In this document: positions 1-64,000 of the stretch, piece after piece
Numbering within the stretch: the stretch's first letter is position 1
How the letters are laid out: each line of letters opens with the position of its first letter
From: Bacillota bacterium
GTDB taxonomy: Bacteria > Actinomycetota > Aquicultoria > Aquicultorales > Aquicultoraceae
DNA length: 64,000 nucleotides
Assembly: GCA_023511485.1 (NCBI GenBank)
Contig: JAIMBH010000001.1
Location: 1-64,000, forward strand
Reading direction: 5' to 3'
The notes under the pieces: model-generated
Databases searched by the model: none
Told to the model about the DNA's origin: nothing
Seen by the model: the letters and a program-made list of their open reading frames with translations, nothing else
Position numbers and translations under genes: made by a program

Positions 1-84
1 GTCCCCGGTTTGCCGGTTTGCTTTTCTTGTACGCCTTTAGTTTAATTAGGTAGAGGCATTTATCTCTTTGTAACGGAGGTCACT

Positions 85-2832
85 TTGAAAACCAATAAAG
101 CCAAGCTAATTATTGCCCTTTTAATCGCAGCAATCTTCTTAATCTTTGGTCTTTCAAAGTCACTCGTAATTCTATTTACGGACTGGCTTTGGTTTAAGAG
201 CGTGGGCTACGCTTCAGTCTTTACGAGCATCCTCAGCCTACAGGTAACTATTGGCCTCATCGCTGGTTTTGCATTCTTCATCTTTTTATACATTAACCTG
301 CTCATCGCCAAGAAGCTGGCGCCATCTTTTACTTACTGGCGTGGATCTCCTGATGATCCGCTATATAACTTACTTAAGTTCCTCAAGTCGCCGACCTTAA
401 AAAAGTTCTTCAATCTCATAATGCTTGCGATAGCAGCGGTCTTTGCGTTCTTTGTTGGTCTTTCAGCATCGACCAACTGGGAAGTCGTCTTAAGATACCT
501 AAACCAGGTGCCCTTTGGAATAAAAGATCCTATCTTTGGTCAGGATGTAGCATTTCATGTGTTTTCAATTCCCTTTTACGGGGCAATACTTAATATCGGA
601 TATTCAGCAATCATTCTTACCATCATCTTGACTGCGCTTGTTCACTGGATTAATGGCAACATATCGCTTCGCCCTGGTGCAAGGACGTTTGCCCCACACG
701 CAAAGGCACATCTTTCGGTGCTTTTCGGGCTTTTCTTTGTCTTGCTTGCGGCAACGCTTAAGCTAAATTCATATGATTTGCTGTTATCCAGCGTCGGTGT
801 GGTCTTTGGGGCAGGTTATACTGATATTCACGCAAAGCTGCCGGCACTTACCATTCTTATCTTTTCATCCCTGGTTACAGCAATTTTGTTTCTGGTCAAT
901 ATCCACCACAGAGGATGGAAGCTGCCCGCTATCGGTGTCGTTTTTATTATCGCTGTTTATATCCTCACAATAGGAATATATCCTGCACTTGTACAGCAAT
1001 ACTTGGTGGCTCCAAACGAGATTGAAAAAGAAACCCCGTATATTAAGCAGGCCATTAAGTTTACCAACCAAGCTTATGGGTTAAATCAGGTTAAGGAAAA
1101 GCCTTTTTCTTCCGAACAAGTCTTGGATAAGGTGGCTATAGACCGCAACAAGCAGGTAATTGATAATATAAGGCTCTGGGATTGGATGCCGCTGGGCAAA
1201 ACATATAAGCAGATTCAAAGTATCCGTCTTTACTACGACTTTGGTGATGTTGATATCGACCGTTACCTGATCGATGGCAACTACCGCCAGGTTGCTATCT
1301 CGGCCCGTGAGCTAGATACTGAAAATCTACCTGACAACGCAAAAACATGGGTTAACCAGCATCTCGTCTACACCCATGGCTACGGTATAGTCGCCAACAG
1401 GGTAAATGAGTTCACCGACGAAGGTCTGCCCAAGCTTATTGTTAAAGATATCCCTCCGAAATCAGATACCGAAGTTTTAAAAGTGACAAGGCCTGAGATT
1501 TATTTTGGCGAGAAAACAAATGACTTTATAATCGTAGATACAAAGACCCGCGAGTTCGATTATCCGCTTGGAAACGAAAACAGCTACACGAAATACAGGG
1601 GCAATGACGGTCTTGTTCTTGATAGCCTGCTAAAAAAAGCGGCTTTCGCTTGGCGTTTTGACAGCATACAGCTCCTGCTCTCCGGATCGCTAACCGATAG
1701 CAGCAAGATACTGTTTAACCGTAATATCACTGAGCGGGCAAGCTTGATTGCGCCGTTTTTGCAGTACGAGAGCGACCCATATATTGTCATAGACAAAGGA
1801 AGGCTTTACTGGATAATAGATGCTTACACTACCGATAGCAGGTATCCATACTCGCAGCCGTTTGATGAAACAACCAAGAGCAACTACATACGAAACTCCG
1901 TTAAAGTAGTGGTCGACGCATATAACGGCGACACCAGCTTCTACCTTTTCGATAAGAAAGACCCAATAATCCAAACATATAAAAAGGCATTTCCAAAACT
2001 ATTCAAGGACTCATCTGAGATGCCTGCCGGTCTCATGTCGCATATCAGATACCCAGAAGAGCTTTTTATGGTGCAGAGCCAAATGTTTGCAATATTTCAT
2101 ATGACTGACCCACAAGTCTTCTATAACAAAGAAGACCTATGGACCATATCAAACGAGATGATAGAAGGCAAGCAAACTGAGATCGAGCCCTACTATATGG
2201 TGATGAGGCTTCCCGGCGAGTCCAAAGAGGCCTACATGATAATGGCGCCGTTTACGCCGAACAAAAAGAATAATATGATCGCCTGGATGGCAGCAAAATG
2301 CGACCCTCGGGATTATGGGAAGATGCTGGTATATAAATTCCCTAAACAGAAGCTGGTTTACGGTCCAATGCAAATCGAGGCACGGATCAACCAGACACCT
2401 GATATATCGCAGGAGCTTACCCTTTGGAACCAGCAAGGCTCTCGCGTTATAAGAGGAAATCTCTTTGTAATACCAATAGAAGATTCAATTCTTTATGTAG
2501 AGCCGCTCTACCTACAGGCCGAGCAAACGGAACTTCCGGAGCTCAAGCGGGTCATCGTTTCGTACGGATCAAAGGTCATTATGGCAGATGACTTAACTAA
2601 GGCACTTGATGCAATATTTGGCCAAAGCGAGACCCAGGCTAAATCTAGCGAAAAAACCACCCTAGTCGGCTCCACACCAGTCACACTTATCGACCTGATC
2701 AACCAGGCGCAACAGGCTTTTGATAGCGCACAAAAGAAACAGCGCGACGGCGACTGGGCAGGCTACGGCGATGAGTTAAAGAAACTTGAGAAGGCATTGG
2801 CCGACTTAAAAGATAAAGCATCTAAGCAGTAA
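85..2832 (+). CDS. UPF0182 family large membrane protein
   Basis: Member of the UPF0182 family, whose biochemical role is unknown. Roughly the first 310 residues contain about seven hydrophobic segments. The remaining 600 residues form a large soluble, probably extracytoplasmic, region ending in a charged Lys/Gln-rich tail (about 870-915) of coiled-coil character. The length of 915 residues is normal for the family. The start is TTG at 85, chosen because GGAGGT at 75-80 lies just upstream and no better-placed ATG exists. It stands alone, with no same-strand gene for 1.6 kb downstream. The family is frequent in Actinomycetota, a weak taxonomic hint. Confidence 0.9.
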   Translation: MKTNKAKLIIALLIAAIFLIFGLSKSLVILFTDWLWFKSVGYASVFTSILSLQVTIGLIAGFAFFIFLYINLLIAKKLAPSFTYWRGSPDDPLYNLLKFLKSPTLKKFFNLIMLAIAAVFAFFVGLSASTNWEVVLRYLNQVPFGIKDPIFGQDVAFHVFSIPFYGAILNIGYSAIILTIILTALVHWINGNISLRPGARTFAPHAKAHLSVLFGLFFVLLAATLKLNSYDLLLSSVGVVFGAGYTDIHAKLPALTILIFSSLVTAILFLVNIHHRGWKLPAIGVVFIIAVYILTIGIYPALVQQYLVAPNEIEKETPYIKQAIKFTNQAYGLNQVKEKPFSSEQVLDKVAIDRNKQVIDNIRLWDWMPLGKTYKQIQSIRLYYDFGDVDIDRYLIDGNYRQVAISARELDTENLPDNAKTWVNQHLVYTHGYGIVANRVNEFTDEGLPKLIVKDIPPKSDTEVLKVTRPEIYFGEKTNDFIIVDTKTREFDYPLGNENSYTKYRGNDGLVLDSLLKKAAFAWRFDSIQLLLSGSLTDSSKILFNRNITERASLIAPFLQYESDPYIVIDKGRLYWIIDAYTTDSRYPYSQPFDETTKSNYIRNSVKVVVDAYNGDTSFYLFDKKDPIIQTYKKAFPKLFKDSSEMPAGLMSHIRYPEELFMVQSQMFAIFHMTDPQVFYNKEDLWTISNEMIEGKQTEIEPYYMVMRLPGESKEAYMIMAPFTPNKKNNMIAWMAAKCDPRDYGKMLVYKFPKQKLVYGPMQIEARINQTPDISQELTLWNQQGSRVIRGNLFVIPIEDSILYVEPLYLQAEQTELPELKRVIVSYGSKVIMADDLTKALDAIFGQSETQAKSSEKTTLVGSTPVTLIDLINQAQQAFDSAQKKQRDGDWAGYGDELKKLEKALADLKDKASKQ

Positions 2833-2904
2833 GCGGCAAGCAGCAAGACATAAAACCGCATAGAAAATTACGTTTAGGTGTAGGTAAATAAACCTTATTA
2901 AAGT

Positions 2905-3152
2905 CTATTTGATTCCCATGCGCACGAGTACCTCACGTACTGCACCTGTATCGATATAGCCGCTAAGAACCGGCTTATCGCCGATAAATACCGCCGGGAG
3001 CTTGATGCCGTCCCAGTGAACTCTTTCCATAAGGTCGGATATTTCGGAGATATCATCAATCACAGCCACCTGCTATGAAGGTAGATCCTCATCCCATAAG
3101 CCGAAGCATGGGCGAATATTACTGTGATTTTAGCTATCTTTACAGAATGCAT
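2905..3152 (-). pseudogene. Broken small thioredoxin-like protein gene
   Basis: A ribosome binding site (AGAGGT, 3161-3166) precedes ATG at 3152, and the frame opens with MHSVKIAKITVIFAH. It must then shift frame to continue as CFGLWDEDLPS, followed by an in-frame TAG and then QVAVIDDISEISDLM and LPAVFIGDKPVLSGYID, ending at TAG 2905-2907. The second part looks like the C-terminal half of a thioredoxin/glutaredoxin fold, with a cis-Pro-like LPAVFIG strand. One frameshift plus one TAG over 80 codons indicates a decayed gene or sequencing error. TAG is not a selenocysteine codon, so recoding does not rescue it. Family assignment is by fold resemblance only. Confidence 0.6.
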
Positions 3153-3263
3153 TTCTTGCTACCTCTCTAAATTAAAGCTAATAGCTTATCCGCTATTTAA
3201 GAGTAAGAGGATATTAAATAAAAGAATAATGGTTGACGCTAATAGATGTCCAGGAACAAGATA

Positions 3264-3291
3264 AAAGATGGCCCATTTTTGAGCCATCTTT
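3264..3291. terminator. Hairpin terminator downstream of the H1-like gene
   Basis: Nine-base-pair stem AAAGATGGC (3264-3272) with GCCATCTTT (3283-3291) and a ten-base loop. On the minus strand it is followed by a T-rich stretch, which suits termination of the minus-strand gene that ends at 3419. Confidence 0.55.
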
Positions 3292-3418
3292 CTAAGCTTT
3301 CTAGGCTTAATCTCTTTTGTCGGTCTTTGAATACAACCTGTGATTTACTCAAGCTGACCCCACCAACCCCACTTACACAACAAATTGAGGGTTACGGGCT
3401 CTACATGAGCTTTGAAAA

Positions 3419-3826
3419 TTACCTTACAAACTTCCTTGCAGTTCTGCTAAGGTTCTGGATCGTCATTTTACCCTTGATGATCTCCTTAGCAATTTCTTTT
3501 GCCTTATCCATGTCGGTGTTAGGAACGAGAAGCTCCTTCCTCGGCTTACCAGAAGCTGCCAGACGCTTAATGGCGGCCCTTATCATTGCAGGATTTCCGC
3601 TTTTCTCTATCTCGGTTGCGATATCTTTTGGTCTTGCAGCAGCTTTGGTTTTTGGCTTGGCAGCTACTTTAGCTTTCGCCTTCTTAACAACTGCCTTAGC
3701 CTTGGTTGCTGTCCCTGCCTTTGCGGAGGCTTTGCTAGCTGTAGCCTTTGTAGTGGCTTTCTTTTTCAGCTTGCTTAAGACAGCATCCTTCGCTTTTGCT
3801 TTCGGTTTTGTCTTTACAGTTGCCAT
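3419..3826 (-). CDS. Lys/Ala-rich histone H1-like DNA-binding protein
   Basis: A 135-residue, very basic protein. Residues 1-70 are a low-complexity Lys/Ala/Thr tract with repeated KAK, KKA and AKP motifs like eukaryotic H1 tails and bacterial Hc1-like or HupB C-terminal tails. Residues 70-135 are a small, more ordinary domain (IEKSGNPAMIRAAIKRLAAS, then KEIAKEIIKGK) predicted helical. It probably coats or condenses DNA. The start is ATG at 3826 with GGAGG six bases upstream. The opposite strand carries a longer open frame (3246-3980) rich in Ala, Leu and Phe, which is a shadow of the Lys/Ala codons here. The gene is monocistronic, with a terminator at 3264-3291. Confidence 0.75.
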   Translation of the reverse strand: MATVKTKPKAKAKDAVLSKLKKKATTKATASKASAKAGTATKAKAVVKKAKAKVAAKPKTKAAARPKDIATEIEKSGNPAMIRAAIKRLAASGKPRKELLVPNTDMDKAKEIAKEIIKGKMTIQNLSRTARKFVR

Positions 3827-4020
3827 GTTCCCTCCTACATCTTATCTGCTTCTAATGGTTGGTATAGTGGACAAAGCAAAGGTTGTATTCCTAGCGATAA
3901 TTATAATACATAACGCTAAGTATGCAAAGCCTCTATACCAAACTAGTTTAATTAATCGGACAATCAACCTACTACTTTAGTGTTTACTTAAAAAAATTTA
4001 AAAATTTTTTTCAAAGTAGT

Positions 4021-4076
4021 GACTTGATACGAACTAAATCAAGTTAACTCAAGTCGACTCAAGTCGACTTGATTCG
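4021..4076. repeat. Cluster of TCAAGT/ACTTGA motifs with a 14-bp palindrome
   Basis: Five copies of CAAGT or its complement lie in 56 bases, including a tandem AAGTCGACTC and the perfect palindrome TCAAGTCGACTTGA (4059-4072). It sits in the intergenic region between the H1-like gene and ddl. It could be a repressor or nucleoid-protein binding site or a chance cluster; no function is shown. Confidence 0.35.
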
Positions 4077-4144
4077 ACATGGCTGCCAAATTTCTTATTT
4101 CCCAATCTCAATCCCAATCCCGCCTTAAAGTAACTTAAATATTT

Positions 4145-4288
4145 CTATCCGCGCGACTTGGCACTGACTTGGCAGTCATCCTTAACTTTTGCATTCCAGC
4201 CAGCATCCTGCAGCATTATTCGAATCTTGCCCGTTTCGCTTTGTATATGCTTATATAATTTATAAGTGCCTTTATTTATCAGGATACT
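4145..4288 (-). other. Short open frame, possible gene remnant
   Basis: Within the otherwise empty 3827-4522 interval the minus strand has 47 open codons reading SILINKGTYKLYKHIQSETG and then KIRIMLQDAGWNAKVKDDCQ, ending in TAG. The residue composition looks protein-like, but there is no ribosome binding site in front of a usable start and no recognised family. It may be the tail of a decayed gene. Apart from the repeat cluster at 4021-4076, nothing else is visible in this interval. Confidence 0.2.
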
Positions 4289-4522
4289 TTAGCTCTTCTT
4301 AATCGTAGAGCAATCATATATGATGGGGATAATAAATAATACAATCGCTCTTTTGCAATTCCAAGCGGCACAAGCCTTGATATAGCCAATTGATCATCAA
4401 GTCGGTTTACAATGTATTAGATAATAATTATGCGCTAAAAGTTTGGTGCATACACCAAACCAAGTTTAAACCATCGACTGTCTTAATCAACTTACGCCGA
4501 AAAATAGAAAGGGTTTTTTATT

Positions 4523-5539
4523 ATGCACAAAAAGACTCGGGTTGGAATACTCTTTGGAGGCAAGTCGGCTGAACACGAGGTGTCACTCCAATCTGCCAAA
4601 AGTATAATAGAGGCAATTGACAAGGAAAAGTATGAAGTAGCCCTGATTGGCATCGACAAGCAAGGCCGATGGTATAGTCCTGGCAAAGACTTAAATCAAC
4701 CATCTCGCTTTCTAAGCTATGGTTCGTTAGAAGCAATTGATGTAGTGTTTCCTGTTCTTCATGGACCATTCGGTGAAGATGGGACGGTACAAGGGCTGCT
4801 TAAGCTTGCAGACATTCCTTTTGTCGGAGCCGGAGTGCTGGGGTCTGCCGTGGGTATGGATAAAGACGTCATGAAGCGTCTGTTAAGAGATGCTGGGCTC
4901 CCTACAGCCAAGTTCCTTGTTTTCAACCGCTCCTTAAAAAACAAAATCAATTTTGACAAGGTGGTCAAAGAATTAGGCCTGCCGCTTTTTGTAAAACCGG
5001 CCAATCTTGGTTCCTCAGTTGGCATAAACAAAGTCAAAAGTAAAGACGATTTCGATTACTCAGTAGCCGATGCTTTTAAATACGATAACAAGATTTTAAT
5101 TGAGGAGTTTATTAAAGCGCGCGAGATTGAATGCTCTGTTTTAGGAAATGAGGACCCTATCGCCTCTTTACCCGGAGAGATAATCCCACAACATGAGTTC
5201 TACGCCTATGAAACCAAGTATATCGATGATGAGGGAGCCATCCTTAAGATTCCGGCAGAATTGCCCGATGATACAGTTAAGAATATCCAGGAGCTTGCAA
5301 TCAAGACTTTTAAAACACTTTGCTGTGAGGGAATGGGCCGGGTCGATTTCTTTCTCGCAGATAGCGGAGAGATACTGGTGAATGAGATTAACACAATACC
5401 TGGCTTTACTAAAATCAGCATGTACCCGAAGCTTTGGGAGGCCAGCGGTATCTCATATAAGGAGCTGATAGACAGGCTTATCCAACTTGCAATTGAAAGG
5501 CATAAAAGAGAGTGCGAGTTGCAGACATCGTTATCATAG
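4523..5539 (+). CDS. ddl: D-alanine--D-alanine ligase
   Basis: ATP-grasp ligase making the D-Ala-D-Ala dipeptide for peptidoglycan precursors in the cytoplasm. The 338-residue length is typical. Visible motifs are GGKSAEHEVSLQSA at the N-terminus, HGPFGEDGTVQGLL, the ATP-grasp lysine and glycine loop in KPANLGSSVG, and the Mg-binding C-terminal DFF...EILVNEINTIPGFT. The omega-loop tyrosine region EFYAYETKY resembles DdlB and not the VanA-type His motif, so the product is expected to be D-Ala-D-Ala and not D-Ala-D-Lac. ATG at 4523 follows GAAAGGG. It appears monocistronic, facing the convergent hydrogenase operon. Confidence 0.95.
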   Translation: MHKKTRVGILFGGKSAEHEVSLQSAKSIIEAIDKEKYEVALIGIDKQGRWYSPGKDLNQPSRFLSYGSLEAIDVVFPVLHGPFGEDGTVQGLLKLADIPFVGAGVLGSAVGMDKDVMKRLLRDAGLPTAKFLVFNRSLKNKINFDKVVKELGLPLFVKPANLGSSVGINKVKSKDDFDYSVADAFKYDNKILIEEFIKAREIECSVLGNEDPIASLPGEIIPQHEFYAYETKYIDDEGAILKIPAELPDDTVKNIQELAIKTFKTLCCEGMGRVDFFLADSGEILVNEINTIPGFTKISMYPKLWEASGISYKELIDRLIQLAIERHKRECELQTSLS

Positions 5540-5689
5540 TCGTAGGCGATTAAAAATTTTTCAACAGTCAGCTAAAATTTCCAAGTAAAAGATATGTAAA
5601 CCATTACATAACTACAGGTATACATATAGAGCTGCTTAATGTAAACCAATAGCAGTATTTGAGTAGACAATAAACAACGCAAAAGCGCT

Positions 5690-6202
5690 CTAACTGCATG
5701 CAACCCGGCTGAAAGTTTCTAATTCCTTTAAGATAAGTTCCCGCACGCTTGAAATAGAAGATTTTACCGGAGAAGTCAGGATGCCATCCATTGGCCTTAC
5801 ATCCCCAACCTGTACGGCAAAGATAACCACTTCTGGGTTTACTCCAATAAGCCTAGCATTTGCGATAAGATGAGGCACGCCCATCCCATGTATATTGTTC
5901 GAGCGCAGGCGTACCAAGCCGACATCGTCGGGCGAAAAGCGGAAAACTGCTCCAGGGTCAGACTTACTGTCAATAGCATCTACCACGATAACCACATCGG
6001 ATTCTCTAAAATACCTGATAAGCGACATGCCTGCGACCTCACCCACTACAATTCCGATGTCCAACCCAGGAAAATCCACAGAAGGGATGATGGGAAGCAG
6101 GTTTTGCACAACCGCAACACCTATGCCGTCATCACCCATCAGCGTATTGCCAATGCCGATGATAGTTATCCTTTTAACCTGCCTCCCATTTTCCACCTTC
6201 AA
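5690..6202 (-). CDS. hyaD: Hydrogenase maturation endopeptidase, HyaD/HycI family
   Basis: Nickel-dependent aspartic-type protease that removes the C-terminal peptide of the hydrogenase large subunit after Ni insertion. At 170 residues it has the family start ITIIGIGNTLMGDDGIG with the Ni-binding acidic residue, a second acid in VVIVVDAIDS, and the histidine in HGMGVPHL. Its start is TTG at 6200-6202, overlapping the TGA of hyaC in a TTGA arrangement, which implies translational coupling. It is the last gene of hyaABCD. Its presence agrees with the 15-residue extension after the CAVH motif encoded at the end of hyaB. Confidence 0.9.
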   Translation of the reverse strand: MKVENGRQVKRITIIGIGNTLMGDDGIGVAVVQNLLPIIPSVDFPGLDIGIVVGEVAGMSLIRYFRESDVVIVVDAIDSKSDPGAVFRFSPDDVGLVRLRSNNIHGMGVPHLIANARLIGVNPEVVIFAVQVGDVRPMDGILTSPVKSSISSVRELILKELETFSRVACS

Positions 6203-6861
6203 GCTCTTTCTCTTTCGGGCTTAGAGGCCGTCTCTTGCCGCCAGAACATAAGCGGAACTTCGCGAATCTCTTCTGTTAGCACCAAATATATATGTAGAGT
6301 AACCGTAGATATGAATATCCACATAATTAAATAGTGAATGATGCGCACATTAACCGGACCACCTAAAGCATATGTGAGCGGTAAAAAGAAGCTTGATGTT
6401 GGAGTCCAAAGCTCAAAACCTGTAATCGCTTGTAGGGCAATTAGCACTCCCCAAAGAGCAAATACTGCCTTTTGCAATGGGTTATATTTAGATGTCTTTG
6501 GAGGCGTGCTCTGAAGAAAAAAATAATACCTTAGAAGCGGCACCAATGAGCCTTTGTTTTGTTCCTCCGGCGCAAAAAATGTATAATCACGCCGCATATG
6601 CCGTGAGCCGGGCGGAGCCGAAAACCCAACAAAAGACCAGTAGAGACGAACAACCGCAGAGAAAATAAATAGAAACATGAATATGAAATGAAGTGTCCGG
6701 TCGATCTGCATTGAACCGCTATAAAATGGATTGTGGATAAAGAACCCCGTCCATACCAGCACGGCTATGGATACCAGATGAACCCAATGGGTTACCACCG
6801 GTGTTAATGGATGCTCCTGAAGAGTTGTTCTTGTTTTAGACTGCAAACTCATCACTGTCAT
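6199..6861 (-). CDS. hyaC: Ni/Fe-hydrogenase b-type cytochrome subunit
   Basis: Membrane diheme cytochrome b that anchors the periplasm-facing hydrogenase dimer and passes electrons to quinone. The 220-residue protein has about four transmembrane segments. Candidate heme histidines are in THWVHLVS (about 25-29), LHFIFMF, IIHYLIMW and TLHIYLVL, the usual HyaC arrangement. Translation starts at ATG 6861, only three bases after the hyaB stop, and the TGA stop overlaps the TTG start of hyaD. It reads as intact, unlike the two catalytic subunits upstream. Its ordinary TGA stop shows that TGA is not globally reassigned here. Confidence 0.92.
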   Translation of the reverse strand: MTVMSLQSKTRTTLQEHPLTPVVTHWVHLVSIAVLVWTGFFIHNPFYSGSMQIDRTLHFIFMFLFIFSAVVRLYWSFVGFSAPPGSRHMRRDYTFFAPEEQNKGSLVPLLRYYFFLQSTPPKTSKYNPLQKAVFALWGVLIALQAITGFELWTPTSSFFLPLTYALGGPVNVRIIHYLIMWIFISTVTLHIYLVLTEEIREVPLMFWRQETASKPERERA

Positions 6862-6864
6862 AAC

Positions 6865-8519
6865 TTAGCAAACCCTAAATTTAAGTACCCGATTATGTTC
6901 TGGTTCAATCACGTGAACCGCGCAAGCCATTCATGGGTCAAACGTGTGAACAACCCGCAGTATCTCAAGCGGCTTTGCTGGGTCCACAACTTGCGTTCCT
7001 ATTAGAGCCTCCTCGACCGGACCGCGTACTCCTTTATCGTCGCGAGGCGATAGATTCCAGTTCGATGGTGGTACAGCTGCATATTCACCAATAACACCGT
7101 TTTTTATGCGGATGTAGTGACAAAGGGCACCACGCGGTGCATCCCATCCTCCTATTCCTTCACCGCTTGTAGGTACTGCCTTGTCTATAAAAGTATTAGT
7201 TTTACCTGCCCTGATATTTGCGAGAAGTTCCTCAGCCCAGCGAACTGCGTTATCCGCGTTGATTTTAGCCTTAAGTACGCGGGCTGCAATTCGACCAAGG
7301 TTTGACATCAAAACCTGTACCTGCCCAGGCGCGCCAATTGCTGCAAGCGTGCTGTCCACAAGCTGCTTTGCCTCGGTTCGGCCCGCAAGATATGCAATAA
7401 GTATTTGGGCAAGCGGTCCAACCTCCATTGGACGATCTTCTTTGCCCAGGCGAGCAGCTTGTGTCCAGTCATATTTTCCTTTTACCGGTTCTGGGTTGTT
7501 AAGCGGATCAATTCCAGTATATTTTACTCCCTCCACCTGACCCTGCTTTTTAAACACGCCCTGCCCAACATCAAGCGGGTGCTTGCCCTCGCCAAGACTA
7601 TCCTCAAACCATGAGAATTTTGTGTACATCCTCGTATCGTTTGGGTCGGGCTTTTGCAACTCCAGTTTGCCATCAAATATCGCCCCCCTAGGAAAGAGCC
7701 TATCATATGGGTCTTGGCTCTTCTCATCAAATACTCCCCATGTCAGATAGTTGCGATGTCCTTGTCCAGAATTTGCAAGGTCTTTATAGAACGGGACAAC
7801 GTTAGAAGATCTTGCAACATAACGTTGGTGACAAACTCCTGTACCACCTGCATTCGCCCAATGTAAAACTCGATCTCTTCGACACTCGGCAGCTGCGTAA
7901 CGCCACCGGGGGCTAAGTTCATAATCATCGGGTACTTTCCACCTAAATATGCAGCAGCATCATTTGCCGCTTGTTGGGCATCTATTGCCTGCAAATAATG
8001 AGCTGTAAGCTCGAGATCCAGCTCAGGAGTCAATTTATACCCAGGATGATCCCAAAACATATTGGCAAACGGTCCTAGCTGTCCCGAATTTACAACTGCC
8101 CTTAATTGGTCTTGAACTTGCTTTAACGTTGGCGTCGATGCGGTGGCGTTAAGAGCATTAGGGACGTTGACATAGTCAAACGCATTTAAGATATAGAACC
8201 ACAAGATATGGTCATACCCAACCTGCGCCGCCTCCATCATGTTTCGAATAAGGCGAGCATTATCGCCGATTTTCTCTATTCCAAACGCGCGCTCAGTTGC
8301 CTGCACTGAGTTTATTGCATGGGGAGTCGGGCAGACACCACAAATCCTCTGCGCGAAGTGCCACGCATCGCGTGGATCCCGCTCTTTCATAAATATTTCG
8401 AACCCACGAAAGAGAGTTGCTGTGTTCCATGCCTCAGTAACTTTGCCGCCCTCAACTATGCAGGTTATGCGAAGGTGACCCTCAATGCGGGTAATCGGAT
8501 CGATAATTACTTTCGGCAT
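6865..8519 (-). CDS. hyaB: [NiFeSe]-type uptake hydrogenase large subunit, TGA-encoded Sec, with a frameshift
   Basis: Catalytic Ni-Fe subunit of a group 1 hydrogenase. From ATG 8519 the frame carries DPITRIEGHLR and the first Ni-ligand motif RICGVCPTPH (about residue 60). Near 7798-7805 one base is missing: the frame must move from LLTLSRSIK to VVPFYKDLANSGQGHRNYL. It then runs on to the C-terminal motif, read as DP-TGA-MACAVH, followed by VIEPEHNRVLKFRVC and TAA at 6865. The TGA (6931-6933, about residue 530 of 551) occupies the first cysteine of the DPCxxC motif, exactly where NiFeSe hydrogenases carry selenocysteine. The 15 residues after the His form the peptide removed by HyaD. The 1-nt hyaA/hyaB overlap supports one operon. 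The frameshift is decay or sequence error; apart from it and the TGA, conservation is good throughout. Confidence 0.88.
6902..6919 (-). promoter_or_regulatory. SECIS-like hairpin after the hyaB TGA
   Basis: Read on the minus strand, eleven bases after the TGA comes a perfect 6-bp stem GGTTCA with TGAACC around the loop CGTGAT. The apical loop begins 17 nt after TGA, has six bases and a G in second position, all within the published bacterial SECIS model (loop 3-14 nt, 16-37 nt from UGA, G among the first two loop bases). The E. coli fdhF mini-hairpin also begins 12 nt after its UGA. This is structural inference from base pairing only. Confidence 0.55.
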
Positions 8520-9649
8520 TAGGAACGACCTTCTCCCGGCTCAAATTCTTTTGTGCCTTTCTTTTCTTCAAAAGACTCTCCCCTGCCAAGTCTTCCCGAT
8601 GCAGCTTGCCCAATTAAGTGCGCTCCAATACCAACCGCTGTTGCTACGCCCAATGCCTCACCTATCCTGGTAGGAGTAAGCCCGATAGCTCCTGGAGGAG
8701 CTACGTTTGCTGACTGGTTGCGAAATGGTGTTAGCTTGTCCCAAAAAGCCGGCTCAGCGCAACCAATGCACGGGCCGTTATGTACGCACCAGCTTAAATG
8801 ACCGTTCCACCTGGTCGTGGGACATGGTGCAAAAGTCTGAGGTCCCTTACACCCCATCTTAAATAAACACCAGCGGTTCTGGGACGCCTCATCCCCAAAA
8901 GTTTCGACGAACTCACCAGCTTCAAAATGACCCCGGCGCTCGCAGTTATCATGTATTAATTGCCCATAGAGAAATAGTGGGCGACCGATTGAATCCAGAG
9001 GCGGAATTTTACCGATAGTAAGTATGTAGACAAGTGTGCTTATCATATCCTCGGCGTTGCCCGGACACCTTGATATGTTAATAACAGTTGGGCTGGCGAT
9101 ACCGGCGTTCTCTTTCAGGAAAGCTGAGACGCCTTTGGCGCCAGTCGGGTTCGGTGCCGCTGCTTGGATGTTTCCATAAGTCGCACAGCTACCTATAGCA
9201 ATAGTTGCCTTGGCCTTCTTGTAGGTATCTGTAACTATTTCTTCTTAGGTCTTGCCATGTACTGTCATTGCCCCAGGAATCCCTGTAGCGATAGCACCTT
9301 CAACGACGTAATAAAAGTTTCCGCTATCTACTGTATCGCGAAAACTTTTCTCTGCCTGACTACCGGCTGGTGCCATGACCGCCTCGTGGTAGTCAAGCGA
9401 TATCTGTCTCAATATTAAATTGGCTACGCTCGGCGTCCTGCTTTGCAAAAGGTTGACACTTCAGCCTAGGCATTCCTGAAATAGCGACCAAATCACCGAC
9501 GGTCTTCTAGCTAGATTTTCCAGGGCTGATGCTATCTCGGGAGCTGCTACCTCCCCTACTCCAATCAAAACTCCTAGCATGCCGCAGAATTTAAGAAATT
9601 CTCTTCGCGACACCCGCGGCAAGAATGATACCTCATTATCGCCTTGCAT
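8519..9649 (-). CDS. hyaA: Hydrogenase small subunit, Tat signal, with in-frame TGA and TAA
   Basis: Fe-S subunit that carries electrons from the Ni-Fe site. ATG 9649 follows AGAGGAA. Residues 14-30 hold a twin-arginine signal (SRREFLKFCGMLG), so the dimer is exported folded. The whole 1131-base span is one frame interrupted only by TGA at codon 63 (9461-9463) and TAA at codon 135 (9245-9247). The TGA is the second cysteine of the proximal-cluster motif, here E-C-L-G-TGA-S. Further cluster ligands are visible in IGSCATYGN, SRCPGNAED, NCERRGHF, CLFKMGCKGP and GPCIGCAEP, followed by a membrane anchor helix. The motif is otherwise divergent (usual CTGCSE). TGA could be selenocysteine, but the TAA cannot be, so the gene may be decaying or the TAA an error. 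Confidence 0.85.
9426..9436 (-). promoter_or_regulatory. Weak SECIS-like hairpin after the hyaA TGA
   Basis: A 4-bp stem ACGC with GCGT around the loop CGA, with the loop starting 28 nt after the TGA at 9461-9463. It meets the minimal bacterial SECIS rules (distance, loop size, G in second position) but is short, and such hairpins occur often by chance. Confidence 0.25.
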
Positions 9650-9977
9650 ATCTATTCCTCTGCTTGTACTAACTGCTAATATACCTCAACAGTATGAACT
9701 AGTGCTAAACTAGATAATGTAAATATATTCTTGCGATTTGCCACACCTGCTGCTGAAACTTATATACCCATTAATACAATCATTAACTACTTAAACGCCG
9801 ATTTTTATCTTCTAAGCAATACGGATACTTAAGGCAATAAAATTTTTAAGGTTTTGTATGCCATAAATTTATATCTCTACCTGCAGATAGTAAGATTAGA
9901 ATTCTAGTAGCGGCTGATATAAAGAAATGCTCAGGGGTATATACCGCGCATTAAAATAGAACATTTTCGGCGGGGAG
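9650..9977. other. Divergent intergenic region, hyaA / ferritin-like gene
   Basis: About 330 A/T-rich bases between two divergent start sites, so promoters for both directions should lie here. I see no convincing -35/-10 pair, open frame or strong hairpin. A GGGGTAT block at 9935-9941 could be part of an alternative-sigma promoter for the rightward gene but lacks a clear partner. Confidence 0.4.
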
Positions 9978-9983
9978 ATGCTT

Positions 9984-11024
9984 ATGGAAATAACTGCTTA
10001 TAACGATATGGAGCTTAGCCAAATAGAAGATATGGTAGATAGCTGGACTAAACAGCCGGTAAGCAAAACCCATCTAGACCCGGTTGAGGCTATCAAAATA
10101 ACTTCAGGATATGCAATTGAGCAACACCAATGGGCTAATTACCACCAACTCATGGAATTGACTACTAACCAGGATATTAAAGAGCTGTTTGCGGCTATCG
10201 GTGCATGGGAGGAATCGCATCAGGCAACCTTTGGTTCACTGGTAGATCCAGAAACAACCCCATTGGAGGCAAGCCTAACACTACAGATGACCGCCATTCA
10301 GAGTTTTTCCGACGCCGCCCAGCTTGAGCCAAGCGAAAACTGCAAAATGACGTACGACTACATATTATTAGACCATCTGACGCAGGCAAAAGCCCTCTCA
10401 GATACCATGTCAAGTGTTGGTACAAATCCTGAAGGGGTTATCAAGGAAAGCATGCAGTTAATGGAGGGTAGACCATTTAGCAAGCAATACATTCCAACGA
10501 AAGATCTGTTGAAGCGGCCCTTAGATAAAAACAGCGACAATATAATGAGCTTCGTTAACCTGCACACCCTTTTAGCTAACGAGAAGCAGCTAAGAAACGA
10601 GTTTCAGACGATAAGGAAAATGCTGCCTTCGCAAAATATACGCAGACTCTATAATAGGATAACTTCCGTTGAGACTGAACATGTTACGATGCTTGCATCG
10701 TTGCGCGACCCCAACATTACCCTGCTTGAGTACGCAATGATCAATGAATTGATGGAAATAAGGAACCACCAGCTTGGCATGCAGATAGCTAAAAATGATG
10801 CCGCGCGGGAAGCTTTTGAGTACGCTTTAAATGGGGACCAGGGACACCTCAGCTGGTTAAGAGATGCCTACTCCAGCATTGAAAAAGGAGATTCGAGCAA
10901 ATTCGCAATACCGGATAACCTTTTTGCTACACCGCCTTTGCCGGTTAACGATTATGTTAAGCAGGTCATGCAAACACAAATGGGCATAACACCAAAAGGT
11001 ATGGGCTTTGAGAAAGCCGCATAA
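9984..11024 (+). CDS. Ferritin-like protein with two four-helix units
   Basis: A 346-residue, mostly helical protein that looks like two ferritin/rubrerythrin-like units in tandem. Unit one (about 25-125) has helices with EQHQWANYHQLMEL, AWEESHQATFG and LLDHLTQAK. Unit two (about 180-310) has EKQLRNEF, SVETEHVTMLASL and RNHQLGMQI. The Glu/His spacing could bind a di-iron centre, though canonical ExxH pairs are only partly present, so catalysis is uncertain. A start at ATG 9984 is preferred over ATG 9978 because GGGGAG at 9972-9977 is then correctly spaced. It could store iron or handle peroxide. A strong terminator follows. Confidence 0.6.
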   Translation: MEITAYNDMELSQIEDMVDSWTKQPVSKTHLDPVEAIKITSGYAIEQHQWANYHQLMELTTNQDIKELFAAIGAWEESHQATFGSLVDPETTPLEASLTLQMTAIQSFSDAAQLEPSENCKMTYDYILLDHLTQAKALSDTMSSVGTNPEGVIKESMQLMEGRPFSKQYIPTKDLLKRPLDKNSDNIMSFVNLHTLLANEKQLRNEFQTIRKMLPSQNIRRLYNRITSVETEHVTMLASLRDPNITLLEYAMINELMEIRNHQLGMQIAKNDAAREAFEYALNGDQGHLSWLRDAYSSIEKGDSSKFAIPDNLFATPPLPVNDYVKQVMQTQMGITPKGMGFEKAA

Positions 11025-11051
11025 TCCTGCAGCTTACATATGCTTATTCTT

Positions 11052-11083
11052 AAAAAGACCGCCTGGGGCAGGCGGTCTTTTTT
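11052..11083 (+). terminator. Rho-independent terminator
   Basis: Stem AAAAAGACCGCC (11052-11063) with GGCGGTCTTTTTT (11071-11083), a seven-base loop TGGGGCA and a run of T at the 3' side. It terminates the ferritin-like gene 28 bases upstream. Confidence 0.9.
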
Positions 11084-11278
11084 ATGTCTTACTTGGGAAT
11101 ATATAAGTTGGCTTTATCAAAGCAATGCAAAATTAAAAACTAAAAATAAGAATTTAAATTATCTCAAATTGCCGGTTGAACACATAATAGCAATTGGTTT
11201 AAACGCAAATAGATCCATGGCTATTTTGATTTTTAATCGGTAAGCATCAGGACGTGATAAGTGCAGGAGGGATATATC

Positions 11279-11758
11279 GTGCGCACCGCCAAAGATATGT
11301 TTGTATACTTTTTAAACGATATGTATTCTATCGAATCGGCCACACTAAGTTTAACCAGAGACCTTGCAAATAAAGCCAGAGATCCTGAAATAAAAAGGGA
11401 TTTGGAGGAGCATATAGAAGAAACTAGAAGGCAGATGAGACGGCTCAGATCCATTGTGCGCCGGTACGGCGGTAAAATTGCCGCAACGAAGGCGGCTATC
11501 TTCTCAATCCTATCTATAGGTTCAAACGCCTTCCAGTGGACACAAACCAATCTCAAACAAGAAGAGTTAAGGATGCTCTATGATGGGATAATGATTGAAA
11601 ACATGGAGGTTGGGAGTTATAAAGCACTAATCGCAATGGCCAAAAGCCTAGATGATATGCAATCAGTAAGTGAGCTGCTATTAAGCCTTGAAGAAGAGAA
11701 AGCTATGTCAGAGAAAACCGAAAAGCAGATATTAAACTATCTAAAACAAGCAGCATAG
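11279..11758 (+). CDS. DUF892 / YciE-YciF ferritin-like protein
   Basis: A helical ferritin-like protein of about 159 residues, matching the DUF892 (YciE/YciF) stress-protein family. Typical features are YFLNDMYSIESATLSLTRDL near the start, DLEEHIEETRRQMRRLRSI with paired Glu residues, and IMIENMEVGSYKALIAMAK in the third helix. A longer frame opens with GTG at 11261, but the strong AGGAGG at 11265-11270 lies inside it and is correctly spaced for GTG 11279, so the shorter start is preferred. It is followed after 27 bases by a membrane-protein gene, likely in one transcript. DUF892 proteins are usually induced in stress; their chemistry is not settled. Confidence 0.75.
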   Translation: MRTAKDMFVYFLNDMYSIESATLSLTRDLANKARDPEIKRDLEEHIEETRRQMRRLRSIVRRYGGKIAATKAAIFSILSIGSNAFQWTQTNLKQEELRMLYDGIMIENMEVGSYKALIAMAKSLDDMQSVSELLLSLEEEKAMSEKTEKQILNYLKQAA

Positions 11759-11785
11759 GAAAGGCTAATATCAAGGAGAGGACCA

Positions 11786-12277
11786 ATGGGCAAAAGTGAG
11801 CGCTGGGGTGGATTGATAGCCGGCATTATCTTAATCATAATCGGAATCGCCATACTGCTTATAAACCTTAGATTGGTCGAGCCGGGGTTTATTCTGGTAG
11901 CACTGGGAGCATCATTCTTGGTGGCATTTATATTTAAGCGCCTTATCGGATTTCTCATCCCCGGCATGATACTTTTCTGGCTTGGCATTGCCGTAACTTT
12001 GAATCAGTCGAATATTCTAAACCCAAGACTGGATGGACCAATTGTATTGACCGCACTTGGACTATCTTTTGTATTCATTTACATATTCATGGGAAGGAGA
12101 CGGCACTGGTGGCCGCTTATCCCGGGCGGCATATTGCTGATTATTGGAGTTGGCAGCCTGTTAGCATTACAAAACCTGCTCCCATTTACTATAAGCCAGT
12201 TAGCAAACTTAATACTGCCCACCATTCTTATCATTATTGGACTCTGGCTTATATTCCGGCAATTCTATACAAGATAA
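11786..12277 (+). CDS. Small multipass membrane protein, unknown function
   Basis: A 163-residue protein made almost entirely of hydrophobic segments: about six transmembrane helices (14-32, 36-50, 53-70, 83-100, 110-127 and 138-156) with short basic loops (GRRRHWW around 106). The repeated helix pattern with IILIIIGIAILLIN and IILIIGVGSLLAL resembles the DUF5668/LiaF-type membrane domain, but I cannot assign a family with certainty. ATG 11786 is preceded by AAGGAGAGG. It probably forms an operon with the DUF892 gene and ends at a bidirectional terminator. Confidence 0.6.
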   Translation: MGKSERWGGLIAGIILIIIGIAILLINLRLVEPGFILVALGASFLVAFIFKRLIGFLIPGMILFWLGIAVTLNQSNILNPRLDGPIVLTALGLSFVFIYIFMGRRRHWWPLIPGGILLIIGVGSLLALQNLLPFTISQLANLILPTILIIIGLWLIFRQFYTR

Positions 12278-12284
12278 TGTAAAA

Positions 12285-12329
12285 GCCCCTGGAAATCACG
12301 CTTAAGATCGAAGCGTGATTTCCAGGGGC
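12285..12329. terminator. Bidirectional terminator between convergent genes
   Basis: A perfect 19-bp stem, GCCCCTGGAAATCACGCTT (12285-12303) with its complement (12311-12329), and a seven-base loop. It is flanked by AAAA on the left and lies between the convergent membrane-protein gene and MFS exporter gene, so it can stop both. Confidence 0.88.
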
Positions 12330-12355
12330 GAGCACTAAAACCGGTAGGCTATTTA

Positions 12356-13999
12356 TTAGTCAAACGCGGGTTCGTTTTCGGGTTGCAGCTGTGCCTGTTC
12401 GGCTAGCAGTTCAAGGCCAACTTCCTCACCGACTGGACGCTCTGCATGTGACTTGCGAAGCGCAATCTCTCTCATAAAGAACATGAGAATAGCGCCAACG
12501 GCTATCATAAAGGTCGCGATATAAAAAATTCCAGTTATGCTATCAGATAAAGCCAGGCGCAAATCTCCTAAGACAACAAGAAACGATTTTTGCGCTGCCG
12601 GCGGCATCTTTGCTAATATATCCTTTAACTGGCCCATCTTCATAAGCGACTCAGGATTACTCATACCATCAAGCAATTGCTTAGGCAATAACTGAATGGT
12701 TTGAGCGTGTTTTGCAAAAAGATTCGCCAACTCATCTTTGAGATTGTTATTCATAACACTTCCCATGATGGCAACGCCAACGGTGCCACCAATTTGGCGG
12801 AAGAACTGAGTCGCTGCAGACACCACGCCAAGCTTACTGTGCGGAAACGCGTTTTGCGTTGCGATTGTAAAGATCGGAAACGTGGTTCCCAAACCGCCGC
12901 CCAGCAGAATCATATCCCTTACGACCTCAGAGTACTGTGTATGAACTGTCATGGTTGATAACAGGTACATCCCCCCTGTGGCGGCCATAAGGCCCAAGAT
13001 ACCTATGAGTTTATACTTGCCAACTCGAGACATTATCTGGCCGGTAACTGTACTACCAACAACTGAAGATAGCATCATTGGCAAGAGCAATAACCCCGAG
13101 TTAGTTGCAGTCTTTCCTAAGACCCCTTGTATGAATACCGGTATGTAAGCAATAGTTCCAAACATACCCACTCCGGTAAGAAACAGTATAAAAACCGATA
13201 TGCTAAAGATACTGTTTTTAAATAAGCCAAGCGAAAGTATAGGCTCTTTTGCTTTTTTCTCAGCTATAATAAACCCTATAAGCATTACCGCAGAGAAGGA
13301 AAAAAGCTCTATTATCTGCTTCGAGTCCCATGGATATGTCGAGCCTCCCCATACCAGAGCGAGCAGGAGCGGTATAACGCATCCCAAAAGAGTTGCTGAG
13401 CCCCACCAATCAATCTTGCGTCCTTTTTGTCCAGCTATTGCCGGTATCACCTTAGCTAAAACCAGGATCGCCATAATACCGATCGGAATATTTATATAAA
13501 AGTTCCACCGCCAGCTTAAATTGTCTGTAATATATCCACCAACAAGTGGTCCTATTATACTCGCGATTCCAAATACAGCACCCATAACCCCGCCCCATTT
13601 GCCCCTTTCGGCAGGCGGGAAAATATCGCCAATTATGGCAATCGCATTTGCCATCATTGCACCGCCACCTATGCCCTGCAAGCCGCGAAAAATTATAAGT
13701 TGAGTCATGGACTGAGACGCACCGGATAGTATTGAACCAAGAACAAAAATTATGATTCCACCAATATAAAACCACTTACGACCGTAAATATCGGAAAGCT
13801 TGCCATAAATAGGAACTGACGCCGTCGAGCCAAGCATATATGCGGTGAAAACCCACGATAACATATCAAGGCCACCAAGCTCGCTAACAACCTTTGGCAT
13901 TGCCGTCCCCACTATGGTCTGGTCAAGGGCACCAAGCAGCATGCCAAAAAACACACCAACCATGATCATAATTTTTTGTCTTTTCGGAAGCGTATCCAA
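12356..13999 (-). CDS. MFS drug exporter, DHA2 (EmrB/QacA) family
   Basis: A 547-residue proton-coupled exporter with about 14 transmembrane helices. Signature motifs are [17 protein letters not shown] in helix 1 (motif D1 of 14-TM transporters), [13 protein letters not shown] between helices 2 and 3 (motif A) and [18 protein letters not shown] (motif B). A large loop around 435-490 and a charged C-terminal tail are seen. The start is TTG at 13999 behind AGGTGATG; no ATG fits. It likely expels toxic hydrophobic compounds, though the substrate cannot be told from sequence. The neighbouring AbrB-like gene, upstream on the same strand, could regulate it. Confidence 0.9.
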
Positions 14000-14100
14000 T
14001 CACATCACCTCTCAAATCTATTACTAAAGCGTTTACTTCACACCTATTGCTATCAGTAAACCGCCCTTGGGTAAGCAACAAGCCACTAAAACCGCTAGAA

Positions 14101-14370
14101 CTAATCTTCTTTTAGGCTATTTTGGGCTTGCTCAAACTTCTGTGCCTCACTTAGAAGTTGCTCAAACCTCTGTGCCTTGTTGGTGAGGTGCTCGACCAAT
14201 CTACTGAGCTCTTCCGCCTTTATCAGCAAAAGACCCATATCATTAGGTGCAGCAAAAAAAAGCAGTTTATTGCCGGGGCCGATGCTCAGAGAGCGCCTTG
14301 CTTCGGCAGGTATCGCCACCTGGCCACGCTCGCCGACCGTAGCTGTGCCTAAAAAAGATTTCTCATGCAC
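14101..14370 (-). CDS. AbrB/SpoVT-type DNA-binding regulator
   Basis: An 89-residue transition-state style regulator. Residues 5-50 form the swapped-hairpin AbrB domain (TATVGERGQVAIPAEARRSL, then IGPGNKLLFF). Residues 50-89 are a heptad-like Glu/Gln/Leu helix (AEELSRLVEHL, QRFEQLL), probably a coiled-coil dimerisation tail. ATG 14370 follows AGGAGGGG. A perfect palindrome lies 20-43 bases upstream, which suggests autoregulation. The MFS exporter gene begins about 100 bases downstream on the same strand and may be co-transcribed or controlled by it. An antitoxin-like role is less likely because no toxin gene is adjacent. Confidence 0.85.
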   Translation of the reverse strand: MHEKSFLGTATVGERGQVAIPAEARRSLSIGPGNKLLFFAAPNDMGLLLIKAEELSRLVEHLTNKAQRFEQLLSEAQKFEQAQNSLKED

Positions 14371-14390
14371 TTTATTCCCCTCCTATATGT

Positions 14391-14413
14391 ATTTTCATGC
14401 ATTGCATGAAAAT
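14391..14413. promoter_or_regulatory. Palindromic operator candidate upstream of the AbrB-like gene
   Basis: The arms ATTTTCATGCA (14391-14401) and TGCATGAAAAT (14403-14413) are perfect inverted repeats around one base. The site is 20 bases upstream of the regulator's start codon, just beyond its ribosome binding site, a position that suits autorepression. Confidence 0.5.
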
Positions 14414-14597
14414 ATCACGTATACAAGCACAAGTCAATAACCTTTTGGGCATTACATATGGTAAGCTAATAATCGCAAAAGTGCTTAATTTCCTACCCGG
14501 CGGAAGCGGGCACGTTAGATAGGATATAATACAGACAAAGCCGATAAGTACATAAAGCCACCATTCAACAAGGAAAGTCATGGTTTAGAGGAGTCAT

Positions 14598-14861
14598 ATG
14601 GCTACCAATGGTAAGTCGGACATTTATGTTATAAAAATTTACTGTACTAGATGCAATACCTTCCTTTATAAGTATAGAAAGAGATCAAACGGTGCACTTG
14701 TTAAGTGCCATCCTGACAGAATTATGGAAGATCATACGAAAGGCGATTTAAAATGCCCTAGCTGTGGGCAGGAATTCGCCCGGCACAAGCTGATGAAAAA
14801 CAAGCTCGTGCAAAAGATAATTCGTGGCCGGGTCTTCGTTAAAGGCCATCTTAAAAGGTAA
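14598..14861 (+). CDS. Small zinc-ribbon protein
   Basis: An 87-residue basic protein with two zinc-knuckle pairs: CTRCNTFLYKY (about 16-19), which pairs with CPSCGQEF (about 53-56). A Lys/Arg-rich C-terminus (KNKLVQKIIRGRVFVKG) follows and may bind nucleic acid. ATG 14598 is preceded by AGAGGAG. The function is unknown; similar short zinc-ribbon proteins are common in Clostridia and Actinomycetota. It is monocistronic as far as can be seen. Confidence 0.7.
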   Translation: MATNGKSDIYVIKIYCTRCNTFLYKYRKRSNGALVKCHPDRIMEDHTKGDLKCPSCGQEFARHKLMKNKLVQKIIRGRVFVKGHLKR

Positions 14862-15019
14862 CCACCAGTCGCAATGCATTAATTAGCCCTCTTTACTCTC
14901 CCACCTTAAGTTTCTCTCAGGTTACATTTGGGTAACGAATGCCTATCTCTGAAACTGGAATTATGGCCAATTCTTTTTAATTCCGGTCTAGTTTATTTTT
15001 TAAGGGTTGAGGTGGCACG

Positions 15020-16555
15020 ATGAACAATTTAAACAACAATAAAGCATCACGAGGTTGGGCGCACTCGTTATGGATAGATACCACCCCAGATACCAACTAT
15101 CCAGCTCTAGAGCAAGGTATTGAAGTAGATACTGCAGTTATAGGTGGCGGCATCACCGGCATAACAACCGCACTGCTCCTAAAACAGGCCGGTCAAAAAG
15201 TAGCGCTCATTGAAATGCATAGAATAGCTAAGAGTACAACTGGACATACAACGGCAAAACTATCATCTTTGCAAGGACTCAAATACCAGACTCTTCTAAG
15301 CAATTTTTCTGCTGATAAGGTTCGCATTTATGCTAAAGCCAATCAGTTCGCAATAGACAAAATTGCTTCTATAGTAAGTGATCAAAAAATAGACTGTGAT
15401 TTCAAGCGCACCTCAGCTTATACCTACACCGAATCAAAGAAAAACATAAGGGCTATAGAGAAAGAGGTCGAAGCGACCCAAAAAGTGGGGTTAAATACAT
15501 CGTTTTTCGAATCCGCAGACCTACCCTTTGAGATTAGAGGAGCAGTATATCTTGACAACCAGGCCCAATTCCACCCCAGGAAATATTTACTTGTGCTGTC
15601 AAGCTATATCAATAACGGCGATAGCTATATCTTCGAAAACACCCGGGTAGTTAATATAGATGACGGTAATCCATGTATCATCACCACGGACCAAGGCAAG
15701 ATAAGGGCTAGAAATGTAGTGCTGGCGACTGCCTTTCCCTTTAAAGATACCGGTCACTTTTATACAAAACTCTATCCTTACTACTTTTATTTAACCGGCA
15801 TGCGCATAAATAGTAATGTGCCAGAGGGTATGTACTATGGCATTGACGACGATGCCTACACGATTCGCAACCATCCAACTAAGGACGGACCCCTTCTGAT
15901 AGTCGGCAGTGGTCACCACAAGACAGGTCAAGGTGGGGATACCTTTAAGTGGTACCAAAGGGTTGAAAATTACGCAAAAGAGCGTTTTGATGTGGAATCG
16001 ATCGATTACTACTGGTCTACCGAAGATTACCGAACACCAGATGGGATTCCATACATTGGAAGATTGCCAAAGGCAAAACACATATACATGGCAAGCGGAT
16101 TTGGCGGCTGGGGTATGACAAACAGCATGGTTGCAGCAATCATTATCTCCGACGAGATTCTGGAAAAGGACAACCCGTGGGCCTCCTTCTTTAGCCCCTC
16201 GCGGCACGACATTGCCCAGTACGGTGCAACTTTTCTAACCGAGGGCATAAATATCGTCGAACAATATGGGAAAGAATACCTAGTAACCCCTAAAAAGATG
16301 AACCCTGCCGACCTGCAAAAAGGCGAAGGCAAGCTTATTGCCGTGGACAATAAAAAAATTGCGGCTTACAAAGACGAGGAAGGCAATATCTATACTCTTT
16401 CGACCAAGTGTGTCCATATGGGATGTTTGGTTAATTGGAACGGAGCTGAGAAGACATGGGATTGCACATGCCATGGCTCTCGCTACAGCTACAATGGCGA
16501 GTTGATACATGGCCCAGCGCTTGCTGACCTGCCTGAAGCAGAAGATTTAGATTAG
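15020..16555 (+). CDS. FAD-dependent oxidoreductase with C-terminal Rieske domain
   Basis: A 511-residue two-domain protein. Residues 35-395 are a DAO-type FAD domain: the dinucleotide motif VIGGGITGITTALLLKQAG, then RTSAYTYTE and the C-terminal FAD contact YMASGFGGWGMTNS. Residues 405-505 are a Rieske [2Fe-2S] domain with cluster ligands in CVHMGC and CTCHGS. This architecture is a known family of putative membrane-associated or soluble oxidoreductases with unproved substrates. ATG 15020 is behind a GAGGTGG block. No signal peptide is visible, so it is cytoplasmic. It is not obviously in an operon. Confidence 0.88.
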   Translation: MNNLNNNKASRGWAHSLWIDTTPDTNYPALEQGIEVDTAVIGGGITGITTALLLKQAGQKVALIEMHRIAKSTTGHTTAKLSSLQGLKYQTLLSNFSADKVRIYAKANQFAIDKIASIVSDQKIDCDFKRTSAYTYTESKKNIRAIEKEVEATQKVGLNTSFFESADLPFEIRGAVYLDNQAQFHPRKYLLVLSSYINNGDSYIFENTRVVNIDDGNPCIITTDQGKIRARNVVLATAFPFKDTGHFYTKLYPYYFYLTGMRINSNVPEGMYYGIDDDAYTIRNHPTKDGPLLIVGSGHHKTGQGGDTFKWYQRVENYAKERFDVESIDYYWSTEDYRTPDGIPYIGRLPKAKHIYMASGFGGWGMTNSMVAAIIISDEILEKDNPWASFFSPSRHDIAQYGATFLTEGINIVEQYGKEYLVTPKKMNPADLQKGEGKLIAVDNKKIAAYKDEEGNIYTLSTKCVHMGCLVNWNGAEKTWDCTCHGSRYSYNGELIHGPALADLPEAEDLD

Positions 16556-16655
16556 ATTCTGGATTTAAGACTTAAAGATCATACAATTTCGATGCTCAAG
16601 TATTAATAATAGTCTTCAAGGTCGGCAAGAAAAGAAGCGCATCTAACCGGGACTA

Positions 16656-17834
16656 CTAAGAGGCCTTAATTTTAAACTGCATCGAGTAAGGACTGGTAAG
16701 TTGTTGTAAGGTCGGTTTTTTGGCCTCTTCTTTTGCAACAAAATTCGAAACTGCGATGATTCTTCCCGCCTGCTCAACGGTAACTCGCCCAAATATTGTG
16801 CCTTTCTTTACAGGTACGGCAACCTCTGCAACACCGGATGCTTTCACATTAACCGGAAGAGCATCTCTTACAACAGCATTTACGTCCTCTGTTGCAACCA
16901 GATCGATTTGCCGATCGTTTTCAGGAGACTTGATCTTAAAGATTGTGCCCCTTGTTATTAATTGTTTCTCCTTATAAAGACCAAAGCCAAAATCAAGCAG
17001 GCGTGCAGACTCCTCGAAAAGAGCTGCACGGTTTTTGACTCCAAGCACCACCGATATTAGTGAAACTCCGTTTCTGGTTGCAGTTGAAACTAAACAGTTG
17101 CCGGCTCCTCTGGTATATCCAGTTTTCCCGCCGGTAGCCCCGGGATAGGTCGATAAGAGTTTGTTGTAATTCTTCACAGTTAAAGATAGCGCCGGGTTAG
17201 AGCGGTTAATGTTTGTGGCTCTTGTCGAGACAACTTGAGTAAACACTTCGTTTTGCATAGCGTGTATGGTAATTAGGGCGAGATCGTGCGCGGTCGAATA
17301 ATGCAATGCATTGTCAAGGCCGTGTGGATTCACAAAATGAGTATTTAGCGCGCCAATTTGGCTGGCTTCCTTATTCATCATCGCAGCAAAGTTTTCAACT
17401 GAGCCGCCGATGTGGTCGGCTATCGCTACTGCAGCGTCATTTGCTGAAGGCAGCAGCAGCGCATAGAGCAGGTCCCTCAGCTTAATCTGCTCTCCAGGAA
17501 TGAGTCCGATGCCCCCTTGCTTTCCAGGTCCGAGTACATCCGCATTAACAGTTACCGTATCGTCGAGATTTCCGTATTTAATTGCCACCAGAGCAGTCAT
17601 AATTTTTGTTGTACTTGCTATCGGACGCTTATTATCAGAGTTCTTCCCCCAGAGCACGTCCCCGGTTTTTGCGTCGATTAGTATAGCCGATTCAGCGGTT
17701 ATACCTGATATATCGGGCATGCTCGGTGCGACCGTTTCATCAACGCTCAACGAGCCAGCCGATGCAATAAGTTGCAATGGCGCACTGCTCAACATCAATA
17801 ATGCTATTAGCAGGATAAAAATAATTCGCTTCAT
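16656..17834 (-). CDS. dacF: D-alanyl-D-alanine carboxypeptidase, DacF/PBP5 type
   Basis: Serine peptidase (family S11) that trims the terminal D-Ala of peptidoglycan stems outside the membrane. An N-terminal signal peptide (about 1-25) is clear. The three catalytic motifs are in order: STTK (SxxK, around residue 68), SAN (SxN, around 130) and KTG (around 240). A PBP5 C-terminal beta domain follows (about 300-390). The 392-residue length is typical. No C-terminal amphipathic anchor is obvious, so attachment is uncertain. ATG 17834 lies behind a weak GGGAAA. It is a single gene. Confidence 0.92.
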   Translation of the reverse strand: MKRIIFILLIALLMLSSAPLQLIASAGSLSVDETVAPSMPDISGITAESAILIDAKTGDVLWGKNSDNKRPIASTTKIMTALVAIKYGNLDDTVTVNADVLGPGKQGGIGLIPGEQIKLRDLLYALLLPSANDAAVAIADHIGGSVENFAAMMNKEASQIGALNTHFVNPHGLDNALHYSTAHDLALITIHAMQNEVFTQVVSTRATNINRSNPALSLTVKNYNKLLSTYPGATGGKTGYTRGAGNCLVSTATRNGVSLISVVLGVKNRAALFEESARLLDFGFGLYKEKQLITRGTIFKIKSPENDRQIDLVATEDVNAVVRDALPVNVKASGVAEVAVPVKKGTIFGRVTVEQAGRIIAVSNFVAKEEAKKPTLQQLTSPYSMQFKIKAS

Positions 17835-18032
17835 TTCCCACCTACCAACAAACCTTACGCATAATACAACGCCTTTTTAAAATAGAAAAGAAAAGAGGGG
17901 TTGCCTACATGACAATCAAAGCCTTAAACAGAGTGTTTTACTGGTGAAACAAAGAAGCTGATTCAGAAGATTATTGCGCTGTTGATTCCGCTCTTCCCCA
18001 GGCCCGATTCCCTTTGGTGTGCCGCGTAGAAA

Positions 18033-19148
18033 TTATTGTTCTGGCCTTTCTGCAAGCGTTACTTTAACTGTATTCCTAGCGCCATTTCTAACATAGGTTA
18101 GCTCGATGGTATCACCGACTTTGTGTTCCCTGATCTGAGCAATAAGGTCAGCGATATCCTCAACGGGCTCGCCGTTGATTGAAGTAATTATATCTCCCCT
18201 CCGCAGGCCAGCTCTTGCCGCTGGACCTCCGGCAACAACATCAATTACCAGCACACCTTGGTTAACACCGGCATTTTCCCTCAACGGTAGCTCACCGACA
18301 TTGCGCCCGGTTATACCTATATATGGGTGGCTGGCCCTACCGTTTTTTATAAGCTGGTCAGCAACATTTGTTGCGGTATCCGCTGGAATAGCAAAGCCGA
18401 TACCGCTAAATGCACCACTGCCCGATACAATAAGCGTGTTTATCCCGATAACCTGGCCACTGGTATTACTTAACGCACCACCGCTATTGCCCGGATTTAT
18501 GGCGGCGTCCGTTTGAATAAGGTCAGTCAGAACCTCACCACCTCCAGCTTGGTCGGCCGGAATCGTCAGATTTCGATTGAGCGCACTTATAATACCAAAG
18601 GTCACCGTGTGCTCAAATCCAAAAGGACTGCCGATGGCGACAACCGGATCGCCGACTTGAAGGTCTTTTACTGAGCCAAACTTAGCCGCGTTTAAGTTAT
18701 TCCTGTCAACCTTGATAACCGCAATATCGGTATCAGCATCCGCAGCAATTAACCTGGCCCCTACCTCATCGGCTCCTAAAATAACCACAATATCTGTCGC
18801 CCCCGACACAACATGGTTATTGGTTATAATATAGCCATCCCTTCTATATATAACGCCAGAGCCAATTCCGGTCACTGTACCTGTTTGAGGTGTACCTTGT
18901 GGCTGCCTCCTTATACCAATACTGACAACCGATGGGCTGACCTGTTTTGCAACATCGGTAACCTCGCTAAACGAAAAACTCTCCGTGCCAGTGTCATCAC
19001 GCGATGTAGTAGTTGATGTAGCGCCAGTTTCACGCTGAGCGCTGCATGAAGTGAGCAGTATACCGGCAACAATGGCCAGCAATATAACGGCTTTCGCAAG
19101 GCCAGTAAAATTTTTAATGAACCCTTTATGCTTACACTTCTTATACAT
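18033..19148 (-). CDS. HtrA/DegP-like serine protease, lipoprotein, one PDZ domain
   Basis: Envelope quality-control protease (S1C). The N-terminus has a basic stretch, a hydrophobic helix and a lipobox-like LLTSC, so it may be lipidated. The trypsin-like domain shows His in TNNHVVSG, Asp in DTDIAVIKV and Ser in GNSGGAL. One PDZ domain follows (about 265-370, with GVLVIDVVAGGPAARAGL and GDIITSINGEPV). Two ATG codons are possible: 19154 abuts GAAGGA, while 19148 has better spacing and is preferred. It diverges from the antiporter gene, with the region between holding both promoters. Confidence 0.92.
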   Translation of the reverse strand: MYKKCKHKGFIKNFTGLAKAVILLAIVAGILLTSCSAQRETGATSTTTSRDDTGTESFSFSEVTDVAKQVSPSVVSIGIRRQPQGTPQTGTVTGIGSGVIYRRDGYIITNNHVVSGATDIVVILGADEVGARLIAADADTDIAVIKVDRNNLNAAKFGSVKDLQVGDPVVAIGSPFGFEHTVTFGIISALNRNLTIPADQAGGGEVLTDLIQTDAAINPGNSGGALSNTSGQVIGINTLIVSGSGAFSGIGFAIPADTATNVADQLIKNGRASHPYIGITGRNVGELPLRENAGVNQGVLVIDVVAGGPAARAGLRRGDIITSINGEPVEDIADLIAQIREHKVGDTIELTYVRNGARNTVKVTLAERPEQ

Positions 19149-19285
19149 AACCATTCCTTCTTTGCATGCTGAAGTAACATGTCGGATACTTTGTACCCAA
19201 ACAGGTGCAAAGTATAAGCAAGGCGCAAGAGTTACTTTCTGTATTCAGTTTGGGCTGCGCTACACTTTGGGGTACCTATGTAGAT

Positions 19286-20251
19286 ATGGCTTACGTATAT
19301 TTGGTCATAGGCTTAGCTTTATTGGTCAGGGGTGCCGACTATCTTATAGATGGTTCAACTTCCCTTGCAAAGCGGCTGGGTATACCAAGCTTGATAATTG
19401 GTCTTACTGTTGTGGCACTGGGCACATCGTTGCCAGAATTCATAATCAACGTTATCTCAGCCTTAAGAGGTGCTACAGGAGTGGCTTTCGGCAATGTTGT
19501 TGGTAGCAACATTGCCAACACCCTCTTAATACTGGGAACGGCGTCTCTGGTTAACCCGCTAAGGATAGCCCACTCCACAGTTTGGAGAGAAATTCCCTTT
19601 AATCTTCTAGCTGCCCTGGTTTTGCTTGTCATCTCCAATATACCACCAATGCAAGAAACAGGGCCGTCTTACATTGCCAAAGCCGACGGGATAGTTTTAT
19701 TATTCTGTTTTGTAGTTTTCTTATTCTACCTATACAACTCAGCCATAAAATATAGGACAAACCTGGTTGATGAGAAGCTGGAAATCGAACTTCTCACCCC
19801 TAAGAAAACGACGATATACATCGTTGTTGGTATTATAGGACTTTATGTGGGTGGTGTTTGGGCGGTAAACGGGGCTGTGTCAATAGCAAGAAGTATTGGG
19901 GCACCCGAGTTTTTGATCTCAGCAACCATTGTTGCTTTCGGCACCTCACTGCCTGAGCTAATAACAAGCATCAGGGCTGCTTTGAGAGGAGACAGCGATC
20001 TTGTGGTCGGAAACATAGTCGGATCCAACATCCTCAACATCCTATTTGTCTTAGGCATAACAACCATTATCACCCCGGTTGTGCTCCCAAAAGGCATTAA
20101 TACCGACCTTCTATTCTTAATCGTATCGTCTTTTTTGTTTTTTGCTTTTATGTTTGTCGGGCAGAAGCATACGCTAGACAGATGGCAGGGGTTTTTGTTC
20201 TTGTCTGGCTATCTGGCCTACATCGTTCTCTCGATTTTCAGAAGCTTATAG
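19286..20251 (+). CDS. Calcium/sodium antiporter, YrbG/CaxA family
   Basis: Cation:cation exchanger with the two family repeats. The first alpha repeat is GTSLPEFIINV with GNVVGSNIANTLLILG. The second is GTSLPELITSI with GNIVGSNILNILFVLG. About ten transmembrane segments are predicted in 321 residues. The longest frame opens at 19205, but its first 27 residues are not membrane-like and lack a matching ribosome binding site. ATG 19286 begins directly with the first helix and fits the family. It likely exports Ca2+ using a Na+ or H+ gradient. Its end is close to the convergent pfkA. Confidence 0.9.
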   Translation: MAYVYLVIGLALLVRGADYLIDGSTSLAKRLGIPSLIIGLTVVALGTSLPEFIINVISALRGATGVAFGNVVGSNIANTLLILGTASLVNPLRIAHSTVWREIPFNLLAALVLLVISNIPPMQETGPSYIAKADGIVLLFCFVVFLFYLYNSAIKYRTNLVDEKLEIELLTPKKTTIYIVVGIIGLYVGGVWAVNGAVSIARSIGAPEFLISATIVAFGTSLPELITSIRAALRGDSDLVVGNIVGSNILNILFVLGITTIITPVVLPKGINTDLLFLIVSSFLFFAFMFVGQKHTLDRWQGFLFLSGYLAYIVLSIFRSL

Positions 20252-20299
20252 CAAATATAATCACTACTCCATTTTGAGAGCGCTGGTCTGGTAACGCGA

Positions 20300-21271
20300 T
20301 CACTCTGCAAGAATTTGGGCAAGCTGCCATAGATTTATATCTAGCGTTTTCTTGTTTGAAATCACCTCATCAAGCGAAGTGTATGCTACTTGACCATCTA
20401 TCCACCCTACAAGCTTTCCATAGTTGCCTTCGATTAAGAGGTTGACTGCTGCAGCGCCTAGCCGGGTAGCTAGAAGACGATCGAAGGCAGTCGGCGAGCC
20501 CCCGCGCTGGACATGACCTAAAATTGTCACCCTTAATTCAAAGCCGATCTCTTCGCCGTGGTCTCTAAAATACTTTGCGATCTCCTCCGCGTTATTTTTA
20601 GCTCCATCTGTAACTACAACAAGCGCATATTTTTTCCCCCGCTCGTAAGCCGAGCGCAACTCACCCGCAATAGTTTCGGGGTCGATCTCAAGTTCTGGAG
20701 TTACCACTACTTCCGCGCCGCCAGCAATACCGGACATCAGTGCAAGATATCCATAGTGCCTGCCCATCACCTCAATTAAGAAAGCACGTGCATGCGATTC
20801 AGCGGTCGTCTTAATGCGGTCTATTGATTCGATGATGATATTTAATGCGGTATCAACCCCAATTGAGATATCTGACCCATAAAGGTCGTTATCAACAGTC
20901 GATGCCACGCCAACTACCGGTAAGCCTTTCTGCCAAAGTGCATAGGACCCCATCTGGGAGCCATTGCCACCAATTACTATAAGACCTTCTATACCCCGGC
21001 GCCGAAGATTATCGATAGCTCTGTGCTGCGCCACATCGGCCTTGAACTCTTCGCTTCTAGCAGTACCAAGAAAGGTCCCCCCGAGTTGCAATATCCCACT
21101 TACATTACGCATGGTAAGGGGAATGATGTCGTCTTCTATCAAACCCGCATAACCTCTGCGTACTCCAAACACCTCTTTGCCAGTATCAATGCCCACCCTT
21201 GTTATGGCCCGCACGGCAGCATTCATGCCGGGTGCGTCTCCTCCGCTTGTAACTACCGCTATGCGCTTCAT
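20300..21271 (-). CDS. pfkA: 6-phosphofructokinase
   Basis: Glycolytic kinase converting fructose 6-phosphate to the 1,6-bisphosphate. The length of 323 residues matches bacterial PfkA. Motifs are GGDAPGMNAAVRA (ATP loop), the catalytic TVDNDLYGSD, IEVMGRHYGYLAL and GHVQRGGSPTAFDRLL. In the loop usually written GGDGS this protein has GGNGS, and the residue before TVDND is Ser where ATP enzymes usually have Gly and PPi enzymes Lys. The first glycine signature favours ATP over PPi, but phosphate-donor preference is not certain. ATG 21271 follows GAGAG. It is a single gene, convergent with the antiporter. Confidence 0.93.
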   Translation of the reverse strand: MKRIAVVTSGGDAPGMNAAVRAITRVGIDTGKEVFGVRRGYAGLIEDDIIPLTMRNVSGILQLGGTFLGTARSEEFKADVAQHRAIDNLRRRGIEGLIVIGGNGSQMGSYALWQKGLPVVGVASTVDNDLYGSDISIGVDTALNIIIESIDRIKTTAESHARAFLIEVMGRHYGYLALMSGIAGGAEVVVTPELEIDPETIAGELRSAYERGKKYALVVVTDGAKNNAEEIAKYFRDHGEEIGFELRVTILGHVQRGGSPTAFDRLLATRLGAAAVNLLIEGNYGKLVGWIDGQVAYTSLDEVISNKKTLDINLWQLAQILAE

Positions 21272-21468
21272 ATAATCTCTCGCTCCGCCGACATATATTT
21301 ATAGGCTCCTATCAATTTGTGCTGATACACTGGATTATTCACCTTGGTTATCTCTAATTGCAATTTTCCCTTTTCCCAGAGCGTTTCAACCGTCCTACAA
21401 TATCTGCAGTTTTTAAAAATATTTATAAGTGTGTAAACGGCCGCTCTTATGCAAACTGCGTTAGAGGA

Positions 21469-21933
21469 TTAAGCTATGCGACGCGTGGCCGGCTGCCCAC
21501 TTGCATCGATAACTTGTTTCGTCCAATCCTTTGCTCTGTCTAGTTCGCCCTCGGCAAGGGGACCTTCCGAACCACTTACAATAAATCCCTGTGGCGGCAC
21601 CACTACCTGGCAGCCCGCCTGTTTAAGCACCTGAGCGATTCGCCTTGCGGCATTGCCGGAGAAAATCGATTTTAAGCGGGTATCGAAAGCTGCTGCAGCC
21701 ATCCCAGATAGATTCTGCCCTTTAAGCTTATCAAGAAACTTCTTTGTCGGCTCTGACGGTCTCCATCCGTGGATTGGACTACCAACAATTAAAATATCAA
21801 CTCCCTTTAACATCTCTGGGTTGAAGTCATCCACGTGAACGACCCTCCCACCCTGCCCAAAAACGCTGCCGATTGCTTCTGCAATCTTTTGCGTGTTTCC
21901 GTATTTTGAGTCATAAACAATAAGAGCAGTCAT
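21469..21933 (-). CDS. Flavodoxin-domain protein
   Basis: A 154-residue FMN-binding flavodoxin. The phosphate loop is SKYGNTQKIAEAI (residues 9-21), and the second flavin contact is VGSPIHGWRPSEPTKKFL (about 50-67). The length is normal for a stand-alone domain; such proteins are often annotated as flavodoxin or as the flavin domain related to A-type flavoproteins. It would carry electrons in the cytoplasm. ATG 21933 is preceded by GAGGGAG. It is a single gene, with no partner oxidoreductase adjacent on the same strand. Confidence 0.88.
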   Translation of the reverse strand: MTALIVYDSKYGNTQKIAEAIGSVFGQGGRVVHVDDFNPEMLKGVDILIVGSPIHGWRPSEPTKKFLDKLKGQNLSGMAAAAFDTRLKSIFSGNAARRIAQVLKQAGCQVVVPPQGFIVSGSEGPLAEGELDRAKDWTKQVIDASGQPATRRIA

Positions 21934-22167
21934 TTTAACTCCCTCACTTAGATTATCTTGATAGAACTAGCTCCCTTCTTGTTTCATACCGCAGTTAAAA
22001 ATTAACTAACAGGCAGAGTGGCAGATTTCAAAATACATTCTTCTAAAATCGTCATATGCAGAGTGAAATTTGCTAATACTTTCACAAAATCAGCGCCTAT
22101 ATTTATTGGCAGTATTATAAATACTACCGTTTACCTCGGAATTCGCAAACTATTTTAAGGTTATTTG

Positions 22168-22196
22168 TTGAAATATTAACTATTAATGCCTAATAT
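22168..22196 (+). promoter_or_regulatory. Housekeeping-type promoter for the SQR-like gene
   Basis: TTGAAA (22168-22173), a 17-base spacer and TAATAT (22191-22196) form a good sigma-70 pattern about 70 bases upstream of the start codon at 22267. Confidence 0.55.
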
Positions 22197-22266
22197 AGAA
22201 TTCAGTACATTATTGGTAAAACGATTGTCAGATAATATATGGGTTGCAATTTTGGAGGTAGCTGGG

Positions 22267-23418
22267 ATGACTAAGATTTTGGTTATTGGCGGTGGCAGCG
22301 CCGGTATAATGACTGCCGCACGGCTGAGAAATGAGCTTACGCCCGAGGAGGCCGAGATAACGATCGTTGAGCCGAGCGATTATCACATTTATCAGCCTGC
22401 ATTTACTCTAGTGGTATTCGGTGTCGAGAGCCCTGAAAAAATTAAAAGGCCCATCGAAGAAGTGATCCCGCAGGGATGTAGTCTTGTAAAAGATGAGCTT
22501 GCCAGCTTAAATACCGACGAGAATTACATCGAGACAAAAAGCGGGCAAAGACTTGACTATGACTACTTGATTCTCGCAACGGGTGCAAGGCCGGTGCTTG
22601 ATGATATAGTCGGCCTTGAGGAAAACCTAGGCAAAAACGGTATTCACGACTTTTACACCTTTGAGGGCGCGCTGCGCTTGAGGGAAGCGATAGAAAAGTT
22701 CGAAGGTGGAAACTTCGTTGTTGTGCAGCCCCCAATGCCGTTTAAATGCCCGGGTGCTCCAATAAAGATGGCGCTTATGGCCGATGATTACTTCAGAAGA
22801 AAAGGCATAAGAGACAAGGTAAATATAACCGTGACGTCAACTCTTGCCTCGGTATTTACCCGCGAACCATACAAGAGTAAGTTCGACCAGATTTTTGCAG
22901 AGCGCGGGCTCAATGCGGTTCCTAAGTTCAACCCGGGAATCATCGATGTCGAGAGGAAAGTTATCAAAGCCTGGGAAGGTACAGAAGTGCCTTATGATAT
23001 AGCGGTCGTCATACCACCCAATGAGGGACAAACCGTATACGAAGACTCAGATATAGCCGATGCAAGCAACTTTATCCGTGCCGACAAGCACTTGCTTGTA
23101 TCTGACAGCCATGACAATATCTATCCGGTAGGCGATGCAAGCGGCATCCCTGCATCAAAGACAGCCTCAGGCGCAAAGAAGCAGGCCGAAGTCATCACAT
23201 TTAACCTGATTGCTAAAATCAAGGGTGAAGAAACAGCGGCAAGCTACAGCGGCCTAGTCTCCTGCCCGATTCTCACTGGGTTTGGTAAAGCTATTTTCGC
23301 GGAGTTTGATTATGAACAATCGCTATCGCCGGCCCAAGAGTCTTCTTCCAGCTGGACGTTTATGACTCAGGGCATGATGCCAATATACTGGGATTATATG
23401 CTGACCGGTAAGATTTAG
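22267..23418 (+). CDS. Sulfide:quinone oxidoreductase-like flavoprotein
   Basis: Two-dinucleotide-fold flavoprotein of the SQR/FCSD family. Visible are the FAD motif ILVIGGGSAGIMTAARL at the start, the YLILATGARP-type second motif, and the active-site cysteine regions PFKCPGAP (about residue 160) and SCPILTGFGKAIFAEF (about 335). A flavin-contact block, YPVGDASGIPASKTASGAKK, lies near 285. It would oxidise sulfide to polysulfide and reduce membrane quinone, though related enzymes act on other thiols. ATG 22267 is preferred because TTGGAGG sits nine bases upstream; the longer frame from 22186 overlaps the promoter. The quinone link would match the membrane hydrogenase and cytochrome c in this window. 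Confidence 0.85.
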   Translation: MTKILVIGGGSAGIMTAARLRNELTPEEAEITIVEPSDYHIYQPAFTLVVFGVESPEKIKRPIEEVIPQGCSLVKDELASLNTDENYIETKSGQRLDYDYLILATGARPVLDDIVGLEENLGKNGIHDFYTFEGALRLREAIEKFEGGNFVVVQPPMPFKCPGAPIKMALMADDYFRRKGIRDKVNITVTSTLASVFTREPYKSKFDQIFAERGLNAVPKFNPGIIDVERKVIKAWEGTEVPYDIAVVIPPNEGQTVYEDSDIADASNFIRADKHLLVSDSHDNIYPVGDASGIPASKTASGAKKQAEVITFNLIAKIKGEETAASYSGLVSCPILTGFGKAIFAEFDYEQSLSPAQESSSSWTFMTQGMMPIYWDYMLTGKI

Positions 23419-23460
23419 ATTGTATAGCTGCCGTAGATATAGCACTTAAAGGACGTGCCA

Positions 23461-23498
23461 ATTACCCAGCACTAAATAGCTATTTAGTGCTGGGTAAT
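23461..23498. terminator. Perfect palindrome terminator between convergent genes
   Basis: The arm ATTACCCAGCACTAAATAG (23461-23479) is followed directly by its perfect complement (23480-23498). It lies between the SQR-like gene and the convergent phosphatase gene and overlaps the last codons of the latter. The T-rich CCCTTTTTAG follows rightward, so it probably ends both transcripts. Confidence 0.8.
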
Positions 23499-24712
23499 CC
23501 AACCCTTTTTAGAACTAAAATTGCGACATCATCGGTAAGCCTGCCACCAGTAAAGCGGATTGCCTCATCTTTTAAATTCTCGGCAATTGCGCCAGCTGAT
23601 AAGTGTTTCTTTTGGCTGGCAATCTCGGTGACTCTTTCGACGCCAAAAAAGCCCTCTTTGCCCCGTGCCTCAATTAGCCCATCGGTATAAGCTACAAAAA
23701 CGCCCTCCATATCCAGGCGGGTTTCATAAAGCGAAAAAACCGCCTCCTCTTCTATTCCAAGTGCAATACCGCCTGGCTCTAACAGGCGGCAATTATCCGT
23801 GCAGAGAATAGGCTCTGGGTGGCCTGCGCTGACCAATCTCAGATGACCGGGTTCTTTGTATGTTCCAGCAAGAGCAGTAGCAAAATGCCCGCTCGGAAGC
23901 TCATCTTTTAGTATCCTATTGAGCCTGTCCATGGTCTCAACCAAACCCGTGCGCTCACGCATAAATCCCCTAAAAAGATAGCGAAGCATAGCGGCATCCG
24001 TTGCAGCCTCAAGGCCATGGCCGGATAGATCGCCCACTATAAAAGCAGCTTCATGCGGGTCGATTTGAATTAAATCGACAAGGTCTCCCCCAACCCGAGT
24101 TCGTACTCCTGACGGGATATAGATGTGAGCTATATCGAGGTCTATTGCCTTCGACGGTATATCCGGAAGCAAGCCCTCCTGCACAAGTCGTCCAACTTCG
24201 GCTTCTTCAAGTAACGCTTTTCGGTACACCTGGAAATAAGAAGTAGCAATAGCGGCAAGGGCAGCATGTAAAAACTCATCCAACTGCAATAGCCAATATA
24301 TCGCTTTATCTGAAGGTTTTTTAAGCAAGAAAGGCAAGTAGCTTTCCTCAAGAAAGTGCAGACTGATGATTAAAGCCTCATAAGGAAAATCTCTGCGGGC
24401 GAGGTCCGCACCAGCTTTCTCTAGATTCTTGATGCATTGCTCAAGCTGCCGCGTGAGCATACAAGAGAGCATATCGTGAAAAATATCTCCAAAAACCTGC
24501 TCTATCTCCTGGCGGGTGTAAGTCGGCGGTTGGTAGGCTTTATACTGTGCTTCTACCCATCGCCGAACAATCTCTTCTTCGTGGGGAATAAGAACCTCTG
24601 CGACCTCTTTTAACGTATCCTTGCTTGCCGGGGCAAACTCTAAAACACGGTATCCCGAAAAACTGGTTTCATCTCTGTTGTTCTGTTCTTTAAAACTGCG
24701 CTCTATATTCAT
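23480..24712 (-). CDS. PP2C-type serine phosphatase, RsbU/SpoIIE family
   Basis: A 410-residue signalling phosphatase. Residues 25-170 form an all-helical sensor region (HEEEIVRRWVEAQYKAY, then FHFLEESYLPF-like helices) resembling RsbU-type or globin-like input domains. Residues 190-400 are the SpoIIE PP2C domain with metal-binding aspartates in RVGGDLVDL and VGDLSGHGLEAA, plus VAYTDGLIEARG. It would dephosphorylate an anti-sigma-factor antagonist in a general stress cascade; no such partner genes are adjacent. ATG 24712 starts it. It is likely monocistronic. Confidence 0.9.
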   Translation of the reverse strand: MNIERSFKEQNNRDETSFSGYRVLEFAPASKDTLKEVAEVLIPHEEEIVRRWVEAQYKAYQPPTYTRQEIEQVFGDIFHDMLSCMLTRQLEQCIKNLEKAGADLARRDFPYEALIISLHFLEESYLPFLLKKPSDKAIYWLLQLDEFLHAALAAIATSYFQVYRKALLEEAEVGRLVQEGLLPDIPSKAIDLDIAHIYIPSGVRTRVGGDLVDLIQIDPHEAAFIVGDLSGHGLEAATDAAMLRYLFRGFMRERTGLVETMDRLNRILKDELPSGHFATALAGTYKEPGHLRLVSAGHPEPILCTDNCRLLEPGGIALGIEEEAVFSLYETRLDMEGVFVAYTDGLIEARGKEGFFGVERVTEIASQKKHLSAGAIAENLKDEAIRFTGGRLTDDVAILVLKRVGLPSTK

Positions 24713-24749
24713 AATTGCAATTATAACCCGTTTTGGCTAAAAAATCTGG

Positions 24750-26039
24750 CTATACCGCCGATGGAAAAGTGCCCGGCATTTCTCCTGTTTTTGGTTCTGT
24801 CGGAAAAGGATGAAGCGCGGATGTTGTATCGATATGTAAAAAGGCATCATAGGCTTCATCTAGATACGTCTCTATGTAATTCGGAAACTCAGAATTTGGG
24901 TCGTAGACGACGCCAACTGTCCTATGGCTCCTTTTTTCCAAAAACAACTCATTTCTTGCCTTATGGCGTGAAAAAAGAAGGAGTCTATTTTTTTCGCCCA
25001 GGTTGTGCAACACGCTCTCCCAGCTGCCATATATCGCAGGCGGCAGCTCCATATCTCTTACTGGTGCATCCCAATCATAAGCAGCCACGACCCTGCCTTG
25101 AAAAGTGCCAAAACCGATAAGGTATGCCTCATCCTTCCCGAGTCTCTCCCTTACTAGTTGGCCTACGCTGGTCTCACTTCTATCTGCCATCTCGGTAGCC
25201 CCAGCATCGCATATATGGGCATTGTGTGCCCAAATTATCCCTTTTGCTTCAAAGGTTTTTCCATGGAACTCGCGTAGCCGAAAGAATGTGTTTGCCATGT
25301 GTTGCTCACGCAAGTTCCATGTATCTGGGTCACCTGTCGGCATAACCCGGTAATACCGTTCGGCATCTACGACAGCCAGAGCATTTTGCTCTGCATTGAA
25401 CCTTTCCTCTGTATCCGCAGATTTTGCAGGCGGGAGATGCTGAAGCGAAGTTAAAAACTTCGCAATGTCTTCTTCGCACGATTCGGATACCAACGCGATT
25501 GTCCATTTATGCCCATCGATATCGCGCCTTTGCGGCTCAAAACACCGATAAACCTGCCTGGCGGTCTGTGCCGCTTCGGGGACTGTTTCCTCCAGGTACT
25601 TAACCGCCATACTTAGAGAGTCCCACAGGCTGTAAAAATCAAGGCCATAGAACCCAACCTTTTGCTCATCTGAAATGCCAGTATTATATTCTGCAAGCCA
25701 TCTGATAAAATCCAGAGTTTCATAGTTTGCCCATATCCAGGTTGGCCAGCGGTTAAAAACATAAAGGATATCTTCTGCTTCCAGACCTCTATTTATTACG
25801 CCCTTGACATAGCGGTTTACCTCATAGCAATGAGGCCAGTCACCCTCAACCGAAACAAACGAAAATCCCTTTTCTTCAATAAGACGCTTGGTAATATTGG
25901 CCCGCCATTTATAAAACTCGGCCGTACCATGCGTCGATCCACCTATCAATACCGCGCGCCTGTGGCCGGCATGCTCTATTAGAAGGTCTAGATCACTTTC
26001 AGTTTCAAGAGAATATGAGATATTTTCTATATCGTCCAT
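24750..26039 (-). CDS. Erythromycin esterase-like protein
   Basis: A 429-residue member of the erythromycin esterase family (Ere-like / succinoglycan-biosynthesis related). Conserved catalytic-site surroundings are GGSTHGTAEFYKWRANITKR (His and Glu), VEGDWPHCYEVNRYV, WANYETLDFIRWLAEYN and WAHNAHICDAGATEMA. Such chromosomal homologues usually have unknown substrates, so macrolide hydrolysis should not be assumed. It ends 37 bases before the phosphatase start on the same strand and could be co-transcribed with it. ATG is at 26039. Confidence 0.85.
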   Translation of the reverse strand: MDDIENISYSLETESDLDLLIEHAGHRRAVLIGGSTHGTAEFYKWRANITKRLIEEKGFSFVSVEGDWPHCYEVNRYVKGVINRGLEAEDILYVFNRWPTWIWANYETLDFIRWLAEYNTGISDEQKVGFYGLDFYSLWDSLSMAVKYLEETVPEAAQTARQVYRCFEPQRRDIDGHKWTIALVSESCEEDIAKFLTSLQHLPPAKSADTEERFNAEQNALAVVDAERYYRVMPTGDPDTWNLREQHMANTFFRLREFHGKTFEAKGIIWAHNAHICDAGATEMADRSETSVGQLVRERLGKDEAYLIGFGTFQGRVVAAYDWDAPVRDMELPPAIYGSWESVLHNLGEKNRLLLFSRHKARNELFLEKRSHRTVGVVYDPNSEFPNYIETYLDEAYDAFLHIDTTSALHPFPTEPKTGEMPGTFPSAV

Positions 26040-26627
26040 TGCACTCTTAAAGTACCCATTATCTTAGGCTTTTTGTCAGGATGCCAATAAAGGCATTTCG
26101 GGCGATCTGTTGCAAAGCATGGCAACTGCGTCTTTAATGTTTTTAAAGGTTCATAGTTAACAAAAACAACAAAGCATACAAAAGATTTCTGTAAGGAATA
26201 CTAAACCCGCCATGGATGATATGAAAGTAAGCCTGCTAAAATGATTAGTTTTTAAAATTTTAAAAACTGCACTTAATCGAACAAATCGCTGATGTTAAGG
26301 CTGTTGTCTTAACTCATTCGCGCAGCTAATTGAGCTTGTAGTAAACTACAATATCTTTAAAACCACAACCGGTCAGTGCTTGATTCTTATTAAAAATCAG
26401 GCTAAGTTTAAACAAGCAATGGTTACAGTCAGCAATACCACCTGAATGTTGCATAATTACCGGCTAGATGGCTGACATAACCGCCTTAACAACTGGATTG
26501 ACTCGCCGAGCGATTTGAGTCAAGTAGCATACTGGCACTAGACATCTACTTAGATATAACCCTACTGATTAAGCAATAATGAAGTCAGCAAACGTAGCAA
26601 GAAATCTCCTAGAATTGAAGGAATACG
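26040..26627. other. Long intergenic region without a recognised gene
   Basis: 588 bases between divergent genes. Both promoters must lie here. Small inverted repeats are visible (GTTAAG with CTTAAC near 26294-26313, and TTGTAGT with ACTACAA near 26336-26351), but there is no protein-like frame, no T-run terminator and no riboswitch I recognise. Confidence 0.4.
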
Positions 26628-27506
26628 ATGCCAAGATATGTAGTACTAATTATTAGCACACTGATTTTCAGCTCGTGTGTAAGCTCGCTTGTCTGGGTGG
26701 CCACGCAGCAAAGCGTTAAAGCCGAGATACCTAAAGAATCTAAAAAAGAGACAATAGCCATAACTAATAAACCAGTTAAAATACCCAAAACCGCTGCAGC
26801 AGTTACAGCGCTTGATACAACATCGACTATAAACGCAACTTCAACAGCCGAAGAAACTAAAACGCTTTCAGCCGAAACCACCCAGACACTTTTTATTAGC
26901 GAGGTAACAGCAACGGTACCAGCCGTAGAGACAACCTTTACATCTCTAACTCCCCTGTCAATTACAGGCTCGGAAACAACCGAAACGGCCCCAAGCGATA
27001 CAGCAACCTCTACTGTTCTGGCTTCGCCAGAACAGGATGTCGTATCGGCTCAGCCATCACAGGATTCAACTTCCACTGCTCCCAGTCCGTTTGCCATTAA
27101 AGGATTGTCAACTCGCGACCTGGCGGCATCTGTTGCTGATAAATACGCCATCCCGCAAAACTTGTTTTTTGCGCTTATTAAACAAGAATCAGGCTGGAAT
27201 TACAAAGCGTGCTCTAGGGTAGGAGCGCTAGGTTTAACCCAGGTAATGCCGTTTAACATTACTGCCATGGGTTATGATGTCGAGACGTTTAAGGACTCAC
27301 CCGTACTCCAACTCGAGCTTGGCGCAAGAATCCTTAGTGAGAATTTCTCAACCTTTGGGCGTTGGGATTATGCGCTTGCGGCATATAATGCCGGCCCAAA
27401 TGCAGTCATAAAGTATGGTGGAATCCCGCCGTATGAAGAAACCACAAATTATGTGCGCTCGATTCTTGCAATGGCTGAGCAGTATGAAAGCGAATCAAAA
27501 CAATGA
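26628..27506 (+). CDS. Soluble lytic transglycosylase with Thr/Ser-rich linker
   Basis: Exported peptidoglycan lytic transglycosylase. A signal-anchor lies at residues 1-28. A low-complexity Thr/Ser/Ala/Glu linker spans about 35-165 and may be extended or glycosylated outside the cell. The SLT domain occupies about 170-285, with the catalytic Glu in LIKQESGWNYKA, then GALGLTQVMPFNI and AYNAGPNAVIKYGG. ATG 26628 follows AAGGAA. The TGA at 27504-27506 is an ordinary stop at the normal domain end, relevant to the recoding question. It cleaves glycan strands in wall turnover or insertion of envelope machines. Confidence 0.92.
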   Translation: MPRYVVLIISTLIFSSCVSSLVWVATQQSVKAEIPKESKKETIAITNKPVKIPKTAAAVTALDTTSTINATSTAEETKTLSAETTQTLFISEVTATVPAVETTFTSLTPLSITGSETTETAPSDTATSTVLASPEQDVVSAQPSQDSTSTAPSPFAIKGLSTRDLAASVADKYAIPQNLFFALIKQESGWNYKACSRVGALGLTQVMPFNITAMGYDVETFKDSPVLQLELGARILSENFSTFGRWDYALAAYNAGPNAVIKYGGIPPYEETTNYVRSILAMAEQYESESKQ

Positions 27507-27789
27507 TCAATCCGCACAGACTTAGCTACTATAAGATAAATCATCGCAGCACTTTTAGCCTGCTAGCTTACCCCTACTTTACCCTCTTATACCTTTGAAA
27601 AGCCCGAGTTTACATTATTCAGCTATAAAGACCAGTAGCGAAAAAGCCCTTAAGATAAGATTGAAGATAAATCTGAGAGAATTTGGCTACAAAATAACTG
27701 GCTGATGCGGCTTTAAAGCCAGCAGTTTACGTGCGTTTAGCTAAACCGTATAAGGGTACAAACGCCTCATAGTAAAAAGGAGCATAACA

Positions 27790-28314
27790 ATGAGGTGGAT
27801 TTTGCCAACCGCAATAATCCTAATAATAGTGGGGCTAGTCGGACTTTTTATAGTCAACTACTATATGTTTACACCAGCCCAGCCAGGCACTATCCGGGTA
27901 CCTGTACGCGGACCTGGCACACCATTTCCTTCGGGAAGCTTTAGAAGCAACGGCGAGCAGATATTTTTTACTGGCACCAGCTCTAGAGATACTATAACAA
28001 CCACAGGCGGGCCATTTTGGTTTCAGATGCATGGCGGGGGCTGCGCCACCTGCCACGGCCCGGATGGTCGCGGTGGTAGGGTTGTAATGATGGGTACTTT
28101 TGAGGCACCTAACATTACATACAAAGTTCTTACCGGCAAAGCCCCTGGCCTGGAAGAAGGACATAAACCTTTTACAGATAACCTCATTAAGCGTGCTATC
28201 ACGCGGGGTATCGATTCGGAGGGAAACAGGTTAAGCTTGAATATGCCCCGCTGGCATATGTCTGATCAAGACCTAAACGACGTAATCAACTATCTAAAAA
28301 CATTGGAGCCTTAA
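27790..28314 (+). CDS. Membrane-anchored monoheme c-type cytochrome
   Basis: A 174-residue cytochrome c with an N-terminal transmembrane anchor (about 4-26), a Pro/Gly-rich linker and one heme motif, CATCH (about residues 82-86), followed by GPDGRGG. The likely distal methionine is in LNMPRWHM (about 155), and the tail helix NDVINYLKTLEP is typical of class I cytochromes. It would carry electrons on the outer face of the membrane. ATG 27790 lies behind AAGGAG. The next gene, the TGA-containing SHOCT protein, starts 15 bases after its stop with its own strong ribosome binding site, so the two form an operon. Confidence 0.9.
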   Translation: MRWILPTAIILIIVGLVGLFIVNYYMFTPAQPGTIRVPVRGPGTPFPSGSFRSNGEQIFFTGTSSRDTITTTGGPFWFQMHGGGCATCHGPDGRGGRVVMMGTFEAPNITYKVLTGKAPGLEEGHKPFTDNLIKRAITRGIDSEGNRLSLNMPRWHMSDQDLNDVINYLKTLEP

Positions 28315-28329
28315 GAGGAGGAGTCAGTT

Positions 28330-28599
28330 ATGCCATGCCCATTTTGACCCGGTGGAGGATTTGGCTTTGGAGGAGGCCTGGGATTTATAATCAGCCTAAT
28401 TTTTACTTTAATATTGTTAGCTGGGCTCGGATTTTTGATCTGGTGGATAGTAAGGCAAGCAAGTGCAGGAAGGTATGGTGCTCCTGGCGGGCCACCGCCT
28501 ACAAGCCGTGCCCTTGAAATCTTAAACGAAAGATATGTTAAAGGCGAGATTAGTAAAGAAGAATACGAGGAGAAAAAACGTGAATTAACAGCAGGTTAA
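28330..28599 (+). CDS. Small SHOCT membrane protein with TGA at codon 6 (candidate selenoprotein)
   Basis: A very strong site, GAGGAGG, lies eight to nine bases before ATG 28330. The frame reads M-P-C-P-F, then TGA (28345-28347), then PGGGFGFGGGLGF and continues open to TAA at 28597-28599: 89 residues in all. After a Gly/Phe-rich start come one transmembrane helix (about 18-42, ending LIWWIVRQ) and a C-terminal SHOCT domain (ALEILNERYVKGEISKEEYE, about 66-85). No ATG, GTG or TTG after the TGA has a comparable ribosome binding site, and an internal start would cut into the helix. Read as selenocysteine, the motif is C-P-F-U, a CxxU redox pair next to the membrane. Trp decoding cannot be excluded from this gene alone. 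It lies in an operon with the cytochrome c gene. Confidence 0.72.
28363..28378 (+). promoter_or_regulatory. SECIS-like hairpin after the SHOCT-gene TGA
   Basis: GGCTTT (28363-28368) pairs with GAGGCC (28373-28378), six pairs including two G-U, around the loop GGAG. The loop starts 21 nt after the TGA and begins with G, within the bacterial SECIS rules. Two wobble pairs make it weaker than the mtnA hairpin. Confidence 0.4.
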
Positions 28600-28623
28600 T
28601 TAAGAAGGAACGGCCCCCTGAAG

Positions 28624-28641
28624 CTTGCGAGTTTTCGCAAG
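28624..28641. other. Short hairpin downstream of the SHOCT gene
   Basis: CTTGCGA (28624-28630) pairs with TCGCAAG (28635-28641) around GTTT. There is no T-run, so termination is uncertain. The convergent HD-domain gene ends at 28763. Confidence 0.35.
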
Positions 28642-28762
28642 AACTTGTAAGTTGGACCGGTTTGGAGCGTTGTTTTGCTGTTTAGCTTTTTCAGGGATAT
28701 CAGGCGCGTCCTTATCCTCTCCAACGCTAGGCTTAAGAACTCCGACTTAAACCTAGCAAGAT

Positions 28763-30007
28763 TTAGCTGACATACTCCATAAGTTTGCCCTGCTTGCGAA
28801 GTACATTAATTAACGCCCTTATGACCTTAGGGTCAAATTTCATACCCTGGTCTTTTTTCATCCGACTTATAGCCTGGTACGATGTTAGCTTTTCTTCAAA
28901 GGCATCCCCTCTTGTAAGCTTGTCGAAACAGCTTGCAGCGTTAATGATGCGTGCACCAATTGGAATATCCTCAGGCGATTTTGCGCGATCGATTGGAAAG
29001 TGATGCTTTCGAACCATATCTGCCGCGTCTTTTAGGAAATCTACCTGCTCCATAACCTCAGCACCCATTATGGCATGGGGAGCTTCCCCGCTTTGGGAGC
29101 TCGTCTGTTCAAGCAGCTGATCAAGGGAGTCCTCATCAACGCCAAGCAGCCCGATATCGTGAAGCAGTGCAGCATAACCGATTAGCTCTAATTCGCGACC
29201 GTGTATCCCTATCTCTTTAGCAATATCCACTGAGTAATTAGCAACCCTTCGCCCATGGCCATGGCGGCTTGGATTTTGAGCTTCAATTGCATTAGCCAGT
29301 GCCTCGATAGTCTTTCGGTAAACATTTCTGATGTCCAGAAAAGACTTAAAAGATAGCCTCGCTACCGATAGCGGAAGAAAAAATACTATAAGACTCCAGT
29401 AACCCATTCCCCTATACATAAGGGCAAGCAGCATGCCGATAGATGAAAGCGAGAGATATATTGGACCTAGAAACCGGATAGCGGATACAAAACCTGGGAT
29501 ATAAGGAGTCCCCCTTCTAAAAGCAATAGTTAGCTGATCTAAACCAAGATCGATTAAAATATAAACTCCGCACGCTATTAAAAGGGACAAAAGTCCGTAG
29601 AACGGTTCAATCTTTCCAGGCCTTCCGCCAACGTAGTAAAAAACATACGTTGAAGCGAAAGTCGCATTAATCTTAAGCGATAGCGGAAAGGCATTTCGGG
29701 CTAAAGCAATTTTAAATTGCTTTATGATAGCTGAAGCAATTATGCCTATTAGAATAATGACCAGAGTATCAGAAATTGGAAAGAGAATAATGCTTGCGAT
29801 GATAACTGCCGTGTCAATGTGAAGCTTTCCGCCTTGGGGCAACTGGATATCGAGAAGCCTACTGCCCGCTAAAGCAGCAGCAAAAAGAAGCACGGGAAGG
29901 ATATGCCCTGCCGAAAACCTCGGCAAGAAATAAACAAGTATTGCAAGCCCCGAGAGCATAGATAACGCCTGCAATAATATGAGTTTATACGGAATCTTCA
30001 ATCGCAA
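28763..30007 (-). CDS. Membrane HD-domain signalling protein (degenerate HD-GYP)
   Basis: A 414-residue protein with about six to eight N-terminal transmembrane segments (1-220) resembling the sensor part of the preceding gene, and a C-terminal HD phosphohydrolase domain. The HD pair is in AALLHDIGLLG, after RRVANYSVDIAKEIG. The region that in HD-GYP c-di-GMP phosphodiesterases reads HHERxDGxGYP is here HHFPIDRAKSPEDIP, so the GYP loop is lost and catalysis is doubtful. TTG 30007 starts it, overlapping the preceding gene by 23 bases, with GAGGAG upstream. The pair looks like a tandem duplication with one diverged copy. Confidence 0.8.
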   Translation of the reverse strand: MRLKIPYKLILLQALSMLSGLAILVYFLPRFSAGHILPVLLFAAALAGSRLLDIQLPQGGKLHIDTAVIIASIILFPISDTLVIILIGIIASAIIKQFKIALARNAFPLSLKINATFASTYVFYYVGGRPGKIEPFYGLLSLLIACGVYILIDLGLDQLTIAFRRGTPYIPGFVSAIRFLGPIYLSLSSIGMLLALMYRGMGYWSLIVFFLPLSVARLSFKSFLDIRNVYRKTIEALANAIEAQNPSRHGHGRRVANYSVDIAKEIGIHGRELELIGYAALLHDIGLLGVDEDSLDQLLEQTSSQSGEAPHAIMGAEVMEQVDFLKDAADMVRKHHFPIDRAKSPEDIPIGARIINAASCFDKLTRGDAFEEKLTSYQAISRMKKDQGMKFDPKVIRALINVLRKQGKLMEYVS

Positions 30008-31289
30008 TTTTTAACTGCAACTCCTCTATCTCATAGTCCTTGTCTTCAAGCGATATACCTGAGGCTTTTATAAAAGCCTCGACAACCCTTGGGTCAAACT
30101 GGCTACCGCTACAGGCAACAAGCTCTGCAGCTGCTTCTTTAGCGCTTAAAGCCGGTCGGTAAGAGCGAGTCGATGTCATAGCGTCGTAGCTATCGGCAAC
30201 GGTCATTATCCGAGCAAGAAGCGGTATCCTGTCTCCCGATAACCCTTCAGCATAGCCAGTACCGTTTAGCCGTTCGTGGTGATAGTAAACTGCAGGGACC
30301 GCTGATTTTAAGAAATCGATATCTCCTATTATCTCAGCCCCTATTCCAGGATGTGCCTGGATACGCTTAAACTCATCATTGGTAAGCCTCCCTGGCTTGT
30401 TCAGTATCCTGCGGGCAATACCAACTTTACCTATATCATGGAGAAGTGCGGCATAGCGAAGTGTTTCAATCTTATCGTCCGGGAGCTTCAGCTCTCTAGC
30501 CATCATCTCGGCATACCTGGCAACTCTTTCGGAATGACCTCGCGTATAAGGATCTTTTGCCTCAAGCGCCTGGACGAGCGCACTTACTGTATCGACATAA
30601 GCGCTTTTTAGGTTCATATAAACCTGAAAAGTCTGGCGGGCGATGAGAAGCGGAATGATAAGAAGAATTATGCTTGCCGGTCCGGATGTCACATATATTT
30701 GAGCAAGAATAAGGCCGAGGATACCGAGCGCATAGTAATTTGGGATCAGCCACTGGAAATTGTACCGCCAGGTATTGATAACCGACTCGTTATAGAGTAA
30801 CGCCACCGCCAGAGCGATCAGGGCGGTATTTATGATGAAAAAAACGGTTGATGAGACAACTACCGGAAGGATAATAAACGGAAAATCAGATGCTGCAATG
30901 CTGCCGGTAGAGCCACCGAAAAGCATATAGGCATACCCCGCCGCAAAAGCGGATATGATGTAGTTGCAAGCGCTAAAGACCATCTTATACCAGGGTATCT
31001 TGTTTCTTATATCACTTATATTAACAACAGTAATTAAGCTTGCTATCGTGGCGACCCACGGCCCAAACATAAGAATTGTTGCAAATATTATCGAGAAGCT
31101 AACTGAGATAGAGGCCTTTTTAGGCAGCCCAATCGTAAACGAGTCGGCGATAAATATAAGCAGCGCAAAAAAAGCGACCTCAGTCCAGGGTACTTCTGGT
31201 TTCATGATCAGACTCACAACCAGAATCACTATCGCCGCTACATAAAGGCTATAAAAAAGTGCTCTTGCTCTTGTCGGGACATCTTTCAC
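29985..31289 (-). CDS. Membrane HD-GYP domain phosphodiesterase
   Basis: A 434-residue protein with about seven transmembrane helices (10-215) followed by an HD-GYP domain: HSERVARYAEMMARELKL, HD in AALLHDIGKVGI, the HHERLNGTGYAEGL loop (GYA in place of GYP), and ADSYDAMTSTRSYRPAL. Most metal ligands are present, so it may hydrolyse c-di-GMP or a related cyclic dinucleotide in response to a membrane signal. It overlaps the next HD gene by 23 bases, implying coupled translation. No GGDEF cyclase is seen in the window. The start codon at 31289 and the first residues, MKDVPTRARAL, fit a cytoplasmic N-terminus. Confidence 0.88.
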   Translation of the reverse strand: MKDVPTRARALFYSLYVAAIVILVVSLIMKPEVPWTEVAFFALLIFIADSFTIGLPKKASISVSFSIIFATILMFGPWVATIASLITVVNISDIRNKIPWYKMVFSACNYIISAFAAGYAYMLFGGSTGSIAASDFPFIILPVVVSSTVFFIINTALIALAVALLYNESVINTWRYNFQWLIPNYYALGILGLILAQIYVTSGPASIILLIIPLLIARQTFQVYMNLKSAYVDTVSALVQALEAKDPYTRGHSERVARYAEMMARELKLPDDKIETLRYAALLHDIGKVGIARRILNKPGRLTNDEFKRIQAHPGIGAEIIGDIDFLKSAVPAVYYHHERLNGTGYAEGLSGDRIPLLARIMTVADSYDAMTSTRSYRPALSAKEAAAELVACSGSQFDPRVVEAFIKASGISLEDKDYEIEELQLKIAIEDSV

Positions 31290-31349
31290 GACTTCAGGTG
31301 CTTTTGTATTATCTTTATTACTTGCTAGATAATTGCGGTTGCAAACTCA

Positions 31350-31384
31350 CCGCATTTTCTAAATCTTAGATTTAGAAAATGCGG
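31350..31384 (-). terminator. Long hairpin after the small peptide gene
   Basis: CCGCATTTTCTAAATC (31350-31365) pairs perfectly with its complement (31369-31384) around a three-base loop. It sits between the tiny minus-strand frame at 31404-31484 and the HD-GYP gene, so it may end the small transcript or attenuate read-through. Confidence 0.6.
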
Positions 31385-31403
31385 ACCGACACCAAAAATC
31401 AAA

Positions 31404-31484
31404 TTATCCTAACCGACCACCGGCGCCGCCGGCGAGTATTAGGCTTGCGAGGGCGGCAAGAGTCATTAAAATACGAGCCTTCAC
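31404..31484 (-). CDS. Candidate 26-residue hydrophobic small protein
   Basis: GTG 31482-31484 is preceded by GAGGAGG at a good distance. The frame encodes a basic start (MKARILM) followed by a hydrophobic run (TLAALASLILAGG) and a Gly/Arg tail, ending in TAA. A strong hairpin follows 20 bases later. Ribosome binding site, hydrophobic segment and hairpin make a coherent tiny gene, either a small membrane peptide or a leader for the HD-GYP operon. No family is recognised, and a frame this short could be chance. Confidence 0.42.
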   Translation of the reverse strand: MKARILMTLAALASLILAGGAGGRLG

Positions 31485-31618
31485 TTAAAGACCTCCTCTT
31501 TGGGTTTTCTCTCTACCTCCGCTAATTATTAGAGAGATCACTACCGCTCCGCTAGTTTAAGTTAAAATTGTTGAGTCAGTTTAAGTCCAAAATATTTGAT
31601 GTCGGTCCAATACTCAGC

Positions 31619-32266
31619 TTATGCGGTTATCAAAATACCTAATCGCCTGTTTACAGCATCTAGAACCGCTTTTACTATTGTCTCGCGCTGGTCACCCTTT
31701 ACAAAGGCACAACCTATGACCGTCTCCTCTTCGCTTATGCTTAGTATAGCAATTGATACGATAACTGCCATATCCCTGCCTAAACTAATAGCGGTGATAT
31801 CCTCAAGTGAGAGGCAATAGGAATCTGGAATTAACTGTTCCACGGCTTTGATGGTAGCAAGAGCTACCAATCTTAGACGCCCTACCCTTGACGCAGGTCC
31901 TAATTCAACTCCCTCATACTTATTGCTGCCATACTCAAGAGTTACTGTAACCTGCGCCTTCTGGCCAAAAATCTCGTGTTTAACCGATGTAAGCTTTGGC
32001 CTTGAACTTGCTATCCTCGCATCCTGGGTATTTATCAAGGCAATACTTATCTTGCGGTGATTGACCGGAAGGCCGTACTTTGCCATTAAAACCGATTCGA
32101 TATCGCGTGCTAATTGTTTCGGGCCCCTTGAAGAATCGGCTAGGATATGAATTTCTTCGATATTTTGTTCGGAATCTACGACTATTCGAGCTGCCTCAAC
32201 TGCATCGATCTGACACAACGAGTTCTCAATCTCATCGAGCGAAAACTTCTCGACCATAGGACTCAT
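31619..32266 (-). CDS. Conserved-looking hypothetical protein
   Basis: A 215-residue soluble protein that I do not recognise. The N-terminal half (residues 10-75) has an alternating alpha/beta pattern (VEAARIVVDSEQNIEEIHIL, then LARDIESVLMAKYGL) like a small ACT- or ferredoxin-like fold. The C-terminal half (105-210) is a second alpha/beta unit (RVGRLRLVALATIKAVEQLI, then VIGCAFVKGDQRETIVKAVL). There is no signal peptide, membrane segment or obvious catalytic motif. ATG 32266 follows AAAGGA. Composition and codon use look like neighbouring genes, so it is very likely real. Confidence 0.6.
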   Translation of the reverse strand: MSPMVEKFSLDEIENSLCQIDAVEAARIVVDSEQNIEEIHILADSSRGPKQLARDIESVLMAKYGLPVNHRKISIALINTQDARIASSRPKLTSVKHEIFGQKAQVTVTLEYGSNKYEGVELGPASRVGRLRLVALATIKAVEQLIPDSYCLSLEDITAISLGRDMAVIVSIAILSISEEETVIGCAFVKGDQRETIVKAVLDAVNRRLGILITA

Positions 32267-32391
32267 GGTATATCCTTTGCAACTAAGTTCTTACTTGCTA
32301 AAAAAGTAAAAGCCCTACATACACTGCAACAACTGTTTTATCCGGCGGTCACATGGTTTATCAAGTGAGACATCTCACCATTCGAAATTCG

Positions 32392-32952
32392 TTAGGCCTT
32401 CCCGTGTATGGGTTCGATCAATCCATAGTTATGATCTTTTCTCTTGTATACGACATTAATTTCTTCAGTCTCCGCGTTGGTAAAAACAAAGAAGTCGTGT
32501 CCCAGCAGCTCCATCTGCATGGTGGCTTCTTCTGGGACCATCGGTTTGACCGCAACTTGTTTTACTTTGACGATTCTAGGCCCTCTTTCCTCCGCTTCGC
32601 CTTCCTCAATTTTTGCTTTTGCAATCTCGCCTAAACCTGGAGCGCTCTTCGACGACTTATACGTCTTGTTCTTATACCGTTTTACTTGCCTTTCAAGCTT
32701 GTCCACAACCATATCTATAGACGCATACATATCACCGGAAGATTCTTTTGCTCTGAGGATAGGCCCCTTTGGGAAAACAGTTACCTCAACGGTCTTAGAA
32801 TTTACAATGCTGGGGTTTTTCTCATCGGTGAATTCGATCTCTATTTTCTGTATCTGGTCAAAGTATTTAGTTATCCTTCCTATTTTATCTTCTGCGTATG
32901 CGCGAAGCGCATCTGTGACATTTATGTGCCTGCCTTTAATGATGATTTCCAT
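32392..32952 (-). CDS. hpf: Ribosome hibernation promoting factor, long form
   Basis: A 186-residue long-form HPF. Residues 1-100 form the ribosome-binding HPF/RaiA domain (MEIIIKGRHINVTDALRAYAEDK, with SGDMYASIDMVVDKLERQVKRYKNK). A variable linker (100-128) is followed by the dimerisation domain (about 130-186, KPMVPEEATMQMELLGHDFFVF). It pairs 70S ribosomes into inactive 100S particles in slow growth. ATG 32952 sits behind GGGTGG. It lies 1.3 kb from the comFC gene and the raiA-like RNA, and that RNA class is named for its association with this gene family. Confidence 0.95.
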   Translation of the reverse strand: MEIIIKGRHINVTDALRAYAEDKIGRITKYFDQIQKIEIEFTDEKNPSIVNSKTVEVTVFPKGPILRAKESSGDMYASIDMVVDKLERQVKRYKNKTYKSSKSAPGLGEIAKAKIEEGEAEERGPRIVKVKQVAVKPMVPEEATMQMELLGHDFFVFTNAETEEINVVYKRKDHNYGLIEPIHGKA

Positions 32953-33153
32953 ATTGCCACCCCCATCGGCGATCTTTGATTATCTCTATACCGATTATCT
33001 CTATATAAACCATCGGCTATATTTGAGGAGTAAATGACATAAACGGCTCGGTAATTAGATTTTTCCCGTTTATACTAATAGTTTACCTTAAAACGGAATC
33101 AATAGAAATTCAAAGCGATATGAGAGCCCTCCGTAGAAAGGCCTGGCTAAAAC

Positions 33154-33222
33154 TTGCTTGGTTTATCCTCCCAGGTTAACCTGGTTTATTGGCAAGGCTA
33201 CCTATTATTATAAACCAAGCAA
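33154..33222. repeat. Nested inverted repeats between cspA and hpf
   Basis: Outer arms TTGCTTGGTTTAT (33154-33166) and ATAAACCAAGCAA (33210-33222) are perfect complements. Inside lies the 14-bp palindrome CCAGGTTAACCTGG (33171-33184). On the minus strand this would fold in the transcript upstream of hpf, downstream of the cspA terminator. It may be a 5'-leader structure, a second terminator or a protein site. Confidence 0.45.
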
Positions 33223-33248
33223 TAAAAAATAACACCGCTAAATGGAAA

Positions 33249-33274
33249 ACCCCATGCATAAAAACACATGGGGT
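33249..33274 (-). terminator. Terminator of the cold-shock gene
   Basis: ACCCCATG (33249-33256) pairs with CATGGGGT (33267-33274) around a ten-base loop and is followed on the minus strand by TTTTCC. It lies 28 bases after the cspA stop codon. Confidence 0.75.
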
Positions 33275-33301
33275 GTTGTTGGTCTTGGTTCTTATTTGCC
33301 C

Positions 33302-33505
33302 CTAAACCATTTTCTGCACATTTGCAGCCTGAGGACCGCGTTCACCCTGTACGATTTCAAACATCACTTTTTGCCCTTCGCTAAGGGTTCTAAAGCCGTC
33401 CTCAGCGATTGCAGAAAAGTGCACGAATACGTCATCTCCACTTTCTTGCTCGATGAATCCGTAGCCTTTTTCCGCGCTAAACCATTTGACCGTTCCCTGA
33501 AGCAC
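33302..33505 (-). CDS. cspA: Cold-shock protein, CspA family
   Basis: A single S1-like OB-fold RNA chaperone of 67 residues. Both RNA-binding motifs are present: KGYGFIEQ (RNP1) and VFVHFSAI (RNP2), after the standard [11 protein letters not shown] opening. Of two in-frame GTG codons, 33505 has AGGAGG five bases upstream, while 33511 overlaps that site, so the shorter form is chosen. It melts structured mRNA in cold or stress. It has its own terminator. Confidence 0.93.
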
Positions 33506-33889
33506 GTGCACCTCCTAAAACATGCAACCAACAACTGAAGCCAAGCACTCCATGTGGTTTGTCAAATAACCAACATGATAGTGCCTCTAGTTTATACATA
33601 TCATTAGACCGATTTATTGACCAGGTAAATATTGTCATATTGTTAAGTTATTCCATAACTAGCCAGGCCGTCTTGAACCAGTTTTAACATGTAAAACACC
33701 TCGTAAATGGCATAAGAGATAATTTACCGCTGTGAAAAATTATTTGGTAATAATTTTTTGCCCAAAGTTAATACATTTGTATTGTAAGACAACATTCGAA
33801 GGATGATAATGATTGTCAATAAAATAGTTAATCGTATCGGCAGGCATCTATTACTTACCCGCCATACAATTAATAAGGAAATGGCGCTT
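33506..33889. other. Divergent intergenic region, cspA / comFC
   Basis: About 380 bases upstream of both genes, expected to hold the cold-shock leader and promoters. A TTGACA-like box reads leftward near 33552-33560 without a clear -10 partner. No other gene is supported; the open codons between 33803 and 33889 are only an upstream extension of comFC without a suitable ribosome binding site. Confidence 0.35.
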
Positions 33890-34576
33890 ATGCTAAAGAG
33901 CATCCTTGATTTACTGTTTCCTCCAAGATGTAGAATTTGCAAAAAGGTAGCTTCTGATCCCATATGCGAAAGTTGCGCCGGAAGCTTTATGAGAATTGCT
34001 GGCAATCTTTGCACTAAATGCGGAAAGCCCTGTCTAAGAGAAGTAAGCATGTGCCGGGATTGTTCTGGTAAAACGCTCTACTTTACCTGCGCCCGTTCGG
34101 GTGGAAGTTATGCTGGAGCACTAAAAGATGCGATTCGCCATCTTAAGTACAAAAACGGCAAGAAGCTTGCCCCACACCTGGCCCGGTTTGCCTCTAAAGC
34201 AGCAGCCGAGTTCATCGATGATATCAGTGCAATCGCTTTTGTACCGCTGACTGCACAAAAAGAGGCAAAGCGTGGTTATAACCAATCGCACCTGATAGCG
34301 CAAGAGCTTGCAGCTATTTATAATAAACCGCTATACAGAGGGTTAATAAAAATTAAAAATACCCCTGATCAAAATAAACTTGGTCTTATTGAGAGGTCAA
34401 AAAATGTCAAGGGGGCTTTCGAGCTCAATTTACCTATAAAAGGTAAAATACTTCTGGTCGATGACGTATATACCACAGGAAGCACTGTAAACGAATGCGC
34501 ACAGCAGCTTATAAAAGGCGGTGCGGAAGAGGTGTTCGTGTTAACTGTAGCAAGGACACCACTCGGTGGGACATAG
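33890..34576 (+). CDS. comFC: ComF family phosphoribosyltransferase-like protein
   Basis: A 228-residue ComFC-type protein. Residues 10-50 form a zinc finger with paired cysteines (CRICKK, CESC, CTKCGKPC, CRDC). Residues 55-225 are a type I PRTase fold with the PRPP loop VDDVYTTGSTVNECAQQL and a substrate region VPLTAQKEAKRGYNQSH. It is linked to DNA uptake in competent bacteria and found widely in others. ATG 33890 is preferred to the far longer frame from 33803 because AAGGAA lies nine bases upstream and the protein then begins MLKSILDLLFPPRC, as in the family. It is followed after 49 bases by a structured RNA. Confidence 0.9.
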   Translation: MLKSILDLLFPPRCRICKKVASDPICESCAGSFMRIAGNLCTKCGKPCLREVSMCRDCSGKTLYFTCARSGGSYAGALKDAIRHLKYKNGKKLAPHLARFASKAAAEFIDDISAIAFVPLTAQKEAKRGYNQSHLIAQELAAIYNKPLYRGLIKIKNTPDQNKLGLIERSKNVKGAFELNLPIKGKILLVDDVYTTGSTVNECAQQLIKGGAEEVFVLTVARTPLGGT

Positions 34577-34625
34577 CTTGACTACCCTGTTGTTATATTG
34601 CGAAATTGCAGGTACAATTTATTTC

Positions 34626-34841
34626 GAGGCTTCTGTTTAGGTCTGTGGTTGCCCCGGTATTTTCGGTTTTACCGGATGTGCCGGGTAGTCCAAGCTAGAC
34701 GCAGGCGAAAGGATCCACGTAAGGCACGCGCCTCAGAATCTTTAAATGCGCAGGCTGAGCATGGTGCGTCTTAGGGGTAAGACCTGCCGTTCCAGTAGAA
34801 CGAGAGGGGTTGCAGTGGCTTAAAAAGAGCTGCGAAGCCTC
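34626..34841 (+). ncRNA. raiA-like structured RNA downstream of comFC
   Basis: A 216-base stretch without a coding frame folds into a closed structure. GAGGCTTC (34626-34633) pairs with GAAGCCTC (34834-34841) as closing stem. AGGTCT (34639-34644) pairs with AGACCT (34780-34785). CCGGTA (34654-34659) pairs with TACCGG (34670-34675). CGTTC (34788-34792) pairs with GAACG (34798-34802). Length near 210 bases, G+C above its surroundings, A-rich joints such as GGCGAAAGGATC, and position just after comFC with hpf nearby all fit the raiA RNA motif of Firmicutes and Actinomycetota. I recognise it by context and architecture, not by a model search. Confidence 0.65.
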
Positions 34842-34934
34842 CAGCAGGCGAGTGTGGGGTCAAAGACCAGGTCAGCTAAACAGGAGCCCTCTTTATTGTG
34901 GATTTAGAAAGTGGATTGCCTCTAAGTTTACCGT

Positions 34935-35873
34935 TTATATAACCGCTCTCAACACATACTGCCACACTGGGATAGTCAGCATACTCAAAGATGTGGTTAC
35001 AACTATTACTGTGGCTAAGAAATCAATGTCTAACCTGTAGCGCAAACCAATAACGAGTGAGAGCAAAAATGAGGGCATTGATGCTTCAAGGACAATAACA
35101 CCTAGGTCCGTGCCGGCCATACCTACCATAACTCCACTGAACAACGCGACTAGCGGTGTTAAGAATAGCTTGATTAAAATCACCACTGCGATTGCAAGTT
35201 TATAATCCTTTGCCCTGGCAGGCTCAAGAGAAAGCCCAATGGTGAGCATGACTAATGGCACCGTGGCGTCAGCTAAAAACCCAATTGTATCGGCTAGGAA
35301 TTTCGGCAATCCGATACCTTTTAAAGCTAGCGCAGGAATAAGTGCGGCAAACAAGCCAAGAAGCGGTGGGAACGTAAACATCTCTTTTAAAATATTTACC
35401 TTGCCCTCGCTCTCCCCATATCTCTGCGCAACGATAAGGCCAATTGTAAACGTGAAAACAACCGTGCCCGCGAGGTCATAGAAGACTGCTTTAACAAGAT
35501 TTTGCAAGCCAAAGAGCTGTAGAGTCAAAGGATAGCCAAGGTAGCCGGTATTTCCGATTGCTGCAACAAGTATCAGGGCCCCTAAGGTTGGACGCCTTAG
35601 CCTCAAAAAGCGCCCGACAACAAAAGCTATTGCCATACTTACTGAGCCAATAGCAATAGCCAGGATGGGTATATTAATAAGCGATAGTGAAATCTTAGCC
35701 TCAAAGATAGCGCGAAAGATGAGTGCTGGCATCGTGAGGTAAATGATAATGTTATTAAGGGCGGCAGTATGCTCTTTTTTAAGAAGGCCAACCTTCTTGC
35801 TTAAAAAACCTACCGATATAAGTATTAAGACTGATAGAATAATATTGATCAGCTCGCCTATTTGGTTCCCCAC
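34935..35873 (-). CDS. AEC family membrane transporter (auxin efflux carrier-like)
   Basis: A 312-residue permease with about ten transmembrane helices in two inverted repeats, typical of the AEC/bile acid-arsenite superfamily; helix 1 begins at about residue 8. Members export or import organic acids such as malate in bacteria; the substrate here is unknown. GTG 35871-35873 directly follows the mtnA stop codon (35874-35876), so translation is coupled to mtnA. This tight link suggests a role in moving a methionine-salvage or keto-acid related compound, which is inference only. Confidence 0.85.
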   Translation of the reverse strand: MGNQIGELINIILSVLILISVGFLSKKVGLLKKEHTAALNNIIIYLTMPALIFRAIFEAKISLSLINIPILAIAIGSVSMAIAFVVGRFLRLRRPTLGALILVAAIGNTGYLGYPLTLQLFGLQNLVKAVFYDLAGTVVFTFTIGLIVAQRYGESEGKVNILKEMFTFPPLLGLFAALIPALALKGIGLPKFLADTIGFLADATVPLVMLTIGLSLEPARAKDYKLAIAVVILIKLFLTPLVALFSGVMVGMAGTDLGVIVLEASMPSFLLSLVIGLRYRLDIDFLATVIVVTTSLSMLTIPVWQYVLRAVI

Positions 35874-36911
35874 CTATCGACGAGAAAATAGCTTTGCGAT
35901 TGCATCCTTAAAGGGCGGCTTCAGCACTCCCCTATCGGTAACAATACCCGTCACCAGATGATTCGGCGTAACATCAAAAGCTGGGCTCGCTACTTTTATA
36001 CCGTCCGGCGCGATTTTTACACCAGCAAACTGCGTTACCTCTTCTATTGCCCTCTCCTCTATTGGAATCTTGCTCCCATCGCTTAACGATATGTCAATAG
36101 TCGATAGTGGTGCGACTGTATAAAACGGAATATTGTGGGCTTTGGCTAAAACGGCTATAGTATAGGTGCCGATCTTGTTGGCAAAGTCCCCATTTGCCGT
36201 TATCCTGTCGGCCCCTACAAAGACTTTGTCTATCTCACCACGGCTCATTAAATGGCCGATCATGTTGTCGGTGATAAGCGTTACCGGAATTTTATCCTTC
36301 ATGAGCTCCCATGTGGTAAGGCGTGCCCCCTGAAGTAGCGGCCGCGTCTCGCCAATATATACATGCACTTTCTTTCCTTGCCCGTGCGCTGAGCGCACCA
36401 CTGCAAGTGCGGTACCGTAGCCTACGGTTGCAAGCGCACCTGCATTTCAATGGTGAAGAATATTGTCTCCGCTTTTTACAAGCTTGGCACCGTACTCACC
36501 CATTCTCTTGCTCATGGCAAGTTCTTCCTCTGCAATAGCCTCAGCCTCTTCTTTCAAAACCCTTTTCAATCTGCTAACTGAAAGATGCTCGTTTGCATAG
36601 GCTTTCTTCTTCATGCGCTCCAAAGCCCAGAAAAGATTTACAGCAGTGGGCCTGGTTGCACCTAAAACTTGAGCAGCTTTCTCAAGCTCTTTTAAAAACT
36701 CCGAAGTGCTTTTTGCGCTGGATTGCTGTGCTGCAAGCACCATACCATAAGCAGCGGCAACACCAATCGCCGGAGCACCCCGCACGCTTAAGACCTTTAT
36801 TGCTTTGGCAACCCGATGGTAATCATCCGTCTCTATATATTCTTCCTTAAGAGGCAGCTTGGTCTGGTCTATTAAGACCACCTTGCCCCTATTCCACCAA
36901 ATTGTCCGCAT
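35874..36911 (-). CDS. mtnA: S-methyl-5-thioribose-1-phosphate isomerase with TGA at the catalytic Cys
   Basis: Methionine-salvage isomerase converting methylthioribose-1-P to methylthioribulose-1-P. ATG 36911 follows GAAAGGA. One continuous frame of 346 codons, the normal family length, is broken only by TGA at codon 155 (36447-36449). The reading is [22 protein letters not shown], where the family has ...THCNAG with the active-site cysteine (Cys160 in B. subtilis). The catalytic Asp is in [19 protein letters not shown]. Sequence conservation continues without loss to the end, with [30 protein letters not shown] and the C-terminal [15 protein letters not shown] selenocysteine in place of the catalytic Cys is the simplest explanation, since no other lesion exists. 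The AEC gene is translationally coupled behind it. Confidence 0.88.
36403..36443 (-). promoter_or_regulatory. Strong SECIS-like stem-loop after the mtnA TGA
   Basis: Read on the minus strand, three bases after the TGA: GCAGGTGCG (36435-36443) pairs with CGCACTTGC (36403-36411), nine pairs with one G-U. Beyond an internal loop of 6 and 2 bases, ACCGTA (36423-36428) pairs with TACGGT (36414-36419) around the apical loop GGC. The apical loop starts 24 nt after TGA and begins with G. Size and placement match bacterial SECIS elements such as the fdhF hairpin of about 40 nt that begins directly behind its UGA. Confidence 0.62.
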
Positions 36912-36987
36912 CGCAATTCCTTTCAACCTGCGCCTTGTATATGCATTAGATTGATTATCAGATAAAGTGGTGCATATTTTCAAGTTA

Positions 36988-37014
36988 AAAGGGCGGATAC
37001 AAGATCCGCCCTTT
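36988..37014 (-). terminator. Terminator between ahcY and mtnA
   Basis: AAAGGGCGGAT (36988-36998) pairs with ATCCGCCCTTT (37004-37014) around a five-base loop and is followed leftward by TTTTAACTT on the minus strand. It ends the PNP-AhcY transcript, so mtnA needs its own promoter downstream of it. Confidence 0.85.
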
Positions 37015-37119
37015 CGATAATCGATAATTGATAACCAAGAATCAACCGAATCGAAAATAGTCAGAGCCAACAAAGACCCTTTCTTTCTAACTTTTCCCTC
37101 ATTAATCCAATCGATTTTT

Positions 37120-39221
<2,102 letters not shown>

Positions 39222-39386
39222 GATTTTCTCCTAGACCAAGATGTCAAGATGAGTCTATTTTATCATTTATGCCTTAAAGTTGCCTTTCTGCTTGTCGATA
39301 AAACCAAATAACGGCCGGCAGGCTTAAGCAGGCGACTGGCAAGACCTATTTCAAGCAAAGAACGCGAAGGAAAGGGTGTTTTTTAG

Positions 39387-40037
39387 TTGATATTTAAAAT
39401 GCGCTTGACAATGCTTAGCGCAATAGTATTAATCATTACCACAATAACATTGATCTTGTTCAGCCCCTTTGCTGTACCGGCAACCCAAGCATCGGCTCCT
39501 GATACCGTAGTATTGAGCACAGATGAGCAGAATATGCTAAGCCTTCTAAATGAACAAAGGAGGATAAACGGTCTGTCTGCTCTTAAAATCGACCCTAAAC
39601 TTGAAGCGATGGCCCGTCGCTACTGCCAGGAAATGATAACCAACAGGTTCTTCAGCCATACATCGCCTGTCTCAGGAGGGCTACTGAACAGGATCATGGA
39701 CTCAGAGATACCCAACGGCTGGCTGCTTGCAGGCGAGAACCTTGCGGGAGCGCCTACGGTTGAAGCGGCATTTGAAGGGCTTATGCAGAGCCCATCACAT
39801 AAAGACAACATGCTCGAGCCCAAATACACACACGCAGGAATTGCAGTTATCGATGGCGGCCCATACGGAAAGATGTTTGTACAGGAATTTATAGAATATC
39901 CGGAGGATATGTTGAGTAAGGCAGCAAACGATTCGCAATCCAATCTTGCTGCTTTTTTAAGCGCCAACCTGTTCTATCCCGAATCATCTATTTTAGATTT
40001 TAGTAAATCTACAGGTAATACCGCGGATAATACGTAA
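39387..40037 (+). CDS. Secreted CAP/SCP-domain protein (YkwD-like)
   Basis: A 216-residue exported protein. Residues 1-35 form a signal peptide (basic start, hydrophobic run ending in VPATQASA). The CAP domain (about 45-175) shows LLNEQRRINGLSALKIDPKL, AMARRYCQEMITNRFFSHTS, LLAGENLAGAPT and MQSPSHKDNMLEPKYTHAGI, with the usual His/Glu pair. Bacterial CAP proteins are secreted with unproved enzymatic roles. The start is TTG 39387 behind GAAGGAAAGGG; ATG 39399 is an alternative that keeps the signal peptide. It converges on the DUF5667 gene. Confidence 0.9.
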   Translation: MIFKMRLTMLSAIVLIITTITLILFSPFAVPATQASAPDTVVLSTDEQNMLSLLNEQRRINGLSALKIDPKLEAMARRYCQEMITNRFFSHTSPVSGGLLNRIMDSEIPNGWLLAGENLAGAPTVEAAFEGLMQSPSHKDNMLEPKYTHAGIAVIDGGPYGKMFVQEFIEYPEDMLSKAANDSQSNLAAFLSANLFYPESSILDFSKSTGNTADNT

Positions 40038-40048
40038 CTAAACGTGAC

Positions 40049-41446
40049 CTAATCCTGAGGCATAGAACCGCGGATGTAAGTAAAATCCTTGTAGGCAGAG
40101 TAAGCCAGCTTCCCGTTGGTATCGGTTGCGATAATGCGCCATGAGAAACTGCCCTGTCCAAGCGCAAGCATTTTCTGCAAATCGCTGCTATCCGGCTTAT
40201 ACTGGCTTTGCCTGGCATCTAGTAATTTTTCGATGACAGTACGTGAACCTGACTTTACGTACAGAGTATAAGCTGTGGCATCCGTCACCTCGCTCCAGAC
40301 AAATTTAAAAGCAGGAGCCTCAAAATCGACCTGCCCTTCAGGTTCTTGAAGGGCAACATCTGAAAGCGACGCGACGAAAATTTCGGCAGTTGCCGACGCA
40401 AACCTGCCGTTGCTATCCACCACTTTTACTGAATACATGCCATCGTCCACAAAGCTGCCATTGACCTTGCCGTCCCAGGAAAACTCATTTACCGATATCG
40501 GCTTTGCAACTGCAACTTTATCTGAATCTTTATAGATACCAACCTCAAAGCCAGCGGTAGTTGCACCTGATATCTTTATATGGATAATATCGTTTTCCTT
40601 GCTAGTATTGATGCAATCATCAGGTTGTAGATCTATGCTTTCTACCTCAAATGAAGGAACCGGTGGCTTATAAGTAGCGCTAGTTGCTGTGGCTGCTGCG
40701 GTTGTTGTATTTGCAGCAGTACGTACCGCTACAGCTTTACTTCTTCGCTTTTTTGATGTTTGCTTAGAAGAGCTAGCTTGCGGAGTTACGCTTGAACTGC
40801 CTTTGCTGGTTGAGTCGTTAAGCGGCCGGTTTTCGGTTTTCCCTTTTGAGCTATCCTTTGCAACCTTGTAGCCAAGTACCGCTGTCCTATCTTTGTTTTT
40901 CCGTCCGAGTCGATTGGCCTCGTCCATTCTTCTTGCTGAGAACTGCCGAAGTAGCTCTTCTCTTTTTTTGTTGTCGAAGGTTAATGCAAGGTGTAGACCT
41001 TCAAGCGTCCTTTTTACACTATACAGGGGATTTCCTGGCAAGATATCATCTGATGCGTAGATATAGCCGCCCAGAATCATAAGCATTACGGCAGCCACAA
41101 CTGCCGCTCCCACATAGATCCTAACGAGCCGTCCCAGGTCAGGATTGGAGGTTCGAGAGGCCATTGGTTTAAACAACTCACGTTCTATCGCATCGGGTCC
41201 ACCTTCAATTGCAGCCAAAAATTTCTCACGACTGATTTTAGTATAAAGCTTGGAGGGTCTAAGTTCTGGGTAACCTGGATAGGCCTGTTTGAGCCTGGCC
41301 GCAACAGGCAAAAGATCTCTTAGCTCTTTACGCAAGTTTGGATAAAGCCTTAAACACTCCTCAATTGTAGCCCCGGAATTCATCAGCTTCATGCAATAAT
41401 CAAATGCATTTTCCAATTTTTTATTATGCGAACCTGACTTACTCAT
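40049..41446 (-). CDS. DUF5667 membrane protein with extracellular Fn3-like domain, likely anti-sigma partner
   Basis: A 465-residue protein. Residues 1-110 are cytoplasmic and include the opening LENAFDYCMKLMNSGATIEE, which resembles cytoplasmic parts of such proteins. One transmembrane helix lies at about 110-130. It is followed by the DUF5667 signature (DDILPGNPLYSVKRTLEGL, 135-190), a Ser/Thr/Lys-rich linker (200-260), and two beta-sandwich segments, the last Fn3-like (FKFVWSEVTDATAYTLYVKS). It starts 40 bases after the ECF sigma gene, the usual position for an anti-sigma factor that senses the envelope. ATG 41446 follows GGGGATGAG. Confidence 0.78.
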   Translation of the reverse strand: MSKSGSHNKKLENAFDYCMKLMNSGATIEECLRLYPNLRKELRDLLPVAARLKQAYPGYPELRPSKLYTKISREKFLAAIEGGPDAIERELFKPMASRTSNPDLGRLVRIYVGAAVVAAVMLMILGGYIYASDDILPGNPLYSVKRTLEGLHLALTFDNKKREELLRQFSARRMDEANRLGRKNKDRTAVLGYKVAKDSSKGKTENRPLNDSTSKGSSSVTPQASSSKQTSKKRRSKAVAVRTAANTTTAAATATSATYKPPVPSFEVESIDLQPDDCINTSKENDIIHIKISGATTAGFEVGIYKDSDKVAVAKPISVNEFSWDGKVNGSFVDDGMYSVKVVDSNGRFASATAEIFVASLSDVALQEPEGQVDFEAPAFKFVWSEVTDATAYTLYVKSGSRTVIEKLLDARQSQYKPDSSDLQKMLALGQGSFSWRIIATDTNGKLAYSAYKDFTYIRGSMPQD

Positions 41447-41485
41447 ATGCTCATCCCCGCACTAACGACATTTAGCTGCCGGTTT

Positions 41486-42145
41486 TTACCTTACCTGCTT
41501 TACCCTGAACCTTAAACCCCGGCCCCTGGCTCCCGATGCGGCAGACTTTTTCTCATGACGAGCCGCAAAAGGCTCAACCCGCTCGCCTGAATCGTCTCTC
41601 TTCTCAAGCAATTTCTTTAAAGCCACCAACGAGCTTATCTGGAGCGTCTTTATGGAAGCCTCGGACTTGCCCAGCACTTCGGTAACTTCGTTATTGGAAA
41701 GACCCATGGCAAACTTTAATATAAGCACCTGCTTCTGCTCATCGGGCAATTTATTTACGGCTTTTTTTATCTCGGCAATATCGATTGTCGCTATATCTTG
41801 CGGTTTGAGGTCATGCTTATTGCCAATAAAAAGCTCATCTATTTCCTCATCAAGAAATATTTCTTGGCTTGATCGGGATTTTAAATAACTAAGGATTGTG
41901 TCACTTGCGATTCTCAACAACCATGGATAAAATGTCTTGCCGTCTCCTGTAAAATCCGGAATAGCCATTAACATCTTAAGAAACGTTTCAGTTGTAAGAT
42001 TTTCGGCTGCTGGCCTGTTGTCAACCTGATAATAGATAAAGCGGAAAATATGCGGGAGGTAGTTATCATAGAGAGCTAAAAGAGCATCCTCGTTTAGCTG
42101 CCTGGCGTTCATTACTAATACATCGAGGTTCTTAAGTGTACCCAT
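41486..42145 (-). CDS. ECF-type RNA polymerase sigma factor
   Basis: A 219-residue alternative sigma factor. Region 2 (about 15-85) has LALYDNYLPHIFRFIYYQ and TTETFLKMLMAIP, while region 4 (about 125-185) has LPDEQKQVLILKFAMGLSNN and a helix-turn-helix, VTEVLGKSEASIKTLQ. A basic, low-complexity tail (185-219) is unusual in length. ATG 42145 starts it. The following DUF5667 membrane protein is the probable anti-sigma partner. The surrounding wall enzymes (SpoIID, GerMN, amidases) are candidate regulon members. Confidence 0.88.
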   Translation of the reverse strand: MGTLKNLDVLVMNARQLNEDALLALYDNYLPHIFRFIYYQVDNRPAAENLTTETFLKMLMAIPDFTGDGKTFYPWLLRIASDTILSYLKSRSSQEIFLDEEIDELFIGNKHDLKPQDIATIDIAEIKKAVNKLPDEQKQVLILKFAMGLSNNEVTEVLGKSEASIKTLQISSLVALKKLLEKRDDSGERVEPFAARHEKKSAASGARGRGLRFRVKQVR

Positions 42146-42412
42146 AAGTTCTAAGTCCCTTGCTGCTACTTGATATTTATCAATGGCTTAAATTAAAACT
42201 GAGTTTAATTTTTACGTTAGTTTATCAACTGCTACTAAGTATACCGAGAGAATCTCATGGCCCAGCTTTTTCTACAAGCATTGTACAACAAAAGCGGCCC
42301 TATAAAAAGTAAATCAGGCCAGAGAATCTACATGTACCAATTTTCTTAGGATCAGTTAATTATAAATATGCTATGGGCAGCATTACCAGCGCACAATAGT
42401 AAACACAGCAGT

Positions 42413-42439
42413 AAAGCTCCGCACAAAGTGCGGAGCTTT
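42413..42439 (-). terminator. Terminator of the SpoIID-GerMN transcript
   Basis: AAAGCTCCGCAC (42413-42424) pairs with GTGCGGAGCTTT (42428-42439) around AAA, 26 bases after the SpoIID stop codon. The rest of the 42146-42464 interval is the sigma-factor upstream region, in which I see no further feature. Confidence 0.8.
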
Positions 42440-42464
42440 GTCACTTAAATAAATCACCAGTAGT

Positions 42465-44087
42465 CTATCTGCGCTTCCTAACGGCAACTCTCCTTACCCT
42501 GGCTTTACTTTTGACAACCTTCTTTACGGTTCGCGCACTGACTTTTGTTGTTTTCTTACTCCTGGTTACCTTGGCCTTTGTTTTCTTGGGCGGCTGGAAG
42601 CTCGACGTTACGTCATAGGCTCCCGATGCGGTAATCTTTGTTACATAGGCTTTTGTCTTAAGGCGAACACACACAGAAACTATATTTCTTGCTACAGCTT
42701 CGTTCGTCGTCCTTGCTTGCAGGCGCCCGTTTGACAACCTGCTGAATTGGTAGCCATAACGTGCAAGACCTCGTTGCTTGGAATACGCAGTTCTCTTATT
42801 AGTCGCTATCGTTATCAGAAAAACATCTGGCTGGACCGGTCGACTTAACTGGATGATTTGTGGCAGATTTATGCCATCAATCCAGGTGCTGTTCAATCCT
42901 AATCTAGATCGGAAATCAGACCCCTTCATGGTGACAGTCGATCCGTCTGCCTTTGAGATAACTAGTTGGGTAACCCTTGGAGATACTCCTCTTCCAGTTA
43001 TTGTAAGTCCAGTAATGCCCGGGATACCTAACCGCGATTCCAGGTCACTTTTACTTTTCTGCACAGACCAGCGAAATATTGTATTACCTGGCTGATCACA
43101 ATAAGCCCTGCCTGTTGCAGGATTTATATCGCTTACTCCTCTTATATATCCTAGTGCACTTGACCAAACGTTTTCCGAGTTCTCGGTATGGCCTCCACAA
43201 CTTGAGTGATAATAGGCAGCTATTACCTTGCCACCGTAGATGAGAACCTGCCCGGTAGTCTGAGACACCGCACTGGCCCAATTTGCTCCATATGGGCCAT
43301 TTACCTTATCAACCCCAACATAAACCTGACTCGAAACAGAATCGTACAGGTCGTATGTAGCTGATGGACGCATGCATGCGATTGCATAGCTTCTAGCAGC
43401 AACAGCCTGGGCTTTTAAAGCTTCGATGTTCCAACTCGAAGGCATCTCCCCTAAGCCATTTAAATAGTCAGGATCAAATCCAACATGGTTTACCAGGTAG
43501 AGATAGCCTGAATTTGGATATATCCAAATACTTCCTTTATACGCGTGATATCTAACGCCAGCGCTATTATATACAATTAGATTTTCGCCAGCTCCCGTTA
43601 CGATAACAGGACCTAATAGCCCATCAGCAACAATGCTGCCATCTGGCCTGCGAAGCTGAGCTAAACCATCTCCTCTTGCGGCAACCATCCACCTACCGGT
43701 AACACCGGTTGCGCCCTCTATGGGAACTCCATTATTCTGGAAGCTAAATGCCGCACCACCTTCACCCTCGATGTATGTTTGAGGCAGGTTGGCACCGCCA
43801 AAAAGCAGCACTCTAATTTCCGTCGGAACTGGATATCCCGTTAGTTGAGTATTCTGGTAGTAAGCGGCAAGTATCTGCTGATAATTCTGGCCACTTAAAG
43901 CCCTTCCCTGTGCACCCCACTGGCACATACCAAGACCGTGACCCCAGCCGGCACCACTTATAGTGTAAACCACATCTTCAGCTAAGCCGGTTGATGGGAA
44001 AACGATCACCGAACCGATCAAGCTTATTATTGTTGCCATTGCGACCAAAATATAATATCTTCGCCTCACAGAAATACCTACCCCCAT
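42465..44087 (-). CDS. SpoIID/LytB-domain wall enzyme with SPOR-like C-terminal domain
   Basis: Exported peptidoglycan lytic transglycosylase-like protein, about 540 residues. A signal-anchor (about 8-35) precedes the SpoIID domain (40-400) with GAGWGHGLGMCQWGAQGRA and EALKAQAVAARSYAIA. Residues about 415-485 form a domain (VFLITIATNKRTAYSKQRGL, then AYVTKITA) shared with both amidases nearby. The last 50 residues are a Lys/Arg-rich tail. The start at 44087 (ATG, AAAGG four bases upstream) is preferred because it avoids overlap with the GerMN gene; a longer frame opens at 44111. It likely acts with the amidases on stem-stripped glycan. Confidence 0.88.
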   Translation of the reverse strand: MGVGISVRRRYYILVAMATIISLIGSVIVFPSTGLAEDVVYTISGAGWGHGLGMCQWGAQGRALSGQNYQQILAAYYQNTQLTGYPVPTEIRVLLFGGANLPQTYIEGEGGAAFSFQNNGVPIEGATGVTGRWMVAARGDGLAQLRRPDGSIVADGLLGPVIVTGAGENLIVYNSAGVRYHAYKGSIWIYPNSGYLYLVNHVGFDPDYLNGLGEMPSSWNIEALKAQAVAARSYAIACMRPSATYDLYDSVSSQVYVGVDKVNGPYGANWASAVSQTTGQVLIYGGKVIAAYYHSSCGGHTENSENVWSSALGYIRGVSDINPATGRAYCDQPGNTIFRWSVQKSKSDLESRLGIPGITGLTITGRGVSPRVTQLVISKADGSTVTMKGSDFRSRLGLNSTWIDGINLPQIIQLSRPVQPDVFLITIATNKRTAYSKQRGLARYGYQFSRLSNGRLQARTTNEAVARNIVSVCVRLKTKAYVTKITASGAYDVTSSFQPPKKTKAKVTRSKKTTKVSARTVKKVVKSKARVRRVAVRKRR

Positions 44088-44088
44088 A

Positions 44089-44700
44089 CTACCTTTTAAT
44101 AATGGAATCATCCCTTGCTAGCGGCTCACTTGTATCTAAATGTCCAGTTATCGTATCAACTGGTTTTCCATCAATAAGTATTTGAACTTTTTGAATGCCC
44201 GGGAGCTCGGTTAGCGTATTAACTACTGAATAGACAGCCATAATCTCCCCGGTGCTTCCGCCAGGATTTCCATCAATAAATGACCTCGAAAAATCTACAG
44301 ATGCGACGCCGCCATTTATGGTAACTGCGTTAATCTTGGTATCTGGTGGTACCGTCGGATATAACCCTTTATCTTTTGGCCCTTTGACTAGTTCCTCCAT
44401 GATAGACTTGGCCACGTCCTGGGTTTTTGCTATTTGGCGGGTCTCAGCTACTAACTTCTCTGCCTGGCTATCACTAAAATAAAGAGTTACTTGCTCTGTT
44501 TTCGCCTCTGGCATTGTCTTTGCGCTATCTGCTTTTACTCCTTCTTTGTTCAGGGAAGCCTCTTCTTTATTAGCTGCTGGCTTCCCTTCATTGTTTGATG
44601 CCGAGGAGGATTTAATGCTCGCTTCCTGGCAACCAGCTAATGTTATAACAATTAGGGCAACCAAGGCTGCGATTAAAAGTGCTGTGATGGTTCTCTTCAT
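44089..44700 (-). CDS. GerMN-domain lipoprotein
   Basis: A 203-residue lipoprotein: a signal sequence ends in the lipobox LAGC (about residue 23), then a Ser/Asn/Lys-rich linker (25-65) and one GerMN domain (about 70-190) with VTLYFSDSQAEKLVAETRQI, GGVASVDFSRSFIDGNPGG and VQILIDGKPVDTI. GerMN domains occur in spore germination protein GerM and in many non-sporulating envelope proteins and are thought to bind wall material. ATG 44700 is preferred (AAAGGA seven bases upstream) over a GTG at 44715. It is directly upstream of spoIID in one operon. Confidence 0.88.
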   Translation of the reverse strand: MKRTITALLIAALVALIVITLAGCQEASIKSSSASNNEGKPAANKEEASLNKEGVKADSAKTMPEAKTEQVTLYFSDSQAEKLVAETRQIAKTQDVAKSIMEELVKGPKDKGLYPTVPPDTKINAVTINGGVASVDFSRSFIDGNPGGSTGEIMAVYSVVNTLTELPGIQKVQILIDGKPVDTITGHLDTSEPLARDDSIIKR

Positions 44701-44758
44701 CTTATTTCCTTTCACTCAGTCCCTTACTTTTGCTGAAAGACGGACAGGTAAAGAATCT

Positions 44759-45979
44759 TTACAGCCTGCCGGTATTTCTAAGCACCTGCCTCAAAAACAC
44801 AAGTGCACCGTTAATTATTCCTGCGGCCTCTTTTGCACGAAATTCATCACTGGCAAGAAGAGCCGCCTCACCTGCGTTACTCATATATGCAGACTCGGTA
44901 AGTGCTTTTGCAGCACCTGTGATTGAAGTTGTAGACTCGGTGCTATCTACCGAACGTCTCAGTACCCAGTAGTTTGCTGCAGCGATACCGTCATCTTTGC
45001 CAGGAACACCTGACCATCCGAAAGCTTTTGTCAGCTCTTGCTGAAGCGACATCGCCAACAAATAGCCGATGTAATTTTCATGCGTCCTGTTATCATATGT
45101 GCGGTAATAGACCTGGGTGCCCACGGCATCCGGCGAGGTTGACCCGTTATGGTGAATACTGATAAATACATCGGCTTTAACAGCCGCCGATAAGTCCACC
45201 CGCGCCTGCAAATCTGATTCGTATTCGTAAGGATTAACTATCGAGTTATCACCAGTGCGGGTTAAGACCACGTTAAATGTTTTGGTAAACCCACGTGCCT
45301 TGAGCCGCTCGTTTATCTGACCAAAGAAGTCGCGAACTTTAAGAGCGACGTCCAGATTGACATCTTTCTCTTTAAGACCACTCTTTGCTACCGCACCCGA
45401 GGCCGCCCCTCCATGACCGGCATCGATAACAATAGTAACCCGCCCGTCATCGCCTGCGGTCATAGTGTTTTCAAGAATCGCTCTAAGCTCGGCATCGGAC
45501 ACGGGAAGATTATTTGGGTCAAACCTGTAGGATGGATTTATGACTATTGCGCCTACTTTTGTAACGTAAGCCTTAGCCCTTAATTTCTTACAAGCGGCAA
45601 CTATGACACTGGCAATACCGCCGTTTACTTTAGCTTGCAGCCTGTAGTTACTCGCCCTGCTAAAGCCCACACCTGTTCTTTGGGTGAGCTTTCTCTGCAG
45701 CAAACTTATCTTTTTCTTGCTGCTTGGTATGGTTACAAGGTAGTAAAAGCTCTGGCTGTAAACAACACTTTTTGATGATTTGCTGGTTTTTATGGTCTTT
45801 TTTGTTTTTTTGACCTTTTTGGCGGATTTTTTCTTTACAGTGCGCTTAGCAGCCCTATTAACTTTAACTGTTTTATAACGTATGCGTGTTTTTGCAAAAG
45901 CTGCCGAATAGACAGGAGATAACGGGGCGAGGCTTATAGATATCGCTATAAATATTGCCAGCAGTCCCTTTTTTGCCAC
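44759..45979 (-). CDS. N-acetylmuramoyl-L-alanine amidase (Amidase_3) with N-terminal SPOR-like domain
   Basis: Exported zinc amidase cutting stem peptides from glycan. A signal peptide (about 1-28) is followed by a Lys-rich basic linker (30-70) and a SPOR-like unit (75-140, YYLVTIPSSKKKISLLQRKL ... AYVTKV). The catalytic domain (about 175-400) has IVIDAGHGGAASG (Zn His), LKEKDVNLDVAL (Zn Glu), ISIHHNGS (Zn His) and ESAYMSNAGEAALL (catalytic Glu). Start: a frame opens at 46000, but AGGAGG lies inside it and is correctly spaced for GTG 45979. It is a paralogue of the next gene and probably belongs to the same wall-remodelling set. Confidence 0.92.
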   Translation of the reverse strand: MAKKGLLAIFIAISISLAPLSPVYSAAFAKTRIRYKTVKVNRAAKRTVKKKSAKKVKKTKKTIKTSKSSKSVVYSQSFYYLVTIPSSKKKISLLQRKLTQRTGVGFSRASNYRLQAKVNGGIASVIVAACKKLRAKAYVTKVGAIVINPSYRFDPNNLPVSDAELRAILENTMTAGDDGRVTIVIDAGHGGAASGAVAKSGLKEKDVNLDVALKVRDFFGQINERLKARGFTKTFNVVLTRTGDNSIVNPYEYESDLQARVDLSAAVKADVFISIHHNGSTSPDAVGTQVYYRTYDNRTHENYIGYLLAMSLQQELTKAFGWSGVPGKDDGIAAANYWVLRRSVDSTESTTSITGAAKALTESAYMSNAGEAALLASDEFRAKEAAGIINGALVFLRQVLRNTGRL

Positions 45980-46216
45980 TTGGGAAACCTCCTGGTGCAA
46001 GAATCCTATGAAAAGCGCCTTAAACTTGCTATACTGCTAAGCTAATTACTCAATATTTATCGGCAAATTATGGTAAAGTCTTTAGAAAGCGGTATTTGCA
46101 ATCCCTTGCTTATTAAATAGTTGTGTTTTTCCTAACCACTTAAATGCCCTGTTTACAACTGCTTGGTAACATTGTTGCCATTATAACTATTACTAAATCT
46201 TAGCAAAGCAAGGTTT

Positions 46217-47401
46217 TTATAATGGCTGGTTATTCTGCAAATGATTAAGGTATTTAGTTATGCCGTTGAATATACCCTGGGCTTCCTGTTGTCTGAAAGG
46301 CTCAGTTGCCAGCAGGGCTGCCTCACCTGGATTGCTCATAAATGCAGCCTCTGAGAGCGCAGCAGTCATCACCGTCTCTCTTAAAACCGCAAAATTTGCT
46401 GTATTGGTGCCACGATTCTTGCTTGGGTCGTCAGACCACAGGGACTTCATAAGCTCGGATTGAATTGCGCTTGCGAGCATCGCTCCTGTTGGTGAACCTG
46501 GATAGCTATAGACCTCAGTACCGTCTGCAGCTGGCAAGGTGCTTGCATTATGATGTATGCTCACATATATATTAGCATGTGCTCGATTAGCGATTGCAGC
46601 ACGCTCGTACAGGTCGGCTTTCTGCTCGAACGGATGCACCACAGAATCATCAGTTGTACGTGTCATAATTACTTCGTGGCCGGCCGATTTAAGAAGGTCT
46701 CGCAATCTTAAGGCAACGTCGAGATTAACATCCTTTTCTCTTAGCACTATATTGCCATTGGCATCTTTTGTAACCGCACCTGAGTCGGCTCCACCATGAC
46801 CTGGGTCTATGCAAATAATTAACTTCTGGTTATTGGTAGCAGTTGAGGTAGTATTGAGAGAAATCGTCTGCACTGTTACTTTCACTACGGGCGGTGTATA
46901 GTTAGCCGGAGCAGCTACTACCTTTGGTGCTGGCGGCGGTGGCGTTACATCATTTACATAGGCTCTGTATCCAAGCTGCCTTGCAGCTGTGATTACCCTT
47001 GGCACCAAGCCACCGGACACTTTAACCTGTATTTGATAATTCGGCGTTCTGTAAAAACCAAGCCTTGTTTTCTGCTGAATTCGTCTCTGAACTGAAGTCA
47101 CATTTCGCTTGCTGGTCGGGATGGTTACAAGGTAGGTTCTGTTTTGCGCAAATGAGAGGTTTGATACCGAAGTTACTTTGGCCTTGCTACTTTTCTTCTT
47201 TATGGTTTTCTTCCTGCTTTGCTTTGAGCTTTTCTTTGAACTTTTCTTTTTTACGCTAACTTTCTTCTTGCTAGCTTTTTTCTTTACCGTCTTTGCATAG
47301 GCAATGCTGCTTGAGTTTAAGCTCAAAATCGGCACTGCCGAGGTTAGACTCAAGCTCAAGCAGAGGACAATAATTACTGCAATCAGCCGTTTCTTCATCA
47401 T
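46217..47401 (-). CDS. N-acetylmuramoyl-L-alanine amidase, paralogue
   Basis: A 394-residue exported amidase with the same plan as the gene at 44759: signal peptide (1-35), a strongly basic Lys/Ser linker (38-78), SPOR-like unit (85-155, TYLVTIPTSKRNVTSVQRRI ... AYVNDV), Pro-rich spacer, then Amidase_3 (about 195-390). Zinc ligands and catalytic Glu appear in ICIDPGHGGADSG, LREKDVNLDVAL, SIHHNAS and SEAAFMSNPGEAALL. Similarity in all parts shows duplication. The 215-base gap to the second amidase suggests separate promoters. ATG is at 47401 with GGGGG-rich sequence upstream. Confidence 0.92.
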   Translation of the reverse strand: MMKKRLIAVIIVLCLSLSLTSAVPILSLNSSSIAYAKTVKKKASKKKVSVKKKSSKKSSKQSRKKTIKKKSSKAKVTSVSNLSFAQNRTYLVTIPTSKRNVTSVQRRIQQKTRLGFYRTPNYQIQVKVSGGLVPRVITAARQLGYRAYVNDVTPPPPAPKVVAAPANYTPPVVKVTVQTISLNTTSTATNNQKLIICIDPGHGGADSGAVTKDANGNIVLREKDVNLDVALRLRDLLKSAGHEVIMTRTTDDSVVHPFEQKADLYERAAIANRAHANIYVSIHHNASTLPAADGTEVYSYPGSPTGAMLASAIQSELMKSLWSDDPSKNRGTNTANFAVLRETVMTAALSEAAFMSNPGEAALLATEPFRQQEAQGIFNGITKYLNHLQNNQPL

Positions 47402-47722
47402 TTACATAACCCCCAGGTACGAAATAGAACGCAAAAATCCGTGTGTTTATCCAATCTATCGGAAGTTTCTGGAAGGCACTTGAGGCATGAATATTTCTTA
47501 AGTACTTACCTGAAAGTAAAAGGTTAGTAAACTAATTAGTGAAAGCAGGGTCATAAGCCAAATATAATATGATGAGAACTGTTAGAGCGGATTTAGGCAC
47601 CGCAAATCTTTTACTACAAGACAAATTAGCAATTAAGGATTAGAATATTTGCGTATCAAACAATACTTTATTTTGCAGATCACGTGCTAGCCTGTGACAT
47701 AAATCTAATCAAGGAATGGTAA
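47402..47722. other. Divergent intergenic region without recognised features
   Basis: About 320 A/T-rich bases between the divergent amidase and glycosyltransferase genes. It must hold both promoters. I see no clear promoter pair, hairpin with T-run, or open frame with a ribosome binding site. Confidence 0.4.
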
Positions 47723-48697
47723 ATGAAAGTTTTACATGTAAACAACGTAGCCAACGTCCCAGAGGGGCTTGTAAGAGGCCTAAACAGCATTGGAGTTGAA
47801 GCCCATCTTTTTCAACCATTTACAGGAATCAATAAGACAGGCAGATTTGCCAAACTAAGTGTGCTGGCGCACAGAATTAGAGATACGAGGCTGGTTGCAA
47901 AGCAAGTCCTAAAAGAGAACTATGACATTGTCCACATTCATTACGCCTATTTTGGGATATTAGGAATACTGGGCGGATATCAGTATTGGCTTCATTGCCA
48001 TGGTACTGATATCCGCCGCAATTTAAATAACCCGGCATACGGCAAAATAACATCGCTAAGCCTTATGCGAGCCAAGCGCGTGCTCTATTCAACACCAGAC
48101 TTAAAAAAATACGCCGACAAAATAAGACCTGATGCAGTTTTTCTTCCAAATCCGATACAAACGGATAAGTTTAAGCCGAGAAGCCTAAAGGGAACCGACG
48201 GTAAAATTCTTCTTATCAGCCGCATAGATAAAGTCAAAGGGATAGATACGGCATTTAAAGCCTTCGAAATACTTAAAAAACAAAACCCAACCGTGCAAAT
48301 TGATGTATTCTCGTGGGGTCCAGACCTCGCCAGATTTAAGAATAAACAATTTGTCAACTTTATCCCAACGGTCAAACATGAAGAGCTGGGAGAGTTAATA
48401 TCAAACTACCAGATAATAGTAGGCCAGTTTGATTTGGGTATCATGGGAATGTCTGAGATGGAGGCAATGGCCTGCGCAAGACCAGTTGTCAGCTATTTTA
48501 AGTACCAGGATTGGTATGCTGAGGCCCCTCCTCTTATCTCAACAAAAAACGAAGTTGAGATCGCGGCACAAATTGAAGGGCTTCTGGCAAAACCAAAACT
48601 CTGCGAAGAGATCGGACAAGCCGGGCGGGGCTGGGTTATTAAATATCATGACTATATAGCTGTCGCAAAAAAACTGGCTGAACTGTACAAGAGATGA
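47723..48697 (+). CDS. Glycosyltransferase, GT4-like
   Basis: A 324-residue GT-B glycosyltransferase. The N-terminal half begins MKVLHVNNVANVPEGLVRGL and has the acceptor-side HCHGTDIRRNLN. The C-terminal half holds the donor-binding region ILLISRIDKVKGIDTAFKAF and the EX7E-like block GMSEMEAMACARPVVSY. It transfers a sugar, probably to a lipid-linked surface glycan, at the cytoplasmic face. ATG 47723 is preceded by AAGGAA. Its TGA stop (48695-48697) is an ordinary terminator of translation. It starts the polysaccharide gene region. Confidence 0.85.
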   Translation: MKVLHVNNVANVPEGLVRGLNSIGVEAHLFQPFTGINKTGRFAKLSVLAHRIRDTRLVAKQVLKENYDIVHIHYAYFGILGILGGYQYWLHCHGTDIRRNLNNPAYGKITSLSLMRAKRVLYSTPDLKKYADKIRPDAVFLPNPIQTDKFKPRSLKGTDGKILLISRIDKVKGIDTAFKAFEILKKQNPTVQIDVFSWGPDLARFKNKQFVNFIPTVKHEELGELISNYQIIVGQFDLGIMGMSEMEAMACARPVVSYFKYQDWYAEAPPLISTKNEVEIAAQIEGLLAKPKLCEEIGQAGRGWVIKYHDYIAVAKKLAELYKR

Positions 48698-48770
48698 TAT
48701 CTCTGACTCTAAATTCTATCTTTAATACTGCTCGAGGTATACTAGCTCTGTATTTTGCATATGTGCCATT

Positions 48771-50135
48771 CTATCTGCCTGATTTCGTGCCGACATTGCC
48801 ATACCTGCCGGTACTCTTTAAGTTGCTTGTGCCAAAGCTGCTATCCAGCCTGTCGTTGTTCATATAGATAAAGTCCCTTCCTACTATAACCACCACATCA
48901 GCGGACCCGGACGGTCTCGCATCTGTAGATACATGTCCAAAGCCAAGTGCAGATTGAACTCGTCTTCCCAGTTCTTCTTTCTCAGCGGCAACAACAATCT
49001 GGGTCTCATAGTAGTTGAAATTGTTAGCATTTCCAAGCTCGATAACTTTGAACTGAAGCGATGTTAGCTTGTCACCCATAGCTTTTGCCATACCAGGTTT
49101 GCCGCTACCGTTTTGAACCTCTATCTTAATATTTTTGTTTTGTTTTTCTTCTTCGGTCAGTGTAAGCGGCATGTCGTTTTTAATGCGTTCAAATATCCAA
49201 TCGGTTTGGCGTTTATCGAGAATGACATAGCTTATTCCGCCGATTGTCTCCGTTCCTCCGGGCAGTGTTAACATGTGGATATTCTGGCGGCCTATGGTTC
49301 TTACCTGCTGACCATAGTTTATCATCTGCGTAATTCCAAGACCTTTGTCTGTTCGTACATTACGGGATGCTATCTCTGCTAGTTGAGGTATTCTTATGAC
49401 ATTGCTCAAGCGCAAGAGTTTATCCATAACTGCCCTTATGAACTTCTGCTGCCGACCCATCCTGCCAAAATCGTCATCACAGTGGCGTATTCTTACGTAT
49501 TTTAAGGCTTCTTCCCCATCCATATGCTGATATCCAGGCCGGATGTTTATTCCGTGCCGCAGGTCTACCAGTTTTTTCTCGACATCGATATCGATACCAC
49601 CCAGCGCATCGACAATTTCTTTAAATCCCTCAAAGTCAACAACAGCATAATGGTTAATTTTCAAACCGGAAAGCTTCTCCACAGTCTTTATAACAAGCCT
49701 TGGGCCGCCAAACTGATAAGCAGCGTTTATTTTTTGCTTTCCGTGCCCCGGAATATCAACTCTTGCATCTCTGGGTATCGAGAGAAGATAGCCGACTTTT
49801 TTCTTAGGATTAATTCTAAAGACCATCAGGGTATCAGAGCGTCCGATGTCGCCCTCTTCTCCCCTGCTATCACTTCCAAGGAGAACAAATGTAACAGGCT
49901 TATCCTCAACTGGTGGAGTCAACTCGAAGTCATCATCGTTTCCCGCGTACGCCTGGTCCTCATTGTGGATTCTCGCCTCAAGGTATTTGGCATAAACAAA
50001 GCCAACCCCTGCCAGGATGATAAATATTAAAATTGACCATAGAATAAAGACCCGCAAATAGCCTCTTTTGCGCCGTCTTTCAGGTTTCTTTGGCCTTACT
50101 GGATTTTGCTTGACTACATGCTTACCTACGTACAA
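48771..50135 (-). CDS. LytR-CpsA-Psr (LCP) family wall-polymer ligase
   Basis: Membrane enzyme attaching teichoic acid or capsule-type polymers to peptidoglycan. After a basic cytoplasmic tail comes one transmembrane helix (about 35-57). The LCP domain follows (about 85-240) with LLGSDSRGEEGDIGRSDTLM, SIPRDARVDIPGHG, KINAAYQFGG and IRHCDDDFGRMGRQQKFI. The C-terminal LytR_C domain spans about 325-420. Start: TTG 50135 has GGAGG five bases upstream, while the longer frame from TTG 50159 contains that site, so the shorter start is preferred. It fits next to the polysaccharide genes. Confidence 0.9.
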   Translation of the reverse strand: MYVGKHVVKQNPVRPKKPERRRKRGYLRVFILWSILIFIILAGVGFVYAKYLEARIHNEDQAYAGNDDDFELTPPVEDKPVTFVLLGSDSRGEEGDIGRSDTLMVFRINPKKKVGYLLSIPRDARVDIPGHGKQKINAAYQFGGPRLVIKTVEKLSGLKINHYAVVDFEGFKEIVDALGGIDIDVEKKLVDLRHGINIRPGYQHMDGEEALKYVRIRHCDDDFGRMGRQQKFIRAVMDKLLRLSNVIRIPQLAEIASRNVRTDKGLGITQMINYGQQVRTIGRQNIHMLTLPGGTETIGGISYVILDKRQTDWIFERIKNDMPLTLTEEEKQNKNIKIEVQNGSGKPGMAKAMGDKLTSLQFKVIELGNANNFNYYETQIVVAAEKEELGRRVQSALGFGHVSTDARPSGSADVVVIVGRDFIYMNNDRLDSSFGTSNLKSTGRYGNVGTKSGR

Positions 50136-50334
50136 AAAATCCTCCAAACGGTAACCCAAACAAGGTTATCATAAAAATTAAGCAATCCTCAAGTTCCGCA
50201 GCTAAGCAAGATAAACAATTACTACGATACTCTTCCCAACGGATATCTCTCAACAATATGGATGCCCGCTTTTGATATGTTAAGATAGAGAAAGCTAATT
50301 TTCTACAGCAAAATATCACCCGTGGGGAAGAAAT

Positions 50335-51315
50335 ATGCTCAATAAGTTTCGCTCGGTAATCGAATCAGGACTCCTTTCGTTCTTGCTGTTCTGGTCGTTT
50401 GTACAATTTTACAATTTATTCTTGGTGCGAGAAGCACCGCTAACCGTTATTCTTATTATTATCGCTCATTATATAACCTCAGTATTTTGTGGTTACTGGG
50501 CTGGATGGCGTTCTAAAAATGACGGCTGGCTATATGGAATTATAGGGTACGTCCTGTTCAGAACCCTGGCCCTAAAGTTTAACGTACATGCCGTATTGCC
50601 GTTTCCTCTCCATATAAGATTACTTGGTTTTATACCCGTCCTCACACTCCTTATGTTTGGGGGAGTCATCGGGGAGCAGCGGGCACGCTATGCATCGATA
50701 AACCAACGCAACCAGGTCATCTACCCAGTAATAAAAAGAATACTGGATTTTGTCTTAAGCACTTTTGCCTTGCTCGTGCTGGGTCCTTTAATGCTGGTTA
50801 TCGCAATCGGAATCAAACTTGCGTCACCCGGACCGATTTTTTTTCACCAGAGAAGAATTGGACAGCATGGCCGTCTAATTAACATAATTAAATTCCGCAC
50901 GATGAATGAGGGTGCAGACAAGATAAACCACCTGCAACTTCTTAAAGCTCAGAACGATAATGCCTGCCAGATAAAAGACGACCCGAGAGTTTTTCCATTT
51001 GGGAAGCTTTTGCGAACAACCAGCTTGGATGAACTACCGCAGCTTATAAACGTTGCAACCGGTGAAATGAGCTTGATCGGCCCGAGACCACTTGTTCCTG
51101 AGGAGCTAGAAGTATCCGACGGAGCCACCTTAAAGAGATTGGAAGTAAAACCGGGCCTGACTGGGCTTGCGCAAATAAGCGGTCGAGGAAATCTAACACC
51201 TGAAGAGAGGCTGCGGATGGATATAGACTACGTTGAAAAGCAATCGTTCTTTCTTGACTTAAAGATAATGTTAATTACAGCCTGGCGAGTGCTGACCCGC
51301 CACGGCGCATATTGA
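50335..51315 (+). CDS. Undecaprenyl-phosphate sugar phosphotransferase
   Basis: A 326-residue initiating transferase that loads the first sugar-1-phosphate onto undecaprenyl phosphate. About four N-terminal transmembrane helices (1-120) precede the bacterial sugar transferase domain, with the re-entrant helix KRILDFVLSTFALLVLGPLM, SPGPIFFHQRRIG, the catalytic KFRTM, LRTTSLDELPQLINV, MSLIGPRPLVPEE and KPGLTGLAQISGR. ATG 50335 follows GGGGAAG. It probably starts the repeat unit of the surface polymer for which the minus-strand cluster makes a nucleotide sugar. Confidence 0.92.
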   Translation: MLNKFRSVIESGLLSFLLFWSFVQFYNLFLVREAPLTVILIIIAHYITSVFCGYWAGWRSKNDGWLYGIIGYVLFRTLALKFNVHAVLPFPLHIRLLGFIPVLTLLMFGGVIGEQRARYASINQRNQVIYPVIKRILDFVLSTFALLVLGPLMLVIAIGIKLASPGPIFFHQRRIGQHGRLINIIKFRTMNEGADKINHLQLLKAQNDNACQIKDDPRVFPFGKLLRTTSLDELPQLINVATGEMSLIGPRPLVPEELEVSDGATLKRLEVKPGLTGLAQISGRGNLTPEERLRMDIDYVEKQSFFLDLKIMLITAWRVLTRHGAY

Positions 51316-51439
51316 TGTCAATGCAATAAATTAAGCACTGCCGTGCTGCAGCCTGATGCCCTCGCTTAAAAATCCCACTTATAGCGTTAACATGGCTCGT
51401 TTAGGGAAAATATAAGAGCAAAAACCAAGGGGCAAAGGA

Positions 51440-53677
51440 TTGGGATTTGCAGTTGTCAGTTGGGTTAAAATATTTGCAAAGCGCACGATAGTACTACTTG
51501 CATTGATTTGGGCCTTATGGATATATTACCTATTTTTCAAGTCGTTATCTTACCCAAGACTTCCTACCGCCATTTTTCTTGGTTTTTCTTTGGTGTTTTT
51601 TCTTGCCATTTATGGTTTATTCTGGTATCTGGTAAGGGGCCGCCACGGCTATCCAACCATGGACTTAGGTGACTTCCCGTTGCTTCTCTTTGCTGCATTT
51701 ACTGCCATAATTGCCGATTCTTTTGTGGTTGCCGCAACAGTTGGCGATTTTCATAGCTACCTTAGCAACAACCTCCAAGAAGTCACCTTTCTTCTCACCC
51801 TTATTGCCGCCGTATTTTACCTGGGAGAACTTGTAACCAAGCGACTGAGGACTGATAATTCAGTTGTCGAGAGGATATTCATATCTGTTGTAGCCGGTCT
51901 TGGAGTCATGGCCATATTGATCCTGGTGGCAGGCGTAATTGGCTTTTTGCATCCACTGCCGATCCGCATTGTTGTACTCCTGCTGGCCACCTTAGGCGCT
52001 ATTCAGCTTACCCGCCTTAGGAAACAAAGAAGTGTAGATCGTGAAGACCTTGATTTCTTGCCAAATCCTATCTCTCTTAGTCTGACCGTTATCCTTGCCT
52101 TCGGGTTTGTCGTAAGCTGGGCGCCACTATGGAACTATGATTCACTCCTTTACCATATTGGCATTCCTAAGCTCTATTTACAGACACATGGGATCTACTA
52201 TATCCGCGACTTTCTCCCTGCTAACTATCCGCTAAACGGTGAGATGCTGTTTATGCTCTCACTAGCCTTAAAAGACGATATTTTAACGCAGCTACTGAGC
52301 TATTTCATTTCACTCTGGCTTATCCTTGGAGTTTTTCTCATTACCAAGCGTCTCTATTCTGACCGGGCGGCAGCTATAAGCATAGTACTCATGCTTACCC
52401 TTTCGGCATTTGTTCATAAAATTCCAGTTAGCGACAACGATGCTTTACTTTCTCTCTTTATATTGGCGTGTCTTTTTGCCTTTGCGGTCTGGCGGGAGAA
52501 AAAGCAGAACGGATGGCTTTATCTATCTGCACTAATGCTTGGATTTGCCGCAGGCACGAAGTATTCAGGCTTTCTTGTTCTGGTTACTTTTGGCCTGCCA
52601 GCACTCATAATAATTGCTACTGTAAAAGGAAAAGAGACAAGCGATAAAGCCCAAGTCGGCAAGGTTTTAGCTATCTATTTAGCTCTAACGTTAGTCGGTT
52701 TTGGACCTTGGCTTTTCAAAAACTACTTATTCACCGGAAACCCAACTTGCTCTATGTTGATGGGCATATTTGAAGATCGGGATTGCATAGCGTCCTTGAC
52801 CAACCTCTTCCAAAATACGGTTAAAAATCCTAATTTACTATCCAATGGCAATGGGCCTCTTGGCTACTCCTTTATCCCCAGGTTTTTATTAATTGGAGAA
52901 CCATCTGACCTGTCTATGGGTCCCGCATTACTATCCTTTTTGCCGCTTGCTTTAAGAAAAGATATCCTGGCGAAACCAATGAGTATAATCTTGGTAGTTG
53001 TGGCAGCTGGCTTCTTGATTCCCTGGTTGGTTCTTCCAGTTCAGGTCACACAATTTGCACTTCCTGGTTTAGTGCTTATCATGCCGCTTATCTCGGCAGG
53101 TATAGACAGTCTCACGTCGAACAACCGTATCATTAAAGTAGCCATCGTATTATTGCTCCTGGCCGGGGTATTTACCAACATTTTCTTGCTTACCGTAAGC
53201 CAGATCAAAGCTTTTTCTGCTGGCATGGCTTATAGTAGCCATCAGCAATTTATGCGCAACAATGCATTATATCAAGCATATAATTATATCAACAAGCACA
53301 TTCCCTCCGATGAGAAAATCGCAATGGTAATTGGCGATGGCATCTACTATCTTAACAAGCGGCCTTTACTGATCTTAAACCCCCTAAACAACAGCAAGTT
53401 GAAACAAGCCGGTTTTGGTAGTCCCGAAAGGCTTATGTGGCTTCTGAGGCGTGAGGGCATTGATTATGTCCTGATAAGTAGTGAGGTTAAAAGATATGTA
53501 TATAACCAGAAGGAAAATGCGTCCTATAGTATCTACCGCCCACTGGTTGAAGACCTTGACCTGCTTATTTTAAGTGAGCAACTCGACATGGTATATAAAT
53601 ACCAAGATATCTACTTATATAAAATAGCTGAAATACCAGCCACCCGGACACCGACTAAAAGCCAGAATAACAACTAG
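51440..53677 (+). CDS. Membrane GT-C glycosyltransferase (ArnT/PMT-like)
   Basis: A 745-residue integral membrane protein with about 12-14 helices. A conserved loop after the second block, WAPLWNYDSLLYHIGIPKLY with paired acids, resembles the catalytic loop of GT-C enzymes that use polyprenyl-linked sugars. Further signatures are LPANYPLNGEMLFML and AAGTKYSGFLVLV. The soluble C-terminus (about 610-745, IPSDEKIAMVIGDGIYYLNK) lies outside. The start is TTG 51440 behind AAAGGA. It overlaps the convergent polymerase gene by four bases. It may add or modify a sugar of the surface polymer on the outer face. Confidence 0.75.
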   Translation: MGFAVVSWVKIFAKRTIVLLALIWALWIYYLFFKSLSYPRLPTAIFLGFSLVFFLAIYGLFWYLVRGRHGYPTMDLGDFPLLLFAAFTAIIADSFVVAATVGDFHSYLSNNLQEVTFLLTLIAAVFYLGELVTKRLRTDNSVVERIFISVVAGLGVMAILILVAGVIGFLHPLPIRIVVLLLATLGAIQLTRLRKQRSVDREDLDFLPNPISLSLTVILAFGFVVSWAPLWNYDSLLYHIGIPKLYLQTHGIYYIRDFLPANYPLNGEMLFMLSLALKDDILTQLLSYFISLWLILGVFLITKRLYSDRAAAISIVLMLTLSAFVHKIPVSDNDALLSLFILACLFAFAVWREKKQNGWLYLSALMLGFAAGTKYSGFLVLVTFGLPALIIIATVKGKETSDKAQVGKVLAIYLALTLVGFGPWLFKNYLFTGNPTCSMLMGIFEDRDCIASLTNLFQNTVKNPNLLSNGNGPLGYSFIPRFLLIGEPSDLSMGPALLSFLPLALRKDILAKPMSIILVVVAAGFLIPWLVLPVQVTQFALPGLVLIMPLISAGIDSLTSNNRIIKVAIVLLLLAGVFTNIFLLTVSQIKAFSAGMAYSSHQQFMRNNALYQAYNYINKHIPSDEKIAMVIGDGIYYLNKRPLLILNPLNNSKLKQAGFGSPERLMWLLRREGIDYVLISSEVKRYVYNQKENASYSIYRPLVEDLDLLILSEQLDMVYKYQDIYLYKIAEIPATRTPTKSQNNN

Positions 53678-55419
53678 CCGACAATTATTTTGGTTACTGA
53701 CCTAACAATTAGAGACAATGCAATGAAAAGAAACGCGGATAAAGCTTTATGGGCAGATATATCTCGAAAGATTGCCGCAAACACAGAATCCTTAAGGTAT
53801 AAACGCACCTTATTTAATAGAGTCATTGCCAGCATACAAGTGAGGCTCCCTTCACTTGCCGGCAGCTGAATTGGCTTCTTAAAAATCCACGTTATAATCT
53901 TACTGTTATACCAAGCACTCTTAAGCAGTTCAATACTCCGCCGCCCGGGAAGGCTTGGAATAGCATTTTTATAGTAAACGTGCACGGCGCTTAATTTTGC
54001 GGGTGCAAGACTACTATTAACGGTGGCAGATATCCGGGTGTGAGCTTGCTCAGACTTAAGGCCGTCGATTGTTATCTGTAGACCCAGCAGGACCCAAAAG
54101 AATACGGCAGCCTGCGGGTGCTGAAAACTATTGCTAGTCAATCCATTTATCGAAAAACCTGCCACAGCAGCAAGAATAGCAGAGTTAACCCAAGAGAGAA
54201 GATTGTCTTTGGCTTTTTCTCTTGCCATATAAAGCCCATATTTGACAGAAATAAGAATAATTGCAGCAAATGAGAGCATTCCAAAAACGCCGGTCTCGGC
54301 CCATATGGTTAAAAAGGAGTTGTGTGCCCCGTAGGCGACCCATCCGACACTTGCTCCGGGATGTGTAAATACATATGCAGTAAAAGCCGCATAAAAATTG
54401 CCGATTCCTGTACCGACCCAGGGGTGCTCACATATAACGCCAATCGCAATATTCCATAGCTTCATCCTGAACCCGGCTGAACCACCGGTAATATCAATAA
54501 TGCTTATAAGGCGGCTAGCTACCCTTGGCTCTATAATCAATGCTATAACAAATACTGCAACCCATAACCAGAGCAGCCGGACTTGCATGAGAGCCGACAT
54601 CAGCACAACACCCACACCAGTTGCAAGCCAGCTTCCACGTGTATACGTTTGAACCAGGATGGATAGCAGAAATATAGCTATGGCAAGCATAGCAAGCTTT
54701 TGTATAAACCTGCGCTGGCTAAAAGCCAGCGCAAAGGTTATAGGTATTAGAATAACCAGGTATTCTGCATAAAAGTTAGAGTTTCCAAATGTCGAAGCGA
54801 TCCGCGGGATAACATCTCCAGTTGCAATAAAGTAAAATTCTTTCTCCGCCTGCGGCAAGTTCATAAAACGGTAGATTTCATAAACACCGTAAATAGCGGA
54901 GGCCACACCACTAGCGATCATAAGATAAAGTATCTTTGTTAACTTTTCTCTAGAATCAATTGTACGCCCAACGATAAATGCAAGCGCAAAATACCCCGAG
55001 TAGCGAACAATGGCCGATACCGCCTCAGTTATCGATGGGGCAACAATAGACGAAACAGCAGCAAATAATATAAAGACAAGAAAGGTCCAGGTAAAAGGAA
55101 TTGGCTGGATACCCACTCTCTTTCCAAAATAATTTATGGCATAGGAGGCAATAACCAATCCAACACACATTGAAACCGTATCTACAGGTATCGAACCTAG
55201 ATTAAACCTGAAATTTACAAGCGGAACAGCAAGCACAAGTAATGACAGGGCAAATTCTATCCTCGCTAATGCCATCACAGCAACGAGAGCGCCCATTAGC
55301 GTTAACATAAAATGAGGTAAAGGTAAGAATAACCCAACTGTACCAAACAGTACGCCCAGTAAAGCAATGGCAGCAAAGGAAGGTATAAAGTCTTTTTTCA
55401 AAATAGCAAGTTCAGACAA
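53674..55419 (-). CDS. O-antigen ligase/polymerase-like membrane protein (Wzy_C)
   Basis: A 581-residue polytopic protein with about 11-12 helices. The Wzy_C/O-antigen ligase signature is a periplasmic loop ahead of GTGIGNFYAAF and GAHNSFLTIWAETGVFGMLS, the classical HxSxxxxxxExG arrangement. Around 420-560 lies a cytoplasmic or extended segment before the last helix. It polymerises or ligates lipid-linked oligosaccharides. In a single-membrane cell it would build a capsule-like polymer. TTG 55419 is behind AAAGGG. It is the last gene of the minus-strand cluster that makes the nucleotide sugar. Confidence 0.88.
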   Translation of the reverse strand: MSELAILKKDFIPSFAAIALLGVLFGTVGLFLPLPHFMLTLMGALVAVMALARIEFALSLLVLAVPLVNFRFNLGSIPVDTVSMCVGLVIASYAINYFGKRVGIQPIPFTWTFLVFILFAAVSSIVAPSITEAVSAIVRYSGYFALAFIVGRTIDSREKLTKILYLMIASGVASAIYGVYEIYRFMNLPQAEKEFYFIATGDVIPRIASTFGNSNFYAEYLVILIPITFALAFSQRRFIQKLAMLAIAIFLLSILVQTYTRGSWLATGVGVVLMSALMQVRLLWLWVAVFVIALIIEPRVASRLISIIDITGGSAGFRMKLWNIAIGVICEHPWVGTGIGNFYAAFTAYVFTHPGASVGWVAYGAHNSFLTIWAETGVFGMLSFAAIILISVKYGLYMAREKAKDNLLSWVNSAILAAVAGFSINGLTSNSFQHPQAAVFFWVLLGLQITIDGLKSEQAHTRISATVNSSLAPAKLSAVHVYYKNAIPSLPGRRSIELLKSAWYNSKIITWIFKKPIQLPASEGSLTCMLAMTLLNKVRLYLKDSVFAAIFRDISAHKALSAFLFIALSLIVRSVTKIIVG

Positions 55420-55485
55420 GGCGACCCTTTCCGAATTTTAGCTCCCGGTGCATTAAGCAACATTACTTGCCAAATAAATTATTGC

Positions 55486-55995
55486 CTAAGATTGGTCGTC
55501 TTTAACCGCTATTCTAATTATAGTCGCCTCACCTATAAACCATTTGGTAGTAATAATAAATCTATCTCCAGCTCTGAGAATTTCGTTGCCCGTAGATATC
55601 ATATCGCTCCCAGATCGACCTTTTGTTGTAATGGTTACATAAACGTCTTTATCAACAGGCGAATCAGATACTATTCTTCTACTCCCATCAAAATCTACCA
55701 CCTGGGCGGGTTTGATATCGATGCTCTTTATCTTCCCAATCGATGCCTGTGCCGCCTGTTTCTTTACCAAGTCGCCTATTCTTATAGATTTGGCGACGTC
55801 GGGGCGTATATCTTTGAGTAGTATCGTATATTCAATCGTCTTATTCTCAGGAACGCTCTTTGCTTTACCCTTATTGGTTAATGTAGTGGCTGCTAAAGCA
55901 ATAAGGATAAACACGCTAAGAACGATCATCAAATCAACTAAATTTATACGCCCGAAAAGCCTTCCCCTCTCATCTACCAATACCATGGAAAACAA
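55486..55995 (-). CDS. DUF4330 family membrane-anchored protein
   Basis: A 169-residue protein with a short cytoplasmic start (VDERGRLFGRINLVDLMIVL), one transmembrane helix (about 20-40) and an extracellular beta-rich domain (50-165) with VKKQAAQASIGKI and GDRFIITTKWFIGEATI. The pattern matches the DUF4330 family, found near polysaccharide and wall genes and without a known role. The start is TTG 55995, or ATG 55986, which removes three residues. Its position between the polymerase and the DUF354 gene suggests a part in polymer assembly or export. Confidence 0.78.
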   Translation of the reverse strand: MFSMVLVDERGRLFGRINLVDLMIVLSVFILIALAATTLTNKGKAKSVPENKTIEYTILLKDIRPDVAKSIRIGDLVKKQAAQASIGKIKSIDIKPAQVVDFDGSRRIVSDSPVDKDVYVTITTKGRSGSDMISTGNEILRAGDRFIITTKWFIGEATIIRIAVKDDQS

Positions 55996-56077
55996 CCATC
56001 CCTAATTATTCGTTCAGCGTTTAACAGATGAGGGTCCGGTGAGTGAGAGCCATTGGCGCCAATACGCCAAACGCATC

Positions 56078-57124
56078 TTATCTTGCCACTACCAAAACCT
56101 TGTCCAACAGCAAGCCGATATCTCGCTTCTCACCCTGCCCATAAATTTGCTTTTTCCTTACCTCGATTTGATCCGGGTCGGTCAACTTAAACATCTTGCC
56201 TTCTGCAATAAGATGTTTATCGATCGAACCCATCCTCCCAGAGAAGAGCGTGTAAACAGGTGTCTTTAATGCAACCGCTTCGCGGTTCATAGTGCCACCG
56301 GCACTTATCACCAGGTCTGAGTAGTAGATCAAACTTTGTGCATCAATAGCCCTCTCAGGGATAATAACGTTTTTATATCCCAACATAGAAATTTCTTCAC
56401 GCTGCTTCGGCGTTCTAGGAAGCAAAACTACCTGCACGTCATCGCGCGTACCTAGCTTGCGCAAGACGTCTATAAAAACCGGATTATGAAACCTGTGATA
56501 AAGCGCAACGTCAGGCGGTGTGCGCATAACAGCAATCACCTTGTTTATTTCCAATCCAAGTTCTTTGATAACCGATTCATCCGGCTTAAAATCTGCAAGG
56601 TAGTATTCCTCTTTAAGGCCCGGGTATTTGTCAATCTTTTTGTCGGTTGCACCATACGCATATAGAAGCTCGGAAGGGATAAGGTCAGGTATTAACGCTT
56701 TTGTCGATACCCTTAGATTGATGTGATGCATCGCTTTGGCAAACTCGTAGTCAAACATGGTAACGTGGGGAATTCGGAGGAAAAAGGAAGCCAGAGCGCA
56801 ATCGTTTGACCCGTGGCTTATCGCAAGATTAAATCTCTTTCGAGCGGCATAAGCGATGAGTTTGCTTGTGCGGCTAAGAAGCCCGTAGATTTTCCGGTAC
56901 ACCTCTCTGCCCTGGTGTTTTCCAATTAAGGTATGTTCTATACCAAAGCGTTCCAGAAGCTGGGTTGTCTGGGCAAATTCACGCGCAGTCACGAATACCT
57001 CGTGTCCCTGTTCTCTAAGAGCCTTAATAAAGGGGCGGAAAATAAGCACGTGCGGCGTATTGGTCATATCTATCCAAACCCGCAATTTCTTGTCATAAGC
57101 TCCTGCTTCCTTCAAATTTTGCAC
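56078..57124 (-). CDS. DUF354 glycosyltransferase-like protein
   Basis: A 348-residue protein of the DUF354 family, a GT-B-like fold related to UDP-GlcNAc 2-epimerase. Typical are RVWIDMTNTPHVLIFRPFIK, then SHGSNDCALASFFLRIPHVT, and in the second half VISAGGTMNREAVALKTPVY. It may transfer the unusual uronic acid or act on a related nucleotide sugar, as it follows the biosynthesis genes directly. Starts: GTG 57124 overlaps AGAGG; TTG 57115 has better spacing, so three residues may be absent. It lies in a run of same-strand genes starting at fabZ. Confidence 0.8.
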   Translation of the reverse strand: MQNLKEAGAYDKKLRVWIDMTNTPHVLIFRPFIKALREQGHEVFVTAREFAQTTQLLERFGIEHTLIGKHQGREVYRKIYGLLSRTSKLIAYAARKRFNLAISHGSNDCALASFFLRIPHVTMFDYEFAKAMHHINLRVSTKALIPDLIPSELLYAYGATDKKIDKYPGLKEEYYLADFKPDESVIKELGLEINKVIAVMRTPPDVALYHRFHNPVFIDVLRKLGTRDDVQVVLLPRTPKQREEISMLGYKNVIIPERAIDAQSLIYYSDLVISAGGTMNREAVALKTPVYTLFSGRMGSIDKHLIAEGKMFKLTDPDQIEVRKKQIYGQGEKRDIGLLLDKVLVVAR

Positions 57125-57202
57125 CTCTTACTTAAACAAAAACCGAAAATTTAAGGATGAGACCGCATGTCACCGATTCACCGATTTTAACCCTGGACTC
57201 TA

Positions 57203-58270
57203 TTATATTGATGTTAAGCGCTTTGCGATATATAAAGAAGCTTTTCCGTCCCCATAGAGCTTGGGAGGCTCACCTGTGGGGTTAAAGTCAGCAATATATT
57301 TGAGTATTAGATTCTCATTAGTGCCAGCAAGAATGTTCCATCCATTCTCTACCGTCTCGACCCACTCGGTTGTATTGCGAAGCGTAATACAGGGAACAGC
57401 GAAGAAAAAGGCCTCCTTCTGAACCCCCCCTGAGTCGGTAAGAATTTTTGCAGCATTTTTCTCGAGCTTTAAGAAATCGATATATCCTACAGGCTCTACT
57501 AGCCTGACCTTGGTTCCCTTAACTATATCGCTTAGGCCATGATCCTCCATGGTTTTTCTGGTTCTCGGGTGAACTGGAAACACAATCAATTTTTGTGATT
57601 TTACAAACGCCTCAAGAAGCACTTTTAGGTTGGCAGGCTCATCAGTATTAGAAGCACGATGTATCGTCGCAAGAAGATAACTTTTTGGTTTAAGTTTAAG
57701 CTTATCCAAGATAAGGGACTTTTCTTCTGCGATTGCTGCAAAATGAAGGGCGGCATCATACATAACATCGCCGACAAGCTCAACACCTTCTACTATCCCT
57801 TCATTCTCAAGATTTTCAACCGCAGTTTTTGTTGGGCAGAACAAAATGTCAGAAAGCCGGTCTGTAACAATCCTGTTTATCTCTTCTGGCATCCCGCGAT
57901 CAAAAGACCTTAAGCCAGCTTCTACATGTGCAACCGGGATATGAAGCTTTGCCGCAGCAAGTGCACCGGCAAGCGTTGAGTTAGTGTCTCCATAGACGAG
58001 CACCATATCCGGCTTCTCATCAATGAGCACCGCTTCTATACGCCCTATCATCTCTGCCGTTTGCTTGCCCTGCCTGCCTGAGCCAACCCCAAGATTATAA
58101 TCCGGCTTTGGCAAACCCATCTCAGCAAAAAAAATTTCGGACATATTGTAGTCGTAGTGCTGTCCGGTATGGATGAGCACTTCCCGGCATAATTTGCGGA
58201 TCTCTGTTGAGACAGGAAGGCTTTTTATAAATTGCGGCCTTGCCCCAACAATTGTTGCAATCTTGATCAC
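57203..58270 (-). CDS. wbpI: UDP-N-acetylglucosamine-type 2-epimerase, WbpI/WecB family
   Basis: A non-hydrolysing 2-epimerase of 355 residues. Motifs are IVGARPQFIKSLPV, HTGQHYDYNMSEIFF, VLVYGDTNSTLAGALAA, HVEAGLRSFDRGMPEEINR and the UDP-binding LTDSGGVQKEAFF-type block. In context with WbpA, B, D and E homologues it should convert UDP-GlcNAc3NAcA to UDP-ManNAc3NAcA, the last step of the pathway. WecB acting on UDP-GlcNAc is the alternative. The start is GTG 58270 behind AGGAAA. The assignment to WbpI rests on gene order. Confidence 0.88.
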   Translation of the reverse strand: MIKIATIVGARPQFIKSLPVSTEIRKLCREVLIHTGQHYDYNMSEIFFAEMGLPKPDYNLGVGSGRQGKQTAEMIGRIEAVLIDEKPDMVLVYGDTNSTLAGALAAAKLHIPVAHVEAGLRSFDRGMPEEINRIVTDRLSDILFCPTKTAVENLENEGIVEGVELVGDVMYDAALHFAAIAEEKSLILDKLKLKPKSYLLATIHRASNTDEPANLKVLLEAFVKSQKLIVFPVHPRTRKTMEDHGLSDIVKGTKVRLVEPVGYIDFLKLEKNAAKILTDSGGVQKEAFFFAVPCITLRNTTEWVETVENGWNILAGTNENLILKYIADFNPTGEPPKLYGDGKASLYIAKRLTSI

Positions 58271-58339
58271 TTAATCATTTTCCTAACTCTAATCTAACAT
58301 TAATAATAGCTGTGGATATTAACCTCGCTTCAAGACCCT

Positions 58340-59443
58340 TTAAAAATCTACCGCCCGCTTGATTATATCAGCTATTATTTCCATATCCGACTCTTCCAAT
58401 TCAGGATACAGCGGTATTGCAATAGTTTGTTTTGATGCGGCCTCACTTACCGGCAAGTCACCTTCAGTATAACCCAAATCCTTGTAAACCTCTTGCAGAT
58501 GTAGCGGAACCGGATAATAAACACCATGGCCGATGCCGTTTTCCTTGAGCGCTGTTTCTATCCTCTCTCTATTTGGTACCTTGATGATGTAGAGATGATA
58601 GACATGCTTGACGTGCTCAGGTGAGCTTGGAGTTATGATTTTAGTGTCCGCAAACAGCTTATCATAATACTTAGCTTTTTGCCTGCGAGCATTATTCCAG
58701 CGATCAATGTGTTTTAGCTTTACTAAAAGTATTGCAGCTTGAAGCTCATCAAGGCGGCTGTTGTAGCCCATCAGACTATGGTGGTATTTTTTATTGCTGC
58801 CATGTTGCCTAAGCAATCTAACTTTATCTGCCAGCTCTTTATCGTTGGTTACAACCGCTCCTCCATCACCAGCAGCTCCTAAATTCTTGCTCGGGAAGAA
58901 ACTGAAGCAGGCGACCGAGCCAAGCGAGCCAACTTTTCTGCCACGGTACTCAGCCCCAATTGCCTGGCAGGCATCCTCAATAACTTTGATGCCATGCCGC
59001 TGAGCAATATCATCTATTGTATCCATTTCCGCCGGTTGGCCAAATATATGCACCGGCATTATCGCTTTAGTTCGCGCAGTTATTTTTGCTTCGATCTGCT
59101 CTACATCCAAATTATAAGTTTGCGGGTCGATATCTATAAACACCGGCTTTGCACCAAGTCTTGAGATGGACTCCGCCGTTGCGAAAAAAGTAAACGGACT
59201 TGTGATTACCTCATCGCCCGGGCCAATACCGCTCGCTTCCAGCGAAAGAACCAGCGCATCGGTACCATTTGCGACACCAACCGCATACTTGGCGCCGCAA
59301 TAATCAGCAATTGCTGCTTCAAACTCCTTAACCTTTGGGCCAAGTATATAACGTCCGCTTCTTAGAACATCTAAAACAGCGGATTCTACTTCGTCTTTTA
59401 TCGAGCTATATTGCGCCTGTAGGTCTAATAGTGGAATTGACAT
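58340..59443 (-). CDS. wbpE: PLP sugar 3-aminotransferase, DegT/DnrJ/EryC1 (WbpE-like)
   Basis: A 367-residue pyridoxal-phosphate aminotransferase. Landmarks are LGPKVKEFEAAIADYCG, VGVANGTDALVLSLEA (phosphate binding), FIDIDPQTYNLD, MPVHIFGQPAEM, IEDACQAIGAEYRG, the PLP lysine in FSFFPSKNLGAAGDGGAV and YNSRLDELQAAIL. It would aminate the 3-keto UDP-sugar made by the dehydrogenase WbpB. ATG 59443 follows GGGGAGG. A 178-base gap separates it from the upstream acetyltransferase gene, in which I see only short AGCT-rich repeats. Confidence 0.92.
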   Translation of the reverse strand: MSIPLLDLQAQYSSIKDEVESAVLDVLRSGRYILGPKVKEFEAAIADYCGAKYAVGVANGTDALVLSLEASGIGPGDEVITSPFTFFATAESISRLGAKPVFIDIDPQTYNLDVEQIEAKITARTKAIMPVHIFGQPAEMDTIDDIAQRHGIKVIEDACQAIGAEYRGRKVGSLGSVACFSFFPSKNLGAAGDGGAVVTNDKELADKVRLLRQHGSNKKYHHSLMGYNSRLDELQAAILLVKLKHIDRWNNARRQKAKYYDKLFADTKIITPSSPEHVKHVYHLYIIKVPNRERIETALKENGIGHGVYYPVPLHLQEVYKDLGYTEGDLPVSEAASKQTIAIPLYPELEESDMEIIADIIKRAVDF

Positions 59444-59621
59444 CTATCCTCCCCGGATTATGTCTTAAGTGCCAATCTTCCAACGTGCTAAATTCAAGTA
59501 AAGTTACTCAAGCTATCAGCTACCAGCTGCTAAATAATATTTCTTATCCGCAGCACTGGGCAACTGCAGCACTAGAGCACAAACACCGGTACTTTGGTAC
59601 ATCAAGGCTTCGGCACTAATC

Positions 59622-60356
59622 TTACAGTTTCTCTTCCTCAGGGACATCCCTCACAACCCTTGCTGGAACACCCATAACCAATTTCCCAGGAGGAACGTCT
59701 TTTGTCACTATAGAGCCCGCCGCAATAAAGGCCTCCTCACCTACCACAACGCCAGGCAGAAGAATAGCATTTCCGCCAACGCGAGCTCCTCGTTTTATGT
59801 GAGGGCCTTTTATATGCTTAAACCGCTCTTTAGTTCGTCCCATAAAGTTATCATTTGTCGTTGTCACGCAAGGGGCTATAAAAACATGGTCTTCAAGAGT
59901 TGTATAAGCGGTTATATATGCGTTTGATTGTACTTTAGTATAGCTGCCAATCGTGACCCCGTTTTCAATACAGACGCCCCTGCCGATAAGCGAAAACTCG
60001 CCTATCCTGCAATTCTCCCTAATTGAAGCAAGATCAGCTATCATCACATTTTCTCCAATCGATGAGCCGGCATATAATACCGCCCCTGTCCCTATAATAC
60101 AGTTCGCGCCCACCTTAAGCGCCGGCTGCGGCTCACTGTAGGATAAGGTGCTGGTTTTAGCGGGATTAGGCTGCTTGCCCACAACGGCACCATCGCCCAT
60201 AACTACGTTCTCGCCGATCTTGGTGCCCTCATGAATTACGCAGTTGTGGCCTATCCTGACACCCTCCCCCAGCTCAACATCGGCAAGAATAATGCAGTTT
60301 TCGCCAATTTCAACTCCTTGGGGAACCTTAGCGGTCTTATGTATAAATATGCTCAA
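59622..60356 (-). CDS. wbpD: Left-handed beta-helix N-acetyltransferase (WbpD-like)
   Basis: A 244-residue hexapeptide-repeat acyltransferase. Repeats of the form [IV]GENxx run from residue 15 to about 200 (VEIGENCIILADVELGEGV, then TKIGENVVMGDGA), with the active-site region around ACVTTTND and KRGARVGGNAILLPGVVVG. It should acetylate the 3-amino group of the UDP-sugar with acetyl-CoA. The start is TTG 60356 behind GGAGGG, four bases after the WbpB gene stop, hence translationally linked. Its length and partner genes favour WbpD over serine or tetrahydrodipicolinate acetyltransferases. Confidence 0.88.
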   Translation of the reverse strand: MSIFIHKTAKVPQGVEIGENCIILADVELGEGVRIGHNCVIHEGTKIGENVVMGDGAVVGKQPNPAKTSTLSYSEPQPALKVGANCIIGTGAVLYAGSSIGENVMIADLASIRENCRIGEFSLIGRGVCIENGVTIGSYTKVQSNAYITAYTTLEDHVFIAPCVTTTNDNFMGRTKERFKHIKGPHIKRGARVGGNAILLPGVVVGEEAFIAAGSIVTKDVPPGKLVMGVPARVVRDVPEEEKL

Positions 60357-60360
60357 GGCC

Positions 60361-61377
60361 CTAACCCTCCGCTATTTTAACAGGTTTCCCACCACTTTTA
60401 AGGGATTCCTGGGCCGCCTCAAGAACTTTTACTACCCGCAAACCATCATAGCCGTCGCTTCTTGGCGGCCGCCTTGTTTTGATAGACTCAATGAAATGCT
60501 CGCACTCTGCCCTTAAAGGCTCTCTCATCTTTATGCTGGGGATAGTTATATCGCCAAACCTTAGGGTCAAATCCTGCCCGTAAGGTGTATAGCCAGGGTT
60601 GGCACCGACACCTTTATCATAAATGCGAACTTTCTCAGAGCTTTCCATATCATCAAATACCACCATTTTTTTGTTTCCAACGACGGTAAGTTTCCTTATC
60701 TTATGAGGGTCAAGCCAGCTAACGTGAATATGGGCCATCACTTTGTCGGTGCAGGATATCGAACAAAACACGACATCTTCTACTCCGTCGGTAATATACG
60801 ATTCACCACGTGCCGACACCTCAACTGGCTCCTTGCCACTCAGAAGATAGAAAATGATTGAAATGTCATGCGGGGCCAGGCTCCAGAGGGCATTCTCATC
60901 CCTTCTTACCTGGCCAAGGTTGAGCCTCTGTGTGTAAAGATACTGGATATCCCCCAGCTCTCCTGAATCAACCAGGCCCTTAATATAAGTAACTGCCGGA
61001 TGGTACTCAAGTAAGTGACCGACCATCAGTATCCGGTCTGCCTTCTCAGCAGTATTAATTAAATCGCGCGCTGTCTCACTGCTTAGAGTAAGCGGCTTTT
61101 CAACCATCACATGCTTGTTTGCAAGTAGCGCTTTTTTTGCAATCTCGTAGTGTGTTATAGCCGAACTAGCAATTACAACAGCATCGATTGAAGTATTGTT
61201 CAGGAGGCTGTCGATCTCCTGGGTAACCTCTATTTCTGGGTAGAGTGATTTTACTTTCTTCAGGTTATCAGGATAAAGGTCACAACAAGCCACGAGGTTG
61301 CTTTCAGGCATCTGCGCAAAATTTCGAACTAAATTTGGGCCCCAGTAGCCGTACCCTATAACTCCTACGTTAACCAA
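60361..61377 (-). CDS. wbpB: Gfo/Idh/MocA oxidoreductase (WbpB-like UDP-sugar 3-dehydrogenase)
   Basis: A 338-residue NAD(P)-dependent sugar dehydrogenase. The Rossmann start VGVIGYGYWGPNLVRNFAQM is followed by VVIASSAITHYEIAKKAL, the catalytic-region HVMVEKPLTLSSETA and MVGHLLEYHPAVTYI; ALWSLAPHDISIIFYLL also matches the WlbA/WbpB group. It oxidises C3 of the UDP-uronic acid produced by WbpA. The start is TTG 61377 with GGGGGAAGAG upstream. It sits 12 bases after wbpA and 4 bases before wbpD. Confidence 0.9.
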   Translation of the reverse strand: MVNVGVIGYGYWGPNLVRNFAQMPESNLVACCDLYPDNLKKVKSLYPEIEVTQEIDSLLNNTSIDAVVIASSAITHYEIAKKALLANKHVMVEKPLTLSSETARDLINTAEKADRILMVGHLLEYHPAVTYIKGLVDSGELGDIQYLYTQRLNLGQVRRDENALWSLAPHDISIIFYLLSGKEPVEVSARGESYITDGVEDVVFCSISCTDKVMAHIHVSWLDPHKIRKLTVVGNKKMVVFDDMESSEKVRIYDKGVGANPGYTPYGQDLTLRFGDITIPSIKMREPLRAECEHFIESIKTRRPPRSDGYDGLRVVKVLEAAQESLKSGGKPVKIAEG

Positions 61378-61389
61378 TCTCTTCCCCCG

Positions 61390-62685
61390 CTATATCCTAA
61401 CGATATTAGCCCGAATGTAATTCCTAAGCTTGTTTCTTGTATCAACAACAAGCTTTGCGTTATCAACAACCATAGTATAATCGACCGATGTATGGTCTGT
61501 TACTATAACAACGCAGTCACTCTCAGAGACAAGCTCACTCGTAAGTGCGACCGATTTATATGTCTTCGTACCGATAATTTCTTCTTCGACATACGGGTCA
61601 TGATAAATAATCTGGGCGCCAAGATTATCAAGTAGGCTTATAATCTTAATTGCTGGAGATTCACGGGTGTCCCCAATATCCTTCTTATATGCAAGCCCTA
61701 GGATAAGTATCTTAGAGCCATTTACGCTCTTCTGATGGGAGTTAAGAGCCTCAGCGACCTTATTGACTACATAATATGGGACACTCTCGTTCATCTTTCC
61801 GGCAAGCTCTATGAACTCAGTATGAAAATCATATTGCCGCGCCTTCCAGGACAGATAAAATGGGTCGATCGGTATGCAATGGCCGCCAAGCCCAGGCCCG
61901 GGAGTAAAAGGCATGAAACCGAATGGTTTCGATGCGGCAGCATCGATTACCTCCCAAATATTTATTTTCATACGATCGCATAAAAGCATGAGTTCATTTA
62001 CCAACGCTATATTGACGCACCGAAAAATGTTTTCTAAGAGCTTGGTCATCTCAGCAACACGAGTTGAGGATACCGGAACAACAACTTGTACAAACTGCGA
62101 GTAAAATAGTTTTGTGAGCTCGGTACAGTCAGCTGTTACGCCGCCAACAACCTTAGGCGTGTTATGAATACCGTAAGTCTTATTTCCTGGGTCGACCCGC
62201 TCAGGAGAAAATGCAAGATAAAAATCCTTACCAACAGTCAATCCGCTCTCCTCTAAAATCGGAAGGACCACCTCTTCGGTAGTTCCAGGGTAGGTCGTGC
62301 TTTCAAGTACAACAAGTTGGCCTGCTTTTAAACACTTGCTAATTTCAGCAGCTGCCGAGCGCACATACGATATATCTGGCTCACGCATCTCGCTTAGAGG
62401 GGTTGGCACGCAAATAACAATAATATCAAGGTCCCTAATAATTGAGAAATCAGTCGTTGCACTGAGTAATCCAGCATCGACCATTTTCTTTATTGCTGAC
62501 GATTCGATATCAGGAATATAGCTATCCCCGGTATTTATTCTTGAGACCTTCCCTTTATCTATTTCAAGACCAATAACTTTGAATCCAACGCCCGCTATGG
62601 CCACTGCCAGCGGCAGACCAACATAGCCCATGCCAATAATCCCAACACGGGCAGTTTTTGAAGTAATTTTATTATCCAATGACAT
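61390..62685 (-). CDS. wbpA: UDP-N-acetylhexosamine 6-dehydrogenase (WbpA/WecC family)
   Basis: A nucleotide-sugar dehydrogenase of about 431 residues that oxidises C6 of UDP-GlcNAc to the uronic acid. Motifs are VGIIGMGYVGLPLAVAIAG (NAD), VICVPTPLSEMREPD, VLESTTYPGTTEEVVLPIL, the catalytic Cys in GPGLGGHCIPIDPFYLSWKA and ILGLAYKKDIGDTRESPA. A longer frame opens at 62772, but its first 29 residues are unlike the family. ATG 62685 with upstream AGGAG-rich sequence is the better start. It heads the five-gene nucleotide-sugar set. Confidence 0.92.
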   Translation of the reverse strand: MSLDNKITSKTARVGIIGMGYVGLPLAVAIAGVGFKVIGLEIDKGKVSRINTGDSYIPDIESSAIKKMVDAGLLSATTDFSIIRDLDIIVICVPTPLSEMREPDISYVRSAAAEISKCLKAGQLVVLESTTYPGTTEEVVLPILEESGLTVGKDFYLAFSPERVDPGNKTYGIHNTPKVVGGVTADCTELTKLFYSQFVQVVVPVSSTRVAEMTKLLENIFRCVNIALVNELMLLCDRMKINIWEVIDAAASKPFGFMPFTPGPGLGGHCIPIDPFYLSWKARQYDFHTEFIELAGKMNESVPYYVVNKVAEALNSHQKSVNGSKILILGLAYKKDIGDTRESPAIKIISLLDNLGAQIIYHDPYVEEEIIGTKTYKSVALTSELVSESDCVVIVTDHTSVDYTMVVDNAKLVVDTRNKLRNYIRANIVRI

Positions 62686-62814
62686 CCTTGAACCTTCTCC
62701 TAAAATAACGGGCAGAAATCTAGAAGTATCAAAGCACCAATCACGCTGGAACACTGTCGCATCTAAACCCAATGCCCTATAGCACCAATAGCCGACAGTT
62801 TGGTAAGCTATAGC

Positions 62815-63237
62815 CTATTTCACAGCAAATGTTAACTCTCCCTCGGCCACAATCTCGCCATTAACTGAAGCAACAGCCTTACCCTTACCAACCGGACCTT
62901 TCGATTTAGTTATTTCCACTTCGAGCACAAGCTCGTCACCCGGAACCACCTGTTTTCTAAAGCGAAAACCGTCTATGCCGGCAAAAAAAGCGATCTTTCC
63001 TTTATTCTGCTCCAGGCTTAAGATAGATACTGCACCTACCTGAGCTAAAGCTTCAACGATTAAAACACCAGGCATCACAGGAAAATTTGGGAAATGGCCT
63101 TTAAAAACTGGCTCATCGGCTTTTACATGCCTTATTCCCCTGGCTCTTTTCCCCGGCTCAAATTCGGTTATTTTATCAACCAGTAGAAACGGCTCACGGT
63201 GAGGGATTATCCTCTTGATATCTTCTACTTCAAGCAC
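62815..63237 (-). CDS. fabZ: 3-hydroxyacyl-[ACP] dehydratase FabZ
   Basis: A 140-residue hotdog-fold dehydratase of fatty acid elongation. The catalytic His is in [15 protein letters not shown] and Glu in [15 protein letters not shown]; the opening [17 protein letters not shown] is standard. The start is GTG 63237 with AAGGAGG upstream. It lies first in the minus-strand run ahead of wbpA with a 129-base gap, so co-transcription is possible but not shown. Lipid-A type neighbours (lpxA, lpxC) that often flank fabZ in outer-membrane bacteria are absent. Confidence 0.95.
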
Positions 63238-63259
63238 TTTGCCTCCTTAAGAAGCTTTT

Positions 63260-63319
63260 AGCTTTTAGTGATCAGCTATATATTGCATGCTAATGGCTAG
63301 ATGCTGATCGCTGAAAGCT
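63260..63319. repeat. Imperfect long hairpin in the fabZ / DUF3048 gap
   Basis: AGCTTTTAGTGATCAGC (63260-63276) pairs with GCTGATCGCTGAAAGCT (63303-63319), 17 pairs of which two are G-U. The sequence is the AGCT/TAGC-rich kind often seen as dispersed intergenic repeats. Its right arm touches the next hairpin. It lies between divergent genes, so it is not a simple terminator for either. Confidence 0.5.
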
Positions 63320-63357
63320 AGTAGATAACGACGTCCCCAGGACGTCGTTATCTACTA
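63319..63357. repeat. Perfect 18-bp hairpin
   Basis: TAGTAGATAACGACGTCC (63319-63336) pairs perfectly with its complement (63340-63357) around CCA. It directly abuts the preceding hairpin. There is no T-run immediately behind it on either strand (TTTTT appears 10 bases later rightward). It may be a mobile repeat, a site for a protein, or a terminator of antisense transcription. Confidence 0.6.
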
Positions 63358-63500
63358 ATAGTAGCGTTTTTCCAATTTTTTATCAAACGCCAGCAGCGCG
63401 CTATGCCGCTCTACTTGACGAAATAGCTATACTAGTTTATGCTACTATGGTACCTAAGATGGGGCTCGACCGCATTACGACTTTAAAGCTAGTTTAGAAG

Positions 63501-64000
63501 ATGAAGAAAAAGTATTTCATAATCATAATTATCTTTACTATGCTATCCATATCAGGCGCCGCAGTAGCGCTCTACTGGCCGAAGTTATCACCTCCTAAAA
63601 AGGTTAAAGTTTCCCCTAAGAAAAAAGAAACTCCCAATATCACTGTGCCTGAAGTGAAACTGCCTGAGGCCTACTGCCCTCTTGATGATGAGAGTACAAC
63701 CGCACAAAACAGCATGCGCCGGCCACTTGCAGTCATGATTGAAAACCACCCCGACGCACGGCCGCAGTCCGGCCTGACTAAAGCATGTATTGTCTACGAG
63801 ACAGTAGCCGAGGGCGGAATAACCAGATTTCTGGCAATATATGTCCATAACGATGTCCGCAATATAGGACCAGTTAGAAGTGCAAGATCGTATTTCGTAG
63901 ATCTAGCCAAACAATACAATGCGATATACGCTCACTGCGGCGGACCGACAACTATCCACAATATCATAAGAAGGCTTGGGGTTGCCGATCTCGACGAGTT
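63501..64000 (+). CDS. DUF3048 domain lipoprotein/membrane protein, cut by the window edge
   Basis: ATG 63501 opens a frame that stays open to the last base, so only about 166 residues are seen. It begins with a basic stretch and a transmembrane or signal helix (KKKYFIIIIIFTMLSISGAA), then a Lys/Pro-rich linker. The DUF3048 (YerB-like) domain follows with RPLAVMIENHPDARPQSGL, YETVAEGGITRFLAIY and IGPVRSARSYFVDLA. It is predicted to be outside the cell; its function is unknown. The 3' end is beyond the window. Confidence 0.88.
   Translation, partial: MKKKYFIIIIIFTMLSISGAAVALYWPKLSPPKKVKVSPKKKETPNITVPEVKLPEAYCPLDDESTTAQNSMRRPLAVMIENHPDARPQSGLTKACIVYETVAEGGITRFLAIYVHNDVRNIGPVRSARSYFVDLAKQYNAIYAHCGGPTTIHNIIRRLGVADLDE

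Follow-up and report, generated by a model that had tools for sequence, protein, structure and literature searches.

A small gene in the 64,000-nt stretch of DNA analysed here, referred to below as the window, very probably encodes a real selenoprotein, which would be the founder of a new family. Our best reading of the sequence data is that this family, which we call Sec-SHOCT, has its host in the Candidatus Aquicultor family of the Actinomycetota. The assignment of selenocysteine (Sec) to codon 6 is well supported by comparison with related genomes, from which we infer its actual insertion. The comparative evidence covers the reading frame, the alternation of UGA with Cys codons, the Sec machinery, a SECIS-like hairpin and a conserved gene pair with a cytochrome c.

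An in-frame TGA in a small membrane protein gene

The Sec-SHOCT gene occupies positions 28330..28599 of the forward strand, on which the other features of this locus are also located. It specifies 89 residues, with Sec as residue 6, and ends with a TAA stop codon at 28597-28599. When the in-frame TGA at codon 6 (28345..28347) is read as U, the translation is MPCPFUPGGGFGFGGGLGFIISLIFTLILLAGLGFLIWWIVRQASAGRYGAPGGPPPTSRALEILNERYVKGEISKEEYEEKKRELTAG, which contains the motif C-P-F-U. The original prediction had placed a strong ribosome-binding site before the ATG at 28330, and indeed an AGGAGG is present at 28316..28321, 8 nt ahead of this start codon; GGAGG or AGGAGG precedes the gene in all relatives. 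It had also described 83 codons downstream of the TGA as encoding a Gly-rich segment, one helix and a SHOCT domain, and this layout was confirmed. The single long helix (28378..28470; residues 17-47), taken as a membrane span on the basis of an AlphaFold model and the hydrophobic sequence, is followed by the SHOCT domain (28510..28587; residues 61-86), which scored 37.3 bits with Pfam PF09851 at a curated cut-off of 27. This was the sole family above cut-off, the matches to GvpG, VbhA and DUF1707 being weaker and each under its own cut-off, and no NCBIfam model matched the protein. The standard list of open reading frames held just a 61-aa fragment of the gene, starting at an internal TTG.

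The AlphaFold single-sequence model of the protein consists of the long helix and the SHOCT helices, with a pLDDT of ∼92 for residues 21-40 and a pTM of 0.33. At such a pTM the model is uninformative on function, and a search for its fold against the PDB returned nothing at E <= 0.001. A plasmid collection gave no match to Sec-SHOCT, and the viral contigs searched gave three weak partial matches that involved the helix only.

Codon 6 alternates between TGA and a cysteine codon

Orthologues were collected by searching the proteins of 60 related genomes and by scanning the genome contigs. C-P-F-TGA was found in eight genes from seven genomes of one family, namely G000 (the window genome), G002, G004 (two copies), G006, G007, G009 and G010. 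Three further genes, in G001, G005 and as a second gene in G002, read C-P-F-TGC and thus carry Cys, while TGG was found at codon 6 in none of the 11 orthologues of the window's family when their DNA was read. The check proposed with the original prediction, the identity of codon 6 across relatives, thus showed TGA alternating with TGC (8 versus 3) and never with TGG. In an alignment of the 11 sequences, in which Sec was entered as C, the columns of Cys-3, Pro-4 and Sec/Cys-6 were invariant, and the Gly-rich segment between the TGA and the helix was conserved. A homologue from another family of the same class (G012) starts with MNWCPWC, has a CPWC motif and is likewise located behind a related cytochrome c gene.

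The pattern AGGAGG-N5-9-ATG-N0-6-TGY-CCN-TTY-TGA was present at nine sites when 397 genomes from the phylum were scanned. These nine sites were distributed over eight genomes, all belonging to the window's family, whereas the reversed control pattern had no match in the same 397 genomes. The arrangement is thus more than a chance occurrence, and this result speaks against the sequencing error at 28345-28347 that the original prediction had named as a possible objection. One of the nine sites, in G008 (L159:1514, G008:C22), belongs to a decayed copy reading MPCPFUPGGNFGFDAGRT* behind a truncated cytochrome c gene, in a genome that has Sec machinery. A second decayed module, consisting of cytochrome c and CPFU parts, was observed in G005 (L083:6131 onward, G005:C173); it reads MFCLFUGDGDFGG (CLFU, with TGA) before the frame breaks, and it lies close to a gene for a CopA-like ATPase. 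The intact G005 copy is of the Cys type.

In a tree based on the SHOCT protein and the cytochrome c, the Cys form of G002 grouped with the Sec form of G007 (FastTree 0.96, IQ-TREE 91), and therefore at least one change between Sec and Cys took place within the family. The remaining placements disagreed between FastTree and IQ-TREE. Constraint on the protein sequence downstream of the TGA, as had been claimed, was borne out by low nonsynonymous differences alongside synonymous sites that, in most pairs, were at or near saturation. For the window gene and its G002 counterpart, dS was 1.55 and dN was 0.11. The dN/dS ratio amounted to 0.05-0.14 in the interspecies pairs with an estimable dS, and to 0.30 for G009/G010, which are very closely related. 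Upstream of the TGA, the codons varied synonymously among the relatives, with the exception of codon 2.

These data bear on two readings in which no Sec would be made. Conceivably, the TGA could be a true stop that closes an MPCPF leader peptide, with ribosomes re-initiating at an internal codon to produce the SHOCT protein. This group of genomes does use TGA as an ordinary stop codon, the same gene ending with TGA in G009, G006 and G010, and internal TTG and GTG codons are available. However, the internal starts lie within the helix, are mostly TTG or GTG and are not conserved in position. In agreement with the original prediction, no internal start of the window gene has a ribosome-binding site: two in-helix TTG codons occur within 55 codons and neither is preceded by one, while just one Sec gene has a weak site at such a start. 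Moreover, the Cys orthologues are translated through the same N-terminus from the same ribosome-binding site, and the Gly-rich stretch between TGA and helix is conserved. We therefore consider a true stop very improbable. Alternatively, the TGA might be read as Trp or by another near-cognate tRNA, or might represent a mutation or sequencing error, as a TGA in a single gene is only one base change away from TGG or TGC. Against this stands the TGA in eight independent genes from seven assemblies, at near-saturation of synonymous sites, and the fact that the alternative codon is always TGC/TGT and never TGG, which makes this explanation very improbable. The reading of codon 6 as Sec is the one followed below.

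Selenocysteine machinery in the family genomes

The window genome encodes SelA (551 bits), SelB (415 bits), SelD (369 bits) and a tRNA-Sec (76 bits) with the anticodon UCA. Its SelD gene itself contains one in-frame TGA, in the motif KSGUAAK. The presence of this machinery, together with the alternation of TGA and TGC, supports the original proposal of a candidate new selenoprotein with a C-P-F-U motif.

SelA and tRNA-Sec were detected in nine of the 11 genomes of the family, the exceptions being G010 (77% complete) and G001 (97% complete). In G001, SelA and tRNA-Sec were unmatched and neither SelB nor SelD scored over the cut-off; this genome carries the Cys form (TGC). Judging from its gene content, the Sec machinery has apparently been lost from the congener G001, which would represent a natural negative control. 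In G005, SelA, SelB, SelD and tRNA-Sec are all present, yet the intact copy uses Cys. G003 has the Sec machinery, and no Sec-SHOCT gene was found in it. No SelD over the cut-off was found in G002; since the SelA gene of G002 lies close to a contig edge, its SelD gene may fall in an assembly gap.

Two further observations were made in the window genome. At L003:1501-1593 (G000:C21:40225-40313) there is a 93-nt tRNA-Cys (GCA) that has an 8-bp acceptor stem, a long variable arm and a U before the CCA; its score with the tRNA-Sec model of Rfam was 57 bits, and it resembles the selC* tRNA-Cys. Such tRNAs are known from Firmicutes, Thermodesulfobacteria, Nitrospirae and Proteobacteria, a list from which Actinobacteria are absent (PMC7609411). 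A candidate second selenoprotein at 22186-23418 of the window was rejected, as its stop codon is TAG and the frame has no continuation. This flavoprotein scored 345 bits with the selenoprotein model for type III sulfide:quinone reductase, under the cut-off of 525 bits.

A SECIS-like hairpin downstream of the TGA

Bacterial SECIS elements have a loop of 3-14 nt, located 16-37 nt past the UGA, with a G among the first two loop bases. The hairpin with the loop GGAG that had been reported 21 nt after the TGA was found at 28363..28378; it has a 6-bp stem, and its loop (28369-28372) starts 21 nt past the TGA. All seven distinct Sec genes tested conform to the rule, with folding energies of -7.4 to -15.7 kcal/mol, and the SelD hairpins of the same genomes ranged from -6.4 to -8.7 kcal/mol. 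Among the Cys genes, the hairpin was almost absent from G005 (-0.9) and was kept in G001 (-6.9) and G002 (-11.7).

The hairpin of the window gene is of moderate stability and is set in Gly-rich codons, which favour hairpins. Of TGAs picked at random from the window, 9% were followed by a hairpin as good as this one, and of the GC-rich ones 20% were. Compared with synonymous recodings, the Sec genes all folded more stably than the mean (z -1.0 to -2.9), and so did the Cys genes. The five alignable Sec hairpins kept all pairs and included one both-sided change, a result that was equalled by 93 of 500 shuffles. A scan of positions 24000-34000 with Rfam did not detect a SECIS element or a riboswitch above the gathering score. 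As two of the three Cys forms keep the hairpin and the covariation is slight, the hairpin was rejected as stand-alone proof of Sec. It agrees with a SECIS function, with a modest separation from the Cys forms and from chance.

The gene is paired with a cytochrome c gene

Directly upstream of Sec-SHOCT, at 27790..28314, lies the first gene of the pair, which encodes a membrane-anchored monohaem cytochrome c of 174 aa. This protein has an N-terminal hydrophobic segment and one CxxCH motif (CATCH), and it scored 36.4 bits with PF00034 at a cut-off of 21.3. Its gene ends 15 nt before the ATG at 28330. The cytochrome c gene was found directly upstream in all 11 family genes and, because a gap of 12-21 nt is kept in every one of them, the two genes are probably co-transcribed, as judged from their arrangement.

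SHOCT genes without CPFU also adjoin a related cytochrome c gene at L060, L063, L064 and L019, which belong to other families of the class and to a Chloroflexi genome. Since the pairing thus occurs without the motif, it may predate the Sec form.

Proposed function

In the mechanism that we propose, the UGA at codon 6 would be decoded as Sec by SelB and the Sec-tRNA, aided by the downstream SECIS hairpin. The product would be a small single-pass membrane protein, with its basic segment and SHOCT domain in the cytoplasm and its uncharged N-terminal tail, bearing C-P-F-U, probably facing outward. All members of the family lack basic residues before the helix and have several after it. On the positive-inside rule, the protein is therefore probably N-out, and its CPFU tail would be exposed to the exterior, where the haem domain is also expected. 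There, on the outer membrane face, the CxxU pair would most likely form a redox couple of the thiol/selenol type that works together with the anchored cytochrome c from the same operon. The specific proposal that this tiny outward-facing protein serves as a selenium redox tag, passing electrons or thiol equivalents to the cytochrome c, is plausible but tentative.

Two other roles would be compatible with a selenoprotein. The CPxU/CPxC pair could bind a metal, of the copper or mercury type, rather than exchange electrons with the cytochrome. Proteins of metal transport are found among the known selenoproteins (PMC13188914), genes for heavy-metal P-type ATPases are located near the locus in G007 and G005, and G006 and G009 have a nearby gene for a cation ATPase. 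An ATPase neighbour was, however, unseen at most loci, the window included (the flanks being short), whereas the cytochrome c is constant, and we regard metal binding as a serious but less likely alternative. The UGA could also serve mainly as a selenium-dependent switch on the amount of SHOCT protein, as a failed insertion at codon 6 would stop translation at once. The Cys orthologues nevertheless retain the whole C-P-F-C, indicating that the residue itself is conserved, so such a switch is unlikely to be the main purpose of the codon.

Relation to known proteins

Sec-SHOCT resembles other small SHOCT membrane proteins (PF09851) in having one helix followed by a C-terminal SHOCT domain. Paralogues of this kind are encoded elsewhere in the window genome, and some adjoin a related cytochrome c gene in other families of the class. 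Most of these proteins, however, begin after the position of CPF[U/C] and lack the motif. SelD, which occurs in its selenoprotein form in the same genomes, shares the in-frame TGA and a hairpin of equal strength and position class with Sec-SHOCT, but is an unrelated protein.

The eukaryotic selenoproteins SelK and SelS are small and Gly-rich, with one membrane helix and Sec near one end, as is Sec-SHOCT. In SelK and SelS, Sec is located near the C-terminus, whereas in Sec-SHOCT it is residue 6 of 89. Homology was rejected, as Pfam returned no hit to a family of that kind; the likeness is thus as superficial as the original prediction had supposed, with Sec at the N-terminus and SHOCT as the sole Pfam family.

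With the bacterial CxxU selenoproteins (PMC13188914), Sec-SHOCT has in common the CxxU motif, Cys homologues, a UGA with a downstream hairpin and the Sec machinery, but its fold is not thioredoxin-like. An inventory of prokaryotic selenoproteins published in 2026, which comprises 119 families, contains none of the terms SHOCT, PF09851 and Aquicultor, and its table lists no such protein (PMC13188914). A search of open-access journal papers for SHOCT together with selenoprotein gave nothing relevant and one unrelated co-mention.

Selenoprotein genes are routinely misannotated because UGA is taken for a stop, as exemplified here by the fragment that the gene caller reported. Sec-SHOCT probably adds one family to the selenoproteins of an actinobacterial class that has received little study. 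The proposed electron transfer, if true, would constitute a partnership between a selenoprotein and a cytochrome c of a kind absent from the 119-family inventory. With its Sec and Cys forms, a congener from which the machinery has apparently been lost and a constant cytochrome c, the family offers a simple setting in which to study the reasons for retaining Sec in a small redox protein of the membrane.
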